64,000 nt of DNA from a virus. The translations under genes were made by a program, and so were the position numbers. Positions 1 to 64,000 of this stretch are shown here, piece by piece. The DNA is taken from the IMG/VR virus record IMGVR_UViG_3300023115_001125, positions 1 to 64,000 of that record; one strand, written 5' to 3'. The first letter of the stretch is position 1; each line of letters opens with the position of its first letter. The notes under the pieces were generated by a model, which saw only the letters and a list, made by a program, of their open reading frames with translations, ran no database searches and was not told where the DNA came from.

Positions 1-489
1 ATTAACCGTGTCGCAATGATAGTTAACACACCCATCAAACTTTGATGAAAGGTTATCTGTTAATACTGCGAAACGAACGTTATTACCCCATACCTTCTCC
101 CATTTAGGATCGTTAGGTAAACAACCCGAACGCCAGTCGTCCTTAATCCAATTAAACGTAGCACCGGTGTCGTTGATATCGTCTACAATAAGAATTTTCT
201 TTTCTAGTGGTCCGCCTGTAACACGGTCTTCTTCTTTTTCACGATAGCCAAACGCATCTTCTGCCATCCAAAAGTTGCTTTCACTTTCTCTGTTATCATC
301 ACGCAGACTTACCTTGAGTGCTTCGCAACGAATACCGGTCATGTTTGAAATAATAGTAGCAGGTACATTACCGCCTCGTGTAATACCTACAATGTAATCA
401 GGCTTCCAATTATCATAATACATTTGTAAAACAATGTTATTACACATACGTTCTACATCTGCCCAACTGTAATATTTCTTTTTAATCAT
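1..489 (-). CDS. Phosphoribosyltransferase, 3' end cut off by the window edge
   Basis: I translated 163 codons from the ATG at 489 down to base 1; the C-terminus lies outside the window. The protein contains VGITRGG near residue 33 and the PRPP-binding signature ILIVDDINDTGAT at about residues 110-122, which are diagnostic of type I phosphoribosyltransferases of the purine-salvage (gpt/hpt-like) fold. It would transfer PRPP ribose-phosphate to a purine-like base, but the substrate cannot be read from the sequence. Its ATG overlaps the stop of the upstream oxygenase gene (ATGA), so the two are translationally coupled. It could serve nucleotide salvage or 7-deazaguanine metabolism; I favour simple salvage. 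Confidence 0.85.
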   Translation of the reverse strand, partial: MIKKKYYSWADVERMCNNIVLQMYYDNWKPDYIVGITRGGNVPATIISNMTGIRCEALKVSLRDDNRESESNFWMAEDAFGYREKEEDRVTGGPLEKKILIVDDINDTGATFNWIKDDWRSGCLPNDPKWEKVWGNNVRFAVLTDNLSSKFDGCVNYHCDTVN

Positions 490-1655
490 GATGATTTCCT
501 CTTGAAGTTACCGCTAATAGAATATCTATCCTTTCCTGATAAATTTTTTCCTGTGTAGTGCGGTATGCTACTAGGAAAAATAAACATCGTCCCTGTGCTT
601 GGGTGTACAGTCTTTTCATATGATTCTGTATTTGCAAATAGTTTAAAATGCAGATCACCTTGATTGTCAAGTACACGTGGATAATATACAAAAGATATAT
701 CACTACCGTGATGATTATGAAAATTAGTACTACCGTTTGGCTCAGTTTTATGAACCCAAATACCTGTTAGTTCTAAATCATCTCCATAGTACTCTTGTAC
801 AGTTCTTTCTAGTTCTGCTTGTAAATGTGTGCAACCTGCAGAACTAGGATAAACTAAATCTTCGTAATGTGTGTCATTAGGGTCATTATCAATTCTGTTA
901 TCACAAACTTCAATTTCTTCAACGATTTTATCGTGAATAACATTTGTAATAGCAGTTTCTAGTACATCAATTCTAGCAACAGTATGTACGGTTTCTTTTT
1001 GAGGCATAGGAGGAACATACTCTTTTGTCCAAGGATAGGTTTCTGGATATCCCATTCTAATAGCACCTTCTCCTTTACCATGCCTATCTGGTTCGTATTT
1101 TACAAATTTAAATGTAGGCGTAAATCTATGTTCATTCCTTAAAGGAGTAGCAGTATGTAGGATATTGCTTTTCCAAATAAGCATACGTCCTGGAATAGGA
1201 GGTATTGCCCAAATAGTTGGATAGTCGCCTGTTCCTTCTAAGTTACCTTTTTCTTGTTTGTTAATAATAAACTTAGTTTCGCCACCGTCATTGATATCCC
1301 AGTTATTATTTGCATAAAACATAAATGTCCAAGCATCATCGTTTTCGTCATCTACATGATAATATGCTTGTTCTCTTGGAGCAAAAATGTTTGCGTGTGA
1401 TCTTTTTAAAATACAACCATGAACCTCTGGTACATACTTTTCACAAAACTCCCATAAAGCATGGAATATTTTTGTGCCTAAGTAATCACCAGTACTCATT
1501 CCAGTTGGCGGTAAGTCAACATTATCAACTTCACCATACATATATAACATATTCTTAACGTCTAAAACAAGTTCGTTAAGGTGTGGCGGCGACCACACGT
1601 CATCAAAAATTTTCATTCTACCATCTAGTAGAGTTTGTACTTTAGGCTCCTGCAT
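486..1655 (-). CDS. Two-domain 2OG-Fe(II) oxygenase-like protein
   Basis: The 389-residue protein appears to be two double-stranded beta-helix oxygenase domains fused in tandem. The N-terminal half has a prolyl-4-hydroxylase-like metal site: H100-x-D102, distal H167 and R177, the expected 2-oxoglutarate-binding residue. The C-terminal half resembles the 2OG-FeII_Oxy_5 family common in marine phages, with HNHHG at 313-317, FPSSIPH ending at H366, and R377 in DRYSISGNF. The second domain has H-x-H where the first has H-x-D. The substrate is unknown. It is the downstream partner of a run of overlapping genes starting near 3.8 kb. Confidence 0.8.
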   Translation of the reverse strand: MQEPKVQTLLDGRMKIFDDVWSPPHLNELVLDVKNMLYMYGEVDNVDLPPTGMSTGDYLGTKIFHALWEFCEKYVPEVHGCILKRSHANIFAPREQAYYHVDDENDDAWTFMFYANNNWDINDGGETKFIINKQEKGNLEGTGDYPTIWAIPPIPGRMLIWKSNILHTATPLRNEHRFTPTFKFVKYEPDRHGKGEGAIRMGYPETYPWTKEYVPPMPQKETVHTVARIDVLETAITNVIHDKIVEEIEVCDNRIDNDPNDTHYEDLVYPSSAGCTHLQAELERTVQEYYGDDLELTGIWVHKTEPNGSTNFHNHHGSDISFVYYPRVLDNQGDLHFKLFANTESYEKTVHPSTGTMFIFPSSIPHYTGKNLSGKDRYSISGNFKRKSS

Positions 1656-2157
1656 CTTTTTCTTTCAAATACTCCTCATTATGGATCCAACGATATCCTT
1701 CGTTTCTAACCCAACGCATAAATCCCCATTCTTGAACTTTACGTCCCATAAAGAATAAACTCCAACAAGGGATTTCATTTCCGTTTTCATCCTTTTGTAA
1801 TTCTAACCAATGCAAGTCGTCTGCTTTACGCATACGAAAATGCCCAGGTCCTCTCCAAACTCTTGTACTACCACATACGTGACCTTCTTGTGCAAAGATT
1901 GGAATATGTTCCCAATAACCACCTTTAAGAATAAAAGTTGCATAACTCCATGGGTGGTCATGTAGTGTGGGCTCATCACTTACAAGAACTTTGTGTAGTG
2001 TGATATTAAAAGGAAAGTGTTTTCTATTTTTAAGAAATAGGTAATAACGGATAAGGTAAGGCACCTTTCCGTCTCTGTCTGTAATTACTCGACGCCTGCC
2101 GAGTTTGTCCATAATTTTAGAAAGGAACATCATCATCTTTCCTACTGTTATAATCAT
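1642..2157 (-). CDS. Cupin-like protein
   Basis: The protein is up to 171 residues long. The central motif LHDHPWSYATFILKGGYWEH matches the first cupin motif (H-x-H, then G-x-Y), with a second part around GPGHFRMRKADDLHWLEL. That supports a single-domain metal-binding cupin of unknown substrate. The exact start is uncertain: three Met codons (residues 8-10) and Met16 (MDKLG) are alternatives, and the longest form overlaps the upstream gene by 41 bases. It overlaps the downstream oxygenase gene by 14 bases. The context of oxygenases and a glycosyltransferase suggests small-molecule or glycan modification, but this is only inference. Confidence 0.7.
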   Translation of the reverse strand: MIITVGKMMMFLSKIMDKLGRRRVITDRDGKVPYLIRYYLFLKNRKHFPFNITLHKVLVSDEPTLHDHPWSYATFILKGGYWEHIPIFAQEGHVCGSTRVWRGPGHFRMRKADDLHWLELQKDENGNEIPCWSLFFMGRKVQEWGFMRWVRNEGYRWIHNEEYLKEKDAGA

Positions 2158-2500
2158 CCTTACACAAGTTATATATTTCTAAAAACTTTTCATACTGTAG
2201 TTTTAGGGCAGGGTATAACTTAATCATATCTTCGATCTTATATTCTGCCGGCCAATTATCGCCATACTCTCCAAGTGTTATACTAGATGGAAAATCACCA
2301 GTATCAAAAGTTGTATCAAAACTTGTGTCAACATTAACAGTATAAGTGCCATCGCTTTGTACGTAACTTGTATCTATTGGATATGTAGTTGAATCCATTG
2401 TTGAATACGATGTAATTCCGCCTACAGTTGCACCTGGGCCTGTATAATCGATATTAGTATTATCTAGTGTAATAGTAAATTTCTTTTCATCATCGTCCAT
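2117..2500 (-). CDS. Hypothetical Thr/Ser/Asp-rich phage protein
   Basis: The 127-residue protein has a low-complexity, beta-prone N-terminal two thirds rich in Thr, Ser, Asp and Tyr. A helical segment (YKIEDMIKLYPALKLQYEKF) follows, and the tail ends RKDDDVPF. I do not recognise a characterised family. The composition of the first part resembles phage structural or decoration proteins, but the position within a run of enzymes gives no support for that. It overlaps the genes on both sides by a few bases and is therefore part of the same transcript. Confidence 0.65.
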   Translation of the reverse strand: MDDDEKKFTITLDNTNIDYTGPGATVGGITSYSTMDSTTYPIDTSYVQSDGTYTVNVDTSFDTTFDTGDFPSSITLGEYGDNWPAEYKIEDMIKLYPALKLQYEKFLEIYNLCKDDYNSRKDDDVPF

Positions 2501-3557
2501 TATTAATCACCTTGTAAAGTGCTTGACCTGAAAAGAAGTCTTCTTTTAATTTTGTAACTTGTTTAAGTAACACTGGAAGATAATTGTCATAGTTTTCCAT
2601 GTAATCAGTAATTCTGTCAACTAAGACTCTTCTATATTTCTTGTAAGCAAAGAAGTCTTCTGTCCATTCGCTTGGATACTTAAATTCATCTAATCCCATT
2701 TCGCTATAACTTAAACGATCCGGAACCATCGGAATAGCATTAACTAGTGCGCCTTCATACCAACTAATACCAAGTGTTTCTTGTAAGTTAGCACTAAACA
2801 CTAGTTTTGCTTTACCTAGTAGGTTATGATACTCATTCTTTGTTAACGATTGTTCTTGACAAATAATAAGTTCATAGTTAGGTAAATGTTCTTTTAAGTC
2901 TCTAAATATTTCTGGTTGTTTCTCTGGAGCAACTCTATGCGGAAACAGAATAATATTTTCTTTAGGCATACCTTTGTAAGAGTCTAAACTATTTTTTAGA
3001 TACTCCATAGGCCATCCTACACGATGAAATTCTGTTTTATAATCGCCATATGCATATGGCTTCAATTGGAATGCTTTTTTAAACATTTCAATATGGAATT
3101 CTGTAGCAAAGAAGTTATCATGATAACATTCTAGCATACTTTGTTCTGCAAGACGTACCCAAGGTTTATCACCAATTAGTCTGCCCAAGAAATCTTGTGG
3201 GTCATAACTACCAGCGTGCCAGAGGCCACCAACGCGAATATTAACACCAAGTAACTCTGCCATGTAACGTAGTTGTATAACTGTAGGATTCCAGGCATCG
3301 GTATAGAGAAAATAATCACCGTCCTTAATTTTACCATTGCAGAACATCTCTCCAATTTGTTCTAGTTGTTTACTCTTGTAAACATTAGTACCGCCAAAGT
3401 TAAGAAATGCCCCAGGCGTAGTAGCCTGAGGCGTCTCTCCTCCACTGATAACAGTGACTTCGCTATTAGTAGCACGTTGTAACTGCTTAGGAAGATGTTC
3501 CTTCCACTGCTTAGTATAACGTGTATCTACTGCTTCGATGTCAACTATATAAATCAA
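2490..3557 (-). CDS. GT-B fold glycosyltransferase
   Basis: The 355-residue protein looks like a GT4/GT-B glycosyltransferase. The C-terminal half has FPHRVAPEKQPEIF, the usual start of the nucleotide-sugar domain, and the acidic/loop motif QETLGISWYEGALVNAIPMV at about residues 262-281, where the Glu of the E-x7-E-type motif is expected. The N-terminal domain would bind an acceptor. Likely roles are glycosylation of phage DNA bases, virion proteins or host surface glycans; the sequence does not decide. It overlaps both neighbours. Confidence 0.75.
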   Translation of the reverse strand: MIYIVDIEAVDTRYTKQWKEHLPKQLQRATNSEVTVISGGETPQATTPGAFLNFGGTNVYKSKQLEQIGEMFCNGKIKDGDYFLYTDAWNPTVIQLRYMAELLGVNIRVGGLWHAGSYDPQDFLGRLIGDKPWVRLAEQSMLECYHDNFFATEFHIEMFKKAFQLKPYAYGDYKTEFHRVGWPMEYLKNSLDSYKGMPKENIILFPHRVAPEKQPEIFRDLKEHLPNYELIICQEQSLTKNEYHNLLGKAKLVFSANLQETLGISWYEGALVNAIPMVPDRLSYSEMGLDEFKYPSEWTEDFFAYKKYRRVLVDRITDYMENYDNYLPVLLKQVTKLKEDFFSGQALYKVINNGR

Positions 3558-3760
3558 TGAAACTTCCTTTTATTAAATTTTCGCTTTGGCTTTCGCGAAA
3601 TTTTTGAAGGATCTAAATAACTTTGGTAAGTGCGAGACTTTTTATTATAAAGATCTGCTTCGTTAAAAATAAACCCGTTGAAACGGCAAAAGTCACGATA
3701 ACTATCTAAGTCATCGAAAATTTGAACCACGTCAGGGCGTTTATCCCAATACTTGCTCAT
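3554..3760 (-). CDS. Small basic conserved phage protein
   Basis: I place the start at the ATG at 3760, giving MSKYWDKRPD and 68 residues, because AAAGGAAG lies at the right distance upstream. Longer reading frames would run through the preceding gene. The N-terminal 45 residues are acidic-aromatic (DVVQIFDDLDSYRDF) and the C-terminus is strongly basic (SRKPKRKFNKRKFH), which suggests nucleic-acid or ribosome contact. I recognise no named family. It overlaps the glycosyltransferase start by 4 bases. Confidence 0.7.
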   Translation of the reverse strand: MSKYWDKRPDVVQIFDDLDSYRDFCRFNGFIFNEADLYNKKSRTYQSYLDPSKISRKPKRKFNKRKFH

Positions 3761-3773
3761 TTTAATGCTTCCT

Positions 3774-4157
3774 TTAGTTTCTAGCATATTCAATGTGGGC
3801 ACCGTTCTCTCCATCTTCGGAGACATCGATGTGGACTTCACGTCCAGGGTGTTTAGCACGGATTTGTTCATACAAATCATCTGCCATCATTTCACAACTC
3901 TTATAATCTAGTTCAAGGGTTTTCTCCTCATAAAGTTTTTCTAACCATCTTTTGAATTGAATAAATTCGATATCTCTGTCGTTGTGTGTAACTGAGATAG
4001 CGACTTTGAAATGGAATATGTGTCTGTGGGGATATCCCAAAAACGAAACATCATATTCATCACCTGTTGCAAGACTAGGATCATCTAGTGCCGCAGGATA
4101 CTTGTGGATTCCTTCCTTTCGGAATGTTACCCAAATCATTCTCTTTGCGTTTTCCAT
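3774..4157 (-). CDS. Divergent T-fold protein, 6-pyruvoyl-tetrahydropterin synthase (QueD)-like
   Basis: The pattern fits the PTPS/QueD family. A HRHIFHFKVAISV strand aligns with HGHxYxVxV, DIEFIQFKRWLEKLY aligns with the DF-x-LK helix, SCEMMADDLYEQI aligns with T-x-E-x-LA-x2-I, and SEDGENGAHIEY aligns with the Glu-bearing final strand. The LDH motif of true QueD is missing, so activity is doubtful. The open frame extends to 4229, but a TTGACA-17-TATAAT promoter ends 2 bases before that ATG. I therefore prefer the ATG at 4157 (MENAKRMIWV), preceded by AAAAGG. It may be a second pterin or deazaguanine-pathway enzyme, or a binding protein. Confidence 0.6.
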   Translation of the reverse strand: MENAKRMIWVTFRKEGIHKYPAALDDPSLATGDEYDVSFLGYPHRHIFHFKVAISVTHNDRDIEFIQFKRWLEKLYEEKTLELDYKSCEMMADDLYEQIRAKHPGREVHIDVSEDGENGAHIEYARN

Positions 4158-4231
4158 AATTGCCTTTTCGTTATCCTCTCTCATCATTCTCAACATATAA
4201 TTGTGATAAGATTCTCTTACTGTTTCCATTT

Positions 4232-4260
4232 ATTATAACTTCTTTCTTAGTCATTGTCAA
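4232..4260 (-). promoter_or_regulatory. sigma70-type early promoter for the T-fold gene
   Basis: On the minus strand TTGACA (4260-4255) and TATAAT (4237-4232) are separated by exactly 17 bases. The promoter overlaps the 3' end of the upstream 179-codon gene. Transcription would begin near 4225, inside the longest possible reading frame of the next gene, so it also helps decide that gene's start. Confidence 0.75.
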
Positions 4261-4786
4261 CCGGATTATCGTTTTCATATTTGGACCAATCTGTAAATTT
4301 TGAACGGTCTTGTAAATCGTGTACCTGATGAATCCAAACACCGGCATTAGTTGCTTTAAAATCTTTGTCGTCAATTTTGATACACGCATTATAATTAAGT
4401 TGATCAATGTAAGGAATTTTTACACTAATCTGACTAATAAAGTTTGTTTTTTCGTTGTAACCGCTTTCTAACACCCACTCATGATATTTTACATCATAAT
4501 CAAGTGTTACATGATATCCTTCTTTAAGCAAACCGTAAATTAGTGTATCCCAAGCCTTGTTAGTTTCTTCTTCACCATTTGGTAAAACTATTTCAAAACT
4601 TTGATTAGCACCCAAGTAAATATGGTCTACGTGCTTTGCTTTTGCTTGTTCTAATACTTCATCTAACGGACGACATCCAACTACAAATAGTGTATCCATA
4701 TCGTATGCTGGTGTTTTCTCTACTTCATATCCAGTAAAATAAACAACATCATCTTTTACAATGCCGTCTGAGTAATCACGTTTCAT
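4247..4786 (-). CDS. Conserved hypothetical phage protein
   Basis: The 179-residue protein has no motif I can assign to a characterised family. Recognisable features are an N-terminal GYEVEKTPAYDMDTLFVVG segment and mixed alpha/beta composition. It ends in an acidic tail. It lies between a DUF465-like gene and a QueD-like T-fold gene; the order suggests, without proving, a link to 7-deazaguanine metabolism. Its start is coupled by ATGA to the stop of the DUF465-like gene. Confidence 0.65.
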   Translation of the reverse strand: MKRDYSDGIVKDDVVYFTGYEVEKTPAYDMDTLFVVGCRPLDEVLEQAKAKHVDHIYLGANQSFEIVLPNGEEETNKAWDTLIYGLLKEGYHVTLDYDVKYHEWVLESGYNEKTNFISQISVKIPYIDQLNYNACIKIDDKDFKATNAGVWIHQVHDLQDRSKFTDWSKYENDNPVDND

Positions 4787-4944
4787 GATTGTAATCTCTC
4801 AATTTCCTGTTTAACTATTAATTTCTCTTGTTTCATTTTCTTAAGTGCCGCATCATCTATATAATTACTATAACCTCTTTGGATCTCTTTGTCAAGTGTT
4901 TTATGCTTGATTATTAGTGCTTCCAATCTGTTTTCTTTAGTCAT
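4783..4944 (-). CDS. Small DUF465 (YdcH)-like coiled-coil protein
   Basis: I read this 53-residue gene from the ATG at 4944, with AAGGAG just upstream, to the TGA that overlaps the next ATG. The protein (MTKENRLEALIIKHKTLDKE and on) follows the DUF465/YdcH pattern of a helix-turn-helix hairpin, with KHKTLDKEI then a DDAALKKMKQEKLIVKQEIERL second helix. Known DUF465 proteins are small helical proteins of unclear function. A second relative lies at 5569-5757, so the phage has two. Confidence 0.7.
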   Translation of the reverse strand: MTKENRLEALIIKHKTLDKEIQRGYSNYIDDAALKKMKQEKLIVKQEIERLQS

Positions 4945-4955
4945 ATGCTCTCCTT

Positions 4956-4984
4956 AATATAACATTATAGTGTGTCGTTGTCAA
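4956..4984 (-). promoter_or_regulatory. sigma70-type early promoter for the DUF465-like operon
   Basis: TTGACA (4984-4979) and TATATT (4961-4956) are separated by 17 bases on the minus strand. The -35 box lies within the 3' coding end of the oxygenase gene at 4965-5555. A second TATAAT (4969-4964) lies between them at a poor spacing, so the exact start point is uncertain. Confidence 0.6.
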
Positions 4985-5555
4985 GTCCAAATCCTTCAAT
5001 ATCGCCATTAAATGCAATACTAATCCTATCTTTCTTGCTCCAATTTTCTTTAACTTGATGATTAATCCAACCTGGGAAAGAAACTAATTTACCAGTTTGT
5101 GGAATAACTGTAAATCTACAACCGTTATAAGAATTGGCCGCTTGAATTAGTTTAGGTGGTAGAGCATAGTCTACGATATTAGATGGGGGGAATAAAACTA
5201 AATCTCCGCAGTTTTGTTCGGCTTGTGGATAGTATACACAGGCTACGAAGTGTTTAGGGTGTAGATGTGTTTCTACAATGTTTGATGTTTGTTCTAAAGG
5301 CTTTTGTACATTTAGCCAAGCCTGTGTGGGTTTAATTTCATACCCATCAACCAAGTTCCACAGTTGTGTGAGCATTTTAAAATGTTCTCTTACCGCTTCT
5401 ACTAGCGGTTGAAGAACAGGCTCGGCTAAATTTAAATGATTACTTTGACCTCTGTGCTTAACATTCTTGTATGCAAACTTAATAAGTTCGTCATTGTTAA
5501 TGTCGCTAAGGTGCTCGTCTGAGAACGGAGTAGTAAACAAGTCAACTATTGCCAT
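4965..5555 (-). CDS. 2OG-Fe(II) oxygenase (2OG-FeII_Oxy_5-like)
   Basis: The 196-residue protein has the layout of the marine-phage oxygenase family. THLHPKHFVACVYY (H97, H99) forms the first metal-binding part, SFPGWINHQV supplies distal H166, and KKDRISIAFN supplies R177 for 2-oxoglutarate. The family catalyses Fe(II)-dependent hydroxylation, but phage substrates are unknown. Its last codons overlap an early promoter for the next gene. A good AAGGAG site precedes the ATG at 5555. Confidence 0.8.
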   Translation of the reverse strand: MAIVDLFTTPFSDEHLSDINNDELIKFAYKNVKHRGQSNHLNLAEPVLQPLVEAVREHFKMLTQLWNLVDGYEIKPTQAWLNVQKPLEQTSNIVETHLHPKHFVACVYYPQAEQNCGDLVLFPPSNIVDYALPPKLIQAANSYNGCRFTVIPQTGKLVSFPGWINHQVKENWSKKDRISIAFNGDIEGFGLDNDTL

Positions 5556-5568
5556 TCTCTGATCTCCT

Positions 5569-5757
5569 TTAAATTTTATTTTTAAATTTTAAAATAGCAT
5601 CTTTTAGTGCTAGTTTGATTTTCTTATGCCTTTGCAAAAGTTCTTTTGAAGTCCATGAACGATCTCCGTCACGTTCCTGTTCCATCTCTGTAACTTTTTT
5701 ATCGTAATATTGATGCTCTTCTTCTAAACGTTTTAGTTGCTTATTAGATTTGCTCAT
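5569..5757 (-). CDS. Small DUF465 (YdcH)-like coiled-coil protein
   Basis: The 62-residue protein contains RLEEEHQYYDKKVTEMEQE followed by LLQRHKKIKLALKDAI, the two-helix pattern of DUF465/YdcH. It overlaps the DpdA-like gene end by 14 bases, so it is co-translated with it. It is similar in form to the gene at 4783-4944, though not closely in sequence. The function is unknown; a structural accessory of the neighbouring enzyme is possible but unproven. Confidence 0.7.
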   Translation of the reverse strand: MSKSNKQLKRLEEEHQYYDKKVTEMEQERDGDRSWTSKELLQRHKKIKLALKDAILKFKNKI

Positions 5758-7300
5758 CTTCTAACTCCTCGAGTTTATGTTCTTGTTCTTCAGTAAATTC
5801 ACTGTCACTTGAGTCATCTGAAGTTGTTGTGTCTGCTTCTTCAAATAAATTAGCAAACTGTGTACTAGCATTAACTGTCTTTTTACCAGTAGCACCTCTA
5901 GTGCCAATAACTGACATCCAGAATCTTGAAAATTCTTCTATGACCGCATTCGCTTCGTCTCTGTTGTCAGTTGCAAATATCGCTTCCACAACATCTCTAA
6001 AAAATAACCTGTCAAAACGTTCTTCGACAAGCATCGCTGGAATTCTGCCTGCGTCATATTCTCTGTTTGCTTCTTGTACTGCATTAATGTGACTCCATAC
6101 ATTATGACCCATTTGGATCGCATATGAAAAACTATCCCAAGATGTTTTTCCTTCTTTACCTACTTTATTTAGATCGCCTGGTGCATAGATACAAACATCT
6201 TTGGCTGTTAGTCCTGTTGTAATAGGCGAGTCTTTAAAACTTCCGTGTTTGTTTTCACGTACAAATGCTTGACCAAACGGTGTAAGGTCTTGTGCTAAAC
6301 CTTTGTCGTCAATGCTAGGTACCATTCTGTATACCCATTTACTTCTATCTTTTGTTTCAAGTTCACAATAGATTTGACCATTTGCTGTTGCTAAGAATGG
6401 ACTAGCACAGTCAAATGTAATTGTAAAGTTTTCGTTATGATGTTTACGAACTGCTCTTTGTACATCAGTTAGTAGTGTTGCCCACTCTAGTTTACTTGTA
6501 CCCAAGAAGTGCATAAAGTCATGTTTGCCTTTTTCAAGTAATCCATCAAAACGTAGTGCAACAATACGTTTTAATGCTAGGTGAATATCACACATATTCT
6601 GACCACCCATTGACCACCCATTAAAGTGATCAGTATACTTTTTAGGATCGCAATAGTCTTTCATTTGCTGATACCAATCTTCTGCATCAGCATGATTCTC
6701 ACCTTGTAGTACATTTAAGAATTTACAATTACCATTACGATTTTTCATAAAGTAATCGTTATTAATACGTGTGGCATTTACTGCTTCTTGGTATGTACTA
6801 ATACCAGTTGCTTTAACACCTTGTGGACTACGAGCAACCCAAGCCGGAATATCAAGGATCATACCGTAATCCATATATTCGTCCATCCAACGTAAAACTT
6901 GTTCACGTTTCTTTTTCGCCTTAGGACAGTTAGGATCTTTCCAATCACCTTCCCATACACCTTTACCAATCTGGAATCCTCCAGAGTCGCCAAGCAACCA
7001 ACTAGTATTGCGATCTCTGTTTCGGATCATATCTTCTTTAGGTGAGTCTTTGTTAATATCTAATTCAGCGTGACCTGCGGAATACAATGACCAATTATAT
7101 TGAAACATACCGTCATTGCGATTTAACCAGTTCAGACTTTCAACGTCATTAGGAAAGTTACTAGGAATTCTAGTTCTTTCAACATATTCTTCACGACGCT
7201 GTTTACCAATGAATGTAGCATAGAAGCCACTAATCGCTGGTAGGAAGATTGCGTAATCCTTTTGCTGTGCTGTTAAGTCCGTATTCAAATTATTCTCCAA
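5744..7300 (-). CDS. dpdA: DpdA-like 7-deazaguanine DNA transglycosylase (TGT superfamily)
   Basis: The 518-residue protein has TGT-superfamily landmarks in order: LLGDSGGFQ at 102-110 (general-base Asp105), VLQGENH at 198-204, WSMGGQN at 229-235, HFLGTS at 264-269 and ITFDCASP at 294-301 (D297, in the position of the TGT nucleophile). DpdA enzymes exchange guanine in phage DNA for a 7-deazaguanine such as preQ0. The C-terminus is a low-complexity acidic tail. No clear TGT-type CxCxxC zinc site is visible, as expected for a divergent DNA-acting member. QueD (61.4 kb) and a T-fold protein (3.8 kb) support the pathway. A tRNA-acting TGT is the less likely alternative. Confidence 0.78.
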   Translation of the reverse strand: MENNLNTDLTAQQKDYAIFLPAISGFYATFIGKQRREEYVERTRIPSNFPNDVESLNWLNRNDGMFQYNWSLYSAGHAELDINKDSPKEDMIRNRDRNTSWLLGDSGGFQIGKGVWEGDWKDPNCPKAKKKREQVLRWMDEYMDYGMILDIPAWVARSPQGVKATGISTYQEAVNATRINNDYFMKNRNGNCKFLNVLQGENHADAEDWYQQMKDYCDPKKYTDHFNGWSMGGQNMCDIHLALKRIVALRFDGLLEKGKHDFMHFLGTSKLEWATLLTDVQRAVRKHHNENFTITFDCASPFLATANGQIYCELETKDRSKWVYRMVPSIDDKGLAQDLTPFGQAFVRENKHGSFKDSPITTGLTAKDVCIYAPGDLNKVGKEGKTSWDSFSYAIQMGHNVWSHINAVQEANREYDAGRIPAMLVEERFDRLFFRDVVEAIFATDNRDEANAVIEEFSRFWMSVIGTRGATGKKTVNASTQFANLFEEADTTTSDDSSDSEFTEEQEHKLEELEDEQI

Positions 7301-7481
7301 ATGCCTTAAATGCTAAGAGAGGAACAAGCCAAGGATAAACCAAATGCTCAACCAACTCATATACAACCAAAATAGTGAGCAACACGGCCCATAGTTTTGA
7401 TGTTTTTGCTTTGTTGCTAACATATTCAAATATCCTCGAATGCCACTTTCCTAAACGTTCTATTATACCTGGTTTCGGCAT
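7290..7481 (-). CDS. Small single-span membrane protein
   Basis: I start this 63-residue protein at the ATG at 7481 (MPKPGIIERLGKWHSRIFEY) because AAGGAG lies 4 bases upstream. The longer frame would run into the clamp gene. A basic amphipathic N-terminus is followed by a hydrophobic stretch (LWAVLLTILVVYELVEHLVY) and a second hydrophobic run near the C-terminus. No family is recognised. It sits between the sliding clamp and the DpdA-like gene, overlapping the latter by 11 bases. Confidence 0.7.
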   Translation of the reverse strand: MPKPGIIERLGKWHSRIFEYVSNKAKTSKLWAVLLTILVVYELVEHLVYPWLVPLLAFKAFGE

Positions 7482-7488
7482 AAACTCC

Positions 7489-8220
7489 TTACTTAGATTG
7501 TGCTGGAAGAATATAATCGTACTCAACCATTCCACTATCTACTGTGATTTGCATAGCACCTTGATCTGAAATCTTCATGTTTAATTTACCATCAAGATTT
7601 AGAATTGCTTGTACTTGTGCTACAGGCCATGCCCAAGTGTGTTGTAATGCACCAGTTACACCTGTTTGGAAATTAAACTTACCAGCGTGTGTACTGTGAT
7701 CACCAAAACTAAACACTAGGTTATCACCGTTAGTTGAAACATTAAAAGTTGGCTCTTCTGAATGCGCCGCACTTTGTAGTTTCATTCTATTAATACTTGC
7801 AACAGTTGGCTCAAACTCTACTTCCCAACTTGCACCTTTAAACTTAACACTCTTTAGTTTTTCTTCAATGATTTGTTTGTTCATAAAACGATAATCATTT
7901 TGGAAGTCACCTGCTTCGTTTTCAAAGTGAATGTGTGTTGGAACAGTTTCGCCATTACGTTCTGCTTTCTCTACAGAAAGTTTTGCGTTCTTTTGATACT
8001 CAGGATTCTTTAAGTGTAGTGCTAACTTGTCTAAGTTAGGCATACCAAAAGTACCATTGAACTCGCCTACGGAATTCTTTGCTTTTGCAGTTAAGATAAC
8101 ACTTCTATCTTCTGCCATACTTTCGATTGTTGTTGATTGATCATCGCCACTTACTTTAACTAGATTAAGAAAACCTAGTGAATGTGTGTGTGCGACAACG
8201 TCTTGTAAAATGTCTTTCAT
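7489..8220 (-). CDS. 45: DNA polymerase sliding clamp (T4 gp45-like)
   Basis: The 243-residue protein matches T4-type clamps of marine phages in length and pattern. It has an N-terminal DILQDVVAHTHSLGF-type helix, NGTFGMPNLDKLALHL in the middle and MVEYDYILPAQ at the C-terminus. The trimeric clamp encircles DNA, confers processivity on gp43 and, in T4, activates late transcription. A sigma70-type promoter lies just upstream, inside the preceding epimerase gene, and AAGGAG precedes the ATG. This indicates independent early expression. Confidence 0.88.
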   Translation of the reverse strand: MKDILQDVVAHTHSLGFLNLVKVSGDDQSTTIESMAEDRSVILTAKAKNSVGEFNGTFGMPNLDKLALHLKNPEYQKNAKLSVEKAERNGETVPTHIHFENEAGDFQNDYRFMNKQIIEEKLKSVKFKGASWEVEFEPTVASINRMKLQSAAHSEEPTFNVSTNGDNLVFSFGDHSTHAGKFNFQTGVTGALQHTWAWPVAQVQAILNLDGKLNMKISDQGAMQITVDSGMVEYDYILPAQSK

Positions 8221-8234
8221 TGGTTGCTTCTCCT

Positions 8235-8990
8235 TTATATTACATTATATTTAGGTTTTTGCGAAAAGTCAAGTTCTTTATTGGTCTCAATAAAGTCAAA
8301 AATATTAACTTTCGGCTTCCACCCTAAATTCTTTAAGACAGTTATATCGGCTGTATTGTCCATACGTTCATTGTCCTTAGTTGTTTGTTCAGGATCAATG
8401 TTTGCCAATTTAGTTAAATCTGTAAGTGCTACAGACGTTCCTGTACCAATATCAATTATTCCTTTGGTATCTGTTTTGATTAATAGTAGAATTGCGTTTA
8501 CAATATCACTGACGTGAATAAAATCTCTTTTATGGTTGGTAACGTAGGGGACATCGTTTCTTAGTAATCGAGGTATAAACATATTGGGCCTTGTCTGCTT
8601 GTTATTATATATAGTTGTAAATCGCATACCTAAACTGTTATCTGGCGCAATTTCTTCCATAACCTTTTTAGTCATCGCATAAGGATTTAAAAAAGGTTCT
8701 TTGGCTGTGCTAGAACTAGCATACAAAATTCTTGTGTTTGGAAAACTTTGAAAAATCTTTTTAGATGCTATAACATTATTTTCCCAAAACAGTTTTGGAT
8801 TATCAATGCTTCTTCGTAGTCCTGATTCTCCGGCAAGATGAATTACTAAATCAACATCAAAGTTTATTTCTAGATCAAGTATATCATTACCTTCTAGTCT
8901 ATCAATACCAATTACAAAATGTTCTTTTACTAACTCTGCATATAGTTCTTGACCTACTAAACCTTTATGTCCTGTTAGTAAAATTTTCAT
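8235..8990 (-). CDS. NAD-dependent epimerase/dehydratase (extended SDR)
   Basis: The 251-residue protein has the Rossmann signature LLTGHKGLVGQEL at residues 4-16 (GxxGxxG), VIHLAGES, the Ser-rich active strand ILYASSSTAKEP, and the catalytic YAMTKK (YxxxK). It resembles nucleotide-sugar epimerases/reductases, so it may supply an activated sugar for the glycosyltransferases of this genome. It is shorter than typical GalE/RfbD (about 300-340), so the C-terminal substrate domain is reduced. The start overlaps the glycosylase stop by ATGA. Confidence 0.82.
   Translation of the reverse strand: MKILLTGHKGLVGQELYAELVKEHFVIGIDRLEGNDILDLEINFDVDLVIHLAGESGLRRSIDNPKLFWENNVIASKKIFQSFPNTRILYASSSTAKEPFLNPYAMTKKVMEEIAPDNSLGMRFTTIYNNKQTRPNMFIPRLLRNDVPYVTNHKRDFIHVSDIVNAILLLIKTDTKGIIDIGTGTSVALTDLTKLANIDPEQTTKDNERMDNTADITVLKNLGWKPKVNIFDFIETNKELDFSQKPKYNVI
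8244..8272 (-). promoter_or_regulatory. sigma70-type early promoter for the sliding clamp
   Basis: Minus-strand TTGACT (8272-8267), 17-base spacer, TATAAT (8249-8244). The box pair lies inside the last codons of the epimerase gene, and transcription would start about 17 bases before the clamp ATG. Confidence 0.8.
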
Positions 8991-9376
8991 ACTAATTCCT
9001 CAGCAATGTATCTTTTTAATTCTTTGTCTTGCACATCTGTAGGTATTTCATTTTTATAAAAAAGTCTATAACTGTCAGAACCGTACTTACCAATACCGTA
9101 TAATTGTGTAGCATCTTCTCCATCCCAATCTTCAAATTGTTCGCTCATTCGATACAGTCTTTCTGCTCGAACACGTTGCATACCTAACGGCTTTAGCACA
9201 TCTTCAATTTCTTTTTTAGTAGCATATAGCAAACTACTATGTGTAGGCCAACGTCTAAAGAACTCTGTAAGTACAGGTTTAGTTTGACGCCTGTTTACCT
9301 GATTAAGACATATAACGCCAACCATATGTTGCCATACATTGTCGACTTGCTGTTGAACCATTAGATCATCACGCAT
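8987..9376 (-). CDS. HhH-GPD DNA glycosylase, MBD4-like
   Basis: I place the start at 9376 (MRDDLMVQQQ), where GGAAAGAG precedes the ATG, giving 129 residues. The core VICLNQVNRRQTKPVLTEFF, the helix-hairpin-helix region, and LYGIGKYGSDSYRLF match the catalytic domain of MBD4/endonuclease-III type glycosylases. The motif GIGKYGxDSYRIF carries the catalytic Asp. There is no Fe-S cluster motif. These enzymes remove T or U mispaired with G, or damaged bases. It may act on host or phage DNA, for example deaminated or modified bases in a phage that modifies its guanines. Confidence 0.75.
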   Translation of the reverse strand: MRDDLMVQQQVDNVWQHMVGVICLNQVNRRQTKPVLTEFFRRWPTHSSLLYATKKEIEDVLKPLGMQRVRAERLYRMSEQFEDWDGEDATQLYGIGKYGSDSYRLFYKNEIPTDVQDKELKRYIAEELV

Positions 9377-9698
9377 CGTATCTCTTTCCATCAAACACAC
9401 AAACAAAGTATAATTCTTCATCACCTGCGTGTACACGATGAAATACTCCGTCTTGAATTAGTACTGTATCGCCTGGATAAACACTAAACGTTTCATCATC
9501 AAGTTGCATATTACCTGTACCTTCGATAAACAAGTAAACTTCTTCTTGACCTTCGTGTTTATGTCCTGTTGTACTTTTATTAGGTCTTAATCTAGTACTA
9601 CTTACAATAAGATTTTTTAATCCTTTATTATCTTTTACAGTATAGCGGTCATCTTGTTTAACAACTTCACCGCCTATATCCCAGTTACCGAATTTCAT
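9369..9698 (-). CDS. Cupin_2 domain protein
   Basis: The 109-residue protein is a single small cupin. GHKHEGQEEVYLFIEGTGNM carries the first motif (H-x-H, Glu) and PGDTVLIQDGVFHRVHAG the second motif with its His. It resembles mannose-6-phosphate isomerase-type or sugar-binding cupins. Being next to a sugar epimerase gene, it could act in sugar-nucleotide metabolism, but the substrate is not determinable. It overlaps the DexA stop by 4 bases and the glycosylase start by 8. Confidence 0.78.
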   Translation of the reverse strand: MKFGNWDIGGEVVKQDDRYTVKDNKGLKNLIVSSTRLRPNKSTTGHKHEGQEEVYLFIEGTGNMQLDDETFSVYPGDTVLIQDGVFHRVHAGDEELYFVCVFDGKRYDA

Positions 9699-10237
9699 TT
9701 TTTCACTCCAAAATGTTTAAAGGTTGATTGGACACACTTTGCTTGATAATAACAATCTGCTAGTGCGTTGTGAGCCTCTTCTTGTATTGCCTTACGTGGA
9801 TCACTTGGCATCATACTAAATAGAGTTCTGCTGTCTCTAATTTGCCAATAGTTCCATGGGCAAGGTTTTCCTACTTGTTTGTATAAATTTTGTAGAATAG
9901 CGTAGTCAAACAACGGACCTTGACACCAAAGTTGGTCAAGTCCAACACACCATTTATTAATTGCTTTTGTAAGTGTATCCATGTTTACTCTATTCTCATG
10001 ATCACCAAATGCTTCGTCTTGAATATTTTGTTCTTGTCTACCCCACCAAGCAAGAGTATTATCATCAATTGAACGATTATACTTTTCTGATTGCTCTTCG
10101 ATATCACAACGTAGATATAATCCATCATGTGGCTCTGTATCAGAGTATGGATCAAACTTAATAGCACCAAGTGTAATAACTACACTATCTGGTTCTACAC
10201 CAAGTGTTTCTAAGTCTATCATTCCGTGAGTAGCCAT
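9695..10237 (-). CDS. dexA: DexA-like DnaQ-family 3'-5' exonuclease
   Basis: The 180-residue protein starts MATHGMIDLETLG with the ExoI Asp-x-Glu. It contains QGPLFDYAILQNLY (ExoII Asp) and HNALADCYYQA (ExoIII His-x4-Asp), matching the T4 exonuclease A (DexA) type of DEDDh nuclease. In T4, DexA degrades host DNA or processes ends. The ATG directly follows the polymerase stop, with GGAG in the polymerase coding end as its ribosome site, so it is coupled to gp43. Confidence 0.85.
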   Translation of the reverse strand: MATHGMIDLETLGVEPDSVVITLGAIKFDPYSDTEPHDGLYLRCDIEEQSEKYNRSIDDNTLAWWGRQEQNIQDEAFGDHENRVNMDTLTKAINKWCVGLDQLWCQGPLFDYAILQNLYKQVGKPCPWNYWQIRDSRTLFSMMPSDPRKAIQEEAHNALADCYYQAKCVQSTFKHFGVKK

Positions 10238-12907
10238 TTATTCTCCAAAGTCAAATAAATTGTTAAACGTATTTTTCTGTTGTGTACTACTTAGATCATA
10301 ATCCAACACACCGATAAGGTTATCTAGTTTATTATCAATAATAGTACCTTCCATAGCATCGTCATCAAATGGAAGTTCTTTAAACCAGTCCGGCAAACGT
10401 AGTTCATCTGTAGGATATGCAACACTTGTATACCCTAATGGATTCTGTTTTAGTTTACAAACAATAACTTTCATACCATCTACAATTTCTTGCGAGTATT
10501 TGTCACCGTTCATTTTCTTCAGTGTATTCCAATTGATACTTGCTCGAACGTGACCAGGCATATTTGTTTTGCCATCACGTTGTTCTTTTCGTAAGTATTC
10601 ACCAATCTTGTTTGCACGTTTAGGCGAACCTTTTTCAAAGCCAGGACGTATTTTAAATTCAGTTCTAAATTCTGTAATACGATCTAATACTTCTTTTTCA
10701 GATGCTTCTTTTAAAACCATAAGTAATAGTTCACTTAAAAATTCCTGCATAAACACAGGAGTATCTGAACGTTTAAGATCAAGACCCATTGCTTTTACTT
10801 TACCTGGCTTGCCATCAACATCTTTACGTTCACCTTCTTCATCATATACAAGTGCCGCATAACGTTTCTTTGTAATGTATAATCCTGTTTCAGCAACAAT
10901 TTCTCTACCTGCCGCAATAACATCTGAACGACTCTTTGGACAGTGAAATGCCTTTGCCATAAAGGCTTCAAAAGAACTGTTTGCTTCATCGCATACTTGG
11001 TCATAAAGTTTAATTACACTTTCTTTAGTCCACGGTATTTGACCTTCTTCAATTTCTTTCTTAAGAACTGGATATGCACTAAAGTACACAGAGTCAGTAT
11101 CACCATAGATAACACTTTCGCCTACGTGATCATATGTACCTGTAATAACTTTGTTTACTTCAGCGGCCATATGTTTTGCAATTTGTCTACCTGTTAGTGT
11201 AGTTGATTGTCCTATCCTCGGGTCAAAAAATCTGCAACCAGGATTAAGAATGGCCCCGTAAAGAGAGTTAAGATTAATCTTTTTAACAAGTTGCCTTTTG
11301 TCCCAAAATGCAATTTCAATTTTGTTTCCTGCATCAATTGCCTTCTTCTTCATTGCTTGGAGTTCTTTACGTTCAGCATACCAACGTTTTAGTAGTCCTG
11401 GAATAACACCATCAAACTCGGTTGTAAGTATTGTTCCGTTTGCTGTAAGCATCCAAGGGTTATTGCTATCAAAGATAATTTTATGAACTTCTGCCGCACT
11501 ATATACTTCAGGTTCTTTACCTTCCCAGTCTACAGTAATGTCAAAGTCTTTTCTCTTTTCCATAACTGCATCATATTCTAATGTTCCAAACTTACCTTCC
11601 CAAGCACCTGCAAATGATTTCTTTTGCAATGTCATTGCTTCTTCTAAGTATGCTTGTGTGTGATCAGGACGTAGTTGTCCAACGATAGTTGCTGGATCCA
11701 TATTCAATGCACGAATCACAGATGGATATAGTGAATTCAAGTCCATCGAACCAATCCACTTGTGTACACCTTTTTTAGGAAATGCAACATAAGCACCTGC
11801 CGCAGGATCACTACCTGGTTCACGTTTTGTCCTGTTAGGAACTTGTAGTCCTCTGTGATGTGCTTCGTTAATAATTGCTTGTTCTGTAACTGCTACCGCA
11901 CCCATTGTGGTCTGTAGCAAAACCGTATTTGCGTGTGCTAGTTCATTTGATAGGTCAATGAACTTTAGTTTTTGGTCCAACTTGTCCAGTAGTGCAACGT
12001 CTTGTCGGTTGTATTCGATGAACTTTCTGAAATCATTGTTATAAAGTTGATCGAGCGTACCTTCGTAAACAGTTTTGTTTTCGCCGACTTCCATTTCACC
12101 AATGGCATCAAGTCTGTAAGTATGTCTTTCTTCATATGTGTATTTACGATATAATTCCAAACTATCTAAATGCACTCTGCCTACTAGGTCATAGGTTTGT
12201 GCTGTTTTACCAAACTTTTCATACTCACGTTTTTTAGGAAGTTGTTTCCATAAACAAAAACGTCTTGTATCATCTTTGCTTAGTACACGAGCAACACGAT
12301 TAACTGTGTAAGGAATATCATAACCTTCACTGTTCCAACCACTTAGTATATCTGCATCTTGAATAATATCTAAGAATGCTTCAAGCATATCGCCTTCGTT
12401 ATCATACAAGTATGTGTTTGGAAATTCTTTTACTTCTTCTTTTGCTTGTTCCATTGTCAAACCTTTAGGCGGCATTGCAAATGTAACAAGACTATCTAGC
12501 CATTGTAAGTGTACTGTAATTGCAGTAATTGGCATAAATGGATCGCTTGGATCTGCGAATCCACGTTCTGGATCAAAGTCAGTCTCAATGTCAAAGAAGC
12601 AAACATTTAGTTTTGGAGCATCAACGTTTAAATAATTTTCACTTAAACATTGGAATATAGGATTAATATCACTTTCAAACAGTTCTTTGTTTTGATTAAT
12701 AGCAAGTTCTTTTCTAAATTGCTTTGTATTTTTTGCTACAATACGTGATAACGGATCGCCAAAGATACTTTTATACTTTCCTCTTTGGTCTTTATAATAG
12801 AATGTATATTTAATTGGATATTCTGTAAGGTGTCGCTTACCGTCTTTTCGTTCTACTACACGAATAATATCTTGGTCGCGATCAAAGATTGCATCTACAT
12901 AACTCAT
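10238..12907 (-). CDS. 43: DNA polymerase, family B (T4 gp43-like)
   Basis: The 889-residue protein has all expected motifs. The proofreading exonuclease shows FFDIET (D106, E108), GWNSEGYD (D197) and YNRQD (Y299, D303). The polymerase shows motif A DLNSLYPS at 389-396, motif B around KKINLNSLYG at 542-551 and motif C YGDTDS (D603, D605). The C-terminal peptide NLFDFGE resembles the T4 polymerase tail that binds the sliding clamp. The length is close to T4 gp43 (898). A hairpin lies immediately before the ribosome site, matching the location of the translational autoregulation operator known for T4/RB69 gp43. Confidence 0.95.
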   Translation of the reverse strand: MSYVDAIFDRDQDIIRVVERKDGKRHLTEYPIKYTFYYKDQRGKYKSIFGDPLSRIVAKNTKQFRKELAINQNKELFESDINPIFQCLSENYLNVDAPKLNVCFFDIETDFDPERGFADPSDPFMPITAITVHLQWLDSLVTFAMPPKGLTMEQAKEEVKEFPNTYLYDNEGDMLEAFLDIIQDADILSGWNSEGYDIPYTVNRVARVLSKDDTRRFCLWKQLPKKREYEKFGKTAQTYDLVGRVHLDSLELYRKYTYEERHTYRLDAIGEMEVGENKTVYEGTLDQLYNNDFRKFIEYNRQDVALLDKLDQKLKFIDLSNELAHANTVLLQTTMGAVAVTEQAIINEAHHRGLQVPNRTKREPGSDPAAGAYVAFPKKGVHKWIGSMDLNSLYPSVIRALNMDPATIVGQLRPDHTQAYLEEAMTLQKKSFAGAWEGKFGTLEYDAVMEKRKDFDITVDWEGKEPEVYSAAEVHKIIFDSNNPWMLTANGTILTTEFDGVIPGLLKRWYAERKELQAMKKKAIDAGNKIEIAFWDKRQLVKKINLNSLYGAILNPGCRFFDPRIGQSTTLTGRQIAKHMAAEVNKVITGTYDHVGESVIYGDTDSVYFSAYPVLKKEIEEGQIPWTKESVIKLYDQVCDEANSSFEAFMAKAFHCPKSRSDVIAAGREIVAETGLYITKKRYAALVYDEEGERKDVDGKPGKVKAMGLDLKRSDTPVFMQEFLSELLLMVLKEASEKEVLDRITEFRTEFKIRPGFEKGSPKRANKIGEYLRKEQRDGKTNMPGHVRASINWNTLKKMNGDKYSQEIVDGMKVIVCKLKQNPLGYTSVAYPTDELRLPDWFKELPFDDDAMEGTIIDNKLDNLIGVLDYDLSSTQQKNTFNNLFDFGE

Positions 12908-12918
12908 TTTTTCTCCTG

Positions 12919-12940
12919 TTTGTCACTTCAGGCTGACAAA
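12919..12940 (-). promoter_or_regulatory. Hairpin before gene 43 ribosome site; probable translational operator
   Basis: On the transcript strand a perfect 7-bp stem (TTTGTCA / TGACAAA) encloses the 8-base loop GCCTGAAG. It ends immediately before the ACAGGAG ribosome-binding site (12917-12912) and the ATG at 12907. T4-family gp43 represses its own translation by binding a hairpin in this position. The placement here is direct observation; the function is inference from that family. Confidence 0.7.
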
Positions 12941-12954
12941 TACCAACTAATCGT

Positions 12955-13230
12955 TTACTGGCCGATAACACCATACAAATGTTTAAAAATGCCTACTAAG
13001 TATATAATTGTTAGTACGCCGTTTAAAACTATTAATGACTTCTCTTTCCAAAGTATTCCAACTACTGTCCAAATAGTAGATGCAATACCAAATCCGTATG
13101 TAGCATAAACTTGATTATCTAAAGCAGATAACGTAGTTGCCGCTAATAGCAAGACAGCAGTTGCCACCCATGCTAACGGTTGGTAGGGTTTAGTCTGTAC
13201 TTCCTTGTTGTTTAAAGTATTCTTTATCAT
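12955..13230 (-). CDS. Small integral membrane protein
   Basis: The 91-residue protein has three predicted hydrophobic spans: about 18-36 (LAWVATAVLLLAATTLSA), 46-60 and 66-85. The short loops between them are polar. It is similar in size and span pattern to the gene at 13507-13788, so the two may be distant paralogues resembling a half transporter of the PnuC kind, but no PnuC motif is certain. It starts within the end of the HAD gene, and AAGG precedes the ATG. Confidence 0.65.
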   Translation of the reverse strand: MIKNTLNNKEVQTKPYQPLAWVATAVLLLAATTLSALDNQVYATYGFGIASTIWTVVGILWKEKSLIVLNGVLTIIYLVGIFKHLYGVIGQ

Positions 13231-13501
13231 TTATTGCCTTATCATCTATCCAAATATCATAATGTGGTTTGCCAAATCTTACACTAGTAAATTTAACTCC
13301 CCAGCCTTTAAGTTGTTTCATTGTAAAGTCTTGCCAATCTTTGCCTGATACTGCACCTCGTGCAGTCCAATAATGAATGTCATGGCCTTCATCAAACAAC
13401 TTATTAAAGTGAGCGATTCTATCTAAATCGGGTTCACTTTTTTCATAATTACTATCGTTAGTATAGCAGATTGTGTTGTCAATGTCAACCATATATTTCA
13501 T
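13190..13501 (-). CDS. HAD-superfamily phosphatase
   Basis: The 103-residue protein is a minimal HAD enzyme. MVDIDNTICYT (DxDxT, residues 4-14) supplies the nucleophile, YWTARG motif II, and KPHYDIWIDDKA motifs III/IV. It resembles capsular-polysaccharide or nucleotide-type small HAD phosphatases found in phages. The substrate is unknown. It lies in a short operon with two small membrane proteins and the DsbA-like gene. Confidence 0.8.
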   Translation of the reverse strand: MKYMVDIDNTICYTNDSNYEKSEPDLDRIAHFNKLFDEGHDIHYWTARGAVSGKDWQDFTMKQLKGWGVKFTSVRFGKPHYDIWIDDKAINDKEYFKQQGSTD

Positions 13502-13506
13502 CTATT

Positions 13507-13788
13507 TTACCACCATCCCATTGCTACGCCAAATCCAAAAATGTTTACACTAAGAAAGTAGTAAACCATTACTAATGGCCATGCAAGTTTTCGTCTTGTA
13601 TATGTAAAAATTGCTAGTGCTGAACCTAGCATAAATCCTGGATAAACAATACGCATATCCGGGTCAGCGGCATTAATGGCTAGAGTCATACTTGCACCTA
13701 TAGTAACTAAGGTACCTATCATTTCTAACCAAAATGCTAAAGGGTCTTGTTTTTTTGCTTCTTTCCAGAAGTTGATAATTTTATTCAT
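13507..13788 (-). CDS. Small integral membrane protein
   Basis: The 93-residue protein begins with a short amphipathic N-terminus (MNKIINFWKEAKKQDPLAFW). It has three hydrophobic spans: about 20-38, 48-62 and 69-91. The pattern is like that of the neighbouring 91-residue membrane protein. I recognise no family; it might be a transporter subunit or a membrane remodelling protein. It starts right at the stop of the DsbA-like gene. Confidence 0.65.
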   Translation of the reverse strand: MNKIINFWKEAKKQDPLAFWLEMIGTLVTIGASMTLAINAADPDMRIVYPGFMLGSALAIFTYTRRKLAWPLVMVYYFLSVNIFGFGVAMGWW

Positions 13789-14051
13789 TATAGTTTATCA
13801 CGTCCTACAGTAACAATCAATGTTTCTAGGTCGTCAAAATCATCAGCAACTTTACCCCATTCACCTTTTTGTGCAATCTTAATTGCTTTGTTAATTAGTG
13901 ATGGTTTAATGTTTAGTTCTTCTGCAACTGCTTTAACAGTATCTTTCAAACCTTCTTGTAAGTCTGAAATTTCTTGAAGTACTGTTACGCCTTCGTTAAC
14001 CAATCTTTCTAGTTTGGCTTTTTCGTCTGCGCCGTAAGTTCGGTCACTCAT
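13788..14051 (-). CDS. DsbA-like double-stranded DNA-binding protein (T4-type)
   Basis: The 87-residue, mostly helical protein has the size and helical pattern of T4 DsbA: LVNEGVTVLQEISDLQEGLKD, then VAEELNIKPSLINKAIKIA, then an acidic C-terminal segment. T4 DsbA binds DNA near late promoters and modestly stimulates late transcription. The assignment rests on pattern and length, so it is moderate. It has its own near-perfect sigma70-type promoter and an AGGAG site, and it leads an operon that runs towards the polymerase. Confidence 0.55.
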   Translation of the reverse strand: MSDRTYGADEKAKLERLVNEGVTVLQEISDLQEGLKDTVKAVAEELNIKPSLINKAIKIAQKGEWGKVADDFDDLETLIVTVGRDKL

Positions 14052-14076
14052 TTGTTTCTCCTATGTTATAATGTGT

Positions 14077-14105
14077 ATTATATATTCGTTTGTTCTTAAT
14101 GTCAA
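14077..14105 (-). promoter_or_regulatory. Consensus sigma70-type early promoter for the DsbA-like operon
   Basis: TTGACA (14105-14100), 17 bases, TATAAT (14082-14077) on the minus strand: a perfect match to the sigma70 consensus. The -35 box overlaps the stop region of the oxygenase gene upstream, and the leader is about 19 bases. Confidence 0.85.
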
Positions 14106-14638
14106 GTCGCTTGTGGTCTTTCCATAGTCAAATTGCCACTAACAATAACTCGTTCAAAATCTGTTTCTTGAATTGGTACCATGTGTGTTACCCAACCAGG
14201 AAAAATAACAATAAGACCTGGTTCGGGTTGAATGGCTCTTTCAGCAGTTGGAAATACTAAAGGAGCACATTCTTCCGAAGCATCAACATAATAACAAAAA
14301 CTCCAAAGTGCTGGATGATGGGCGTGTGGTAGGGTTTCACCTCCTCTTTTATAAATTGCACCCCAGCAATCTGTTGCATAAAAATTTCCTTGTGGTACTG
14401 GATCTAATCCTTCTTCCAAAAGTTCTATAGCAAAGTCAATAATTTTTTTGAAATGCGGATTGTCATACATAGTCCAACGTGTCATATCCGCTTTGACATT
14501 TGTTTTATGGTATTGTTGATCACCTTGTTCCTTAATACAAGAAATAAGGTCTGCTTTGATAGATTCCTTTTCGTGGAACATACCAGTAAAAATATTCGCT
14601 CGTTCTTTAAACTCAAAAGTTTGAATATGTGGTACCAT
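14102..14638 (-). CDS. 2OG-Fe(II) oxygenase (2OG-FeII_Oxy_5-like)
   Basis: The 178-residue protein shows LPHAHHPALWSFCYYVDASE as the first metal-binding region, IVIFPGWVTHMVP with the distal His, and ERVIVSGNL with the 2-oxoglutarate-binding Arg. The N-terminal HIQTFEFKERANIF is typical of this phage subfamily. No ribosome site precedes the ATG at 14638. Instead a CATAAATA late-type box ends 5 bases before it, which would give a leaderless late transcript. Confidence 0.8.
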   Translation of the reverse strand: MVPHIQTFEFKERANIFTGMFHEKESIKADLISCIKEQGDQQYHKTNVKADMTRWTMYDNPHFKKIIDFAIELLEEGLDPVPQGNFYATDCWGAIYKRGGETLPHAHHPALWSFCYYVDASEECAPLVFPTAERAIQPEPGLIVIFPGWVTHMVPIQETDFERVIVSGNLTMERPQAT

Positions 14639-14643
14639 GCAAA

Positions 14644-14651
14644 TATTTATG
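14644..14651 (-). promoter_or_regulatory. Late promoter box (CATAAATA), 5 bases before ATG
   Basis: One mismatch from the T4 late consensus TATAAATA. It lies on the minus strand with only TTTGC between it and the ATG at 14638. Confidence 0.5.
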
Positions 14652-14656
14652 ATATG

Positions 14657-15307
14657 CTAGGTGTCTAAGGTTTCGTTGCGGTCCTTGTAGTGCCACTCGT
14701 CTGTGTGTCCTACACTCCACTTAGGAGTATTTTCAACTGTGTAGTTTTGGGTGCATACTTTGAAGTCTGGTGTTTTACGATCAGTTGGAACAAGACTTTG
14801 ATCTGTAAACACTACTCTGTTATTTGGTTGTGCGGCAAATTGTCCGTTGTCTAATTTAATTACATTAAATGATTTGTGTTCTGGATCGTGTTCTGCAAAG
14901 TTTTGATTAAGAGCAGTTTTATCTCTATGACAATTATCAATAGTAAAAAGATATTCACCTTTATGCATTTTACGATCTTTGCCAAAAAATTCACAATCAC
15001 TTAGCATAGGCTTTTTAATTACTGTAATATCGTAATCAAAGCAATCCCAAATCTGTAGTGTATCTAAAGGAAGTTGTTCGCTATGTAAGTAATCTTCTTT
15101 CCAAACAAACGCACTAAGAGGTAATTTATCGTATAATGCACCGTACTCTGTTAGTAGTGTTTCAAAATATAATGCTCTACCTTCTATACTTTTAACACTA
15201 ATCCATAACCCAGGAGTAACTTCTCCGTGACCTTTTTGATGGTCATATAAGAATTCCTTCTTTACAAAAACTTCGATAGGTGGTAGGTTATGAACTAAAA
15301 AGGCCAT
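14657..15307 (-). CDS. Conserved hypothetical T4-like phage protein
   Basis: The 216-residue protein begins MAFLVHNLPPIEVFVKKEFL and has a WISVKSIEGRALYFETLL segment. I recall similar proteins in marine T4-like phages, but I do not know a function. No transmembrane or nucleic-acid motif is visible. An AGGAGAA ribosome site precedes the ATG, and a weak late-type box (ACTAAATA) lies upstream. Its place at the start of the late head-protein-like block suggests a virion or assembly role, but this is inference. Confidence 0.65.
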   Translation of the reverse strand: MAFLVHNLPPIEVFVKKEFLYDHQKGHGEVTPGLWISVKSIEGRALYFETLLTEYGALYDKLPLSAFVWKEDYLHSEQLPLDTLQIWDCFDYDITVIKKPMLSDCEFFGKDRKMHKGEYLFTIDNCHRDKTALNQNFAEHDPEHKSFNVIKLDNGQFAAQPNNRVVFTDQSLVPTDRKTPDFKVCTQNYTVENTPKWSVGHTDEWHYKDRNETLDT

Positions 15308-15333
15308 ATGTTCTCCTAGGTTAATACTAGAGT

Positions 15334-15341
15334 TATTTAGT
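15334..15341 (-). promoter_or_regulatory. Weak late-type promoter box (ACTAAATA)
   Basis: Minus-strand match to the last six bases of the T4 late box, about 27 bases upstream of the ATG at 15307. It is weaker than the GATAAATA boxes nearby. Confidence 0.35.
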
Positions 15342-15645
15342 TATTTTTGCTTTGAACTTTTGCTAGATAGTCACGAAACAGTGAGCCATGTTCACCGCGA
15401 ATATCTTCTGGTTCTTTTGGAGAGTGCATACCGCCACCAGCGTCAGTAGTAACTGCTTCAATGTCAGCATACTGTTCTTTTGGTGCATTTGCAACAGATC
15501 CACATCCGCAATCATCGTCGGGAATTAAATCCTTTACTTGATCAAAACGTCGGTCATCATCTGTTTTGTTAATAGTAATATCTATTTTAGGTTGTTCAGC
15601 ATCGATAATATCTAAAAAGCCTCTAATAAGATCTGCTATTCTCAT
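15337..15645 (-). CDS. Hypothetical protein of the late head-type block
   Basis: The 102-residue protein begins with an amphipathic helix (MRIADLIRGFLDII), like others in this block. A polar, acidic region with DDDCGCGSV follows, and the C-terminus is HGSLFRDYLAKVQSKNN. No family is known to me. It overlaps the start of the larger downstream-reading neighbour by 4 bases. The N-terminal helix resembles short capsid-targeting peptides, but no clear (L/I)xE cleavage site is present. Confidence 0.6.
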   Translation of the reverse strand: MRIADLIRGFLDIIDAEQPKIDITINKTDDDRRFDQVKDLIPDDDCGCGSVANAPKEQYADIEAVTTDAGGGMHSPKEPEDIRGEHGSLFRDYLAKVQSKNN

Positions 15646-16592
15646 TGTTGCCCACCCTTATTTGCTTGTTTCATTAATTGTTTAAACTTGCCCATAAGTT
15701 GTGGATCTTGCATTATAGTCATAATGCTTTGAGCATACGGTGAAATTGCTTTAAGCACATTTGGTGGAACAGTTTGGCCTTGTGCAACTTTATCTAGTCC
15801 TTTAGCAACTTGAGCACCACTTGCTGTTGATCCTGTGACACCTTTAAGTGCTGTTGCTTTTTGTGCAACCTTTTGCGTATCTGCACCACCGGCCATTCCA
15901 GCAACTTTACCTGCAAGTCCGCCTTGTTGTTGTGCCGCCGCTTTAACTTCATCAGGTGTCGCACCAGCCGCTTTTGCTACTGCACCTACAGCCATATTAG
16001 CACCTTTTTGTGCTACTTTACCAGCCGCTTTTTTTAACATTCCTACACCCGGAGGTGCTTCGCTAATAGAAGGATTAAAGTAAGGATTAGTTTCCTTTTC
16101 TTTAACCATTGCTTGACCTTTTGCCAGTGCTTTATTAAATTGTTTTAAACCTGTTTGTGGATCTTGTGTATTCTTACCGTCACTCCATTGTGTTCCGTCC
16201 CATTGCCAAGTAGTATTGCCATCGTTAAATGCACTACCGGGTTTTAGTTTACCGACATCTTTAATTGGTTGTGGTTTTGTTGGAGCAGGAGCAGGAGCAG
16301 GTTCTGCTTTTGGTGCAGGTTTCTCTTTAGCAGGTTTGTCAAAGTCTTTGCCTTTAACATAAGCATCTATATCTTTACCGTGATCAATACCACCATCTGG
16401 AACATTAGGATCGATTTGATAATTTGATGCGTATTTCTTATTAACTGCTTTATTTAATTTACTAAGCCAGTTACCTACTGCACCTGTACGTAGTTTGTTA
16501 TCTGCTCTGTCTAATGATGCTTTAGGATTGAATCCGCCTGGAGGTGCTTCATTTAAGCCTTCGAACTCTTCTGTGATGTCCGAAAGTTTCAT
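15642..16592 (-). CDS. Ala/Pro/Gln-rich protein with capsid-targeting-like N-terminus
   Basis: The 316-residue protein begins MKLSDITEEFEGLNEAPPGG. LNE at 13-15 followed by Ala matches the (L/I)xE cleavage rule of the T4 prohead protease. The same EAPPG occurs again after ISE at 176-178. Between lies a Pro/Ala/Lys linker (residues 88-110) and a Trp-rich patch (TTWQWDGTQW). The C-terminal third is an Ala/Gln/Gly-rich helical region. I infer a processed, head-packaged protein, with function unknown. Scaffold/core protein is the main alternative. Confidence 0.65.
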   Translation of the reverse strand: MKLSDITEEFEGLNEAPPGGFNPKASLDRADNKLRTGAVGNWLSKLNKAVNKKYASNYQIDPNVPDGGIDHGKDIDAYVKGKDFDKPAKEKPAPKAEPAPAPAPTKPQPIKDVGKLKPGSAFNDGNTTWQWDGTQWSDGKNTQDPQTGLKQFNKALAKGQAMVKEKETNPYFNPSISEAPPGVGMLKKAAGKVAQKGANMAVGAVAKAAGATPDEVKAAAQQQGGLAGKVAGMAGGADTQKVAQKATALKGVTGSTASGAQVAKGLDKVAQGQTVPPNVLKAISPYAQSIMTIMQDPQLMGKFKQLMKQANKGGQQ

Positions 16593-16593
16593 A

Positions 16594-17001
16594 TTACTCT
16601 CCTAGTGATTCTGATAGTCTTTGTTCTAGTTTTGAAATGTAAGAATCTTTGTTTTCGTTCTTTTCTGCTTTAGCGGCGTGTACTGCTTTGCGTTGTGCAT
16701 CGTTTTTGTACTTGCCTTCAGTAGCAACTTCGTCGAATTTTGTTTGATAATCCATATGATGATAAACAGAACCTAAATAGTCAGCGGCTTTGGTAATCTT
16801 AGCCTGTACCCACCCTTCTAAGCCTTCTTGCTCAGATACGCTTTTAAGCATTTCGTGTAACTTGATTGAATACTTTGCTAACTTGTATAAATCTGCACGT
16901 GCCATTTGTACTTCATGATCACGTTCGGCCATATCAGCCATGTCGGCTAAGCCTTCGTTAAGTAATTTTTCTGCTTCAATCATTAGTTTGTCCTGTTTCA
17001 T
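16594..17001 (-). CDS. Helical protein of the late head-type block
   Basis: The 135-residue protein starts MKQDKLMIEAEKLLNEGLAD. LLNE followed by Gly at residues 13-17 fits a T4-type prohead protease site, and another fit (LSE) lies near the C-terminus. The middle (ADLYKLAKYSIKLHEMLKSV, then GLEGWVQAKITKAADYLGSV) is a module I recall from several marine T4-like phage proteins, with no known function. The ATG at 17001 has no ribosome site but a GATAAATA box ending 5 bases upstream. Confidence 0.65.
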   Translation of the reverse strand: MKQDKLMIEAEKLLNEGLADMADMAERDHEVQMARADLYKLAKYSIKLHEMLKSVSEQEGLEGWVQAKITKAADYLGSVYHHMDYQTKFDEVATEGKYKNDAQRKAVHAAKAEKNENKDSYISKLEQRLSESLGE

Positions 17002-17006
17002 ACTAG

Positions 17007-17014
17007 TATTTATC
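17007..17014 (-). promoter_or_regulatory. Late promoter box GATAAATA, 5 bases before ATG
   Basis: Minus-strand GATAAATA overlaps the TAA of the gene at 17010-17240 and is followed by CTAGT and then the ATG at 17001. T4-type late transcription starts about 6 bases after the box, so the mRNA would be leaderless. Confidence 0.65.
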
Positions 17015-17240
17015 TTTTAACTGTTTTGCCACCCATCAAATTGTTATCAATGTCGAGGGCGTTTTTAGCAGTTCCATCTGGATTTTTCTTTTGCGGAGCC
17101 TTAGGCAGTCCTTTTGAATCCTTAGGACGCTGTCCATATGCTTGTGCTGGATTAACTACTGTAGCAATAGCACCGGCACTTGTAGCACCCGCTGTTGCTG
17201 TTTCGTCTACTTTTCTATTAAATATTTCTCTTATTAGCAT
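17010..17240 (-). CDS. Small late protein with capsid-targeting-like N-terminus
   Basis: The 76-residue protein begins MLIREIFNRKVDE followed by TATAGATSAGAIATVVNP, then a basic Pro/Lys-rich tail. The first 13 residues form an amphipathic segment ending in Glu, like a T4 capsid-targeting peptide. The Ala/Gly/Thr-rich segment is of a type I have seen at junctions in other marine phage proteins. There is no ribosome site; the ATG at 17240 lies 5 bases after a GATAAATA box. The function is unknown. Confidence 0.65.
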   Translation of the reverse strand: MLIREIFNRKVDETATAGATSAGAIATVVNPAQAYGQRPKDSKGLPKAPQKKNPDGTAKNALDIDNNLMGGKTVKR

Positions 17241-17244
17241 AGTA

Positions 17245-19383
17245 TTATTTATCTTGCATTAAACTAATTATTTCACGCAATGACCCTTTCATTATTCTAA
17301 CTTTAGCGTCTGTTTCGCCCATAAATCTAAGTGCATCATATCTGTGATGACCATTAACAATATATCCTGTATTATCAATTACTATAGGAGCATAGTTGCC
17401 TTCTTTTACACGAGTCATTTGCTTGTGTAGTTTATCCCAGGATCTATTACGTTGTACAGGTTTTATTAATGAAATATCCATATATACTTCTTCATTAGTA
17501 AACTCTTGTAAATCTTCTTCACGTACTTGCGGTGGAGCCATGCCGTTTGTTATATAAAAGTATGAAGGATCTTCATATCCAGTTTCAGTTAGATCATAAC
17601 CTTCTTTAGCCAACTTAGTTGCAGTTGCATACATAACTGCTTTCCAGTTATCTCCATAACGCTTTTTAAAGTCTGCTGAACCTTTTTTCATTCCTTTAAC
17701 AATACGCTCTTTGTCTTTTTCTTCGCCTTTAGTAAGTTCACGCTCGTCATACTGTGCATCATCACCTGGCTTATCAGCATCTTGTATATCATATCCAAGA
17801 CGCTTTAATTGTTTCATCATGTATTTCTTTTCTTTTTCGCCACCCCAAAATTGAAGCATAATATCAGGATCGTTAGGATTTACATCTTCAGGATCAACAT
17901 CTTTGACATTGGCTATATTAGTACCAAGTTTCATAAAGTCATAGTCTGAATCTGATTTAACTAAAGAAGTATTTTTAGGATTAGGAATTAATTCACCTTC
18001 GTCTTTTTTGTGTGGATCAAAGTCAGGATCTTGTATTACAATACGATCCTTTTTAACATAAACTTCTTTACCTAGTTTACGTGCAATATCCATTAAGTCT
18101 TTTGTTCTATTAGGATCAAGATTTTTAACCATATCTGAAACAAATGATGGTAGTTTAGATGCTGGAATACTTAACGCACCTTCTTCTATATCTTCAGTTG
18201 CAAATTTATCTTCAAGTCCTTGCATTTTATAAACAGCCTTAATACCAAACTGTCTAATTTTTGCAAACAATTTATCTAGTAATGGTTTCTTACCTTGGTT
18301 ATGTTTTATCAAAAGCATTAACATACCAAAGTCGTTTGGATCTTTGATTAAATCTCTTAATTCTTCTGCATATGGTTTCAATATTTTTTCAACTTCAGCC
18401 CAAGCCATCTCGTGTGCATTGACTTGTTTGTTCCACCATTTTTCCATTTTGCCTAATATTTTATCAGCAAATCCAGATAGTTTATCAGTAATACCTTCGT
18501 CCATTACTTCTTCTGCAGGTTTTTTAAAGTAGTCTTTCAAATTACCAGCCGTCCTTTCAAACTTATGATCTTTGTGTTTAAATCCAACACCACCTTTTGA
18601 TTCCCAATTTCTAATGTTACTACCAAAGTCATCAATTAATATGTTTGGTGTTCCATCTGCTTGTTTAGCAAACTTCCATTTGTCTGCTGTAATAATAACT
18701 TCTTTAGGCGGAAAGAAACTTAAATTATCTTTAACCCATTCTCTTTTGTGTGGCTCTGCTTTAGGATCATTTGCTAGAGGAGCACTTAGTATTTTATATT
18801 CGCCTTTAAGATCCTTAATAATATTTAGTAATCCTTTGGCGTTAGGTGTTAAAGGCAAAGACAACCAAAAGTCTTCTTTGTCTCTAATTTTTTGTAGTGC
18901 ATCTTCAATATCTTTAATTTCTCTCCAATCAGCACCAACAAGTTTTTTCCAAGCAGGAAAGAAATCTGCAAGGACACCGTCCATGTCTACAAAAATTTCT
19001 GTAGCACTAGACAGTTCTTTACCCATACGTTCGTCTACGTTTTTATACTTTTGTTTGCGGGGAATAATTTTTGACTTGTCTTTATGCGATCCAGCGGCAC
19101 CACTTTTGCGTAATGCTTCCATATCTTTCCAATTTGGATCTCTTGCTTTAATTGGTTTCTTTATATCTTTTTTACTCTCTGCCATTCCTAAATTAAACAA
19201 TGTGTTTGGATCGCTATTCTTATGTGCTTTCTTGTGCATAGTATATAACGGTTTGCCTTGTTTGTCAACCGAATTTCCAAATTTCTTTGCTTGTTTAGGG
19301 ATTTCATTAGGGCCTACATCAACAGTAGTATTAACTCCTGGTACAATTAATCCGCCGTTTTCTTTTAATTCTCTAAATCTCAT
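17245..19383 (-). CDS. Multidomain protein: HAD 5'-nucleotidase-like plus ParB-like domain, possibly a processed polyprotein
   Basis: The 712-residue protein begins MRFRELKENGG, where LKE fits a prohead-protease site. Residues about 128-290 form a 5'(3')-deoxyribonucleotidase-like HAD domain: FVDMDGVLADFF, KILSAPLAND, and ILIDDFGSN with D251-D252. A helical region follows MDE296-Gly, and another block follows IEE401-Gly. The C-terminal 70 residues resemble a ParB/sulfiredoxin fold, with ISLIKPVQRNRSWDKLH and VNGHHRYDAL (676-685). A KAVMYATATKLAKE motif precedes it. Both domains act on nucleotides or DNA in known families. The internal (L/I/M)xE-Gly sites suggest the chain is cut into separate packaged proteins, which is inference. 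Confidence 0.75.
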   Translation of the reverse strand: MRFRELKENGGLIVPGVNTTVDVGPNEIPKQAKKFGNSVDKQGKPLYTMHKKAHKNSDPNTLFNLGMAESKKDIKKPIKARDPNWKDMEALRKSGAAGSHKDKSKIIPRKQKYKNVDERMGKELSSATEIFVDMDGVLADFFPAWKKLVGADWREIKDIEDALQKIRDKEDFWLSLPLTPNAKGLLNIIKDLKGEYKILSAPLANDPKAEPHKREWVKDNLSFFPPKEVIITADKWKFAKQADGTPNILIDDFGSNIRNWESKGGVGFKHKDHKFERTAGNLKDYFKKPAEEVMDEGITDKLSGFADKILGKMEKWWNKQVNAHEMAWAEVEKILKPYAEELRDLIKDPNDFGMLMLLIKHNQGKKPLLDKLFAKIRQFGIKAVYKMQGLEDKFATEDIEEGALSIPASKLPSFVSDMVKNLDPNRTKDLMDIARKLGKEVYVKKDRIVIQDPDFDPHKKDEGELIPNPKNTSLVKSDSDYDFMKLGTNIANVKDVDPEDVNPNDPDIMLQFWGGEKEKKYMMKQLKRLGYDIQDADKPGDDAQYDERELTKGEEKDKERIVKGMKKGSADFKKRYGDNWKAVMYATATKLAKEGYDLTETGYEDPSYFYITNGMAPPQVREEDLQEFTNEEVYMDISLIKPVQRNRSWDKLHKQMTRVKEGNYAPIVIDNTGYIVNGHHRYDALRFMGETDAKVRIMKGSLREIISLMQDK
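17246..17253 (-). promoter_or_regulatory. Late promoter box GATAAATA, 5 bases before ATG
   Basis: The box and spacer read GATAAATAATACT and then the ATG at 17240, the same bases as at 22354-22342. The box contains the TAA stop of the 712-codon gene. Confidence 0.65.
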
Positions 19384-19598
19384 TTCTTACGGCCTCTGAA
19401 TTGTGGCATACCTGTCATAAATGGTTTTGAAAACCAAAGTTTAAACCATTCTGGATCACCAGGCTTAACACCCATGTCACGTTCTTTTTGTTTAATAGCA
19501 GTAGCAGTTAAACTAGGATTCTCATCTATTTTGTATTCTGTGTATCCTTTAAATTCACCAATACCTGCTAGTTTTTGTAATTGCTTTATATCGTCCAT
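19380..19598 (-). CDS. Small late protein
   Basis: The 72-residue protein begins MDDIKQLQKLAGIGEFKG, with IGE then IDE sites in the first 27 residues that fit (L/I)xE. A polar middle follows, and the C-terminal end is aromatic-basic (WFKLWFSKPFMTGMPQFRGRKK). No family is recognised. It overlaps the genes on both sides (ATGA-type on the upstream side). The position and N-terminus place it with the putative head-packaged set. Confidence 0.6.
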   Translation of the reverse strand: MDDIKQLQKLAGIGEFKGYTEYKIDENPSLTATAIKQKERDMGVKPGDPEWFKLWFSKPFMTGMPQFRGRKK

Positions 19599-19801
19599 TA
19601 CTTCTTACCGCCCTTCATATTAGCACACCAGTGATACATTTTACCTTTCTCACCACTGTACTTTTTAGCCTTAGCACGTAATGAACTAACACTTCCTTTA
19701 CAACTTGCGCCAGCCTTCTTTACACGACCAGGACGACTTTTGCCTTTCTTTTTACCATCAGCAAAGTTTTCGTATACGGATTCTATCTCAGCAAATCTCA
19801 T
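19598..19801 (-). CDS. Small very basic, Cys-containing late protein
   Basis: The 67-residue protein begins MRFAEIESVYENFADG and is then strongly basic: KKKGKSRPGRVKKAGASCKG, ending KMYHWCANMKGGKK. The composition suggests nucleic-acid binding, like T4 internal head proteins. The two Cys and one His could bind metal, but the spacing is unlike a classic zinc finger. I recall related short proteins in marine T4-like phages without known function. It overlaps the nucleotidyltransferase stop by 4 bases. Confidence 0.65.
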   Translation of the reverse strand: MRFAEIESVYENFADGKKKGKSRPGRVKKAGASCKGSVSSLRAKAKKYSGEKGKMYHWCANMKGGKK

Positions 19802-20571
19802 TTGCCACTCCGTGCCATACTAATAAACCATTCTGCTAGGTCTTCGTCTTTTTTATTAAACTTGTGTGTGAATGCGTCTTTGTCGCCTTTAGCCGCCGCG
19901 GCTCTTCTTGCTTTTAATTTATCCTGTACACTTGGCTCTTCCGGAGCACGTTTCTTTTTAATAGTTGTACGCGGAACATTGCGAGTAGTAAACCCTAGTA
20001 TTTCGTTTTTAATGCCCATGCCTTGTTTAACTGCATCAAACATTTCTTTTGCTAGATTTTCGTCTCCAGCAACACCTTGTTTAAATGTATCAAAGTCATC
20101 TTGTGCGGCCGCCGCCTTTAATTTACTAGCACTCATTCCTTCTGCACCTTCTGCATCAGGATCACGTTCACCAGCATTCACAACTTCGATTACATCAAAT
20201 GTATAATCATCACCGCCATTATATTTTTTAAGTAATTGATCAAAACTATCAACTCTGTCACTACCAGCAACATAAATTACTTTTGTATAACCTAGTGTGT
20301 ATAGTTTTTTCATAGCATCGATAATAGTTCTAACATCGGGCGAACCAATAGTTATATCTGTACCGAAACTTTTTTGTGCAAAGTAAACTTTTTCTTTGTG
20401 TGATAAAGGATCTGTTTTAGGTTTTACAGTATGTGATAAAAAAAGAAAGTGGTCACCTGGAATAGAAGTTATTTTATCAACTAATTTCTTATGCCCAATG
20501 GTAGGCGGATTCATTCTGCCAAAAGCAAAAACAGCAATCTTTTGGTTTTCCGTAAGGTGACGAAGTAACAT
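19798..20571 (-). CDS. Nucleotidyltransferase (cytidylyltransferase/NMNAT-like) with capsid-targeting-like N-terminus
   Basis: The 257-residue protein begins MLLRHLTENQK, with LTE at residues 6-8 fitting a prohead-protease site. FAFGRMNPPTIGHKKL (about 16-31) is the (H/T)xGH nucleotide-binding motif of the nucleotidyltransferase superfamily. VAGSDRVDSF and GMSASKLKAAA (in place of ISGTxxR) complete the fold at about 103-160. The C-terminal 90 residues are basic and probably separate. The reaction could be NMN adenylylation or cytidylyl transfer; the substrate is uncertain. Confidence 0.78.
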   Translation of the reverse strand: MLLRHLTENQKIAVFAFGRMNPPTIGHKKLVDKITSIPGDHFLFLSHTVKPKTDPLSHKEKVYFAQKSFGTDITIGSPDVRTIIDAMKKLYTLGYTKVIYVAGSDRVDSFDQLLKKYNGGDDYTFDVIEVVNAGERDPDAEGAEGMSASKLKAAAAQDDFDTFKQGVAGDENLAKEMFDAVKQGMGIKNEILGFTTRNVPRTTIKKKRAPEEPSVQDKLKARRAAAAKGDKDAFTHKFNKKDEDLAEWFISMARSGK

Positions 20572-20906
20572 TAATACTCCCCGTTTCTCAATAACTCCTC
20601 TTCTTCTCCGAAGATTAATTCTGCAAGAGACATTTTTTCTTCTTTGGATAAAAGTTCTTCAGGACGTTTAGGAATATCATATTTTGAACAGTAATGTTTT
20701 ACACCTGTTTCGATCATTTTTTCTAAATCAATTGGACCAATTGAATTACCATTCTTAATTTTATTTTGACAATCACACATTGTTGGATAGTAAGACTTCC
20801 TATAAAAGATAGGATCGTTCTTCATATGTGTTTGAAGGTCTTGAACTACACTATAAGGTAATTCTGTTTTTTCAGGTTTGCTATCAAAATCTACTGCTTT
20901 TACCAT
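20571..20906 (-). CDS. Hypothetical phage protein
   Basis: The 111-residue protein lacks the capsid-targeting-like start of its neighbours. It has three Cys (CDCQNK, HYCSKYD) and an acidic C-terminus ending EEEELLRNGEY. No family is recognised. It is translationally coupled: its stop abuts the start of the nucleotidyltransferase gene, and its start overlaps the Zn-finger-like gene. Confidence 0.6.
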   Translation of the reverse strand: MVKAVDFDSKPEKTELPYSVVQDLQTHMKNDPIFYRKSYYPTMCDCQNKIKNGNSIGPIDLEKMIETGVKHYCSKYDIPKRPEELLSKEEKMSLAELIFGEEEELLRNGEY

Positions 20907-21661
20907 TTTCTACAACTCCAGTATCTTGCTTTTGTTCTTGGCCCTGGATTATCACAATTATGTCTAGCACGGAATGAACGTCTACGTGCTGGATTAGATT
21001 TTTTAATCTTCATATTAGGATCGCCAAAGTTAACTTTCTTTACGTTACCTGTTTTAGGATCCTTTACGTATACTTTAAACTTTTTAACATCGCCACGCAT
21101 AGGCTTGCCTAGTTTAACTTTACGTCCTTGGTATTCTGCTTCGTCAACAATGTCATCTTCGTTAAACCACAAATCACCGTATGCTTCATAGAAGTCATCA
21201 CCATCATATGTTTCTTCAAAAACGTTAGATAGTGTTTTTAATCTTGCTAATTCGTCTGACTCATTTTCATCTTCAGGTACAGCCTCTGCCATTTCTTGAC
21301 AATCAGTACATCTTCCTACACCGTCATAAACATCTGCAATAGCCGCTCCGCAACAGTTGCTTACCATGTCTGGTTCGTTCTCATCGCCTGGAGAATAAGA
21401 TTCTTTTTTAGCCCAGTCGCCTGAAGAAAATGCAAGTCCTAAATCGGCTATAAACTTATCAATAGCGTCTTTATCAAGTGGGTTACTATCTGGAAGGATT
21501 GTTGTAAATTCTTGTCCAAAAGCACTAGGTTCTGTTTTCCAACCTAGTTGTTGAGCCGCTGTTGGTATTTTAGTATTATTGCCTTTAACAACTACCTTGG
21601 AATAGTTTCCTTCGCCTAAGGCTACTTCAGCAAGATAATCTTTAAATGTTTTATTAGTCAT
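20900..21661 (-). CDS. Zn-binding basic protein with T4 internal-protein-like N-terminus
   Basis: The 253-residue protein begins MTNKTFKDYLAEVALGEG, very close in form to the T4 internal-protein leader (MKTYQEFIAEA). LAE and LGE both fit the (L/I)xE cleavage rule. A four-Cys site (NCCGAA, C103-C104, and RCTDC, C118 and C121) follows. The last 75 residues are a basic module: GRKVKLGKPM, VKKFKVYVKDPKTGNVKKV, then RRRSFRARHNCDN and a terminal YWSCRKW. I recall this C-terminal module on phage virion proteins. A GATAAATA late box lies 32 bases upstream, and GAAGGTG precedes the ATG. Confidence 0.7.
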   Translation of the reverse strand: MTNKTFKDYLAEVALGEGNYSKVVVKGNNTKIPTAAQQLGWKTEPSAFGQEFTTILPDSNPLDKDAIDKFIADLGLAFSSGDWAKKESYSPGDENEPDMVSNCCGAAIADVYDGVGRCTDCQEMAEAVPEDENESDELARLKTLSNVFEETYDGDDFYEAYGDLWFNEDDIVDEAEYQGRKVKLGKPMRGDVKKFKVYVKDPKTGNVKKVNFGDPNMKIKKSNPARRRSFRARHNCDNPGPRTKARYWSCRKW

Positions 21662-21693
21662 ATGATAGCACCTTCATAATACGTATTATAAAG

Positions 21694-21701
21694 TATTTAT
21701 C
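21694..21701 (-). promoter_or_regulatory. Late promoter box GATAAATA
   Basis: Minus-strand box about 32 bases before the ATG at 21661. The leader carries GAAGGTG. It probably drives the 15-21.7 kb head-type block. Confidence 0.65.
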
Positions 21702-21709
21702 AATAATTG

Positions 21710-21982
21710 TTAGATGCTGATTTCGATATCGAAGTTGCTGTAGCCTAGATCAAACAGTTTGTTTGCTACTCTTTCTGCTACAACATTAGATTCTGACTCT
21801 GATAGTGCTTTATGTAGTCCTACAGTAAGCACAATACCGTCATTTACAGTATTATATGACTCATACATAGTTTCGTCTTCTAGTAATCCTTCGTCAGCAC
21901 ATTCAAGAATAGCATCAACGAGATACTCGTCTACTTCTGCTACTTGCTTTTTATTCCATACAATGCTAATAAAATTTTCCAT
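21710..21982 (-). CDS. Hypothetical protein, 90 residues
   Basis: The start at 21982 (MENFISIVWN) is chosen because GGAAGT lies just upstream. The protein is acidic, with ADEGLLEDETMYESYNTVND and a C-terminal beta-type DIEISI. The last 30 residues (SNVVAERVANKLFDLGYSNF) look like an alpha/beta fold. No family is recognised. It lies between two late boxes and so is probably a late gene. Confidence 0.65.
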   Translation of the reverse strand: MENFISIVWNKKQVAEVDEYLVDAILECADEGLLEDETMYESYNTVNDGIVLTVGLHKALSESESNVVAERVANKLFDLGYSNFDIEISI

Positions 21983-21990
21983 GTTACTTC

Positions 21991-22341
21991 CTAATGATTT
22001 AGTAAGACGCTGTTTATTGTACCGTCTGTCCAATTTTCAATTACTGCTCTAACCCACACAAAATTACCAGTAAAATTCTTAAAATCTACACCATCTTGTG
22101 AGTATGTTGTAGTAATATCAGTACCAGTAATGTCAAACCAATCACCTGCAACTGGATTGGTAGCAAGTGTGCCTTGCAATTTAACAGTTCCTAAGAACCC
22201 TGTGTAGTTAAATTGTGCTGTGTGAAAGCCGTCTGATCTACCGTAGTAGCCATCACCCTGATATTTGTCACCCGTATGAGTCTGTACAGAACTGTCTCCT
22301 ACGTGTGTTTGTGCTGATAATATTGTAGTACTTGTGGACAT
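21991..22341 (-). CDS. Probable virion structural protein
   Basis: The 116-residue, beta-rich protein includes SDGFHTAQFNYTGFLGTVKL, then QGTLATNPVAGDWFDITG and FVWVRAVIENWTDG. This pattern occurs in marine T4-like phages as a virion structural protein of unknown location. The ATG at 22341 has no ribosome site but lies 5 bases after a GATAAATA late box, again suggesting leaderless late expression. Confidence 0.65.
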   Translation of the reverse strand: MSTSTTILSAQTHVGDSSVQTHTGDKYQGDGYYGRSDGFHTAQFNYTGFLGTVKLQGTLATNPVAGDWFDITGTDITTTYSQDGVDFKNFTGNFVWVRAVIENWTDGTINSVLLNH

Positions 22342-22345
22342 AGTA

Positions 22346-23002
22346 TTATTTATCTGTTTTTTCTATTGTTAGGACTTTGTCTGTACGTAGCACATTCTTG
22401 TTTAAAAATAGGCTAATCATAGTAAATGTTTGCTCATCTTTAACAAAAATATAACGTCCTTTTAGATTATATCCCTTTTCAATATCTTCTAATACTGCAT
22501 GACCAACACGTACTTTATCTGGATTCTTTTTACAATAATTTGCTAGGTTAGGGTCAGCAGTACCGTTAAGTGTAATCTTTAGTTGGTAAGTATCGTCCTC
22601 GCTAATAATAGTGTTAGCATCAAGATCTATACCTTCGGGCGGTTCAAATAGTGTGCTATTTGGATTCTTTAATTTGCTATCTAAAAGTAACAACCAATCT
22701 TTGTTATTAGAATAAACTCCTAAATACGAACCTTCGCAACGTAATGAGTATTCTTGATCAGCAAACGTAAAGTGATTAAGAAGTACTTTTAGATCTTCAA
22801 CTTGTGAATCAGTTAAAGGCCTTTCGTGCATTCGTGTTTTTAAAAAATACGAGTTACCTTGTTTACTATTAATAATATTATCAATAGCAGACCTAGCATA
22901 TTCTAATTTTTTATTACGAAAGATATGAGCAATAGGACAGATTACACCTAATTTGAACTTATACTTATCGTAGAATAGTTTATTTGTTGTTTTATACTTC
23001 AT
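22346..23002 (-). CDS. Hypothetical protein downstream of ClpA
   Basis: The 218-residue protein begins MKYKTTNKLFYDKYKFKLGV and is lysine-rich. No motif is recognised. It overlaps the clpA stop by 11 bases, so it is translated with the DnaJ-PDF-ClpA operon. That makes it a candidate adaptor or substrate partner of the chaperone module, but nothing in the sequence shows it. Its stop codon lies inside the late box of the next gene. Confidence 0.6.
   Translation of the reverse strand: MKYKTTNKLFYDKYKFKLGVICPIAHIFRNKKLEYARSAIDNIINSKQGNSYFLKTRMHERPLTDSQVEDLKVLLNHFTFADQEYSLRCEGSYLGVYSNNKDWLLLLDSKLKNPNSTLFEPPEGIDLDANTIISEDDTYQLKITLNGTADPNLANYCKKNPDKVRVGHAVLEDIEKGYNLKGRYIFVKDEQTFTMISLFLNKNVLRTDKVLTIEKTDK
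22347..22354 (-). promoter_or_regulatory. Late promoter box GATAAATA, 5 bases before ATG
   Basis: GATAAATAATACT precedes the ATG at 22341. The box includes the TAA stop (22346-22348) of the upstream gene. The 13 bases of box plus spacer are identical to those before the gene at 17240. Confidence 0.7.
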
Positions 23003-25238
23003 TGGTTACGACTTCTTTGCTTTTGATATTTAACAAGAATTCTCCATCTTTAATATCAATATTTAAGTCGCCACCGTTTTTAAGTTCACCAAACAACAAT
23101 TTTTTAGATAGTGGTGTTTTAATCTGATCGTCAATAACACGTTGTAACGGTCTTGCACCCATCTTAGCATCGAACCCTTTGTCTACCAATAAGTCTATTG
23201 CTTCGTCTGTAATAGTTGTATTAACATTTTTCTCTTTTAACATATTTTTAAGATCAAGCAAGAACTTGCCAACAATCTTAAGCATAGTATTTTTATCTAG
23301 TTTACCAAACAACATAATTCCGTCAAGTCTGTTACGGAACTCTGGAGGGAAAAACTTCTTAAGTTCTTTGTCTTCATATTCTTTTTCAAGAGTATCACCA
23401 AACCCAATTGAATTTTGTTCTGCTTCTTGTGAACCTAAGTTAGTTGTTAAAATAAGAACAACATTTCTACAGTCTGCTTGTTTACCATTAGATCCTGTAA
23501 CAAATCCGTTGTCCATAATTTGTAATAGCAACGAACTTACATCAGGATGTGCCTTTTCAATCTCATCTAATAGTAATACAGCATTAGGATTTTCTTGTAA
23601 CTTAGTAATTAATAGTCCTGCGTTTTCTTCAAATCCCACATAACCTGGAGGTGAACCAATTAGTTTAGCAACTGAATGCTTTTCTTGATATTCTGACATA
23701 TCAAAACGTATAAGTTTAACACCCAAGTTGTCTGCTAGTTGTTTTGCAGTTTCTGTTTTACCTACACCAGTTGGTCCCATAAACACAAACGAACCAATAG
23801 GTTTATTTTCTGTCTTAAGTCCTGCTTGGGCAACATGAATTTTATCAACAATGCTTTCTAACGATGCATCTTGACCAAATACAACTGCTTTGAGGTTCTT
23901 TTCTAAGTTTGCAAGATTGCTTGTTTCTGTTTCAGCAATTTGCTCTTTAGGTAGGTCGACTGCTTTTGCAAGTTCAAATTGAATTTCTGCAACGTCAACA
24001 ATTTTTTCTTCTGCTTTTTTCAATTTAAATCTTGAACAAGCACAATCAAGTAAGTCAATTGCTTTATCTGGAAGTTTCTTATCACTTTGATATTTTACAC
24101 TTAATTTAATAGCAGAGTCAACTGCTTCTTCTGTAATAACAACACCGTGAAATTCTTCGTAGTATTTCTTAATACCTAGCAAAATACTCTTAGCAATTTC
24201 TTTACTTGGTTCGTCTACGGTTACTCTTGCAAATCTACGCATTAATGCACGATCTTTTTCAAAGTACTTGCGATATTCTTCCCAAGTAGTTGATGCTACA
24301 ACTTTAATATTTCCTTTTGTAAGAACAGGCTTTAACATATTAGCAAGATCGTTTGAACTTTGGCTTCCGCCAGCACCAGCACCACTAATCATATGTGCTT
24401 CATCGATAAACACAATAGTTTTGCCACGCTTCTTTAACCCAGCAATAACTAATTTAAAACGTTCTTCAAAGTCGCCTCGATATTTACTACCAGCCAACAT
24501 ACTACCAATGTCTAAATTATATACCGAATACTCTTTTAAGAATTCTGGTACAGCACCGTTTACAATATTCCATGCAAGTCCTTCTGCAATAGCAGTTTTA
24601 CCTACACCTGGATCACCTACAAGTAACACATTGTTTTTACTACGGCGACCTAGTGCAAGTGCAATACTTTCTAGTTCTTCGTGTCTGCCAATTACAGGAT
24701 CAATTTTACCTGTTTCGGCATCTTTGTTTAAGTTAGTTGTGTATGAACGCAATGCTCTTGCCGCCATACCTGCCATTTCCTCATCTTCAAATGACTGTTC
24801 AATTTCGTTATTCAAGTAATCTGCAAACTTCTCTTTTTCAATATCTGATTGTGCAATATAATAATGTGCCCAAGATTTCTTTTCACTAAACATACTTAAA
24901 AATACATCTTGTATTTCAATAGTACTTCTTCCGCTAAACAATACTTGTGTAAATGCTCTGTTAAGAACACGCTCTACTGCTTGTGTCTTTTTAGGCTTGT
25001 ATTTTTTATCAGCGGCTTCTCTAATAATATCTTCACATTTAGTTTTTAAATGATGTTCAACATTCTTTTTGAGATACTCAGGATCTGTTCCAAACCCGTT
25101 TACAATATTAACAAAACCGTCATCGCATAACATAGCAAACAACAAGTGCTCCAATGTTACATAGTCATGATTAAGTTTCTTAGCATCGTTAACTGCTTTG
25201 TCAAAAACTCCTTGTAAACTTTCGCTAGGTTCTACCAC
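22992..25238 (-). CDS. clpA: ClpA-like AAA+ unfoldase
   Basis: The 748-residue protein has the full ClpA plan. An N-terminal Clp repeat domain (residues 5-145) is followed by AAA-1 with Walker A GDPGVGKT (208-215) and Walker B TIVFIDEAH. AAA-2 has GPTGVGKT (488-495), LLLDEIEKAHPD and FRNRLD. SIGFGD before the second sensor region corresponds to the IGL/F loop with which ClpA binds ClpP. ClpA unfolds proteins for the ClpP protease. No ClpP or ClpS gene is present here, so it probably uses host ClpP. It overlaps the deformylase gene by one base. Confidence 0.92.
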   Translation of the reverse strand: MVEPSESLQGVFDKAVNDAKKLNHDYVTLEHLLFAMLCDDGFVNIVNGFGTDPEYLKKNVEHHLKTKCEDIIREAADKKYKPKKTQAVERVLNRAFTQVLFSGRSTIEIQDVFLSMFSEKKSWAHYYIAQSDIEKEKFADYLNNEIEQSFEDEEMAGMAARALRSYTTNLNKDAETGKIDPVIGRHEELESIALALGRRSKNNVLLVGDPGVGKTAIAEGLAWNIVNGAVPEFLKEYSVYNLDIGSMLAGSKYRGDFEERFKLVIAGLKKRGKTIVFIDEAHMISGAGAGGSQSSNDLANMLKPVLTKGNIKVVASTTWEEYRKYFEKDRALMRRFARVTVDEPSKEIAKSILLGIKKYYEEFHGVVITEEAVDSAIKLSVKYQSDKKLPDKAIDLLDCACSRFKLKKAEEKIVDVAEIQFELAKAVDLPKEQIAETETSNLANLEKNLKAVVFGQDASLESIVDKIHVAQAGLKTENKPIGSFVFMGPTGVGKTETAKQLADNLGVKLIRFDMSEYQEKHSVAKLIGSPPGYVGFEENAGLLITKLQENPNAVLLLDEIEKAHPDVSSLLLQIMDNGFVTGSNGKQADCRNVVLILTTNLGSQEAEQNSIGFGDTLEKEYEDKELKKFFPPEFRNRLDGIMLFGKLDKNTMLKIVGKFLLDLKNMLKEKNVNTTITDEAIDLLVDKGFDAKMGARPLQRVIDDQIKTPLSKKLLFGELKNGGDLNIDIKDGEFLLNIKSKEVVTNEV

Positions 25239-25759
25239 TATACATTACTCCTACTAAATTTCTTTATTAATTTTTGTTGTTTCTTCTTAGCCAAATCAAG
25301 TTTTAGTTTGCTTACTCTGTCAATATAATTAATTCCATATAGATGATCATATTCATGACCAAAGATTCTTGCATTCCAACCTGTTAATTCTATTGTACAC
25401 TCTTTTCCGCTAGAGTCAAGACACTCTGTTACCAAACCAAATGGTCGTTTTACTTTTAGATATAGTAAAGGAAAACTTAAACAGCCTTCTTCACCTTCAA
25501 TCATCTCTTCGGACACGGCTGTAATTTTAGGATTAATAATTGCAAAAGGTTTTTCATCTTCGTAACCTTTTAATCCTGTTGGTTTAATAATAAAGATTTG
25601 TCCGTTAAACTCGACCTGATTAGCCGCCAAACCTACACCCTGATGCTTTTCCATAATTTCAATCATATCTTTTTCAATTTGTTTAGCATCTTGTGTTTCG
25701 AAGTCAAAAGGATCAACCCTTTTCTCTAAGAAATCATTAGGATAAGTTATCAGTTTCAT
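25238..25759 (-). CDS. def: Peptide deformylase
   Basis: The 173-residue protein has all three deformylase motifs: GVGLAANQ (41-48), EGCLS (91-95) and HEYDH (135-139). C93, H135 and H139 are the metal ligands, and E136 is catalytic. It removes the formyl group from new proteins. Marine T4-like phages often carry one. Here it has near-full bacterial length, with the C-terminal helix (LKLDLAKKKQQKLIKKF). It lies between dnaJ and clpA with overlaps on both sides. Confidence 0.93.
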   Translation of the reverse strand: MKLITYPNDFLEKRVDPFDFETQDAKQIEKDMIEIMEKHQGVGLAANQVEFNGQIFIIKPTGLKGYEDEKPFAIINPKITAVSEEMIEGEEGCLSFPLLYLKVKRPFGLVTECLDSSGKECTIELTGWNARIFGHEYDHLYGINYIDRVSKLKLDLAKKKQQKLIKKFSRSNV

Positions 25760-26588
25760 TCTTAATCTTTCTCAATTGTTCAATAATGTCAGTATCTTGT
25801 ATCTTAGGAGTATCACCATAAATCTTAACAAATAGGTTACCAGTTTGCCCAGTACGTCTATCCGGAAGACCCTGTCCGTGCATACTAAAAGTTGTTCCAC
25901 TATTAGTTCCAGGAGGTATTTTTAAACTTACTTCTTTGCCTTGGATAGTACGTATGTGTATACTAGAACCAATCATAAGATCAAAAACATTTACTCTCTC
26001 GTCTACATATAAATTTATGCCATCTACGGTATAACGTGGGTGCCTTCTGACTCTTACAATTACAAATAAATCACCTCTAGGAGCATTAGGAATTTGGTCG
26101 CCGCCCATTCCGGAATATCGTATTTTATCTCCTGGTCTTACGCCTGACGGTAATGTAACATTTACACTTTGTTCTTTACCACTAGGTAGTCTATACGTAA
26201 TTAAAAAGTCTTTACCAAACACAATATCTTCAATATCAATATCTGCGGCCAATGTAATATCTTGGTTACGCATTTGTCTTTGTCCAAATGGTGAACGATG
26301 TCCAAAAAATGAACCAAAAATATCTTCCATATCACTAGCATTGAAATGAAAACTCGAACCACCATGCCCTCTTGCGTGTGCCTGTTGAGGATCAGCAGTT
26401 CCGTATTGATCATACATACGTTTCTTTTCAGGATTACTTAGTGTTTGGTATGCTTCGTTTAACTGTGTAAACAATTTATGATCACCACCCTTATCGGGGT
26501 GCTGAGTCGCCGCCTTTTTTCTAAAGGCAGTTTTAATTTCTTTTTCGGATGCGTTTCGTGAGACGCCTAATAATTCATAATAATCCAT
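25737..26588 (-). CDS. dnaJ: DnaJ/CbpA-type J-domain chaperone
   Basis: The 283-residue protein starts directly with the J domain (MDYYELLGVSRNASEKEIKT), with HPD at 30-32. It lacks the Cys-rich zinc domain, so it is a class B (CbpA-like) protein. Two C-terminal beta domains follow (LPSGVRPGDKIRYSGMGG, RVRRHPRYTVDG, IPPGTNSGTTFSMHGQGLP). It would recruit host DnaK. The start is fixed by the J domain, yet the promoter -10 box ends only 6 bases before the ATG, so its mRNA should be leaderless or nearly so. Confidence 0.92.
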   Translation of the reverse strand: MDYYELLGVSRNASEKEIKTAFRKKAATQHPDKGGDHKLFTQLNEAYQTLSNPEKKRMYDQYGTADPQQAHARGHGGSSFHFNASDMEDIFGSFFGHRSPFGQRQMRNQDITLAADIDIEDIVFGKDFLITYRLPSGKEQSVNVTLPSGVRPGDKIRYSGMGGDQIPNAPRGDLFVIVRVRRHPRYTVDGINLYVDERVNVFDLMIGSSIHIRTIQGKEVSLKIPPGTNSGTTFSMHGQGLPDRRTGQTGNLFVKIYGDTPKIQDTDIIEQLRKIKNETDNLS

Positions 26589-26594
26589 AGTACT

Positions 26595-26623
26595 ATTATA
26601 TACTTAGTTTAGGCGAAAGTCAA
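26595..26623 (-). promoter_or_regulatory. sigma70-type early promoter for dnaJ-def-clpA
   Basis: TTGACT (26623-26618), 17 bases, TATAAT (26600-26595) on the minus strand. The ATG of dnaJ begins 6 bases after the -10 box, where transcription normally starts. Confidence 0.8.
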
Positions 26624-26626
26624 CGG

Positions 26627-26950
26627 CTACTTGTCTGACTTTTTACTCGAACCTGTATAAAGACCGAACCAAGCCGCACCAGCACCAACTACAATACTAA
26701 CCAACCCTGATTGTTCCATAGTAGGATTTGGAAGTGCCATATACCAAACTACAACTTTGTATAATAAAATAATATATGTTGAAATAAAGAATCTTGGGAA
26801 AATTCTCCAACTATCAACGGCACGTGCCATATGAATCCATTTTGCGTATGGATTAACTCCTAAGTCTTTTGCTGAAGCATCAACTTCTAACTCAAGATTA
26901 ACTTTCTTTTTATGTTCTGTACTTTGAACTTTTACTTCTGTATCAGCCAT
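26627..26950 (-). CDS. Small membrane protein of the lysis region, possible holin
   Basis: The 107-residue protein has a polar N-terminal 45 residues, then two hydrophobic spans: FFISTYIILLYKVVVWYMAL at about 54-73 and VSIVVGAGAAWFGLYTG near the C-terminus. The charged tail is SSKKSDK. The size, two-span form and AWFGLYTG motif fit a phage holin, and it ends the lysis operon. No experimental family match is certain. Its ATG overlaps the stop of the next membrane protein by one base. Confidence 0.6.
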   Translation of the reverse strand: MADTEVKVQSTEHKKKVNLELEVDASAKDLGVNPYAKWIHMARAVDSWRIFPRFFISTYIILLYKVVVWYMALPNPTMEQSGLVSIVVGAGAAWFGLYTGSSKKSDK

Positions 26951-27231
26951 TATTTTTTACCCTCTAATTTTCTGATTCGAGATTCTAACTCGTCAATCTT
27001 CTTAGTAACATGGGGATATTTTGTACGCCAAGCATTAGGATCGTTTTGTAACCAAGTCCAGCCCCAACGATTAACTAGATATTCAAGAGTGGCATCAAAT
27101 TTACCTACCGCCCATATTGCCATTTTTGTGTCTTTAAACCAGAACAAAAATGCGGCACCAAATAAAGATCCTGCTAAGGCTGTGTAAATCCACAGTCTAT
27201 CGGATGCCATTCTTTCTATCATTTCCCACAT
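26950..27231 (-). CDS. Small membrane protein of the lysis region
   Basis: The 93-residue protein has one N-terminal span (LWIYTALAGSLFGAAFLFWF, about residues 13-32) followed by a cytoplasmic-type helical region that ends in a coiled coil (KKIDELESRIRKLEGKK). It lies directly before the possible holin and after the lipoprotein gene. It may be a holin partner or antiholin. An AATAAATA late box lies 28 bases upstream, and GAGGG precedes the ATG. Confidence 0.6.
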   Translation of the reverse strand: MWEMIERMASDRLWIYTALAGSLFGAAFLFWFKDTKMAIWAVGKFDATLEYLVNRWGWTWLQNDPNAWRTKYPHVTKKIDELESRIRKLEGKK

Positions 27232-27258
27232 ATAAATCCCTCGTTTTGTTTATATGTG

Positions 27259-27266
27259 TATTTATT
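27259..27266 (-). promoter_or_regulatory. Late promoter box (AATAAATA)
   Basis: Minus-strand box about 27 bases before the ATG at 27231. It overlaps the stop of the small lipoprotein gene. Confidence 0.5.
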
Positions 27267-27429
27267 AGAAATTACAGCGAATTTCGCCTTTGGGTATTAC
27301 TTTTTCTTGGATGGTTTCGCCCTTGCTAATGTTTATATCAGCGCCAGGGTGTGCGGTACAATTAGATCTAGCAGAACAACTACTGACTATCAGTGCCGTC
27401 AGTAGCAGTATCGCCTTCGTAATAGTCAC
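27265..27429 (-). CDS. Small lipoprotein, GTG start, overlapping the spanin gene
   Basis: I read a 54-residue protein from the GTG at 27429 to the TAA at 27265. It starts (M)TITKAILLLTALIVSSCSAR. A basic-hydrophobic signal sequence ends in a lipobox with Cys18, then a short mature part with two more Cys (SNCTAHPG and IRCNF). The first 50 bases overlap the 3' end of the Rz1-like gene in another frame. It could be a second outer-membrane spanin-type lipoprotein or a superinfection-exclusion lipoprotein. The GTG start has only a weak ribosome site. Confidence 0.55.
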   Translation of the reverse strand: MTITKAILLLTALIVSSCSARSNCTAHPGADINISKGETIQEKVIPKGEIRCNF

Positions 27430-27772
27430 GATATTTCTCTATAATCAATTGTTGCTGTATCATGTACGCACGAATTTGTGCAAAGTTTTTAGCAAGTGTT
27501 TCGTAGTCGTCATCGCTTAAACCAAACAGCACAGGATCTTTACCTTGCTCTTTCATTTTAGCAAACACTTCTTCTGCATTGTTGCTGTGTATGATAATGA
27601 ACTTTAGTTCTTCCATTTTTGGAGTCGCAGGATTCTCTAGATTCAGAGGTGCTCTTTTAACCTCAGTCTTGAAAATATCTAACTTGGATACCGTACTACA
27701 ACTAGTAAGGAACGTAGTTAGGATTAGCAAGGCTAGGACATTCTGAATTGATTTCAGACTTCTTAGTTGCAT
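27380..27772 (-). CDS. Rz1-like outer-membrane spanin lipoprotein
   Basis: The 130-residue protein has a lipoprotein signal: NVLALLILTTFLTSC with Cys25 as the lipidated residue. Its start overlaps the end of the Rz-like gene by 71 bases, the classical spanin arrangement. The mature part has a Pro-containing stretch (KRAPLNLENPATPKMEEL) and a helical C-terminus. Spanins fuse inner and outer membranes during lysis. It is longer than typical Rz1, and its start may be further downstream. Confidence 0.65.
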   Translation of the reverse strand: MQLRSLKSIQNVLALLILTTFLTSCSTVSKLDIFKTEVKRAPLNLENPATPKMEELKFIIIHSNNAEEVFAKMKEQGKDPVLFGLSDDDYETLAKNFAQIRAYMIQQQLIIEKYRDYYEGDTATDGTDSQ

Positions 27773-28187
27773 TTCGCTCTTTCTCCGTTAATGGACTGCC
27801 CATGGCAATCTCTACACATCTCATTGCTTTCTTAGATGCATTGTTTATAATACGTTCTACTGCACGATCTTTATCAATGGCAAGTTTGCCGATATCTCTA
27901 ACTTCACCTTTGCCATTAATTTTGTTAAAACGTTCATCAAGCGATTTAAATTCTGCTTGTAGAACTCTATTTTTCTCTTCAAGTTCTTTATTTGCGGCTA
28001 GTATAGCAGTAAAATCTTTTTGCTGTTGTTCTATAACTGCTTTTTGGTCTGCTACACTTTCTTGTAATTTAGCATTGTTGGCTTCACTAATAGCAAGATC
28101 ACTTTTAAGTGTTTTTACATACATAAAACCACCGCCGGCACCTGCCAACATAAACAATACTAACGCAATTTTAATTGAACTAAACAT
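27702..28187 (-). CDS. Rz-like inner-membrane spanin
   Basis: The start at 28187 (MFSSIKIALVLFMLAGAGGG) is chosen because GAGGAAG lies at the right distance. The protein is 161 residues: an N-terminal membrane anchor, then a long coiled coil (about residues 27-85, with LEEKNRVLQAEFKSLDERF), then a basic region and a C-terminal Cys-containing tail. This is the form of an i-spanin. It follows the endolysin and overlaps an Rz1-like lipoprotein gene. Confidence 0.7.
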   Translation of the reverse strand: MFSSIKIALVLFMLAGAGGGFMYVKTLKSDLAISEANNAKLQESVADQKAVIEQQQKDFTAILAANKELEEKNRVLQAEFKSLDERFNKINGKGEVRDIGKLAIDKDRAVERIINNASKKAMRCVEIAMGSPLTEKERNATKKSEINSECPSLANPNYVPY

Positions 28188-28314
28188 TTTCTTCCTCTGT
28201 ATAACGCGGTTGTTCGCAAACAACTATGTCGATAGGCTTATTGTCACCATCTGTGAAAGTTTCAATTAGCCTACCTTCGTGTTCTCTACCGCAGTTTAAA
28301 CAGGTTTGACTCAT
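28180..28314 (-). CDS. Small Cys-containing protein of the lysis operon
   Basis: I read this 44-residue gene from the ATG at 28314, overlapping the endolysin stop (ATGA), to the TAG at 28180. The protein starts MSQTCLNCGREHEGRLIETF and has one CxxC plus one more Cys (VVCEQPRY), a possible zinc knuckle. No function is known. It also carries the ribosome site for the spanin gene, so it may couple endolysin and spanin translation. Confidence 0.6.
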   Translation of the reverse strand: MSQTCLNCGREHEGRLIETFTDGDNKPIDIVVCEQPRYTEEENV

Positions 28315-28823
28315 ACCATTTTAAGTGCGAGTTCAGTAGTTTCTGTTACTCTGCGAGTCCATCCTCTACCGAAAGTTTCAAAAGTACTTAATTGTTCATA
28401 GTATGATTGACGTGCTTCTTGGAAATTTTTAATAGCAGTCTCAACACCTTCTGAATCAACATAAGTTGCTAATGCTTTTAATGTATTTGGACCAATACCG
28501 CCGTCAGCAACAGTACCAATCATACGTTGTAAGTACTTTGCAGAACGACCAGTGCCTGCATTGACACCAAAGTCAAATACACATAAGTCAAGACCTGCTG
28601 GAATGTCATCGCACTTCATACGGTCCCAATAATTTTTTCTGTAAATGGGAGCAACATCTTCAACTAAAAGATCTTTCATGTCTTTAGTTCCGCCCCATTC
28701 TTCGTAAACCCTTTTTGTAACACCTAAGTTAGTTTCCCCACCTGGATCTTTCGGATGGTTTACATATCCGCCTTCGTGATGAAGGATGGTTTCTAAACAC
28801 TTATCGTAGTTTTCACTTGCCAT
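28311..28823 (-). CDS. Endolysin, GH108 N-acetylmuramidase
   Basis: The 170-residue protein begins with the glycoside hydrolase 108 signature ILHHEGGYVNHPKDPGGETN, with catalytic Glu17. LDLCVFDFGVNAGTGRSAKY and IGPNTLKAL of the C-terminal peptidoglycan-binding part follow. No signal peptide is present, so it needs a holin. It would cleave the muramic acid-glucosamine bond in host peptidoglycan. It leads the lysis genes that continue to 26.6 kb. Confidence 0.9.
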   Translation of the reverse strand: MASENYDKCLETILHHEGGYVNHPKDPGGETNLGVTKRVYEEWGGTKDMKDLLVEDVAPIYRKNYWDRMKCDDIPAGLDLCVFDFGVNAGTGRSAKYLQRMIGTVADGGIGPNTLKALATYVDSEGVETAIKNFQEARQSYYEQLSTFETFGRGWTRRVTETTELALKMV

Positions 28824-28835
28824 ATTTTAATAATC

Positions 28836-29552
28836 CTATCTTTTTGTTAACACTAATGAATAATCATTGTGTTCGATTAGAAACTTATCACCGTATTTTT
28901 CGATATCAAAGTCTCCAATATATTTAGTTAGGAAAACTATTTCAGGAAAAGAATTGATATTGTATGACTCGGTAACTGTTTTATTAACATCTGATGATTT
29001 ACCAAAATCTACAATATTAAATTTTAATGTATCAGCATATTGCTTCTTCATTATAAGGATAGTTTCGTTGATAATATCAATGCTATCAACATAACTTTTG
29101 CTAAAGAAGTTTTTAACATTATCCATATTACTTTCGTTAACTTTAACTTCATAAGCATCTTTGTCTAACGGAATAGTTTCACCTAATTGCTCTTCTGATG
29201 AAGGCAAACTTTTAAAACTCTTATAATATCTAAACTTCATATCTTCAATGCCTGATACTTTTTTCACACCGTCAATAATTTCTAAAATTTGTGCAGGAAC
29301 ATCTTTCATTCTTTCTAGTTCAACAAACACTTTATAAGTACCATCGCTTTGTTCACCTGATGTAACATCAGCATCTAGTACAAATGGATATCCTTTTTCA
29401 ATAAAGTTCATTAAATCTCTGCCTGAAGTTTCAGTCATAGTGGAAAAACTTAGGACAACAATATCTTTATCTTCTCCCATCTTAGATTTAAATGAATCAA
29501 TTTCGTAAATTCTGTAAACTAGATCTTTAAGATCGTCTGCTCTTAGTCCCAT
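28836..29552 (-). CDS. Conserved hypothetical phage protein
   Basis: The 238-residue protein (MGLRADDLKDLVYRIYEIDS) has alpha/beta composition with repeats of similar half-size patterns: VLSFSTMTET and later FNIVDFGKSS, each followed by an FIEKGYPF or SINSFPEIVF-type segment. I recall relatives in marine T4-like phages without function. It starts one base into the stop of the next gene and is transcribed from the late box at 30098. A virion role is likely but not shown. Confidence 0.6.
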   Translation of the reverse strand: MGLRADDLKDLVYRIYEIDSFKSKMGEDKDIVVLSFSTMTETSGRDLMNFIEKGYPFVLDADVTSGEQSDGTYKVFVELERMKDVPAQILEIIDGVKKVSGIEDMKFRYYKSFKSLPSSEEQLGETIPLDKDAYEVKVNESNMDNVKNFFSKSYVDSIDIINETILIMKKQYADTLKFNIVDFGKSSDVNKTVTESYNINSFPEIVFLTKYIGDFDIEKYGDKFLIEHNDYSLVLTKR

Positions 29553-30070
29553 TATAAGCCACCTTCTGCCGCAACGTCTGCTTCTTGTGGAGCCGCCGCA
29601 TCGCCACCTGGATTAGTTTCAGCAACTGCTGGTTCTTTTAAGTAATCTAGTTGTTCTGCGTAACCACTGTAGATGTTAAGAATTAATTCTTTAGGCATTT
29701 TAATTTTAACAACCCAAATAGGATGTCTATCTAGTTTTCCTTTTTTAGTACCAGGACGAACATCGTCTGGTTCTTTAATTTTTCTTGGTTTAATAATCTG
29801 TGTTTTTTCGTATGATACTTGACAATCATAATCTAGTAAACGTTTACCACCTTGTGGATCAGGCATTCTATCTCTAGGCCACATAAACGAGCAACTAACC
29901 CAATGTCTTTCAATATCAGGACCTGAAACTAATTCACCGTCCTCCCAATTATCATATACATATAGGTCTAGTTCATCTAAAACTCTTTCAAAGTCTTTTA
30001 AAACTGAAAGAGCAGAATCACTATCGTAAATGTTTTCAATATTTTTAACTAGATCTAAAACGTCATACAT
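29552..30070 (-). CDS. Conserved hypothetical phage protein
   Basis: The 172-residue protein includes DNWEDGELVSGPDIERHWVS and CSFMWPRDRMPDPQGGKRLL, then RPGTKKGKLDRHPIWVVKIK. This pattern is familiar from marine T4-like phages, but the function is unknown. The C-terminal 30 residues are Ala/Glu-rich and disordered. It is the first gene of a late operon with a GATAAATA box 28 bases upstream and AGGTG before the ATG. Confidence 0.65.
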   Translation of the reverse strand: MYDVLDLVKNIENIYDSDSALSVLKDFERVLDELDLYVYDNWEDGELVSGPDIERHWVSCSFMWPRDRMPDPQGGKRLLDYDCQVSYEKTQIIKPRKIKEPDDVRPGTKKGKLDRHPIWVVKIKMPKELILNIYSGYAEQLDYLKEPAVAETNPGGDAAAPQEADVAAEGGL

Positions 30071-30097
30071 ATTATTATCACCTATGCTTTATATACT

Positions 30098-30105
30098 TAT
30101 TTATC
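30098..30105 (-). promoter_or_regulatory. Late promoter box GATAAATA
   Basis: Minus-strand box 28 bases before the ATG at 30070. It probably drives the two conserved genes and the endolysin/spanin genes. Confidence 0.65.
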
Positions 30106-30157
30106 CGGTTTGCGTTTATAAGTATGCAGTTTTGTCTCTGCAAAATCGACTAAATAT

Positions 30158-30175
30158 TTTTAGTAAGCACTAAAA
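30158..30175. promoter_or_regulatory. Perfect 7-bp inverted repeat in the divergent region before phoH
   Basis: TTTTAGT (30158-30164), 4-base loop AAGC, ACTAAAA (30169-30175). It lies in the 170-base region between the minus-strand late promoter and the plus-strand phoH gene. It could be an operator or a hairpin in the phoH leader. No convincing sigma70 or late box for phoH is visible, though ACTAAATA occurs at 30149-30156. Confidence 0.4.
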
Positions 30176-30240
30176 CAAGTGTGTTTACGGACATACTAAG
30201 TGCCTACTATGACTACTTATAACTCATGAAGGAGGACTTA

Positions 30241-30957
30241 ATGGGTGCAAAAAGAGCCAAACGGCAAAACTACTCTAATAACGGTTCAAATGTTATTAGT
30301 TTTAATCAATCTAAAAAACAAGTTAACATACTTCCAAGAAATAAATCACAAGAAACATATATGCTAAAACTGTTGGATAACAAGAAGGACATAGTCTTCG
30401 GTGTAGGTCCAGCGGGAACCGGTAAAACGCTTCTAGCAGTACAGGTGGCTATTAAAGCATTTAAAGAAGGAGTTGTTGACAAGATTGTAATCACGAGGCC
30501 AGCAGTTTCTGTTGATGAAGATTTAGGGTTTTTACCAGGATCAATGGAAGAAAAAATGGCACCGTGGACCCGACCGATCTTTGATGTATTAAAGGAGTAC
30601 TATAATAAGAAAGAAATAGAAAATATGATTTACGATGGTGTTGTAGAAATTGCACCACTAAGTTATATGCGTGGTCGGACGTTTAAAAAAGCATTTATTG
30701 TTGCAGATGAGATGCAAAATGCCACACCTAACCAAATGAAAATGCTACTTACAAGAATAGGAGAAGGTAGCCAAATGGCAGTAACGGGTGATTTAGCACA
30801 GGCAGATAGAATTAAGAGTAACGGACTTCTTGATTTTATTAAATCATTAGAGCATCACCATGCAACTAAGCACATTGACATAGTCAGATTTCATCAAAAT
30901 GATATTGAGAGACATGAAGCAGTTAAGGAGGTGCTTGAAGTCTACGGAGACGAGTAA
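30241..30957 (+). CDS. phoH: PhoH-like P-loop ATPase
   Basis: The start at 30241 (MGAKRAKRQN) is chosen because AAGGAGG lies 6 bases upstream, giving 238 residues. FGVGPAGTGKTLLAVQVA is Walker A, and FIVADEMQNATPNQMKMLL is Walker B plus the PhoH signature. VTGDLAQAD supplies the sensor motif. PhoH proteins are ATPases, often phosphate-starvation induced, with possible RNA-related roles; the phage function is unknown. It is one of only three plus-strand genes in the window, and its stop directly abuts the stop of the next minus-strand gene. Confidence 0.9.
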   Translation: MGAKRAKRQNYSNNGSNVISFNQSKKQVNILPRNKSQETYMLKLLDNKKDIVFGVGPAGTGKTLLAVQVAIKAFKEGVVDKIVITRPAVSVDEDLGFLPGSMEEKMAPWTRPIFDVLKEYYNKKEIENMIYDGVVEIAPLSYMRGRTFKKAFIVADEMQNATPNQMKMLLTRIGEGSQMAVTGDLAQADRIKSNGLLDFIKSLEHHHATKHIDIVRFHQNDIERHEAVKEVLEVYGDE

Positions 30958-31704
30958 TTAATTATCGCCAGGAAGGTCTGTATCGTTTCTATCTAAGATA
31001 TAGGTCTTCTTGGCGTGTTGCCATTTAGACCAGCCATTAAAAATCATTTTTAATTGTTTGATAATGGCATTGTGCCTGTTAACGGCAGTTTCAGATAAGT
31101 CGCCTGAACGGGCAACTACGGGTTCTCTTCTAATTGGAATAACCTGTACTAAAGGTTCACCCATTTTAATTTTAGTTAACTTAGGTTCTTTTAACATAAT
31201 ATTAATAGGACTAATAAGAGCACCTACATCATGATCAATAACCCCAGGAATTGCGTCCCAATTCTTTTCTTCATGAAACCACATTGGTTGATATAGTAGA
31301 CTCCAACCTGGTTTACTATATATTTTCCAAGGACAGTCCAGTTTTACTGCTGTTCTTACACCGTATTGTTTAATAAAACTATTACCTACTTGATCGGCAG
31401 GATGATAAGCACCGTTGTAATCGGGGTCTGAATATCGAGTTTCAACATATTGTCCGTCTGGTCTTGGATTTATTTCTATATCGCACCAAGCAGGAATAAC
31501 ATATCCCATTTGCATATAGTCTCCGATACCTGGACAAGCACGAACGGTTTGATCGCTATCAATTTTGTGTGTTTCTTTTTTAGTAAACACAGGAATATCT
31601 TTCCAAGCCTGTGGTAAAAATTCTTTTGCAGGTAAAATTGGAGCGTGTTTTCTTACAGCCCAATTTTCTGTTTCAAAGAATATTACAGGTTCTTGTTTAC
31701 TCAT
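30958..31704 (-). CDS. DUF6065-like conserved protein
   Basis: The 248-residue protein has RACPGIGDYMQMGYVIPAWC, CPWKIYSKPGWSLLYQPMWF, a GVIDHDVGALISPIN segment, then KMGEPLVQVIPIRRE. This order resembles the DUF6065 family, whose function is unknown. Relatives occur in marine phages. It is the last gene of the clamp-loader/ThyX operon. Its stop codon immediately abuts the phoH stop, so the two transcripts converge with no spacer. Confidence 0.6.
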   Translation of the reverse strand: MSKQEPVIFFETENWAVRKHAPILPAKEFLPQAWKDIPVFTKKETHKIDSDQTVRACPGIGDYMQMGYVIPAWCDIEINPRPDGQYVETRYSDPDYNGAYHPADQVGNSFIKQYGVRTAVKLDCPWKIYSKPGWSLLYQPMWFHEEKNWDAIPGVIDHDVGALISPINIMLKEPKLTKIKMGEPLVQVIPIRREPVVARSGDLSETAVNRHNAIIKQLKMIFNGWSKWQHAKKTYILDRNDTDLPGDN

Positions 31705-32381
31705 ACTAATTCTTCTGCTAATGGAAAGATTTTTGCAATAACTTTAGCACAAGCATGAGCAATATCCATGTGTTCTTGCTGTGTACCGTTAGCACCACGT
31801 AATTCAATGTAATGAATCCAAGAACGTAATGTACCGTTCATGTACAATCGTGTCTTAGTACATCCTTCTGGTAGTACAGCACGAGCCTGTTCTTTAGCAA
31901 TGCCGTTATCAATTGCCCATTCGTATGCTTCTTTTGCGGCATCAATAACTTTTTGTTGTTGTGATTCCCAATCGTTAATTAGATTCATCTCTTGTTGTGT
32001 AGTACCTAAGCCAATTGAGTTTTGTCTATTCTTTTCATCTTGTAATCGTGCTTCACGTAGCACAAATTGATTACCAAACTCAGCAGGATCAGCATAACGC
32101 TGACTAAACTCTTGGAAACTAAATGAACGATGACGCACAATTTGATGTGCAATATCACGTGTAGTATTAATTTCTAAACAAGCACTAACCATTTCTAGTG
32201 GAGACCAATGTGCGTGTTTGATCAAATACTTTATAAGTTTTTCCGAAGTCTCCTTGTTCATTTGATTGCTAGGATTTGAAACTCTTGCACAATAGGCAAT
32301 GAGATCCTGCATATTAGTTAAATGCTGTGCAGTTAAATCTTCAACTGGTGTTGAGTATGATACTAATTTTACATCTGACAT
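31701..32381 (-). CDS. thyX: Flavin-dependent thymidylate synthase
   Basis: The 226-residue protein has the ThyX signature RHRSFSFQEFSQRY at residues 83-96, and TRLYMNGTLRSWIHYIELR later. It makes dTMP from dUMP using FADH2 and methylene-tetrahydrofolate, supplying thymidine for an AT-rich genome. The length is normal for the family. It overlaps the downstream gene start by 4 bases. Confidence 0.95.
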   Translation of the reverse strand: MSDVKLVSYSTPVEDLTAQHLTNMQDLIAYCARVSNPSNQMNKETSEKLIKYLIKHAHWSPLEMVSACLEINTTRDIAHQIVRHRSFSFQEFSQRYADPAEFGNQFVLREARLQDEKNRQNSIGLGTTQQEMNLINDWESQQQKVIDAAKEAYEWAIDNGIAKEQARAVLPEGCTKTRLYMNGTLRSWIHYIELRGANGTQQEHMDIAHACAKVIAKIFPLAEELV

Positions 32382-32385
32382 TAAT

Positions 32386-32721
32386 TTATCCTGTTCTCCA
32401 TATTACGTGTACACCAAAAGGTGATACTACTGGGTGTGGTCCTAGTTCTCCAACTGGAATATTTAAACAAGCACTTGAAAATTCAATAGCCATTTCAGTT
32501 GGATCAAACCAACCAAGATCACCACCGTTTGTTTTGCTTGGACAAGCACTATTTTCTCTTGCCATTTGATCAAAACTTACGCCGCCGCGTTTTAATTCAG
32601 CGGTAATTCTTTCGCCTTCTTGCATAGCGAAAGCAATACTTCTACTATGTGTAGAGTTTCTTGCACCTTTAAATGACAACAAGATATGACTTGCTCTCAT
32701 TTTACTTGGAAACTTAGACAT
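32386..32721 (-). CDS. Parvulin-type peptidyl-prolyl isomerase
   Basis: The 111-residue protein is a minimal rotamase: MRASHILLSFKGARNSTHSR, FDQMARENSACPSKTNGGDL, GWFDPTEMAIEF, and VVSPFGVHVIW at the C-terminus. These are the conserved parts of PpiC/parvulin. It has no signal peptide and so acts in the cytoplasm. It joins the other folding proteins encoded by this phage. It overlaps the ferredoxin stop by one base. Confidence 0.88.
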   Translation of the reverse strand: MSKFPSKMRASHILLSFKGARNSTHSRSIAFAMQEGERITAELKRGGVSFDQMARENSACPSKTNGGDLGWFDPTEMAIEFSSACLNIPVGELGPHPVVSPFGVHVIWRTG

Positions 32722-33053
32722 TATTGTCCTCCTGGCTTATCACTAAAATATTTTTCAAATTTACCTTCAACGCCTTGCCATTCTTCTGCATCTTCAGGTT
32801 CAGTACCTTTAACAGTAATGTTAGGCCATTCTTGACTGTATTTAAGATTTAATTGCATCCATTTACCGTCATCCTGGCTTTCAGTGATAATTGCTTCTGC
32901 TGGACATTCTGGTTCACATACACCGCAATCAATACATTCGTCAGGGTTAATTACAAGCATATTTTCACCTTCATAAAAGCAGTCTACCGGACATACTTCT
33001 ACGCAATCCATGTGTTTACATTTAATACACTTGTCGTTAACTAAGTAACTCAT
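32721..33053 (-). CDS. fdxA: FdxA-like 7Fe/8Fe ferredoxin
   Basis: The 110-residue protein begins [20 protein letters not shown] with two cluster motifs: [17 protein letters not shown] and [12 protein letters not shown]. The pattern is that of bacterial FdxA ferredoxins, with the extended C-terminal region seen in alphaproteobacteria. It carries electrons; likely partners in the phage are unknown, but radical or flavin enzymes such as ThyX nearby are possible. Good similarity to a cellular family suggests acquisition from a host. Confidence 0.9.
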
Positions 33054-33967
33054 TATAACCTCGCAAGTTTAATTAGTGTTGCTGACAAGTTAATTTCTGG
33101 ATCAACAACTAGTGTATGATCTACAAGTCCTTGTTTGATAATTAAAATTGCTTTATCTTGTGTTTCTTCATCGCCAAACAATTCAATATTGTCATACAAC
33201 CAACGATAAATTTCTTCCATCTCTTCTGTACGAACTGTACCACAAAGAAGTTTACGTGCTTCTTTAATTTTGCCTGCTTTAAACAGTTCAACCATATCAA
33301 GTTTCCAGTCTGCTTCTGACTTATCACTTTCATTTGGTGCAAGTAACTTTCCATCTTGAGAATTCATTTGTACCATATTGATACATTTACGCAAGTCCGG
33401 ATATGTTGCTTTTACATAAGTGTCTAATGTATCTAAATCAGGTTGTACACCTTCTGTAATTAGAATTTCTGCTACACGAGCAGTAAACTCTGTTTGATCT
33501 ACTTTAGCAATATGGAATCCTTGACACCTACTGTGAATAGCAGGAATAATTCTGTTTGGGTAGTTACAAGTTAAGATAAAACGTGCAGTAGTATGATATT
33601 CTTCCATTACACCACGTAGTGCCGCCTGTGCGTTTGGACTCAAGTAATCAGCCTCGTCTAGCAGTACAACCTTAAACTCACCAAATGGAATCATTTGTAC
33701 AAAGTTTACAATCTTATCACGAACGTCATCTACTGAGTTTGTTCGCGATGCGTTAATTTCTAGTATGTCTAAGTCGTTAATTTCTAGTTCATTGAAAAGA
33801 ATCTTAGCAAGTGTTGTTTTACCAATACCTGCATTACCACTAAACAACAAATGCGGAATTGTACCTTCTTTAATCCAGTTCTTTACTTGTGATTTTTGAT
33901 GTTCATCTCTGAACACATAACCATCTACTGTTTTAGGACGATATTTTTCTACCCATAGTTCTTTCAT
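33053..33967 (-). CDS. 44: Clamp loader large subunit (T4 gp44-like)
   Basis: The 304-residue protein is an RFC-small-type AAA+ ATPase: [20 protein letters not shown], Walker A GNAGIGKT at 44-51, Walker B VVLLDEAD ending at 107, and the SRC motif at 146-148. It loads the gp45 clamp onto DNA. In T4 it works with gp62, which I do not find in this window. It follows a small gene by an ATGA overlap and has an internal promoter 60 bases further upstream. Confidence 0.93.
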
Positions 33968-34137
33968 TTATTTGCCTCTTCTTTTTTCTTTCGACGTTTT
34001 GTGTAAAATCCGCCTTTGTAATCTATATTATCAGAACGTTCGCCCGTTTCGCAATATGTAATCTTACCACCTTTAGCCAAATATTCATCAATCATTCTTT
34101 GTGTTTCGTCATCTGTTTTACGAGGTACTGGGTTCAT
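33964..34137 (-). CDS. Small basic hypothetical protein
   Basis: I read 57 residues from the ATG at 34137 (MNPVPRKTDDETQRMIDEYL). The C-terminus is basic ([17 protein letters not shown]), and one Cys is present. It overlaps the stop of the cytidylyltransferase and the start of gp44 by ATGA on both sides. The size is far below T4 gp62. The function is unknown; it may couple translation of gp44. Confidence 0.65.
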   Translation of the reverse strand: MNPVPRKTDDETQRMIDEYLAKGGKITYCETGERSDNIDYKGGFYTKRRKKKEEANK

Positions 34138-34541
34138 GCCTGTTCTATCCTTTTTCTTAGTCCACTTGTACTAAATGAATGTTGACGTTTATTATAGTAT
34201 ATTTCTATGCCTTTGTCAACACAAATCTGTTTACCAGTAAAGTCATTATCTCTGTATTCTTCACCAATAAATCGTACATCAATTTGGTATGTTAATAATA
34301 TATCAATTAAATCTTTTTCTGTTTCATAGGGAATAATTTGATCAATGTATTTGCACCCTTCAAGTTGAACGTAGCGTTCAAAAACACTTTGGATTGGTTT
34401 ATTCTTTTCAGGCCGATCAATAGTTGGATCTGTTTGTAGTCCTACCATCATGTAATCACAGTTGTTACGTGCTTCTTTTAACATAGCAACGTGTCCGCTG
34501 TGAAATAAGTCAAATGATGAAAAAGTAATTCCTATCTTCAT
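34134..34541 (-). CDS. Glycerol-3-phosphate-type cytidylyltransferase
   Basis: The 135-residue protein has ITFSSFDLFHSGHVAMLKEA, with the HxGH nucleotide-binding motif, and FSTSGLRKRI, matching the STSxxR motif of CCT/TagD enzymes. The length is that of TagD. It activates a small phosphorylated alcohol or sugar with CTP. A promoter for the clamp-loader genes is embedded in its last 30 codons. Confidence 0.85.
   Translation of the reverse strand: MKIGITFSSFDLFHSGHVAMLKEARNNCDYMMVGLQTDPTIDRPEKNKPIQSVFERYVQLEGCKYIDQIIPYETEKDLIDILLTYQIDVRFIGEEYRDNDFTGKQICVDKGIEIYYNKRQHSFSTSGLRKRIEQA
34191..34219 (-). promoter_or_regulatory. sigma70-type early promoter inside the cytidylyltransferase gene, for gp44
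   Basis: TTGACA (34219-34214), 17 bases, TATAAT (34196-34191) on the minus strand, within coding sequence. Transcription would start near 34184, upstream of the 57-codon gene and gp44. Confidence 0.7.
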
Positions 34542-34705
34542 TTTCTTTTAGGTGCCTGTTCTTCGCCTATACCCATAATAATCAATAATACATACAGCAA
34601 AGGCCATGCCCATCCTGTTAAATATCCTAAAATGTGTAAGACCATTAATGCTATACCGGTTGCACCAGCAGTACCAATACCAGTATTTTTATTTTGAAAA
34701 TACAT
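34538..34705 (-). CDS. Small two-span membrane protein
   Basis: I read 55 residues from the ATG at 34705: MYFQNKNTGIGTAGATGIAL, then MVLHILGYLTGWAWPLLYVL, ending EEQAPKRK. Two hydrophobic stretches suggest a hairpin membrane protein. AGGAGA precedes the ATG, and a sigma70-type promoter lies just upstream. The stop overlaps the cytidylyltransferase ATG. The function is unknown. Confidence 0.65.
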   Translation of the reverse strand: MYFQNKNTGIGTAGATGIALMVLHILGYLTGWAWPLLYVLLIIMGIGEEQAPKRK

Positions 34706-34724
34706 ATCTTCTCCTATTGTATAA

Positions 34725-34753
34725 ATTATATAATAAAACTAAGGAAAAGTCAA
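34725..34753 (-). promoter_or_regulatory. sigma70-type early promoter
   Basis: TTGACT (34753-34748), 17 bases, TATAAT (34730-34725) on the minus strand. The leader is about 13 bases with AGGAGA. It drives the small membrane protein, cytidylyltransferase and clamp-loader operon. Confidence 0.82.
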
Positions 34754-34755
34754 GT

Positions 34756-35379
34756 CTAATTGTGATTAGGAAATATCTTTTCTTGTTGATCTTTGAATAT
34801 TGGCATTACAATATTTCTAGATTGTGCAAATGGTGTTGAACGACCACTAAAGACAAACCCAACACTAGTTCTTGGTTCTATTTCTTTTGGTGGAATCCCT
34901 CTATGAATAAATTTACTTGGAAAAACAATGCAACGGCCTTCTTTATATAATACAGACTTGATCATTTTACCACCGTTATCTGGGTTATCATCCCAAAAAT
35001 CCATTCCACTGTCTCCGCTGACTAGATATACCATAGTATAAGCAGGTACATCTTCGCCGCTGTCGACGTGCAATCCACCGACTAGATTCTTAGTTGTAAT
35101 GTTTACTTGTACTTGATTTAATTGTAAGTCACCAATGTTATCACCTAGTTTATCTTTCTGTCCATTGAATGCACTCCATACTGCTTTTAATTGCCATGGA
35201 GCATTTTCAAGTTCTTGGTGTGTCCATTGATTACTAAAAAATTGATGCCCTTGATACGGACCTAATCCTCTATGTCCAAATGACACCTTAGTATGTGGAA
35301 TTTCTGCAACTACTTCGTTATGCAACCAACTAGGTACAATATCATCTAATACTATAATGTCATCTGGATTATATTTCAT
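34756..35379 (-). CDS. 2OG-Fe(II) oxygenase, prolyl-4-hydroxylase-like
   Basis: The 207-residue protein has GLHVDSGEDVPAYTMVYLVS with the H-x-D metal motif, then GRCIVFPSKFIHRGIPP with the distal His, and EPRTSVGFVFSG with the 2-oxoglutarate-binding Arg. It keeps H-x-D, unlike the H-x-H members of this genome. The N-terminal part (DIIVLDDIVPSWLHNEVVAE) is typical of phage P4H-like enzymes. Hydroxylation substrate unknown. Confidence 0.82.
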   Translation of the reverse strand: MKYNPDDIIVLDDIVPSWLHNEVVAEIPHTKVSFGHRGLGPYQGHQFFSNQWTHQELENAPWQLKAVWSAFNGQKDKLGDNIGDLQLNQVQVNITTKNLVGGLHVDSGEDVPAYTMVYLVSGDSGMDFWDDNPDNGGKMIKSVLYKEGRCIVFPSKFIHRGIPPKEIEPRTSVGFVFSGRSTPFAQSRNIVMPIFKDQQEKIFPNHN

Positions 35380-35382
35380 TAA

Positions 35383-35796
35383 TTACAAATCGCCATCTTT
35401 ACGATTTTCACTGTAATAAACATCAAACTCGCCACCAGGGTAACGTGCTTTAAGTTTGTTTACGTTTTCTGCAACTACCTCGTTAGGGTCCAAGCCAAGT
35501 GCCCTACAAGAATTAATCCAATACCACATAATATCGCCAAGTTCTCGTTTGCAATGAAAGACAGTTTCATCATCCATTGGTTTACCTTGGAAGATACATT
35601 TTTTAACAATTTCACTAAACTCTCCTCCTTCGGACGCAATACCGATTGCACCTGTTAGCAATAATGCTACATTAACATTTGGGTTATTTGCTTCAATGTC
35701 TTTTGCCCTATAAAACATTTCAGACAATTGATTACTTTCTTTTGATGTGACTTGTTCTACAAATTCTTTGTATTTGTTTAAATCTACGTTACTCAA
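35383..35796 (-). CDS. mazG: MazG-like nucleotide pyrophosphohydrolase
   Basis: The 137-residue protein has the MazG helices: GIASEGGEFSEIVKKCIFQG (ExxE) and CKRELGDIMWYWINSCRALG (ExxD). It hydrolyses NTPs or dNTPs to monophosphates. Phage MazG has been linked to nucleotide recycling and (p)ppGpp-related starvation signals. The length is close to single-domain phage MazG. Confidence 0.85.
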   Translation of the reverse strand: MSNVDLNKYKEFVEQVTSKESNQLSEMFYRAKDIEANNPNVNVALLLTGAIGIASEGGEFSEIVKKCIFQGKPMDDETVFHCKRELGDIMWYWINSCRALGLDPNEVVAENVNKLKARYPGGEFDVYYSENRKDGDL

Positions 35797-35807
35797 TTTA
35801 ACCTCTT

Positions 35808-36245
35808 TTATCTTGGTCTGTCTGCAAAGTCCTCAGGACGAGGACCACCGCTATTAAAGTCAGTATTAGTTCCGATTTGCAAATCTTCTGGCTCTTCTTC
35901 TTGCCAGGCTAATATTGCATTTACATCAATTAGTCTAACTTCAATTTCTCCCATATCGGGATCATCTAAAATGATACCACGTGACCAACGTCCGTGTTCA
36001 ACATAGATCCAGTTACCCACAGCATAGGGGTCTTTATTTTCATGTCCGATAGCATAAATTTTACACCATCTTGGACGGATGCCTGCTTCTTGGCCGTCAT
36101 CACTTGCGATAATAATACCACCTTTAGTAGTACGTTCTCCAAAGTTCATGTCATAAGCAAGTACGCCATCATGTATCGGTCTAAGTTTGCCAGTTGCCCT
36201 AGTTTTTAACTTAGGACCGGCTCCTAACATCTGCGTATCCATCAT
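35808..36245 (-). CDS. GroES-like co-chaperonin (T4 gp31-like)
   Basis: The 145-residue protein has LRPIHDGVLAYDMNFGERTT, then KGGIIIASDDG, then a GNWIYVEHGRWSRGIILDD segment. These match the GroES fold, including the mobile-loop region (GERTTKGGI). In T4, gp31 replaces GroES for folding the capsid protein with host GroEL. The extra C-terminal region (acidic and Pro/Gly-rich) is not part of GroES. Confidence 0.78.
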   Translation of the reverse strand: MMDTQMLGAGPKLKTRATGKLRPIHDGVLAYDMNFGERTTKGGIIIASDDGQEAGIRPRWCKIYAIGHENKDPYAVGNWIYVEHGRWSRGIILDDPDMGEIEVRLIDVNAILAWQEEEPEDLQIGTNTDFNSGGPRPEDFADRPR

Positions 36246-36249
36246 TTAA

Positions 36250-36666
36250 CTATTCACCTTTCTTTACAAAGTTACCAGCATCGTCTTCAACCCACTCTGT
36301 ACCAGTTTCTTCAGCCTCGGCATCAATATCTGCCATTTCTGCTTCTACTGAATTTGCAGGCGCTTCTTTCTTAACTGCTTCTACTTTAGGAGTAGGAGCC
36401 GCCGCTGGTGTTGATGTTGGAGTTGCTGTTTCTTTGCGAGGTGACTCATCTGGAACTGCTTGTGGATGATCTCTATAATATTCGTCTAGAATATCATCAC
36501 GACGCCTAATAATTTTACCACCTGGGCCTAATTCATCGCCACGTGCATTTACACGAGCATTTCCAACCGCAGGAGTAAGTTCATTTTTTTGACGTAGTAA
36601 GTCCATGTCAACTTGCTTACCTTGCATTGACTTATAAACTTTACGTCCAGTTTGTTTCATCGCCAT
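36250..36666 (-). CDS. Conserved T4-like phage protein of unknown function
   Basis: The 138-residue protein has a basic N-terminal half (MAMKQTGRKVYKSMQGKQVD, then NARVNARGDELGPGGKIIRR) and a disordered Ala/Pro/Glu-rich second half ending in an acidic region. I recall relatives in marine T4-like phages. A late GATAAATA box lies 26 bases upstream, with AAGGAGA as ribosome site. Late expression suggests a virion or assembly role. Confidence 0.65.
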   Translation of the reverse strand: MAMKQTGRKVYKSMQGKQVDMDLLRQKNELTPAVGNARVNARGDELGPGGKIIRRRDDILDEYYRDHPQAVPDESPRKETATPTSTPAAAPTPKVEAVKKEAPANSVEAEMADIDAEAEETGTEWVEDDAGNFVKKGE

Positions 36667-36691
36667 ATTATCTTCTCCTTAATTATGTACG

Positions 36692-36699
36692 TATTTATC
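36692..36699 (-). promoter_or_regulatory. Late promoter box GATAAATA
   Basis: Minus-strand box 26 bases before the ATG at 36666. It overlaps the stop codon of the DnaE-like gene. Confidence 0.65.
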
Positions 36700-37252
36700 T
36701 TAGGAACTCACGCCAATCGAGGTCAAAGTGGATTGAGTCTACCCTATGAATTCCAATAATATATAGCACATAACTTGCTACACTTGATCCTCTTCCGACA
36801 CCCCATACAATATTGTTTTCACGCATATAATCAACCAAATATACCAAATATTGTAATAATGGATACATTCCTCTTTCAAAAAACTCAGTTAATTCTTCGG
36901 TAATACGTATCCATTCCTTTGTATCACGTAATGCTACTGGATCATCAATTTGTAATTTTTCCATTAATTTTGCTTCAAGCCATTTGTTTGGATTTAATTG
37001 TTTATACTCTTCTGGCATAAACCATTCGCTTTGACAAACATTATCAAATTCTTTTTGTTCTACATCTAATGGAATATATTTTTGTAATGGATTCATACCT
37101 TGTTCTTCCATTACTTTATTAAACTTATCAATATCGTCACTAGGGTCGCAGAGAACTACATGACACTTGTCAATGTTTCCTGTATAGATCATTTCTATCA
37201 GGTCACGATTAGAAAATCGTGGTATTCCTAGAGAATCAGTTTTCATAAGCAT
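36695..37252 (-). CDS. Short DnaE/PolC-like fragment protein
   Basis: The 185-residue protein ends with VDYMRENNIVWGVGRGSSVA followed by a SYVLYIIGIHRVDSIHFDLDWREFLR-type region. This matches the segment of bacterial DNA polymerase III alpha subunit around GxGRGSxxxSLVxYxLGIT-xDP-xxxxLxFERFLN. The rest of DnaE (PHP, palm Asp triad, fingers) is absent, so it cannot be a polymerase. A nucleotide- or primer-binding role, or interference with host Pol III, is possible. It has its own promoter. Confidence 0.65.
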   Translation of the reverse strand: MLMKTDSLGIPRFSNRDLIEMIYTGNIDKCHVVLCDPSDDIDKFNKVMEEQGMNPLQKYIPLDVEQKEFDNVCQSEWFMPEEYKQLNPNKWLEAKLMEKLQIDDPVALRDTKEWIRITEELTEFFERGMYPLLQYLVYLVDYMRENNIVWGVGRGSSVASYVLYIIGIHRVDSIHFDLDWREFLR

Positions 37253-37259
37253 ATAGTAT

Positions 37260-37288
37260 ATTTTAATCGATATTGATCAAATTGTCAA
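37260..37288 (-). promoter_or_regulatory. sigma70-type early promoter for the DnaE-like gene
   Basis: TTGACA (37288-37283), 17 bases, TAAAAT (37265-37260) on the minus strand, inside the 3' end of the 74-codon gene. Transcription would start almost at the ATG (37252 or 37246). Confidence 0.6.
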
Positions 37289-37487
37289 GATCTTTATCAG
37301 GATTATTGATAGTTTGTTTTACCAATCTGTCTCGTTGTTCTAATTTTAAATGGTCAAGAATGATAGTGATTTGACGTTTTGCGTCAGGATTTCTAGTTTG
37401 GAAATATTTTTTAGTTAGTGTGCTGATGTTAGCATCTAGATCTGCATCCGATAGATTTTCGGCGTTATTAAATAGCGGATGATCCAT
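37263..37487 (-). CDS. Small conserved phage protein
   Basis: The 74-residue helical protein reads MDHPLFNNAENLSDADLDAN, then KKYFQTRNPDAKRQITIILD, then a C-terminal acidic region. I recall similar short proteins in marine T4-like phages next to tail genes. The function is unknown. AAGAGGTAATT precedes the ATG. Confidence 0.65.
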   Translation of the reverse strand: MDHPLFNNAENLSDADLDANISTLTKKYFQTRNPDAKRQITIILDHLKLEQRDRLVKQTINNPDKDLDNLINID

Positions 37488-37497
37488 AAATTACCTC

Positions 37498-38061
37498 TTA
37501 TGCAAACACGCCGACATATTGAGCATATACAGTTGTACCACCGTCATATGTCCAAAAGTCGACAACTACTGGATTTTCGTTGCTGTTTACAACAAATGGT
37601 GCTGGGAAATCCGGTCCGTATTTAATTGAACCGTTATCAGTTGCCCAAGTTACTGTACGTGCAGTACTATCACCTAGTGTATCTAGTAGTTGAATTCTAA
37701 TTTTGCTTAGCCTATCTTCTGCAGGCCAATCTTGGAAAGTTAGTGTAACGTTATTACCAATAGTAAATGTTTGAAAATTACCATTATTGAAACTAATATT
37801 TTGAGGAGCAACAATAGTACCACCTGCGTAATGCTTTTCAGTATTACCAATTAAGTTAGCACCTGTTACGTCATTGCCAAGAAAGTTGTTTGTGGTGTTT
37901 AACTTTGCAGTATTTGTTTGTAGTTCTTCAATTTCGTTTTTTGCCGCAGTAAAGTTATTCTTAATTGTGTTAAAATTATTTCTAAACCCCTGCGAATCAT
38001 TATCCTGTCCTGCAACAGGAAATTGTGCATCAATACTTGTATTATCAATATTACTTGGCAT
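37498..38061 (-). CDS. Tail/baseplate structural protein
   Basis: The 187-residue protein begins MPSNIDNTSIDAQFPVAGQD and continues NDSQGFRNNFNTIKNNFTAA, a variant of the N-terminal docking motif (NDG-x-REAF-x-KVN-x-NF) shared by other tail proteins here. The rest is beta-rich (NVTLTFQDWPAEDRLSKIRI and on). It is most likely a short tail-fibre or baseplate component. A late box lies 24 bases upstream. Confidence 0.72.
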   Translation of the reverse strand: MPSNIDNTSIDAQFPVAGQDNDSQGFRNNFNTIKNNFTAAKNEIEELQTNTAKLNTTNNFLGNDVTGANLIGNTEKHYAGGTIVAPQNISFNNGNFQTFTIGNNVTLTFQDWPAEDRLSKIRIQLLDTLGDSTARTVTWATDNGSIKYGPDFPAPFVVNSNENPVVVDFWTYDGGTTVYAQYVGVFA

Positions 38062-38084
38062 ATTAGTTCCTCTCTAACTTAATA

Positions 38085-38092
38085 TATTTATC
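38085..38092 (-). promoter_or_regulatory. Late promoter box GATAAATA
   Basis: Minus-strand box 24 bases before the ATG at 38061. The leader carries AGAGAGGAA. Confidence 0.65.
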
Positions 38093-38095
38093 AGA

Positions 38096-41000
38096 TTACA
38101 CATTATATCTGTAATTTCCGAAAGCGATATACTGCTCATTACTGTTGTTTTCAGTAGCATCGATAATATATCTGTCAATTTCGAAGTCTATTTGTTTAAA
38201 ATCAAACCCGCTATTCTGAATATTTAACAGTATTTGCTGGCTTGTCCCTGGCTTACAATAACACAATGGAACAGCAGTAACATACCCTAGTTCTTGTACA
38301 CCGTCACCCTGTGCAGTTGCCATCCATAACGGTAAGAAACTTGCTTCTGTAATACCCACCTGACTAATATTTTCACGCATATTGTCAACACTACTTAAAA
38401 AGCGTGTGTTGTCATTTGGATCACTAATTATTACAGCATCGCTGTCTACTTTAAGTGTATTATAGTCAGGTCTAAATCTAAATGGATCACTGCTTGTAGT
38501 AGCAATTTGACCTACATTTAATTCTTGCCCATTTCTTAGTGTTACTTGAATGCTTCCATTAGCATCATATACAACAGTACCGGCTCTTGTAATAATTTCC
38601 AAGTCATTACCTAATGCTCTAACTTGAATAAGTTGACCAATACTATTTCTAATTTCAAATACTGCTAGACCAGCACCTTCTTTAGTTACATCGTCTCTTG
38701 TTTCTAATTCAATGCTATCAACAGTAATTTTATCTTTGTTGGCTATGCTAATTTTTGATCTTAATTTGTTTTCATTTTCTATGTTCTTTAACGGATCAAT
38801 TACATCAACATAAATTACTTCATATAATGTGTCGGTACTACCGATGTTTTTAGCAACAGCAGTTCTTAAAGCACCAAACTTAAATCTTTTTCTCTTATGA
38901 TTCTTTCTACTTGCAGAAATATATTCTCTAATGTTTCTTGTTTCAATACCTGCATATACTAACATTTTAATATCTTTTTGTAAACCAAATTGTGAGTCGT
39001 TTGGTCTGTAGATCGACCCTGGTAAAAAGATATTACTGTCACCGATAAAGTTTTTGTAAATTTGTCTTTGTGTTTCTTTTAAGAATGGTTTTACATATAA
39101 ATTTGAATATGTAATATTATCTGGATCTGTTACAACAATATTAAATGTTTTCTTTGTAGCACTAAAGCCAAATCTGTCTCTTGCTTCGATAGTAAATGTA
39201 AACTTACGATCAATAGTCGAAGTACCGCCATCAAGTGTAAACAAGTTTTTATCAATTGTTGTCAAACCTAAGTTACCGTCATTAGCAAACTGTCTTACTT
39301 TACCAACAATTTCGCCGTTAAGATTAATTGATAATCCCGGCGGAAGTCTACCTTCTGTCAAGTTGTATAATAGTGTTGCATTAGGTACGTTAGTTACAGC
39401 ATTAACAGAGAATGTACTTGTAAAGTTTGCTTGAATAGTTCCTAAGTCTTCGACTGTAGTCCATTGGATAGTACTTTCAACTTCACCTAGTATTTTTACT
39501 GTAAATGTTTTTTTCTTTTCTGCTAAAATATCACTACCGATATCTGTATATCTAATAGCGTTTACTGTAAACTTATATTCTTTTGTAATTGCTGGTTGAT
39601 AAGGAATTCTACCTGCAACTTCTCCACTAATAGCATCGATGCTCATTCCTGGAGGAAGTATACTAGGACTTCCGTCATCATTAAGTGCTTCTAAATTGTA
39701 TTGTAATTCGCCTAAAATTGTTTGTGGGTCAAATACTTCTAAGTAAATTGTAATATAATTGTTTGCTCTTTTGTATCCAAGATCTGCTGGTGTTAACCAT
39801 ACAGGTGCTCTAAGATACGTGTTATCAGCAGTGAATATTCCTGTACCTACTTGCATTACTGTGTTGTCTGATCTTAAGAAATCATCACCTACAACATAAA
39901 TTTGGAAGGTACGTTTTTCAATAGTGTCACCGTCGCTTACACTTACTTTAAATTCATAATAACGATTTAGTTTTTTACGACTTTGTGTTGCAATAGCATA
40001 ATCATAACCTTGTGTGTCATAGTAGTAACTTTCAAAACCATTAGCACTTCTTAAACCAAAGTCAAATGCATAAGCGTCAAACTGTGTTGTATCATAAAAG
40101 CCTTGTCCTGCATTTTTATCTAATGCTAAAATAGGATCGATAATACCTACAAGTCTACCGTCAACTGTTAACTGTGTTCCTGGAGGTAATTCGCCGTCGC
40201 CGTCTGCTACATAATATTCTAAAGTGTCGCCTGCTGGTAAATCAGGATCAATTGCCGCAAGTTGAAAATCAATAATACTAGAATCTAAAACATAGAAACT
40301 GTTATTAGTACCAATAGGAAGTAGTCCTTCGTTCGTTGACCATACCGGTTCATCTGGACCTTGTACTTCAATAATGAATGTTCTATCTCTAATACCGTCC
40401 TCATTAGTTGCTCGTAGAACAAACTCAAACTCAGTATTTCTAGCAACTTCAAATGGAGTACCAATAATTTGACTGCTTGACAATCTCATTCCATCTGGTA
40501 ATTTACCACTAATAAGTGTAATAACATCTGTGTTAAGTGTAATTGATGTTGCTGATCCAACATCTAAGTATACATCTTGTAAGTTATCTTGTGTATAAAG
40601 TAAAAAGTTAGAAACAATAGTTTTTTCAAAATCTTCAATAGTGTGTGTAGTACCTGTTTTATAATGTAGTACTTGCCCTGACAAATATGAGTAATAATAT
40701 GTTTGGAAAGCACCATAAAAGATACCGCCAACATCAGGAATTACATTTCCGTTATATCCTTGTGATTTTGCCCAATAAAAGGTATTGTCTTGTGCTGGAT
40801 AATAGTTATATCCGTCGGATGAAATTCCACCATTATAATCTATTGTTGTATCATTAATACCGTTAATAGTTAAAATTCTTCTTCCTAAGATAGGTGAAGT
40901 TACAGTATCATAATTGGCATCGTTTAAACCAGTTGATAGATATGAACTTGGTTTATAAAACGTGTTAGTTCTAAACTGTGGATCAAAGAGTGCAGTTTTT

Positions 41001-41584
41001 ACAAATACAAAAGTATCTACTGAACTATCGTCAATTTCAATTAATGCTCGTTGTGCTAAAGCACCACCGTTGCCTACACCTAAGATTCTAATTTTAGTAG
41101 AGTCAACGTTTGAATAATTTTTTAGGTTAACAATTAATTCTTCAAGAAACTGTATATCAGGATGTTTGCTTTCAACAGCAATATTCCAATCTTGGTTAAT
41201 ACCTGTTGGAGCAATAAGAATATGATCACCTAAATAGTTTTGCCAGTCAGCAATCATGTTACTACCACTACCGCCATTATCGTGTAGCAGTATACAAACC
41301 GGAACAAGTTTATTGTTTAGTGCCGGAATTGACGGAATTCTAATACTAATATTATCATACACGTGATCAGTTACAGGATCATTTGGTGTATTAATTGTAA
41401 TAGTTAAATCTGTTGTGTTAGTTACTTTAGGTACAGGATCTAAACTTAATGCACCTGTGCTAGGGTTAAAACCGCCACCTGCTTGTGTGGAAGGATCGAG
41501 CGGTAAGTCAATTGTAGTTGTTACCCTTTCTTGTAGGGTCGCTAACTTATATCCTGATTTTTGTGTCCAATTTGGTGCTGGCAT
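38096..41584 (-). CDS. Large tail protein with degenerate esterase domain and Ig-like repeats
   Basis: The 1162-residue protein has an N-terminal domain (about 60-330) with the outline of a PHB-depolymerase/feruloyl-esterase fold: PVCILLHDNGGSGS, HILIAPTGINQDW, DIQFLEELI, and RILGVGNGGALAQRALIE. The nucleophile elbow GxSxGG reads GVGNGG (169-174), so Ser is Gly; the Asp (TINGINDTTID) and His (TGTTHTIEDF) regions remain. Several He_PIG/cadherin-like modules follow (PPGTQLTVDGRLVG, PPGLSINLNGEIVG). The C-terminus is a phage-structural region. It probably binds, rather than cuts, an esterified surface glycan. Confidence 0.8.
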   Translation of the reverse strand: MPAPNWTQKSGYKLATLQERVTTTIDLPLDPSTQAGGGFNPSTGALSLDPVPKVTNTTDLTITINTPNDPVTDHVYDNISIRIPSIPALNNKLVPVCILLHDNGGSGSNMIADWQNYLGDHILIAPTGINQDWNIAVESKHPDIQFLEELIVNLKNYSNVDSTKIRILGVGNGGALAQRALIEIDDSSVDTFVFVKTALFDPQFRTNTFYKPSSYLSTGLNDANYDTVTSPILGRRILTINGINDTTIDYNGGISSDGYNYYPAQDNTFYWAKSQGYNGNVIPDVGGIFYGAFQTYYYSYLSGQVLHYKTGTTHTIEDFEKTIVSNFLLYTQDNLQDVYLDVGSATSITLNTDVITLISGKLPDGMRLSSSQIIGTPFEVARNTEFEFVLRATNEDGIRDRTFIIEVQGPDEPVWSTNEGLLPIGTNNSFYVLDSSIIDFQLAAIDPDLPAGDTLEYYVADGDGELPPGTQLTVDGRLVGIIDPILALDKNAGQGFYDTTQFDAYAFDFGLRSANGFESYYYDTQGYDYAIATQSRKKLNRYYEFKVSVSDGDTIEKRTFQIYVVGDDFLRSDNTVMQVGTGIFTADNTYLRAPVWLTPADLGYKRANNYITIYLEVFDPQTILGELQYNLEALNDDGSPSILPPGMSIDAISGEVAGRIPYQPAITKEYKFTVNAIRYTDIGSDILAEKKKTFTVKILGEVESTIQWTTVEDLGTIQANFTSTFSVNAVTNVPNATLLYNLTEGRLPPGLSINLNGEIVGKVRQFANDGNLGLTTIDKNLFTLDGGTSTIDRKFTFTIEARDRFGFSATKKTFNIVVTDPDNITYSNLYVKPFLKETQRQIYKNFIGDSNIFLPGSIYRPNDSQFGLQKDIKMLVYAGIETRNIREYISASRKNHKRKRFKFGALRTAVAKNIGSTDTLYEVIYVDVIDPLKNIENENKLRSKISIANKDKITVDSIELETRDDVTKEGAGLAVFEIRNSIGQLIQVRALGNDLEIITRAGTVVYDANGSIQVTLRNGQELNVGQIATTSSDPFRFRPDYNTLKVDSDAVIISDPNDNTRFLSSVDNMRENISQVGITEASFLPLWMATAQGDGVQELGYVTAVPLCYCKPGTSQQILLNIQNSGFDFKQIDFEIDRYIIDATENNSNEQYIAFGNYRYNV

Positions 41585-41606
41585 TATCTATCCTCTAACT
41601 TAGTAG

Positions 41607-41614
41607 TATTTATC
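41607..41614 (-). promoter_or_regulatory. Late promoter box GATAAATA
   Basis: Minus-strand box 23 bases before the ATG at 41584, with AGAGGATA as ribosome site. Confidence 0.65.
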
Positions 41615-41628
41615 GGATATTAATGTTA

Positions 41629-42507
41629 TTAAATTGAGCGTTGTTGTTTAGTTGATGGTCCTACAATATAAGGATATACAGGCTGTAAACTAGCATTTAC
41701 TGAAAGGTGATATGCATAAGTTCCATTTGGATATTCTGGAGTTTTTGCAAATCTACCATTATATTCATCTAGTGTTCCTGTACCAACTTGATACTCAAAG
41801 TCGTTTACAAATGTTCCGGCAGTTTTTTCTGCATATAAATATCCTCGACCTGGGGGTTCACTTGAATAAAATTGATATGAACTAGTCATTCTAGTAACAA
41901 CTGATAACGGATCATTAAAATCTGAATAACCAAATGGACCGTAAATAGGATAACCGTCAAAACAGTAACCTAATATTTTACTGTGACCATCTGCGTGTCT
42001 AAAGTAATCACCACTAAAGTTTGTACCACTATAATATGTCGGAGTAGGTGTAGCAATAGTTGTAATCATATTGTCATCCCATGCCGCACTTGCTTCTGAA
42101 CTTCCTGTTGGTAGATTTAAAAACATACCAGACATATAATGATACTGTCCATTTGATTCAGGCCAGCCACCTGCATCATCACCACCGTAGTTTGATCTAA
42201 AGTTTACTGAGTTATATTCAAAACCTGTTCCAGGAGCATCGTCTTCAGCATCAAGACCCGGCGGAACTTGACCAATACCTGCATTAGGAGCATAAAATAC
42301 TACACCGTTATTAAAAACACCAATTGGAGATAGTGATGCAATTAACTGCGGATTGCTTGTATTTTCTCCACCTCTGTAAGTAAATGAAAAACTATAGTTT
42401 TGTGCTGTTGCTGTATTAGAACTTGGTGCAAATTGGTTTTGCCCAAATGGTTTTCCAAACTTTGCTGGATTAGGTAAACCGTTTGATGTAATTGTTAATG
42501 TTGCCAT
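41629..42507 (-). CDS. YHYH-domain tail protein
   Basis: The 292-residue protein has QYHYMSGMFLNLP and HADGHSKILGYCFDGYPIYG, then PFGYSDFND. This is the YHYH domain, a beta-sandwich known from secreted and surface proteins. The fourth residue of YHYH is Met here. The gene lies within the tail cluster, so it is probably a virion adhesin part. It follows a fibre gene by 8 bases and is likely co-transcribed with it. Confidence 0.78.
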   Translation of the reverse strand: MATLTITSNGLPNPAKFGKPFGQNQFAPSSNTATAQNYSFSFTYRGGENTSNPQLIASLSPIGVFNNGVVFYAPNAGIGQVPPGLDAEDDAPGTGFEYNSVNFRSNYGGDDAGGWPESNGQYHYMSGMFLNLPTGSSEASAAWDDNMITTIATPTPTYYSGTNFSGDYFRHADGHSKILGYCFDGYPIYGPFGYSDFNDPLSVVTRMTSSYQFYSSEPPGRGYLYAEKTAGTFVNDFEYQVGTGTLDEYNGRFAKTPEYPNGTYAYHLSVNASLQPVYPYIVGPSTKQQRSI

Positions 42508-42515
42508 ATCTTATC

Positions 42516-43220
42516 CTATGCTAGTAACCCCGAATCAAATGTTCTATCATCTGGTAGTAACATTTGACCAAAATCAATATCTGTTTCGTATATTAACCAG
42601 TCACTTAGTCCTCTTACGTTGTTATCTAGTGTACCAAAATCAAAACCTGCTGTGTTTGGTTCAATACTACGAATGTCAATTCCATATACCAAACCGTTAA
42701 CATTACCAGTTAGTACACCTTGTAAATTACTTGCTGTTAATGTATTTACATTAAAAATATCGTTACCCGCGGCATCAAGGTTTGCACTTAATTCCGGAGA
42801 TGAATCTGTTGAAAGTACAGTTGCTACATCAAAAATAACATCACTGCCAGCAACTCTAGTAGTTACTCCAGTACCACCTGCAAGTCTAACGCTATCACCG
42901 TCAGCAAGTATAACACTTCCAGCATCTGATACAACAACTAATTGCTGTAATCCACCTGTAGCATTTACAGTAATACCTTGTGGTGAACTTGTTAACGAAA
43001 CGTTTGAACCTGCAACTAATTTTTTAAGTTGAATTTCAGCACCAACTTTTTGTGAGAAAAGACCTTCCCCAATGTTTCCTACGTTGGTTACTGTAGTTGA
43101 TTCCGGCGCTCTAAGATCTAGGTCATCAAAGTTTTGATTTACTTTAATAAACGCTTCACGGAGATCGTCGCCAGTTCCGTCGTTTGCAAGTGTTCCAATG
43201 TTAATTGTTTGTAAAGCCAT
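42516..43220 (-). CDS. Tail-fibre-like protein with shared docking N-terminus
   Basis: The 234-residue protein begins MALQTINIGTLANDGTGDDL and continues REAFIKVNQNFDDLD, the docking motif it shares with the proteins at 48939 and 49787. The rest is beta-rich repeat sequence (GGLQQLVVVSDAGS, LAGGTGVTTRVAG). No receptor-binding domain can be named. A GATAAATA late box lies 21 bases upstream. Confidence 0.75.
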   Translation of the reverse strand: MALQTINIGTLANDGTGDDLREAFIKVNQNFDDLDLRAPESTTVTNVGNIGEGLFSQKVGAEIQLKKLVAGSNVSLTSSPQGITVNATGGLQQLVVVSDAGSVILADGDSVRLAGGTGVTTRVAGSDVIFDVATVLSTDSSPELSANLDAAGNDIFNVNTLTASNLQGVLTGNVNGLVYGIDIRSIEPNTAGFDFGTLDNNVRGLSDWLIYETDIDFGQMLLPDDRTFDSGLLA

Positions 43221-43240
43221 TATATCTACCTTCTATAGTG

Positions 43241-43248
43241 TATTTATC
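43241..43248 (-). promoter_or_regulatory. Late promoter box GATAAATA
   Basis: Minus-strand box 21 bases before the ATG at 43220. It lies just before the stop of the subtilisin gene. Confidence 0.62.
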
Positions 43249-43249
43249 C

Positions 43250-44884
43250 TTATCCTTTAGTGAAGCCACTTGAACTTGTATACTTAATTTTATCAGGTGA
43301 ATTTAAAGGAAAATATACTACCTTATTTGTACCACCATATAACCGTGGTGTAGTATTTGCGTACACATAATCATCTGGACCACCTGTGTCATATAATTCT
43401 TCTTGGGCTATATTTTGTAACCAGTCTTTAAATTGTTGAGCAGTTGCACCTGGATTTGCCTGCATATACAAACAACAAATTCCTGCAATTTGAGGAGCCG
43501 CCATGCTAGTTCCACTAATTCTTGCAATATAGTGTGCATTGCTTTCCGGGTGTGGTTGTTTTGTGCTATAAGTTGATTGTGTACCTGTGGCACTTGTAAT
43601 TTGTGTACCAGCGGCATTAATATCTAATCTTTCGCCACGTTCACTTGATTCTGCTAACATTTCTTCACCGCCAAAATCTGTATTATCAATGTTGCCAACC
43701 CATACAGTATCTAATGAATGTGGTGAACTAGGTCTATTATAATATATAGGGTTACCTGCTACAATGTAGCCGGCCCATGATTCATTAAGTGTGTAATAAC
43801 TGTTATAACGTGTACTACCATATTGTCCTGAAGCCTGGCCAGCACAAGGATGATATCCATTACCTGCGGCTTTAATGCAAATAACACCAGCATCAGTTAA
43901 TTGTTCTTGTTCAACATCTGCTGGAAGATATTCCATAGGGTGCCTTGAACCTGTACACCCATATTGTGCAAATGTTGCCGAACTAAATGTTTGTGGTGCT
44001 ATGTTTTGGTTAACTCCTCTAAACCAAATAGTTTGAATATTTGGAGGAGTAAAAAAATCTCCGTTATTGTAGTACCAACTGTAGCCCCAACTTTGATTTA
44101 CTACTGTAGGACGTTTATAACCTGTTTTAGGATCTACTGGTTTTTGTTCGTGGAATAATCTTATTAGATCGTATCTATCAGTATCTATTCTATAACCAGT
44201 TCCGCCAAAAATTCTCATGCTGTATATAGTTGCGTTCTTTGCCCAGCCATACGTTTTACCTGCGGCAATACCACAACAATGGCTACCATGTGCGCCACCT
44301 GGGTTTGAGTCGTTGGAACCTGGCGAATAAAAGTTCGCAGGCATTGATCCTGCTAATCCGGTTAGTTCATACCAATCAACTTGTTGGAATCGTGTATTAC
44401 CGTCTGCATCTTCCCATTCAGGATGTCCTGTTGGGTCAACACCGTCGTCTTGAATAATTAAATCAACGCCAGTTCCGTCCAGTGTATATGTATAGTCTGC
44501 ATTATTTGTTGTTGAAGTATCGTCAACAGCGCCTAGGGATTTTTGAATATGTCTCCATAATCCCCAGTTAACACTATTTTGTGCATTGTTAGTTGATCTT
44601 TGAAAATTTCCTGTTTGTGTTGCATAAAGTTCTTGTGTTTCGTCTAGTGGTCTAGTTGATACAGATAAAATTCTTGGGTCTGTTGAAAGTGTTTGTGCTT
44701 CTTCGTCAGTCAAATTGTAGTGTGTCATTCTGTTGTTAAATTGACGAGCATTTACTACATCAACTGATCTATCAGGTATTGCATCTGAAACAGAATCGTC
44801 CATTGAAGTATCACGTTGTAGGTCTGCATCTAACTCTGCAACGTCAACACCTTTTACAGTTACTACAATATATTCTTTTTCCAT
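43250..44884 (-). CDS. Subtilisin-like serine protease (S8) of the tail cluster
   Basis: The 544-residue protein has the S8 triad: Asp146 in DLIIQDDGVD, His202 in GAHGSHCCGIA, Ser460 in RISGTSMAAPQIAG, and the oxyanion Asn342 in AAGNGYH. The N-terminal 80 residues (EYIVVTVKGVDVAELDADL) look like an inhibitor-I9-type prodomain. No signal peptide is seen, so it is probably on the virion rather than secreted. It may cut host surface proteins during adsorption or process tail proteins. A paralogue lies directly upstream. Confidence 0.85.
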   Translation of the reverse strand: MEKEYIVVTVKGVDVAELDADLQRDTSMDDSVSDAIPDRSVDVVNARQFNNRMTHYNLTDEEAQTLSTDPRILSVSTRPLDETQELYATQTGNFQRSTNNAQNSVNWGLWRHIQKSLGAVDDTSTTNNADYTYTLDGTGVDLIIQDDGVDPTGHPEWEDADGNTRFQQVDWYELTGLAGSMPANFYSPGSNDSNPGGAHGSHCCGIAAGKTYGWAKNATIYSMRIFGGTGYRIDTDRYDLIRLFHEQKPVDPKTGYKRPTVVNQSWGYSWYYNNGDFFTPPNIQTIWFRGVNQNIAPQTFSSATFAQYGCTGSRHPMEYLPADVEQEQLTDAGVICIKAAGNGYHPCAGQASGQYGSTRYNSYYTLNESWAGYIVAGNPIYYNRPSSPHSLDTVWVGNIDNTDFGGEEMLAESSERGERLDINAAGTQITSATGTQSTYSTKQPHPESNAHYIARISGTSMAAPQIAGICCLYMQANPGATAQQFKDWLQNIAQEELYDTGGPDDYVYANTTPRLYGGTNKVVYFPLNSPDKIKYTSSSGFTKG

Positions 44885-44892
44885 AATTTAAA

Positions 44893-46389
44893 TTAATCCT
44901 GTCTTAATGCTCTATGTCCTGCAAAAGGAAAATAAGCAATTCTATTCACACCGTTATATAAACTTCTTGTATTTGAGAAAAACGTAGACGCATTATTTTC
45001 GTCGGTATCACCTTGGAACATTAGGCCTTTAATACTACCTTGATTATGCCACCACTGTCTTGCTTGTGCTGGCGTCCACCCTGGGTTAAGTTGCATCAAC
45101 AAACAAGTCATTCCACTAATTTGTGGTGTACTCATACTTGTTCCTGTATAGTTTGCTACGGCAGTCGGACTTGAATTATATGCACTAACAATATCAGTAC
45201 CAGCAACCCACACATCAACCCTTGGACCTTTGTCGCTTGATGTTGCAGTTGCTTCTTCACCGTTATATAATCCACTATCTAGATTACCACAAACAATAGT
45301 GTTTGGACCAATGTTGCCTGCACCTCTGTTATAGTAAATAGGACTTCCTGCTGTAATGCCGCCTGTTGTAATACTTCTAGTAATATAGTTGTTGTAATCG
45401 ATGTCTCCAACGGAGCATAATTTTTGTCCTTGGTTACCTGCACTTTTTACATATATTACTCCAACCTCTTCCATTTCTTCAACTTCAACATTTAGGTTAT
45501 AAAGGTTAGCGTTAAATCTATTTGAAATATCTCCAATCATTCCATATTGTGATGATTTGACTGTGCCTACACTACTGCCTCTAAACACAATATCAGTTAT
45601 GCTTGTAAAGTATGCTTTGTATCCCCAACTAGCACCAACTATGGTCGGACGCTTAACACCAGTAATTGGGTCTGGTGTTTTTGCTTTGTGAAATTCTTTA
45701 ATAGCATCAAACCAAGCACTTGAACTAATAGTGTTCATATCTAAGCAATAGATATTTGCATTCTTTGCCCAACCGTAATCTTTACCTACAGCCGTACCAC
45801 AACAGTGGGTAGCATGATAACTTGATCCTGATATGTTGTCATAGTCCTGTGTTAACTCAGCACCCATGTTTGGAAGTGTGTTCCATTGGAATCTTTGTAA
45901 ACGACTATTACCGTCTTTATCTTCCCATTGTTCATGATCGTATCTAAATTTAGTTTCTTGGTGTACATAATCAACACCAGTACCATCTAAATGGTAATCA
46001 TAAGTTCCGCCAATATCACTAGTTACATTTGAGCCCCATGGATTGCTTTCATTTACGTGTCTAGTAAATGCCCAATTATCTCTAGTAGTGCTTGTACCAT
46101 CTCTTTGGTTGTTTAATTCTTGTTGATAGTCTGCCCATTCATCGTCCCAAGTTAATGGTTCGTTTACACCACCTACCCTTGGATCATTCATTAATGCTTC
46201 TGCTTCAGCATCAGATAATTCTACTTCAAAAATACGTTGACTTGACGGACGAGTATTTACATTATCAACTTGTCTATCAGGAATAATATTACTATCAACC
46301 CAACTGTCGCTAGTTGTGTCTCTGTTTAGTTCGTCCATTATTTCTGATTTATCGTATCCTTTAACTAAAGACACTACATAATGTTTCAT
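44893..46389 (-). CDS. Subtilisin-like paralogue with altered catalytic Asp
   Basis: The 498-residue protein is similar throughout to the downstream S8 protease, including the I9-like N-terminus and shared TDGTGVD, AKNANIY and GEEATATSSDKGPR-type segments. His195 (YHATHCCGTA), Asn (KSAGNQ) and Ser (YTGTSMSTPQISG) are present. At the catalytic Asp position the sequence is HQETKF, where the sister has QDDGVD, so Asp is Glu145 and the Gly is lost. It may be inactive and keep only a structural or binding role. Confidence 0.8.
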   Translation of the reverse strand: MKHYVVSLVKGYDKSEIMDELNRDTTSDSWVDSNIIPDRQVDNVNTRPSSQRIFEVELSDAEAEALMNDPRVGGVNEPLTWDDEWADYQQELNNQRDGTSTTRDNWAFTRHVNESNPWGSNVTSDIGGTYDYHLDGTGVDYVHQETKFRYDHEQWEDKDGNSRLQRFQWNTLPNMGAELTQDYDNISGSSYHATHCCGTAVGKDYGWAKNANIYCLDMNTISSSAWFDAIKEFHKAKTPDPITGVKRPTIVGASWGYKAYFTSITDIVFRGSSVGTVKSSQYGMIGDISNRFNANLYNLNVEVEEMEEVGVIYVKSAGNQGQKLCSVGDIDYNNYITRSITTGGITAGSPIYYNRGAGNIGPNTIVCGNLDSGLYNGEEATATSSDKGPRVDVWVAGTDIVSAYNSSPTAVANYTGTSMSTPQISGMTCLLMQLNPGWTPAQARQWWHNQGSIKGLMFQGDTDENNASTFFSNTRSLYNGVNRIAYFPFAGHRALRQD

Positions 46390-46398
46390 AGTTACTCC

Positions 46399-48912
46399 TT
46401 AAACAATAGTTAAATTACCAAGCATGGCTGAGTGAAGTGTACATTGATATACTAGTGCTGTATCACTTGGTTCATGTGGTACTTCAAATATTTGTGTTCC
46501 TGTTTGCGATCCGCTTACTCCTTCACTAAATGTACTACCACCATCTTCTGTTCTAATTGCAAATGGATGTGAAGAACCTGTTGTATTTTTAAAGATATAT
46601 GTTGCACCTCTGTAAAGTGTTAGATTCGGATTATCAGTTGTGTTGCTTACACCCGGACCTTCAAGTCTATAAGCAGTTGTACCACTGTTTGTAACTGTAT
46701 AATGATAAACTGGTCCGCCAACAGCAACCCAGTTAGTGCCATTGTAATATGTCATGTCACCTTCACTAGGACCAGTAACAACAACACCGCCTGCAATCGC
46801 GGCATTAACTGTAATATTACCTTCAGCGTCACTAGTTGTTGAAACGTTGTTACCACCAATAATTTTAATGCTTTCTTTATTTTCAACAGTACGCATTGTT
46901 GAATCATCTGCGCCAATAAAGAATGAATATGGTTGAGTTACTCCTTCAAATTGGGAACCGTTCCACCATTGAATTTCACCAACTGATGAGTTATAAATTA
47001 TATCACCTTTTTGTCCTACAAGAAGGTTAACACCGTCAGTATCAAAAATACCTAATCTTAATGGTGCTCTTTGAATTACAACAGCATTCGCGGCATCTAG
47101 TATCAAGTTACTTGCACTTGTTAATGTTGGAATACCTGTGCTTGATGAAACAATCTCATCTGCTGAAATTTGTGTAGCATTAATATTTGTAACTGCAAGT
47201 GTGTTAGTGTTTGCATCAAATGTGAAGTCTGCATCACCTGCTAACGATCCGCCATCATTATATTGTACTGTTCCACTAATACCACCCGGAGTGCTTCCAC
47301 CTCCTCCAGTTGATGTAATTGTAATGCTATCTGCAACATTATCAGTTGTTAGTGTAATTCCAGAACCTGCAACAAGTGTTAGTGTATCACTAATAGAATC
47401 TGCGGAAACTGTGTTTTGTCCTGCAACAGCAAAATTAACAAACGTATTTGTGCTTGAACTTACTGAAGTCCAAGATAATGTTCCGCTACCGTCTGTTACT
47501 AAAACTTGTCCGTTAAGTCCATCACCATTTGGTAAAATAAATGTTGTATTACCACTTAGTGTTGCCGGTGCTCTAAACGCTGAGTAGTTTTGATTATCAC
47601 CAGCATAATATCTTACTTCACCTGCACTTGAAAGTTTAACATTATCATTAAATGTTACTTCGTTACTAGTACCACTTACATTTCCGTTTACAGTAATATT
47701 TGTGGTAGTAAATGTTGTTGATGTTAGTACCTGTGTTGCAAGTGTGTTTGTACTAGGATTATATGTAATACCTGCGTCAGTATGTAATGTTTGCCCACCT
47801 GCACTACCTTGTGAAACAAAAGTTATAAACTGTGAAGTTGCAGTAGCATCAAACTGTGTGCTTACAGTTGCCGCATCTAAGTTGTTTAGTGGTCTTGGTC
47901 TCCACTCACTATTACCGCCATTCCAACTTAATACATAATTGTCTTGTGGAGCAACAGTAATAACGTTTACATCATCTAAGTCACCAAGTTCTGCAATAGA
48001 ACTAGAAACTGTACCCGGTTGCCATCTTTGATTTAAGTTACTCCAGATAAGTGCTTGTCCGTTGTTTGGACTTGCCGCATCTACATCTGTTAAATCATCT
48101 AATGCACCAACAGTAATTGTAACATTACCTTGTCCATCAGTTGTAGTAGTAATACCAGTACCACCTAAGAAACTAATTGTTTCATTGCTCGAAACTGTTT
48201 TTGCTTGTCCGTCATCACCAGCAGTTGACCAACCAGCAAACGCTGAGGATTCATTTTGTAAAGGAACCCAAGAACCGCTGTGTGCAAAATATCCTTTGCC
48301 TGTTGCGTGTACATGAGCAAACATACCGTGGTATGTACTTGCATCTGGTAAATCTGCTTCTTCTGCAAATACGTTTGAGAAATAAACTTTACCAGTTGAA
48401 TTAATATCTAGTTCAGTTGTATTACCTCTGCTTAAAATACTGTTTAGTGTATCTGCTTCTGTAACAACGTTAGTTAATTTAAAGTTTCCTGAAGCATGAT
48501 CGTAGTATAAAACTTTTCCATCATCTGTTGCACTAACATTATCAACATTAGATAAACTTGATAACGTAGTACCTTGGATCCGAGCATCAACTCTAGCAGT
48601 TGAAAAATATAAGTTTGACAAGCCTTCATTAACTTGATCAGTAGTTGTACCAGCCGCTAAAAATCCTGTGTCGTTTGCAAACGCACTTAACGCTGTTGGT
48701 ACAGTAGGAATAATTGGTTTGTTAGTAAGATCGTTATAGTCACCACTAAATGGATTGTTAAACGAAACTCCGTTAATTGTTACGTCAGTTGCATTAATTG
48801 ATCCAACGTTAGTAACACCAGCACCACCTAGATCTAAATTATCACCTACCGGTAGTTCTTTAATTTTATTGTCATCGAGCGTGTCGACTATAAGTGGTAT
48901 TCTATTTGCCAT
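46399..48912 (-). CDS. Tail fibre protein ending in a cupredoxin-like domain
   Basis: The 837-residue protein is largely fibre-like, with repeated units such as GISGTVQYNDGGSLAGDADF and many Asn/Thr/Gly-rich beta segments. The last 100 residues form a cupredoxin-type domain: LTLYRGATYIFKNTTGSSHP, then VYQCTLHSAMLGNLTIV. His782, Cys824, His827 and Met830 lie in the order of type 1 copper ligands, with C-x2-H-x2-M spacing. Copper binding is inference. The domain is at the far end of the fibre, where a receptor would be met. Confidence 0.78.
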   Translation of the reverse strand: MANRIPLIVDTLDDNKIKELPVGDNLDLGGAGVTNVGSINATDVTINGVSFNNPFSGDYNDLTNKPIIPTVPTALSAFANDTGFLAAGTTTDQVNEGLSNLYFSTARVDARIQGTTLSSLSNVDNVSATDDGKVLYYDHASGNFKLTNVVTEADTLNSILSRGNTTELDINSTGKVYFSNVFAEEADLPDASTYHGMFAHVHATGKGYFAHSGSWVPLQNESSAFAGWSTAGDDGQAKTVSSNETISFLGGTGITTTTDGQGNVTITVGALDDLTDVDAASPNNGQALIWSNLNQRWQPGTVSSSIAELGDLDDVNVITVAPQDNYVLSWNGGNSEWRPRPLNNLDAATVSTQFDATATSQFITFVSQGSAGGQTLHTDAGITYNPSTNTLATQVLTSTTFTTTNITVNGNVSGTSNEVTFNDNVKLSSAGEVRYYAGDNQNYSAFRAPATLSGNTTFILPNGDGLNGQVLVTDGSGTLSWTSVSSSTNTFVNFAVAGQNTVSADSISDTLTLVAGSGITLTTDNVADSITITSTGGGGSTPGGISGTVQYNDGGSLAGDADFTFDANTNTLAVTNINATQISADEIVSSSTGIPTLTSASNLILDAANAVVIQRAPLRLGIFDTDGVNLLVGQKGDIIYNSSVGEIQWWNGSQFEGVTQPYSFFIGADDSTMRTVENKESIKIIGGNNVSTTSDAEGNITVNAAIAGGVVVTGPSEGDMTYYNGTNWVAVGGPVYHYTVTNSGTTAYRLEGPGVSNTTDNPNLTLYRGATYIFKNTTGSSHPFAIRTEDGGSTFSEGVSGSQTGTQIFEVPHEPSDTALVYQCTLHSAMLGNLTIV

Positions 48913-48930
48913 TATGTTTTCCTATACTCA

Positions 48931-48938
48931 TATTTATT
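48931..48938 (-). promoter_or_regulatory. Late promoter box (AATAAATA)
   Basis: Minus-strand box 19 bases before the ATG at 48912, with AGGAAAA as ribosome site. Confidence 0.55.
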
Positions 48939-49787
48939 TTATACTGCATTTGCAATTTCTCTCCAAGCACCATTTAAGTAAACTACCATAGTTTGAACAC
49001 CATTAGTCATTGGATCCCAACCACTGCCGTCTGCTATTGCTACCATACCGTCTGCTGGTGATGTCGGAGCCGATGTTAGTACAGATAGTTTTGCTAATCC
49101 AGTTATGGAAACACCATATGATACAGTATCTAATTTAACATTATTTTGATAACGTAATTCTACACCTTGACCAACAAGAAATCTTGCAAGTGTTCCACCA
49201 CTTGTTCCATCAATAACAAAAGAATCTGGTGTTCTAACATATATAAATCCTCGTGAGTTCTGTAATCTTGCATTTGCTCCGTCATGATAAAAATCTAAGT
49301 CACTATCCGTTCCTAAAAACAAATGATCGCTATCTTGAAATATAATGTCATTTCCATTGGTATCTAAGTTTCCACCAAGTTGTGGGGTTGTGTCTGAACT
49401 TAATTCTACAGTTGTTAAATAATCAGTCCCTGCAACCGCCTGTGAAATATTACCAGCACCGTCTGCTTTTACTAATCCGTTAATAGCACCTACAACTGGA
49501 TCTGTTTCTACAACACTAATACCTGTTAGTGCTGAACCATCTATTGCAGGTAAAGCACCTGATAAGTTTGCCGCTGGAATCTTAGCATTGATAGCATCTA
49601 CAAGTAGTGTACTATCTTCTGCAAAAACATTTCCGCTAACATCTGTTGCAACGTGTCCATCTTCAAGTGCTGTAAGTTTTGTATAAACTTCTGTAAAGTT
49701 AGTGTTTACTTTATTAAAGGCAACTCTAATTGGATCGCCATCACCCTTATTTGCACTTGACCCAATGTTTATAGTTAGTTGTGCCAT
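48939..49787 (-). CDS. Tail-fibre-like protein with shared docking N-terminus
   Basis: The 282-residue protein begins MAQLTINIGSSANKGDGDPI and continues RVAFNKVNTNFTEVYTKL, the docking motif shared with the giant tail protein. A fibre part and beta-rich units follow: DSDLDFYHDGANARLQNSRG, then SFVIDGTSGGT. The C-terminal IADGSGWDPMTNGVQTMVVY ends in a short foldon-like region. It starts at the last base of the 2290-codon gene. Confidence 0.75.
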   Translation of the reverse strand: MAQLTINIGSSANKGDGDPIRVAFNKVNTNFTEVYTKLTALEDGHVATDVSGNVFAEDSTLLVDAINAKIPAANLSGALPAIDGSALTGISVVETDPVVGAINGLVKADGAGNISQAVAGTDYLTTVELSSDTTPQLGGNLDTNGNDIIFQDSDHLFLGTDSDLDFYHDGANARLQNSRGFIYVRTPDSFVIDGTSGGTLARFLVGQGVELRYQNNVKLDTVSYGVSITGLAKLSVLTSAPTSPADGMVAIADGSGWDPMTNGVQTMVVYLNGAWREIANAV

Positions 49788-52700
49788 TATACTCTCCCTA
49801 CCACTGCTTCAATTACGCCATGTCCGGGATCGTCTTTGGCTTCTAGTGCTTTACCAATTACAGTACCTACCTTAGCATTGTTGTTTGCTATTGCAAATCC
49901 TGGAATACTTGCTGAAACTAACAAGTCTCCTTTCTTAACAATACCAACAACCTTAACTGGAGTACGTCCTTGTAAAGCAACCGCTGTAACATGATTACCT
50001 TCTAACTGGCTGTTCATTAAGTGTGCAGGATTTTCTGAAACAACGCCTGCTACCCTTGTGTCGTCTTTCATCTTAGTAGTTGTAATTTCTTCTTCACCAC
50101 CAAATATTAATACAGTACCTACTTCGTAATCTGCATCTGCTAGATAGTTCTCAGCCAAGTCAGCGTATCTTGCTTGTGTTGATGTTCCATCATAAACACC
50201 TGCGTAAAGTGTATTGTATCTTAATGAAGCAGTACCAATATTGTATGTGTTATTCTGACTTGGTTCAAATCCTGATGTTGTAGTTCTAAGAACCATTTCA
50301 CCATCGGAAATTAATCCAATTTGTCCTGCGGCAGTATAACCTGTATTAGCACCAACTGATATACCTGTACTTGTTGCATCAAGTTCTCCTGGTGCTTCAA
50401 TAAATGAACTGTGTATCCAATCTACAGCAAGTCTACTTTCACCTGCTAGTGCAGAGTTAGTTTGGAAGAATCCTTGTGTAACACCTGTGTTACCAATATT
50501 AACGCTTCCTGGAATTTCAACTGTTGGTGTAACTGTACCTGCTGATGAAAGGAATAATGCACCACCAGGTGTAGTAAATTGAATTTCAGTACCACTAGTA
50601 TCTGCAATCAAGTAACCATCAATCTTAAGTCCTTGCATATCAGCATTACCTAAGTTGTCAGTTTTAATTAATGAATTAATTGCACCAGTTGTTGTAACAT
50701 TCTCTTGTACACCGCCACCTTCGTTAACGATTGTAGTAAATGGAATTTCTGTAACATCACCTGAACTTGAATCACCACTTGCTCTACCTAGTGCAGTACC
50801 ATCAGCAATATTAATAATTTTTCTGTAGTCTAATGCACCATTGTCAATAGTAATCCAGCCATTATCTGCTGTAAAGATATCACTATCGAAACTAGCAACA
50901 CCTAGGTCATTTTGTGTAATGCCTGTTGCGTTTGCTCTTGTACTTGCATTGTTAAGAGCAAGTTTAGTTTGTTGAATACCTGCGGCAGAATTAACGTCTG
51001 CATCAATAATACTGTCTGGTGCAATTCTGTATTCTACAGTTGCTCCATTAGCATCTCTCGATACTACAATGTTAATATCACTTGCGGCATCTTCAACTAA
51101 GTTTGCCCATTCAAAGTGTGGACCGTCTTCCATCTGTGCCGAAACACCGCCGGTTGTTGTAATAATATCTTGAGTATTAAATGTTCCACTTGCAGGAGTG
51201 TAAACTAACAAGTTGTAATTAACACCACCTACTGTAACATTTTCTACTGTAAGAATTGTACCAGTAGCATTTGTAAAGTTACCTGTAATAACATCGCCTG
51301 CTTGGAAGTTACCACCAATTGCTGGTTGTGTGTAAATTCTATATTTGCCTGTTGAACCAATTAACTGATCAACATCTAAGTTGTTAAATTCAGTATCAAC
51401 TAGTTCGCCAATTGTATCACCTTCTTTAATTAATCCATCAACATAAGATTTAGTTGCGGCATCCTGAGCACCTTGTGGATCACTTAGTGATTCAATTCTG
51501 TATCCACCAGCATTCAAGTTACCTGTCATTGATGTAGTACCATCACGTGCTAGTACACCTGGACCAATAATATTTGGATTTATATTTCCACCGTGGTCAA
51601 ATCCTAAACGTCTAGTAACATAACCACGCACCGCTGATTCAACTGGAACTGTATCAGTTGAGTTGTCAGTCATGCCGTCATCGGCACTAAATTCTGCTAC
51701 AACAACACCACGTTTAAATCCAATACCGTCCAAGTTACTCAATGCAATTGAAGCACTAAATGTAACTGTACCAGTACCTTGGTCAACTGTAAAGAATCTA
51801 CCTACGCGGAAGAAACCATCTTGGTCAGTTGATACGTAGAAACATCTACCTTTATCTCTTTCATCAACTTCTCTGTCTTGGTCTTTAGGTTGTGTTGCTT
51901 CACCTAGTACAACGTTCGGGAAGTTAGAAGTATTATAACCACCAGTACCAATATTTAGGAAGTCGTGTCCTGTTGCTCTACATAGTGAAATGTTAACAGT
52001 AATGTTACCACCTTCACCTGCGGCTAAACCTGCTCTTAGTGTTACGTTATTAGTTGCATTAACAACAGTACTGTTTAGACCTGTACCAGCATAACTAGCA
52101 TTAACGTTTGTACCAGCAACATCAGTAATTTGAATAGTACCATAACCAACACGTTGAGTATAATTTGTAATTTGATGTAGTTTACCATCCCAGGCAAAAA
52201 TCATATCACCTGCGTTCAATCTATCAAGCACAGGTTGTGATAAGATACTAACAACAGCAATAACAACGTCACCCTGTGTAGCACCCATTGTTGTTCCTAC
52301 GCCTGCATAGGTATTAGTTGCGGCATTAGTATTATCAACAACTAGTTTAATGTATTCATATGGCGAATCAAATCTAGTAATCTTTTCTGTTCCTGGTAAT
52401 GCATTACCTAACGCATCTGTTGTTCCAAATGATAATGTTCTATAAACTTTACCTGGGTTTTGGTCAAATATCAATGCTGAACTTGGTCTTGAACTTACTG
52501 ACTCAACACCATCAATATGATGCGACAAGTTCATTCTAATCATACCAATTGAACCATCTACTGGAACTGCTTTAAGTCCTGTTGTACTTGTACTATCTGT
52601 ACCAGTTGTAGCAAGGTTTAATCTATAAACTGTGCCGTCAATGTATGCACTAGATTCAATCTGTCCTGTGTTTTGTACAGTTGTAATTTCGTAACGTGTT

Positions 52701-55700
52701 GTTCCTAATTGTCCACCATGGTCAATTTCAACTTCTGAGTTTGCTAGTGGTACAAATGGCAATTCGTACACATACATATAAAGTTGATCAAGAGCGTGTG
52801 TATAATCAGCACCGTCATCGTAAATTCTGATAGGACGTACCATGTCATGTTTAGTAGTAATAATGTCTGGTACTTCGTTTGGATCAGAGCCAGTTGCAAC
52901 TAAACCGTATTCACCATATGCGTTAGAACCGTTTAGTGATCTAATTTCACCACCTTTGTCTGCGTAGTAAGCCGCTTGACAGTAGTAAGTAAATTGTGAT
53001 ACAAGTTCTGATAAACCAGTGTTAGTAACAACAGTACCGTAACCTAAGTCGTTAACCTGTGTAAAGTCGTTTGCCAACATTGATCTATTACCTGGTGTTT
53101 GTAATACAATGTGTGTTGGTAGTGGTTCACTAAATCCTGCACCACTGTTTGATGTTGGATCAAGTAATAGTGTAGCAGTACCTGCCTGCTGATCGTAATT
53201 TGTAAATGAGTTAACTTGGTAACGTTTACCTTGAATATAGAACGGACAAGGAACGTTTGGTTTCTTAATTCGTAAGCCTTCGCCTAATGCACTCTGTACG
53301 TTAATGCTGTATGCATTGTTAATGCCAGTTACAACAGTTCTCAAGTTACCAACGAAACCGTCGATAAACATACCACCAGCAAACGTTTGTTTGTTTACTG
53401 ATTTACTAAACGATGTACCAGTTTGCATATAAGGTGATTTAGTAAGCACAATACCTTCTGGATCTAGTACTGCCATAAATCCACCGTGTCCAGTAACACT
53501 CATATTTCTTAAGATAGTTGTGTCGTTCATTAAGAACACATCCATCTCATCGTTGTTCTTAGGTGGATTATAATCACTATCAAATGCGTATAATATTGAT
53601 GTAATAAAGTTACTTACGATTGTTTGTACTGCTGTCGAAGATGCAATAACATTAGTATTGATGTAAGTTGCAATGTGTTGCATACCAGAACGACAGTCTG
53701 CGTCAATACCTGTTTGATTCCAGAACTTGCCTTGCATAGTAAGAACATTTTCTCTACCACCTTTGCGTAAGTCTGCAACAATAGCATCAACAATGTACCC
53801 TGTATCTCTTCTGCTCTTTGTTTCTTCAGTACCTGTTAGAACTCCAAGTGCATTAATGTGTGTAACAACAGCGTCTTGGATATCTGATTTTGCTTCTGCA
53901 ATAGCACTTGCTTCTGTATTATATCCGCCAGCATTAGTATATGAAGGACCAATGTCTGTTACAGAAGTATGATCTCTTAAGTAATGATAACCATAACTAG
54001 TTGAATCGAGTGCAGGTAAAACAGATAGACCATTTTGAATAACATTACTAATGATACCCATTAATGTATCTACTTGTGTAGACGCCGCCGCTTCGCCGTT
54101 TGTACCAGAAATTGTTTGTGTAGTTTTAGACTGTAAAGATCCGTATGCAGTATTTGTTAAAATATAATCTGTTACTAAATCTCTTGTAAAGTCAATTGCC
54201 GCCGCAGTTTGCCCTTCTTGTCCATTAATTAAACTTGAAGTACCTTCATAATAGCGTGAAGCATTAAAATGTGTCTTTTCATTTCCACCCCATTTTAGAT
54301 CATAAATGATACCATCTAAAATAAGTCCTGTATCTCTTTCACATTTCTGTGCATCGTACGTAAACCCTGACCAAATTCCTGTGTTTAAAGATATTTGGTA
54401 ATTAATCCAAGCAATAGTTTCGTCTTTAATATATTCTTTATTATCTTCTAATAGTGAAATAGCATCTGGATTGTAAGATGCTTTTAAATCCAATCCGTCA
54501 AACTCGGGCTCTCTATAGAAGTATGTTTCTGCCCAACGTGACTGTGAAACACCATCTTTTGGTTTAACAATAACACGTCTAAATTCGTCACCTTTTAGTG
54601 AAACACCTACTGGAACTTTAATTGGGAAGTGTTCAAAGTAAGTTCCACTTTCAATGTGGATACTAATATTCTTAATTGTTAATCTACTGCCATATTGTAA
54701 TTCTTCACCAACAACAAATTCTTTTGGTTCTAATAATTCAAGTTCAATAATATCAGCAACACCAACATCACCGTCTCTGTCAACAGACACAATTCTACCA
54801 ACTGCACCTGACTGCTTACCAATAATAAGTTTACCTGGAATTAAGTCTTGGTTTGTAACAACGTTTTGATCAACATAACCTTGTCCGCCATGTGAAATGT
54901 GTATTGTCCAAGTACTACCTTCAACAAGTTGTGGAGCCGCTGTTTTATAATCAGGACCAACAATAATAGTTTTAATAATATCCCATTTAGCACCAACTGA
55001 TGTTTGACCAACTAGATCGACAGTTTGGTTAGTGTCAACTTGTTGTGTATATGTAGATTGGTAAAGATTTGTTTCTAGTGTATTAGTAATAATTTTTGCG
55101 TGTAACTGTTTTGCAAAGTTAAGAGAAGCAATAGTTTCTGTTAACTGAGTTCTTCTTGCAATTTGACCACTTGCTGAACTGTAGTATCTTAAACCAGCAT
55201 TTCTACTGTGGTAGTTTGCAAGTGTGCTATCAAGAACATCAAGAACAATACCATCTGCAATAAGTCCTAGGTCTCTGCGGCATAGTTCTCTATCATATAA
55301 CAACGATGGATATGTTTCATCGAGATATGCAATAGTTTCTTCAATTAAGAATTTTCTGTTTAGGTCTGTTAGAATTTTAACTTCTTCGTAACCGCTTGAT
55401 GTAGTAACACCCGAATCTGTAACAAGACTTTTTCCTGCACCATTATTGTATGTAATGTCTTGTACATATGGTCCAACGCCCAATGGTGAAGTATCAATAA
55501 TTTCTTCTGCTTTAGCACAGGCCGCCGCCAGTGTTTTGTAAGCATAGTTCCATGCTCTACCTTCTTGACCAACTGGAACATTAGCCATGCTGTCGTCACC
55601 ACTTGTTGCAACATATAAATTAGCAACGGATGGAAACGCACTATTGTCTACATAAAGTTTTGTAGCCGCTTGTAAATCTGTTTCACCATTTGGTGTACCT

Positions 55701-56659
55701 GCACCTGCAAATGAACCTGGATGATCATGTAATGTTAATGCACCAACCATTGTGTCGCCTTGTCTACGAACAACACTTTGTCTTGGCATTGCTTCTGTAC
55801 TAATAAAGAAGCCTTGTAAACTTGAATCATACTCGGCATCAGTCATTGACTGCGTACCAGTACCTGTTCCTGTAGTTAAACTAATTTTAACTCTAGTTTC
55901 GTCGTCGTTATTTTGTGCTTCATCAAGAGTTGTATGAACACTTAATTGTGTGTCACTTACAAAGCGTAAGTAATATGTATTACCACTAACTAAACCAGTT
56001 GCATCAGTTCCTGTTGAATTATACTTGTATGCAATACCATTTGATGTAGAAGTAAATCCGTGTCCACCATTAACAACAATATTACCATTTGCGTAACTGC
56101 TAATTACAAAAGTATAACTTGAAGCATCGGCAGGCTCTGTACGTACACGAACTTGTCCTTCAGCACCTGGTGACCCAGCACTTCTTAAAAATCTACTATC
56201 TGCATACCCTTTGGTAATTACAAGATCATCAATATCAAAGTTAGTACCATGTGCAGAGTTTAACGAGTTTACAGCGGCTTGTGAAACTGCCGCGTTAGCA
56301 ATAGCCTGGTTTGCCGCATTTAGAGGACCACCTAAACTTGGAACACCGTCTGTACTAACAACTGAACTTGTATTTGAAATAACAATCTGTTCTGGACTTG
56401 TTGTTTGGATTGTCATACCTTGGCCAGCAACCAAAGTCTTCATTTCAATTGCACTACCTTGTGCGTTTGCCATTGGTACTGTATATGGTGTTAATACTGA
56501 CGGAACATCACTTAAACTTGTAAAGTTAATTTGTCCACCGATACCAAATACTGCGTATAGTTCTGTAAAGTTTTCGTTTACTTTATTAAACGCTTCACGT
56601 ATCGCGTCACCGGTATTATCGTTACCCTCTGTACCAATGTTAATAATCTGTTTTGCCAT
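49787..56659 (-). CDS. Giant tail/fibre structural protein (2290 residues)
   Basis: This is the largest gene in the window. The N-terminus (INIGTEGNDNTGDAIREAFN, then KVNENFTELYAVFG) is the shared docking motif. The middle has two similar YxxxxLAAACAKAEEIID and LIADGIVLDVLDSTLANY-type helical repeats. Two related TGLILDGIIYDLKWGG and TGYIVDAIVADLRKGG segments follow, suggesting internal duplication. The C-terminus (YADLAENYLADADYEVGTVL, GRTPVKVVGIVKKGDLLVSA) resembles C-terminal domains of phage fibres that act in trimer folding or self-cleavage. It is probably a long virion fibre or baseplate-linked protein. Confidence 0.8.
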   Translation of the reverse strand: MAKQIINIGTEGNDNTGDAIREAFNKVNENFTELYAVFGIGGQINFTSLSDVPSVLTPYTVPMANAQGSAIEMKTLVAGQGMTIQTTSPEQIVISNTSSVVSTDGVPSLGGPLNAANQAIANAAVSQAAVNSLNSAHGTNFDIDDLVITKGYADSRFLRSAGSPGAEGQVRVRTEPADASSYTFVISSYANGNIVVNGGHGFTSTSNGIAYKYNSTGTDATGLVSGNTYYLRFVSDTQLSVHTTLDEAQNNDDETRVKISLTTGTGTGTQSMTDAEYDSSLQGFFISTEAMPRQSVVRRQGDTMVGALTLHDHPGSFAGAGTPNGETDLQAATKLYVDNSAFPSVANLYVATSGDDSMANVPVGQEGRAWNYAYKTLAAACAKAEEIIDTSPLGVGPYVQDITYNNGAGKSLVTDSGVTTSSGYEEVKILTDLNRKFLIEETIAYLDETYPSLLYDRELCRRDLGLIADGIVLDVLDSTLANYHSRNAGLRYYSSASGQIARRTQLTETIASLNFAKQLHAKIITNTLETNLYQSTYTQQVDTNQTVDLVGQTSVGAKWDIIKTIIVGPDYKTAAPQLVEGSTWTIHISHGGQGYVDQNVVTNQDLIPGKLIIGKQSGAVGRIVSVDRDGDVGVADIIELELLEPKEFVVGEELQYGSRLTIKNISIHIESGTYFEHFPIKVPVGVSLKGDEFRRVIVKPKDGVSQSRWAETYFYREPEFDGLDLKASYNPDAISLLEDNKEYIKDETIAWINYQISLNTGIWSGFTYDAQKCERDTGLILDGIIYDLKWGGNEKTHFNASRYYEGTSSLINGQEGQTAAAIDFTRDLVTDYILTNTAYGSLQSKTTQTISGTNGEAAASTQVDTLMGIISNVIQNGLSVLPALDSTSYGYHYLRDHTSVTDIGPSYTNAGGYNTEASAIAEAKSDIQDAVVTHINALGVLTGTEETKSRRDTGYIVDAIVADLRKGGRENVLTMQGKFWNQTGIDADCRSGMQHIATYINTNVIASSTAVQTIVSNFITSILYAFDSDYNPPKNNDEMDVFLMNDTTILRNMSVTGHGGFMAVLDPEGIVLTKSPYMQTGTSFSKSVNKQTFAGGMFIDGFVGNLRTVVTGINNAYSINVQSALGEGLRIKKPNVPCPFYIQGKRYQVNSFTNYDQQAGTATLLLDPTSNSGAGFSEPLPTHIVLQTPGNRSMLANDFTQVNDLGYGTVVTNTGLSELVSQFTYYCQAAYYADKGGEIRSLNGSNAYGEYGLVATGSDPNEVPDIITTKHDMVRPIRIYDDGADYTHALDQLYMYVYELPFVPLANSEVEIDHGGQLGTTRYEITTVQNTGQIESSAYIDGTVYRLNLATTGTDSTSTTGLKAVPVDGSIGMIRMNLSHHIDGVESVSSRPSSALIFDQNPGKVYRTLSFGTTDALGNALPGTEKITRFDSPYEYIKLVVDNTNAATNTYAGVGTTMGATQGDVVIAVVSILSQPVLDRLNAGDMIFAWDGKLHQITNYTQRVGYGTIQITDVAGTNVNASYAGTGLNSTVVNATNNVTLRAGLAAGEGGNITVNISLCRATGHDFLNIGTGGYNTSNFPNVVLGEATQPKDQDREVDERDKGRCFYVSTDQDGFFRVGRFFTVDQGTGTVTFSASIALSNLDGIGFKRGVVVAEFSADDGMTDNSTDTVPVESAVRGYVTRRLGFDHGGNINPNIIGPGVLARDGTTSMTGNLNAGGYRIESLSDPQGAQDAATKSYVDGLIKEGDTIGELVDTEFNNLDVDQLIGSTGKYRIYTQPAIGGNFQAGDVITGNFTNATGTILTVENVTVGGVNYNLLVYTPASGTFNTQDIITTTGGVSAQMEDGPHFEWANLVEDAASDINIVVSRDANGATVEYRIAPDSIIDADVNSAAGIQQTKLALNNASTRANATGITQNDLGVASFDSDIFTADNGWITIDNGALDYRKIINIADGTALGRASGDSSSGDVTEIPFTTIVNEGGGVQENVTTTGAINSLIKTDNLGNADMQGLKIDGYLIADTSGTEIQFTTPGGALFLSSAGTVTPTVEIPGSVNIGNTGVTQGFFQTNSALAGESRLAVDWIHSSFIEAPGELDATSTGISVGANTGYTAAGQIGLISDGEMVLRTTTSGFEPSQNNTYNIGTASLRYNTLYAGVYDGTSTQARYADLAENYLADADYEVGTVLIFGGEEEITTTKMKDDTRVAGVVSENPAHLMNSQLEGNHVTAVALQGRTPVKVVGIVKKGDLLVSASIPGFAIANNNAKVGTVIGKALEAKDDPGHGVIEAVVGRV

Positions 56660-56668
56660 TTGCTATTC

Positions 56669-56992
56669 CTAAAGTCCTATTGATTCCCCACAACCGCAAC
56701 TTGATGTTGAAGCAGGATTTGTAATGTTGAAGTAAGATCCAAATAATTCTTTTTTGTAATCAACTGTTGATCCTATCAAATACATAATACTTGTACTATC
56801 TATAGCAAACTTGCCATTTTCTAGATCAATTACTTCATCGTTATCTTCTAGCGTGTCCTCTAATGACCAATCATACATGAATCCTGCACAGCCACCACCT
56901 TTTAAGGATAGTTTTACGGCTGGTTTTTGATGCTCTTTAAGCATACTGTTTAGATGTTCTTTTGCAGAATCAGTTAATGTTACTACTGTCAT
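56669..56992 (-). CDS. IscA/HesB-type Fe-S assembly protein
   Basis: The 107-residue protein has the A-type scaffold motif GGGCAGF and the C-terminal SCGCGES, giving the three conserved Cys. The middle IDLENGKFAIDSTSIMYLIG matches the family. It would carry or deliver iron-sulfur clusters, perhaps to the phage ferredoxin or host enzymes. It lies directly before the giant tail gene and may share its transcript. Confidence 0.9.
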   Translation of the reverse strand: MTVVTLTDSAKEHLNSMLKEHQKPAVKLSLKGGGCAGFMYDWSLEDTLEDNDEVIDLENGKFAIDSTSIMYLIGSTVDYKKELFGSYFNITNPASTSSCGCGESIGL

Positions 56993-57011
56993 TTTTAAAA
57001 CCTCTCATTGT

Positions 57012-57019
57012 TATTTACC
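57012..57019 (-). promoter_or_regulatory. Possible late promoter box (GGTAAATA)
   Basis: Minus-strand box 20 bases before the IscA-like ATG at 56992, two mismatches from TATAAATA. A GAGAGG ribosome site follows it. It is the only candidate for the iscA-giant tail gene pair. Confidence 0.35.
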
Positions 57020-57044
57020 TTTATTTCTATAATCTTAATGTAAT

Positions 57045-57052
57045 TATAAATA
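57045..57052 (+). promoter_or_regulatory. Perfect late promoter box TATAAATA (plus strand)
   Basis: Exact T4 late consensus, ending 8 bases before the ATG at 57061 with no ribosome site between, so the transcript would be leaderless or nearly so. Confidence 0.75.
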
Positions 57053-57060
57053 TATGTGTT

Positions 57061-57351
57061 ATGTTTTTAAGAACCGAGCAAAAAATTCAGTACTACCTAC
57101 GTAAAGGTAAGAAGGGTCAGCACCATCCTTATAAACGTAAGAAGACGATTGTGTTCTTCGAATGTGATAATTGTCACGAAGAATTTACCCGTGACAAAGG
57201 ACAAGTAGATCCTAAACGTTTAAATGATGATTATTCACACGTTTGCCCTAAGTGTGATCCTAAAAGATTTGCACAGAAAAAAGGTGTGCAACAACGAAAG
57301 AAATTAAACTTGCCTGTAGATAGTATGGACGTTGACATTAGCAGTCTATAA
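57061..57351 (+). CDS. Zn-ribbon protein, plus strand
   Basis: The start at 57061 (MFLRTEQKIQYYLRKGKKGQ) is supported by the late box just upstream, giving 96 residues. FFECDNCHEEFTRDKGQ and HVCPKCDPKRF form two CxxC pairs of a zinc ribbon, with basic flanks. It likely binds nucleic acid. I recall similar proteins in marine T4-like phages, without known function. It is transcribed against the neighbouring genes and faces the small membrane protein gene at 57380. Confidence 0.75.
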   Translation: MFLRTEQKIQYYLRKGKKGQHHPYKRKKTIVFFECDNCHEEFTRDKGQVDPKRLNDDYSHVCPKCDPKRFAQKKGVQQRKKLNLPVDSMDVDISSL

Positions 57352-57379
57352 CTTTTTAATGCCAACTCCATTTAACTAA

Positions 57380-57544
57380 TTATTCGGACTTCCAAATAGT
57401 CCAAGCACCGTATGCGATTGCCCCGTATGCGAATAGAGCCGCGATAGGTTTAAAAATAAGAAAAGTTAGTCCGGCTACTACTAATACTACACCGTCTAAT
57501 GTTGTACGCTCTTTTAAACGAGCATTAATCCATTTTTGTAACAT
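57380..57544 (-). CDS. Small membrane protein
   Basis: I read 54 residues from the ATG at 57544: MLQKWINARLKERTTLDGVV, LVVAGLTFLIFKPIAALFAY, then GAIAYGAWTIWKSE. It has a basic N-terminus and one or two hydrophobic spans. AAGGAGAT precedes the ATG, and a perfect TATAAATA late box lies 24 bases upstream. It could be a holin-like or virion membrane protein; nothing decides. Confidence 0.7.
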   Translation of the reverse strand: MLQKWINARLKERTTLDGVVLVVAGLTFLIFKPIAALFAYGAIAYGAWTIWKSE

Positions 57545-57567
57545 AAGTATCTCCTTTTGTGTAGAAA

Positions 57568-57575
57568 TATTTATA
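57568..57575 (-). promoter_or_regulatory. Perfect late promoter box TATAAATA (minus strand)
   Basis: Exact T4 late consensus 24 bases before the ATG at 57544, directly after the stop of the UvsE gene. Confidence 0.75.
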
Positions 57576-58595
57576 TTAGATAGATTCGTACAATTTAATG
57601 CTGGCTAAGTTTTTGGCTTTAGATTCTACCATAATATCTGCACGATCACGGAATGAAAGAGCCCATTCGTTAACTGCCGAATTCCACATAAAGTCGGAGT
57701 GAGCACGTAGTTTCTGCTTCTTATAACCGTTCATAAGCAGATATTCCATATCAGGCATTTCATCTGTAGGCCATTCTGTAAGTAGATCTTCACGTGATAC
57801 TGAGTAGTGAATAACAGGACGCACACCACGCCAACTATCAATTATGCGATCAAATCTACGATCGGTGGGTTGAATGTATTCTCCACTAGCGACCCAGTGG
57901 TGGTGTATGTCAAGAACGAGTGCGACGTGGTTGGCAAGTTCCAGGCTGGCGTCGATGCCCCAGGACATTTCGTCATTTTCAATTGTAATACAGTTTCGTG
58001 CTTCTGGAGACAGTCTTGGAAGGACGTCGATGATACCGGCTGGACCTTGTCTGCCTGAGATGTGGACGTTACACTTGAAGTCTTGCCAATTGTTACCGTA
58101 ACCCATCCACCTGGCGATGTCAATGTGATACTCAAATTCTTCTATGCTCCGTTCAACGATATCAGGATTATCTGACGCAAGTACAGTAAACTGACCAGGA
58201 TGCATAGAAAGCCTAACATCCAGTTCACGAGCCTTTGCGCCGACGTGAGCCAAGTTCCTTTCACAATATTGTCGTACATCAGGCTTGCGCCAGAAGTAAG
58301 ACCAAGTAGGCTCAGTATAAACAGGTAGGACGTCACTTCCCAACCTAACCATACGTAATTCATTCGGTAGTCCTCCTACATAGTTAACAAGGTTCCAATA
58401 ACTTTGTATGTTATGAACCATAATGTCCCATAGACGCTGTTCAGCAACATCACGTGTTTGCCTATTCAACCAAGCAACAGTTGTTGCTTTTGTATTTAAC
58501 GGTCGTTGAATCTCCTCTAGCAGTTTCTTCTTCTGCGTTTGATCAGGATGCATATATTTGCAGGCAAAGCCTATACGTTTCGTAGTCGATTCCAT
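57576..58595 (-). CDS. uvsE: UV damage endonuclease UvsE/UVDE
   Basis: The 339-residue protein has the UVDE TIM-barrel motifs: RIGFACKYMH, RLSMHPGQFTVLASDN, CNVHISGRQG, CITIENDEMSWG and LVLDIHHHW. The conserved metal-binding His and Glu residues are present. The enzyme nicks DNA next to UV photoproducts, a common marine phage repair function. A TTGACA-17-TATAAT promoter lies upstream in the preceding gene, and GGAAGA precedes the ATG. Confidence 0.92.
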   Translation of the reverse strand: MESTTKRIGFACKYMHPDQTQKKKLLEEIQRPLNTKATTVAWLNRQTRDVAEQRLWDIMVHNIQSYWNLVNYVGGLPNELRMVRLGSDVLPVYTEPTWSYFWRKPDVRQYCERNLAHVGAKARELDVRLSMHPGQFTVLASDNPDIVERSIEEFEYHIDIARWMGYGNNWQDFKCNVHISGRQGPAGIIDVLPRLSPEARNCITIENDEMSWGIDASLELANHVALVLDIHHHWVASGEYIQPTDRRFDRIIDSWRGVRPVIHYSVSREDLLTEWPTDEMPDMEYLLMNGYKKQKLRAHSDFMWNSAVNEWALSFRDRADIMVESKAKNLASIKLYESI

Positions 58596-59272
58596 GTGTC
58601 TTCCCAGTTTTTAATATTATAGCAAATTCCTAGATCGTTGTCAATGATTTGTTTTTTCAAAGGATAGTCATTTCCTTCAGGATACATAGCATCACCAAAA
58701 AAGTGTAGTGTATCATTTGGACTAAAATCTCTTAAGATTTGTGATTTGTCATTGCCTTTTGGAAAAACATCAATGCCTGTTTCACCGCCAACCTTAGCAC
58801 TTATCTCTGGGAACATAGTTTCGAACGCTCTTGCTATTCTATCTCGTTCGTTTATCCTTAAATCATGCTCTACATATAGTTTACGTTCACCTACAGTAGC
58901 ATTACGTCCTACTACACTAAAATTACACATACCAGGTCTATGCTCAAAGTGTAGTCCTGTACGTAGTGGGAATTCGCTTTCGTTCATGCATTGTGTTAAA
59001 AACTGTTCTGCTATTTCAGGTAATTTCCAATCTGTTGTATAAACATTAGTTCCTGCTTCGTAAACATCACTGCCTGAACAGTTGTAAACTTTTTTAACAT
59101 TTTCGCAAATGTCAGAACCAATTTGTTCAACAGTTTTTTCGTAATCACTGCCTGTTACAAGATATACATTATTTGAATATGTAAATTCTAAAAACCAACG
59201 TTGAAACTCAACGTTCATTTTTTGACGACTCGGAGTCAGAGTACCGTCCACGTCAAATATGAATCTTTCCAT
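58571..59272 (-). CDS. Phosphomannomutase-like HAD enzyme
   Basis: The 233-residue protein has IFDVDGTLTPSR (DxDGT nucleophile), NFSVVGRNAT, then GGETGIDVFPKGNDKSQILR and FFGDAMYPEGNDYPL. These are the motifs of the eukaryotic-type phosphomannomutase family (HAD type IIB). It would interconvert hexose phosphates or act as a sugar phosphatase. It fits with the epimerase and glycosyltransferases in surface-sugar chemistry. Its 3' end overlaps UvsE and holds the UvsE promoter. Confidence 0.82.
   Translation of the reverse strand: MERFIFDVDGTLTPSRQKMNVEFQRWFLEFTYSNNVYLVTGSDYEKTVEQIGSDICENVKKVYNCSGSDVYEAGTNVYTTDWKLPEIAEQFLTQCMNESEFPLRTGLHFEHRPGMCNFSVVGRNATVGERKLYVEHDLRINERDRIARAFETMFPEISAKVGGETGIDVFPKGNDKSQILRDFSPNDTLHFFGDAMYPEGNDYPLKKQIIDNDLGICYNIKNWEDTWNRLRNV
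58616..58644 (-). promoter_or_regulatory. sigma70-type early promoter for uvsE, inside the upstream gene
   Basis: TTGACA (58644-58639), 17 bases, TATAAT (58621-58616) on the minus strand, inside codons of the phosphomannomutase-like gene. The leader to the ATG at 58595 is about 14 bases. Confidence 0.8.
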
Positions 59273-59425
59273 TTACTGCTTTTTCCTTACTTGTGGCTTA
59301 GGTTTACGTTCTTGCGGTTTTTCTAAAATGTTACGAATTGTATAAAGTTGTTCAATAACATCTTCAACTAGGTCTATGTCACTTGGCTTGTCTGTATCAA
59401 GATCAAGTTCTATTTTAATTTTCAT
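59273..59425 (-). CDS. Small hypothetical protein
   Basis: I read 50 residues from the ATG at 59425: MKIKIELDLDTDKPSDIDLV, then EDVIEQLYTIRNILEKPQER, ending KPKPQVRKKQ. It is acidic at the front and basic at the end. It overlaps the end of the GH73-like gene by 11 bases, and its stop abuts the next ATG. No family is recognised. Confidence 0.6.
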   Translation of the reverse strand: MKIKIELDLDTDKPSDIDLVEDVIEQLYTIRNILEKPQERKPKPQVRKKQ

Positions 59426-60080
59426 TTTGTTGTCCGTCTAAATATATATGAATTTTCTTTGCTCTATCTTTTACAAGTGTTGTATAATCAGGATTAGTAC
59501 TCCACTTGTTTAAAAAATCTATTTGTTTATCTATATCAAAATTGTGATCGTTAAATTGTTTTACACGTTCTGCTCTAAATTCTGTGTAAGCCGGATGGGT
59601 GTTAATAATTCTAATCATGTCTTTAACACTTGCACATTTACTTCTATACTTTTTAACACCAAAGTCGGCATCAGGTAAGTCAATCGGTTTTAATTGAGGT
59701 ACGTTAGGATCCCAGGTTCTAATGCCAAAAAGGTTATTTCCATCTCTTGCAAATCTACTTTTGCCATAGCCTGTTTCAAGCACAGCCATTGCTATAATAA
59801 TATCTCTATGAATTCTTTCTCTAGGTTCAATACCTAAGTTCCAAAAGTCAACACAACGAGCAACACCTTTAACAAATTGTTCGTCGGTAGTATAATCAAT
59901 TGCAGGTTCTAAAAATCCAAACTCAGACCATTCGTTTGCAAATGCTTTTTGCATTTTAGCAGTCCATTTGTCTGTAATCCAATGATTAGGAAACCAAGTG
60001 CCTAGCCCAAATGTAGAAATAATCACAACTACACCTGCAAGAAAATATGTTATTTGTTTTTTGACTTTTTTACTAATCAT
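59415..60080 (-). CDS. Membrane-anchored glucosaminidase (GH73/Bax-like)
   Basis: The 221-residue protein has an N-terminal membrane segment (QITYFLAGVVVIISTFGLGT, about residues 9-28) and a Bax/FlgJ-type glucosaminidase domain: IAMAVLETGYGKSRFARDGN then NLFGIRTWDPN. The Glu in LETGYG is the likely catalytic acid. It would act on peptidoglycan from the outer face of the inner membrane, perhaps as a second lysin or for exclusion of other phages. It has its own near-consensus early promoter. Confidence 0.8.
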   Translation of the reverse strand: MISKKVKKQITYFLAGVVVIISTFGLGTWFPNHWITDKWTAKMQKAFANEWSEFGFLEPAIDYTTDEQFVKGVARCVDFWNLGIEPRERIHRDIIIAMAVLETGYGKSRFARDGNNLFGIRTWDPNVPQLKPIDLPDADFGVKKYRSKCASVKDMIRIINTHPAYTEFRAERVKQFNDHNFDIDKQIDFLNKWSTNPDYTTLVKDRAKKIHIYLDGQQNEN

Positions 60081-60088
60081 ATGACTAT

Positions 60089-60117
60089 ATTATAACTAAC
60101 TTTGTTTGAAAAGTCAA
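60089..60117 (-). promoter_or_regulatory. sigma70-type early promoter for the GH73-like gene
   Basis: TTGACT (60117-60112), 17 bases, TATAAT (60094-60089) on the minus strand. The ATG at 60080 begins about 8 bases after the -10 box, so the transcript has almost no leader. Confidence 0.82.
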
Positions 60118-60120
60118 GTC

Positions 60121-60822
60121 CTATTTCCAATTTTCTTTGCACCAAGGATCAATGCAATCTTTTGGATTCGGATCACCATGAAAAACTGCAACACTTGTTT
60201 CGGGTAGAATTTTTGGTACGCCAGGAGAGACAAAGTTGCGTTTACCTGTAATACGTGTCATTTCGGGTCTGCCACGCATTTCCCATTTATAACTTTGTAT
60301 CCATTCGTCAGGCCAAAAGTTAAATTCTGAACGAACATTTTCATATAGCCAATCTTGATCTCCATGATATCTTTTTGAATGATATCCAGGCTGTTCCATA
60401 AACCTTTGATATACAACCTTGTGTTGTCCTGTTTCTAATCTAAATATACTAGAGTTCATTCGAGACCATGTCGATTGCATTGATCTATTAAAATCTCTAA
60501 TAACACAGAACTCACCTGCCTTATATGTAAACAGTTTATCTATGTTATCAAAGATAATAACATCTAGATCAATATAAAGTACTGTACCATGTATTCCTAA
60601 ATTAGGATTAAAGAACATAGTCTTGTACCACCAACCATTAATTTCAGGATGCTTTTGAATAGGCATAACTTGTATGCCCGGGTTAATTCCTGTAGCATCT
60701 TCTGTAAAGCAGACAAAGGTATGAGGTACTGTTAGATTACGACTAACCATACTATGCAAAGTGTTTACATACTCAGCACTATATTTGTTACCGTATTTTA
60801 AGCAAACAACATAGTTAGCCAC
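60121..60822 (-). CDS. GT-A fold glycosyltransferase
   Basis: The 233-residue protein has GTVLYIDLDVIIFDNIDKLF with the DxD metal motif (DLD), an N-terminal YVVCLKYGNKYSAEYVNTLH, and a later YHGDQDWLYENV (acceptor/catalytic acid region). It resembles small family 8-like glycosyltransferases. The sugar and acceptor are unknown. AGGAGGGCAC precedes the ATG. Confidence 0.8.
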   Translation of the reverse strand: MANYVVCLKYGNKYSAEYVNTLHSMVSRNLTVPHTFVCFTEDATGINPGIQVMPIQKHPEINGWWYKTMFFNPNLGIHGTVLYIDLDVIIFDNIDKLFTYKAGEFCVIRDFNRSMQSTWSRMNSSIFRLETGQHKVVYQRFMEQPGYHSKRYHGDQDWLYENVRSEFNFWPDEWIQSYKWEMRGRPEMTRITGKRNFVSPGVPKILPETSVAVFHGDPNPKDCIDPWCKENWK

Positions 60823-60832
60823 TGTGCCCTCC

Positions 60833-61384
60833 TTACATTGATGTATTTACTGGACCGTATGATTTAGTATTCATTGCTTTCATAGGATTAGCACCCAAAC
60901 TTAACGTTACCCTTGGACCTATAATCATAGGTTTGTGATTTGTTAGTCTTGGTAATAAAATTGCATCACCCGGATTTAGTGTGTAGATTGTTTTTTCTTG
61001 AGTATCTTTATCAGTTACTAAGTAAGCAACCTGTCCGTATCCTTGAATTAGTAATACAGTTTCATAGTCATTATGAAGCATTAAACTATTGTGTGTGTCA
61101 CTCATGCTGTAAAATAAACTAGCATTGAAGTGAGTTTCAGTTTCGTGTCGATCATAGTTTGATTGGAAGTCAAGCATATACTTTTGCAATCTCTTATCAG
61201 ATCCAACATCGGGCAAGTGCGATCCGCCTCTTGCTAATTCATCGACATTAGTAATTGTTGCTTTGTATTGATTTACTTCTACAAGAGTTTCAAAATTAAT
61301 ATCGTTTTTTGCATCGGGAAAAGCATTACGATAAACAGCAACGTTTAGATTTTTACGATCTTCGTTTACTTGACTCCAATCCAT
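60833..61384 (-). CDS. Cupin-fold protein, JmjC/aspartyl-hydroxylase-like
   Basis: The start at 61384 (MDWSQVNEDRKNLNVAVYRN) follows GAGGCGTAAG and overlaps the QueD end. The 183-residue protein has SLMLHNDYETVLLIQGYGQV and LNPGDAILLPRLTNHKPMII, the two halves of a cupin/JmjC-like barrel with H-x-D and distal His. It may be another Fe(II)/2-oxoglutarate oxygenase. It is co-translated with QueD, though a pathway link is not shown. Confidence 0.65.
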   Translation of the reverse strand: MDWSQVNEDRKNLNVAVYRNAFPDAKNDINFETLVEVNQYKATITNVDELARGGSHLPDVGSDKRLQKYMLDFQSNYDRHETETHFNASLFYSMSDTHNSLMLHNDYETVLLIQGYGQVAYLVTDKDTQEKTIYTLNPGDAILLPRLTNHKPMIIGPRVTLSLGANPMKAMNTKSYGPVNTSM

Positions 61385-61385
61385 C

Positions 61386-61835
61386 TTACGCCTCGTAGAT
61401 TGCAGAGTTAGCACCGTGTTCTGCACATTCTACCTTAACGCAATAACAACGATTATCTGTCTTTTCTCTAATTAGTTTGTCTGCAAAATTAAATGCGTGT
61501 TCTGCAAACTTCTCTGCACCAACACCATCAAATATTCTTAGTTCTGCTAGACCCAGTGCTTCTAGTTTTTGTAATTCTTCTAAAAATGGATCTGCTCGAT
61601 CTACTGCTACCTTGTGATCAAAACTATCTTCTAGCCAAGCCTTTAGTGGTTTTAGTCCTCCAAAGTCTACTGCCCAGTTTTTGTTATCTAGTTCATCACA
61701 ACCAAATGTGAATGTAAATGCTAGACTGTAACCGTGTAGTAGATGGCAATGTGAATGATCTGCGTTTGGTTGTCTAAAGACTGCCGATAGGCCAATATTA
61801 TGACCATAATGTTTTGTACTGTAATGTTTACCCAT
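61386..61835 (-). CDS. queD: QueD / 6-pyruvoyl-tetrahydropterin synthase-like enzyme
   Basis: The 149-residue protein has CHLLHGYSLAFTFTF (Cys-x3-HGH region, with HGY here), WAVDFGGLKPLKAWLEDSFDHKVAV (DF-x-xLK and DH) and ECAEHGANSAIY (the Glu strand). QueD makes carboxy-tetrahydropterin from dihydroneopterin triphosphate, a step toward preQ0. With the DpdA-like gene at 5.7-7.3 kb it suggests DNA 7-deazaguanine modification. The third Zn ligand differs (Tyr for His), so activity needs proof. FolE, QueC and QueE are not in this window. Confidence 0.85.
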   Translation of the reverse strand: MGKHYSTKHYGHNIGLSAVFRQPNADHSHCHLLHGYSLAFTFTFGCDELDNKNWAVDFGGLKPLKAWLEDSFDHKVAVDRADPFLEELQKLEALGLAELRIFDGVGAEKFAEHAFNFADKLIREKTDNRCYCVKVECAEHGANSAIYEA

Positions 61836-61900
61836 TATTAACTCCTATATATAATGGCGGCAGAATTAGAAGGGGTGACGCCAAGTCCTATATTAAACAT
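61836..61900 (-). other. Long leader of queD with a possible GC stem
   Basis: The leader is about 66 bases, longer than most here. GGCG near its start can pair with CGCC nearer the gene, enclosing TCACCCCTTCTAATTCTGC. It does not match the preQ1 riboswitch patterns I know. It ends with AGGAG before the ATG. Confidence 0.35.
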
Positions 61901-61919
61901 ATTGTATAGTATATACAAT
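61901..61919. promoter_or_regulatory. Perfect inverted repeat over the queD -10 box
   Basis: ATTGTATA (61901-61908), GTA, TATACAAT (61912-61919): a perfect 8-bp inverted repeat with a 3-base centre. It covers the TATACT -10 box of the queD promoter, the place expected for a repressor operator. Confidence 0.6.
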
Positions 61920-61936
61920 TTATTTGCTTTTGTCAA
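61908..61936 (-). promoter_or_regulatory. sigma70-type early promoter for queD
   Basis: TTGACA (61936-61931), 17 bases, TATACT (61913-61908) on the minus strand. The -35 box lies in the final codons of the upstream oxygenase gene. Confidence 0.78.
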
Positions 61937-62531
61937 GTCTTTTGTGGTACGTATTAAAACTTATAGTTACTCGTTTTGTAGTTGTGTTTGGTGTTGAATA
62001 GTGATACAACCAACTAGGAAACAGTATTAACAGTTCGCTTCTAGGTTGAAACTCCATATTATTAGTTGTATAATACGTAGCCTTGTTGTGTATTTCAGCC
62101 ATTTTAGGTCCAAGTATAGGACTTTCAAATACTAGTGGCGCACTACCTTCTTCAACAATTGGATAATATGCTCCGCTAATAATTGATAACTCGTGCCTGT
62201 GTTTGTTGATTACACCTTGTTCCTCTTGTATGTTAAGCCAACTCTTTCCAAGTTCTACAATGTCAAGACCTGCATCTTCACAATACTCGTCAAGACAATC
62301 CTGAATGCCTGTTCTTACTTTTGTTAATTCTTTCGAATGTAGAAAGTTCATTTCATGTTGGCTAGAAGTTTTACCATTGCCAATATCATCAGGCCATACA
62401 GTTAGGTCTTTGTAGTTGTTTAGATATTCTTTTTCTTCAGTGCCAAAAGGAACTTGGTACACCTGTACTAGTGTAGGAAAGATATCATATGTTGCTTTTC
62501 TAAACGTTCCGTCAACTATCGACGCTCTCAT
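61920..62531 (-). CDS. 2OG-Fe(II) oxygenase (2OG-FeII_Oxy_5-like)
   Basis: The 203-residue protein has NKHRHELSIISGAYYPIVEE, LILFPSWLYHYSTPN and TKRVTISFNTYHK, the three family regions with H-x-H, distal His and Arg. It is a close paralogue of the gene directly upstream, with which it overlaps by 20 bases; this is a tandem duplication. Substrate unknown. Confidence 0.85.
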   Translation of the reverse strand: MRASIVDGTFRKATYDIFPTLVQVYQVPFGTEEKEYLNNYKDLTVWPDDIGNGKTSSQHEMNFLHSKELTKVRTGIQDCLDEYCEDAGLDIVELGKSWLNIQEEQGVINKHRHELSIISGAYYPIVEEGSAPLVFESPILGPKMAEIHNKATYYTTNNMEFQPRSELLILFPSWLYHYSTPNTTTKRVTISFNTYHKRLDKSK

Positions 62532-63162
62532 GCTTTTCCATCCTATAATCTCTTAGAGTAGAGTAGTAATCTCTGTCCATGTGTCGAACTGTATTAAAAC
62601 TAATTGTATATCTTTTTTGTGTAGGATTTCTAGGAACACTATGTCGCAACCAACTTGGGAAAATAACTAATAGTCCTGTCTTTGGCATACATTCAATTTC
62701 GTAACGATTATAATTTGTAAGGTTGATACTGTTAGTGTTCATAAAGTTTGCTTGAATAGGACTTTCAAGAATTAAAGGCGAACTGCCTGGATCAACATAA
62801 GGATAGTATGCTCCACTAATAACACTTCTTTCGTGTCTGTGAGCATCAACTAAACCACCTTCATACAAACAATTAAACCAACTAGTACTAAGCAATGTAT
62901 AATCAATACCTGCTTCTTGTGTATAAATGTCACAGCACTCTTGAATTGTTTTCCATAGGTCTGTTAGTCTTTTGTCATTTAGGAATTGTTCGTCACCTTT
63001 AATATAACTACTTTGGCCTTCGTGAACTAATCTATGATTTCCTGTTGCTTCGAACTTTTCGATTAATTCTAAAACTGTTTTTTCATCTTTGTGTCCTTCT
63101 AATTCAAAAGTTGAGATTAGAGTAGGAAAAGCCTGATGATGAACAAAATCAATTGCTGACAT
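62512..63162 (-). CDS. 2OG-Fe(II) oxygenase (2OG-FeII_Oxy_5-like), tandem paralogue
   Basis: The 216-residue protein shows DAHRHERSVISGAYYPYVDP, LVIFPSWLRHSVPRN and QKRYTISFNTVRH, the same pattern as the following gene. The N-terminus (VHHQAFPTLISTFELEGHKD) also matches it. The pair probably arose by duplication and may act on related substrates. It overlaps the upstream gene by 14 bases. Confidence 0.85.
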   Translation of the reverse strand: MSAIDFVHHQAFPTLISTFELEGHKDEKTVLELIEKFEATGNHRLVHEGQSSYIKGDEQFLNDKRLTDLWKTIQECCDIYTQEAGIDYTLLSTSWFNCLYEGGLVDAHRHERSVISGAYYPYVDPGSSPLILESPIQANFMNTNSINLTNYNRYEIECMPKTGLLVIFPSWLRHSVPRNPTQKRYTISFNTVRHMDRDYYSTLRDYRMEKHESVDS

Positions 63163-63721
63163 TAAAAACTCCTATATCTAAATTCTTTAAGTTACTGTAC
63201 TTATCGGGCCAGATTTTTTTATTGTAATTCCTGAACTTAATATTGGGAAAGTTCTCTATTACTTTGCCTATTTGGTAAATCCAATAACTTGGATCAACAG
63301 GCTTTTTGGTTTCGGCATCGTAGTTTTTAGTTCCTTTATAAATGTTGTTTACAAACTTTGTTTCGCTATAAAGATCAAATCCGATTAGATCTACAGTATC
63401 TTTGGTTAGCATAGCACCAAGCAATACTGCATAAGGTCCGCTACCCCAATGCCACGGGTCATCTGGCCTAATCCATTCTGATCCACTATAAGGTAATTGC
63501 GGTAGTGTATGCACTTCATTAAATTGATTACTCCAGTCTTTCCTAGTCCAGATCACGCCTTTATAACCACCAGTTTGTGCTTCAATAACCATGCGTTTAT
63601 CACAGCATACTAGATGATCAACAGCATAGTCTCGATATACTGCATTACATCCTACTTTAATACCAGTATATTGTCCTATGTCAATACCTTTTCTAGACTC
63701 TCCGTTGCCAATTACAAGCAT
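63149..63721 (-). CDS. Conserved hypothetical, possibly glycan-related
   Basis: The start at 63721 (MLVIGNGESRKGIDIGQYTG) gives 190 residues; a TTG 7 codons earlier is the alternative. The Rossmann-like VIGNGESRKG, VGCNAVYRDYAVDHLVCCDK, and HWGSGPYAVLLGAMLTKD, then VDLIGFDLYS, suggest a nucleotide-binding or glycosyltransferase-like fold of the type found in surface-glycan genes. I cannot assign the activity. No good ribosome site or promoter is visible. Confidence 0.6.
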   Translation of the reverse strand: MLVIGNGESRKGIDIGQYTGIKVGCNAVYRDYAVDHLVCCDKRMVIEAQTGGYKGVIWTRKDWSNQFNEVHTLPQLPYSGSEWIRPDDPWHWGSGPYAVLLGAMLTKDTVDLIGFDLYSETKFVNNIYKGTKNYDAETKKPVDPSYWIYQIGKVIENFPNIKFRNYNKKIWPDKYSNLKNLDIGVFNVSN

Positions 63722-63731
63722 AGCAATATTT

Positions 63732-63739
63732 AATAAATA
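63732..63739 (+). promoter_or_regulatory. Late promoter box (AATAAATA), plus strand
   Basis: One mismatch from the late consensus, 26 bases before the plus-strand ATG at 63766, with AAGGA between. It lies in the divergent space between the two genes. Confidence 0.55.
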
Positions 63740-63765
63740 CAATAGTTACAAGGAATAATACTGAA

Positions 63766-64000
63766 ATGACAGCGGCATATTACGATTTTTTTAGACAAAT
63801 AAGACTCTTTAGTCAAGATGGTACTCTACTGCATACTATGGAAGCAGATAGTACTACAGACTATGTAGATATCCTACCTGGTGAAGGTGTACGTTGGAAC
63901 AACGTAAATGACTCAACAGTTGATGGGTTTGTTCTTGATGTCCAGTATAACTTCGAAGTACCCCTTGCTTCAACTACTTTACGATTGTCAGATGTAAATG
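63766..64000 (+). CDS. Plus-strand late gene, 3' end outside the window
   Basis: The open frame from the ATG at 63766 reads MTAAYYDFFRQIRLFSQDGT, then LLHTMEADSTTDYVDILPGE, and continues past the edge. About 78 residues are visible. It is beta-rich, with a late box and AAGGA upstream, so it is probably a virion structural gene. No family can be assigned from this part. Confidence 0.65.
   Translation, partial: MTAAYYDFFRQIRLFSQDGTLLHTMEADSTTDYVDILPGEGVRWNNVNDSTVDGFVLDVQYNFEVPLASTTLRLSDVN

Follow-up and report, generated by a model that had tools for sequence, protein, structure and literature searches.

The window, the whole 64,000-nt stretch analysed here (positions 1 to 64,000 of the 117,515-base viral record IMGVR_UViG_3300023115_001125), contains an ORF that runs on the minus strand from 37252 to 36695, at exactly the coordinates given by an earlier sequence-only reading. 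We refer to its product as the N unit, and to a complementary protein found in related phages as the C unit. The features relevant to the locus are:

37263–37487, minus strand: 74-aa ORF upstream of the N unit, its 3′ end overlapping the promoter

37260–37288, minus strand: predicted sigma-70 type promoter, TTGACA-N17-TAAAAT, the −10 element ending 7 nt before the ATG; no Shine-Dalgarno sequence

36695–37252, minus strand: very probably the N unit of a split minimal Pol III alpha (185 aa, TAA stop); matches phrog_11127 over residues 9–185 (1.7e-35)

36701–36928, minus strand: part homologous to the DnaE palm (residues 109–184, equivalent to PF07733 positions 19–94)

36785–36802, minus strand: GxGRGS motif (residues 151–156), aligning with E. 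coli DnaE 359–364

36250–36666, minus strand: conserved small protein encoded downstream (phrog_14844), homologous to gp57 of Escherichia phage 121Q

35808–36245, minus strand: Cpn10/gp31-like cochaperonin, in a conserved neighbourhood (synteny)

33053–33967, minus strand: gp44-like clamp-loader AAA+ ATPase, in a conserved neighbourhood

10238–12907, minus strand: family B DNA polymerase with its own exonuclease domain, the accompanying replicase of the same phage

The N unit resembles Pol III alpha far more than would be expected by chance. There were matches to Pfam PF07733 over residues 109–184 (2.7e-10) and to NCBIfam TIGR00594 over residues 75–184 (4.2e-9), and a profile comparison using hhalign aligned the protein to E. 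coli DnaE 323–393 (E = 4.4e-7). The earlier assignment to the GRGS segment of DnaE is upheld by all three, and the similarity reaches well past the short motif. In an alignment of relatives, every position of GxGRGS was invariant except residue 152. No DnaE homology was detectable in the first ~75 residues; weak Pfam matches to MazE-like and TRAF RING families were below the cut-off and were disregarded.

The sequence-only reading had also placed the stop at the end of the DnaE FERFLN motif, and the alignment to E. coli DnaE bears this out: the C-terminus coincides with FERFLN, and the stop is the equivalent of residue 393, eight residues short of the catalytic Asp401. Gly363-Ser364 of E. coli DnaE fall within the aligned part, while Met399, Asp401 and Asp403 lie 6 to 10 residues past the N-unit end, with Asp555 further on. 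The equivalents of the catalytic aspartates (Asp401, Asp403 and Asp555) are thus all outside the chain, and Pfam and NCBIfam searches gave no match to a PHP domain in the 185-aa ORF. What is present is a stand-alone protein with GRGS and without a PHP domain or DxD. As had been claimed, the rest of DnaE is missing: profile searches of the entire 117,515-base record found none of it. Completion through a frameshift or an adjacent frame is ruled out, as the flanking ORFs, among them the next gene (phrog_14844), are unrelated.

The promoter that had been proposed is well supported by comparison. Of 158 relatives, 153 (93 of the 94 distinct sequences) retain a TTGAC(A/G) element, a 17-bp spacer and TANNNT, against a background rate of 0.7% for the pattern, although part of this conservation may stem from the overlapping end of the upstream ORF. 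In the relatives the −10 element ends 6–7 nt ahead of the ATG, and none of the 158 has an SD-like motif. Since a start site about 7 nt past the −10 element would coincide with the ATG, the N-unit mRNA is probably leaderless. The candidate promoter of the window (37288–37260) therefore stands, and its ‘early’ timing is credible only. Strong promoters of the TTGACW-16/17-TATAAT type were seen to end 6–8 nt before start codons at several genes of this phage (ATGs at 26588, 60080 and 77803 of the record, in addition to the N-unit promoter at 37260–37288 of the window). Several promoters abutting start codons suggest that this phage makes leaderless early transcripts.

The N-unit ORF was found in at least 80 marine viral contigs at 54–100% identity, and all complete copies examined stop at an identical position. 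Relatives with N units 71–72% identical to that of the window have genomes of 236 and 275 kb. The N unit also occurs in the isolated jumbo phages PA5oct/MIJ3, 121Q (gp56), GAP32, RaK2, CBB, XacN1, Atu_ph07, Phosso and SCTP-2; a scan using the divergent Phosso N unit gave nothing new. Across 210 pairs of closely related copies the median dN/dS was 0.10, showing that the gene is under purifying selection. After the N unit, the isolates examined have a small ORF, then a small protein that is GroES-like or of similar size and, shortly afterwards, a gp44-like clamp loader. The window shares this order (phrog_14844, Cpn10, MazG, gp44), and its N unit is accompanied by both a family B polymerase and an RFC-type clamp loader.

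Other genes of the window were noted in passing, all on the minus strand. Directly after the family B polymerase gene there is a gene for a stand-alone Rv2179c-like 3′-5′ exonuclease (9695–10237). An ORF at 34756–35379 is 2OG-Fe(II) oxygenase-like, with matches to phrog_81 and phrog_274, and further ORFs of this kind were picked out by eye at 486–1655, 4965–5555, 14102–14638, 61920–62531 and 62512–63162. Inspection by eye also revealed TGT/DpdA-like motifs (DSGGFQ) at 5744–7300, perhaps belonging to a DNA 7-deazaguanine modification enzyme, and motifs of the HGSHCCG and GTSMAAPQIAG type in two neighbouring subtilisin-like protease ORFs (43250–44884 and 44893–46389) amid tail-fibre-like genes.

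The C unit was first met as weak second TIGR00594 matches in relatives, lying exactly past the split. The proteins are 186–191 aa long and begin with MPDIDIDF in the marine phages. Compared with E. coli DnaE, to which the C unit maps from Met399 and the N unit at ~320–393, the equivalents of Asp401 and Asp403, KH..G, K-x-Asp555, the IRP loop and F-x-KSH are all kept. The thumb-bearing stretch is lost (about 20 residues, compared with about 100 in E. coli), as are roughly 85–90 of the residues that precede F-x-KSH in the E. coli protein. Mapped onto M. tuberculosis DnaE1 (5lew), the profile of the N unit reaches residue 407 and that of the C unit begins at 413 (MPDIDIDF). Between them, the two units therefore cover the active site, leaving a gap of about five residues. 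Like the N unit, the C unit is constrained, with a median dN/dS of 0.12.

The two genes are inherited together. A BLAST search with one C unit detected the gene in all 10 N-bearing records that are 236 kb or longer, and in none of 12 records that are 165 kb or shorter, the window's own among them. Among isolates, all 60 listed records with a C unit carry an N unit too; these include many close relatives and represent perhaps ten independent lineages. The C unit sits amid replication genes for a UvsW-like helicase, a primase and a DnaB-like helicase (in 121Q, whose C unit is gp16, the cluster comprises genes 10, 16, 19 and 20). A separate exonuclease subunit gene (gp9) is also present within the 121Q cluster. 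Both PHROGs families, phrog_11127 (N) and phrog_11778 (C), are already labelled ‘DNA polymerase’.

A profile search did not find the C unit in the window's own 117.5-kb record, and this record also has no primase, DnaB-like or UvsW-like helicase genes. Since the whole cluster is missing, the record is incomplete, and an incomplete genome best explains the absence of the C unit; the second gene is presumed to lie in the unsequenced part of this phage. One 261.8-kb genome (G016) has the reverse pattern, with a C unit and no N unit. It is also without the family B polymerase and gp44, and so is probably missing the N-unit region. Two marine contigs carry a C unit plus a ~550-aa PHP-less single-chain DnaE (L191:130–1776, minus strand; L189:1390–3045, plus strand), which matches PF07733 at 7e-42, has fingers as well and adjoins a DnaB-like helicase. 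Both contigs are partial, and neither yielded a family B polymerase.

AF2 models were built from alignments of 56 (N) and 52 (C) sequences. The N-unit model had a mean pLDDT of 74, with most of residues 81–140 above 90; the C-unit model had a mean of 80, with only ~53–68 at the aspartate-bearing strand. Such low confidence at the metal-binding strand would be expected if the halves need each other. When the models were compared with the PDB using Foldseek, Pol III alpha chains took ranks 1–9 (N) and 1–15 (C), the best of them with probabilities near 1 and E-values of only ~4e-3. The predicted folds are thus supportive of kinship with Pol III alpha, though not strong evidence taken alone.

In the Pol III/Pol-beta nucleotidyltransferase family, the GRGS segment of DnaE makes contact with the triphosphate of the dNTP, and the metals are held by three aspartates. 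For these roles in DnaE, PMC7824862 cites Lamers 2006. We consider it very probable that the N unit is the dNTP-binding, N-terminal subunit of a minimal Pol III alpha that is specific to phages, consists of two proteins and exists beside a family B polymerase. The active-site parts are divided between two proteins that are inherited together in very distant phages, each incomplete alone, so that an obligate heterodimeric nucleotidyltransferase is the most economical reading. The N unit would supply the GRGS segment that binds the incoming dNTP, the ~186-aa C unit would supply the Mg2+-binding aspartates and part of the fingers, and the two would dock into one fold of the Pol-beta type. It is from their sequences and distribution that we infer complex formation, activity and the role of the pair.

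As the pair is without PHP, thumb, clamp- and tau-binding parts, we would expect a small polymerase or nucleotidyltransferase, probably distributive, that acts alongside the family B replicase. The absence of these parts, together with the presence of a family B polymerase with an exonuclease domain, makes an auxiliary role likelier than bulk replication; priming, gap filling or repair are possible jobs. Loss of the thumb makes ordinary DNA polymerisation by the pair uncertain. More tentatively, the two proteins, encoded far apart, might assemble into a functional Pol III-type nucleotidyltransferase of ~370 residues that lacks a thumb, acts independently of the clamp and has a task of its own beside the family B replicase, possibly near the ancestral bacterial Pol III; we regard this as possible rather than probable.

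The sequence-only reading had suggested that the protein may mimic part of host Pol III and so disturb host replication; as a decoy it would bind host Pol III, the clamp or dNTPs. A stand-alone GRGS piece with an early-type promoter is compatible with this, but the N unit is universal in a phage group whose hosts are enterobacterial, pseudomonad, rhizobial and marine, its gene adjoins the phage's own replication and assembly genes, and complete genomes pair it with a protein carrying the complementary catalytic aspartates. The DnaE regions that bind the clamp and tau are absent from the N unit, which also counts against a decoy. The mimicry proposal is thus unsupported and in our view very improbable. 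The sequence-only reading was right in recognizing a stand-alone piece of Pol III alpha with GRGS, and its other suggestion, a reused nucleotide-binding unit, comes closer, but one half of a split enzyme is a more specific account and the better fit.

One might also suspect a DnaE gene that was captured and is now decaying, since DnaE is present only as a fragment, and the CBB homologue has been called ‘truncated’ (PMC5259590). The conservation data refute it: a median dN/dS of 0.10 is that of a gene under strong purifying selection rather than decay, the endpoint is identical in the complete copies examined, and synteny and promoter are conserved. It is also conceivable, though unlikely, that the complex of the N and C units has ceased to be a DNA polymerase and acts instead as a template-independent or RNA/primer nucleotidyltransferase or as a structural replisome factor. 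The missing thumb, PHP, beta- and tau-binding parts would suit such a complex, as would the presence in the phage of a family B replicase that includes an exonuclease domain. However, very distant phages retain the three catalytic aspartates, GRGS, KH..G, IRP and F.KSH, and this speaks for dNTP-dependent catalysis.

The split itself is not new as a genomic observation. Iyer et al. 2021 (PMC7824862) described a split minimal Pol III alpha in jumbo phages of group 2.2 and predicted that both units assemble into an active nucleotidyltransferase; from their description, and from the presence of Atu_ph07 in their group, their two proteins appear to be the N and C units reported here. A survey of marine jumbo phages (PMC9123017) found the PF07733 domain to be the commonest unique gene of one large cluster and the only one in more than half of it. 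Our literature search found no experimental test that the halves bind or polymerise. With a bacterial replicase core encoded as two small separate proteins, which lend themselves to expression and mixing, the smallest working Pol III catalytic core becomes directly testable, and one may ask why a split Pol III alpha persists in phages that have a complete family B replisome.

Like the group 2.2 system, the window has a stand-alone NTP-binding N unit without PHP, a family B polymerase and an RFC-type clamp loader. In group 2.2 the separate Mg2+/template-binding unit is encoded far away; here it was seen in the relatives and not in the sequenced part of this phage. Unlike the phages of that report, the one studied here is marine, and the available text (PMC7824862) makes no mention of a conserved promoter of the leaderless type. 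The ~550-aa DnaE of the two marine contigs is likewise a minimal phage Pol III alpha without a PHP domain, but differs in having GRGS, DxD and fingers in a single chain, encoded beside a DnaB-like helicase. With bacterial DnaE (PF07733; E. coli 2hnh, M. tuberculosis 5lew) the N unit shares GRGS, the flanking helices and a FERFLN-like end. Whereas E. coli DnaE is one 1160-residue chain that unites PHP, thumb, fingers, clamp- and tau-binding parts and all catalytic aspartates, the N unit is the N-terminal palm piece only.
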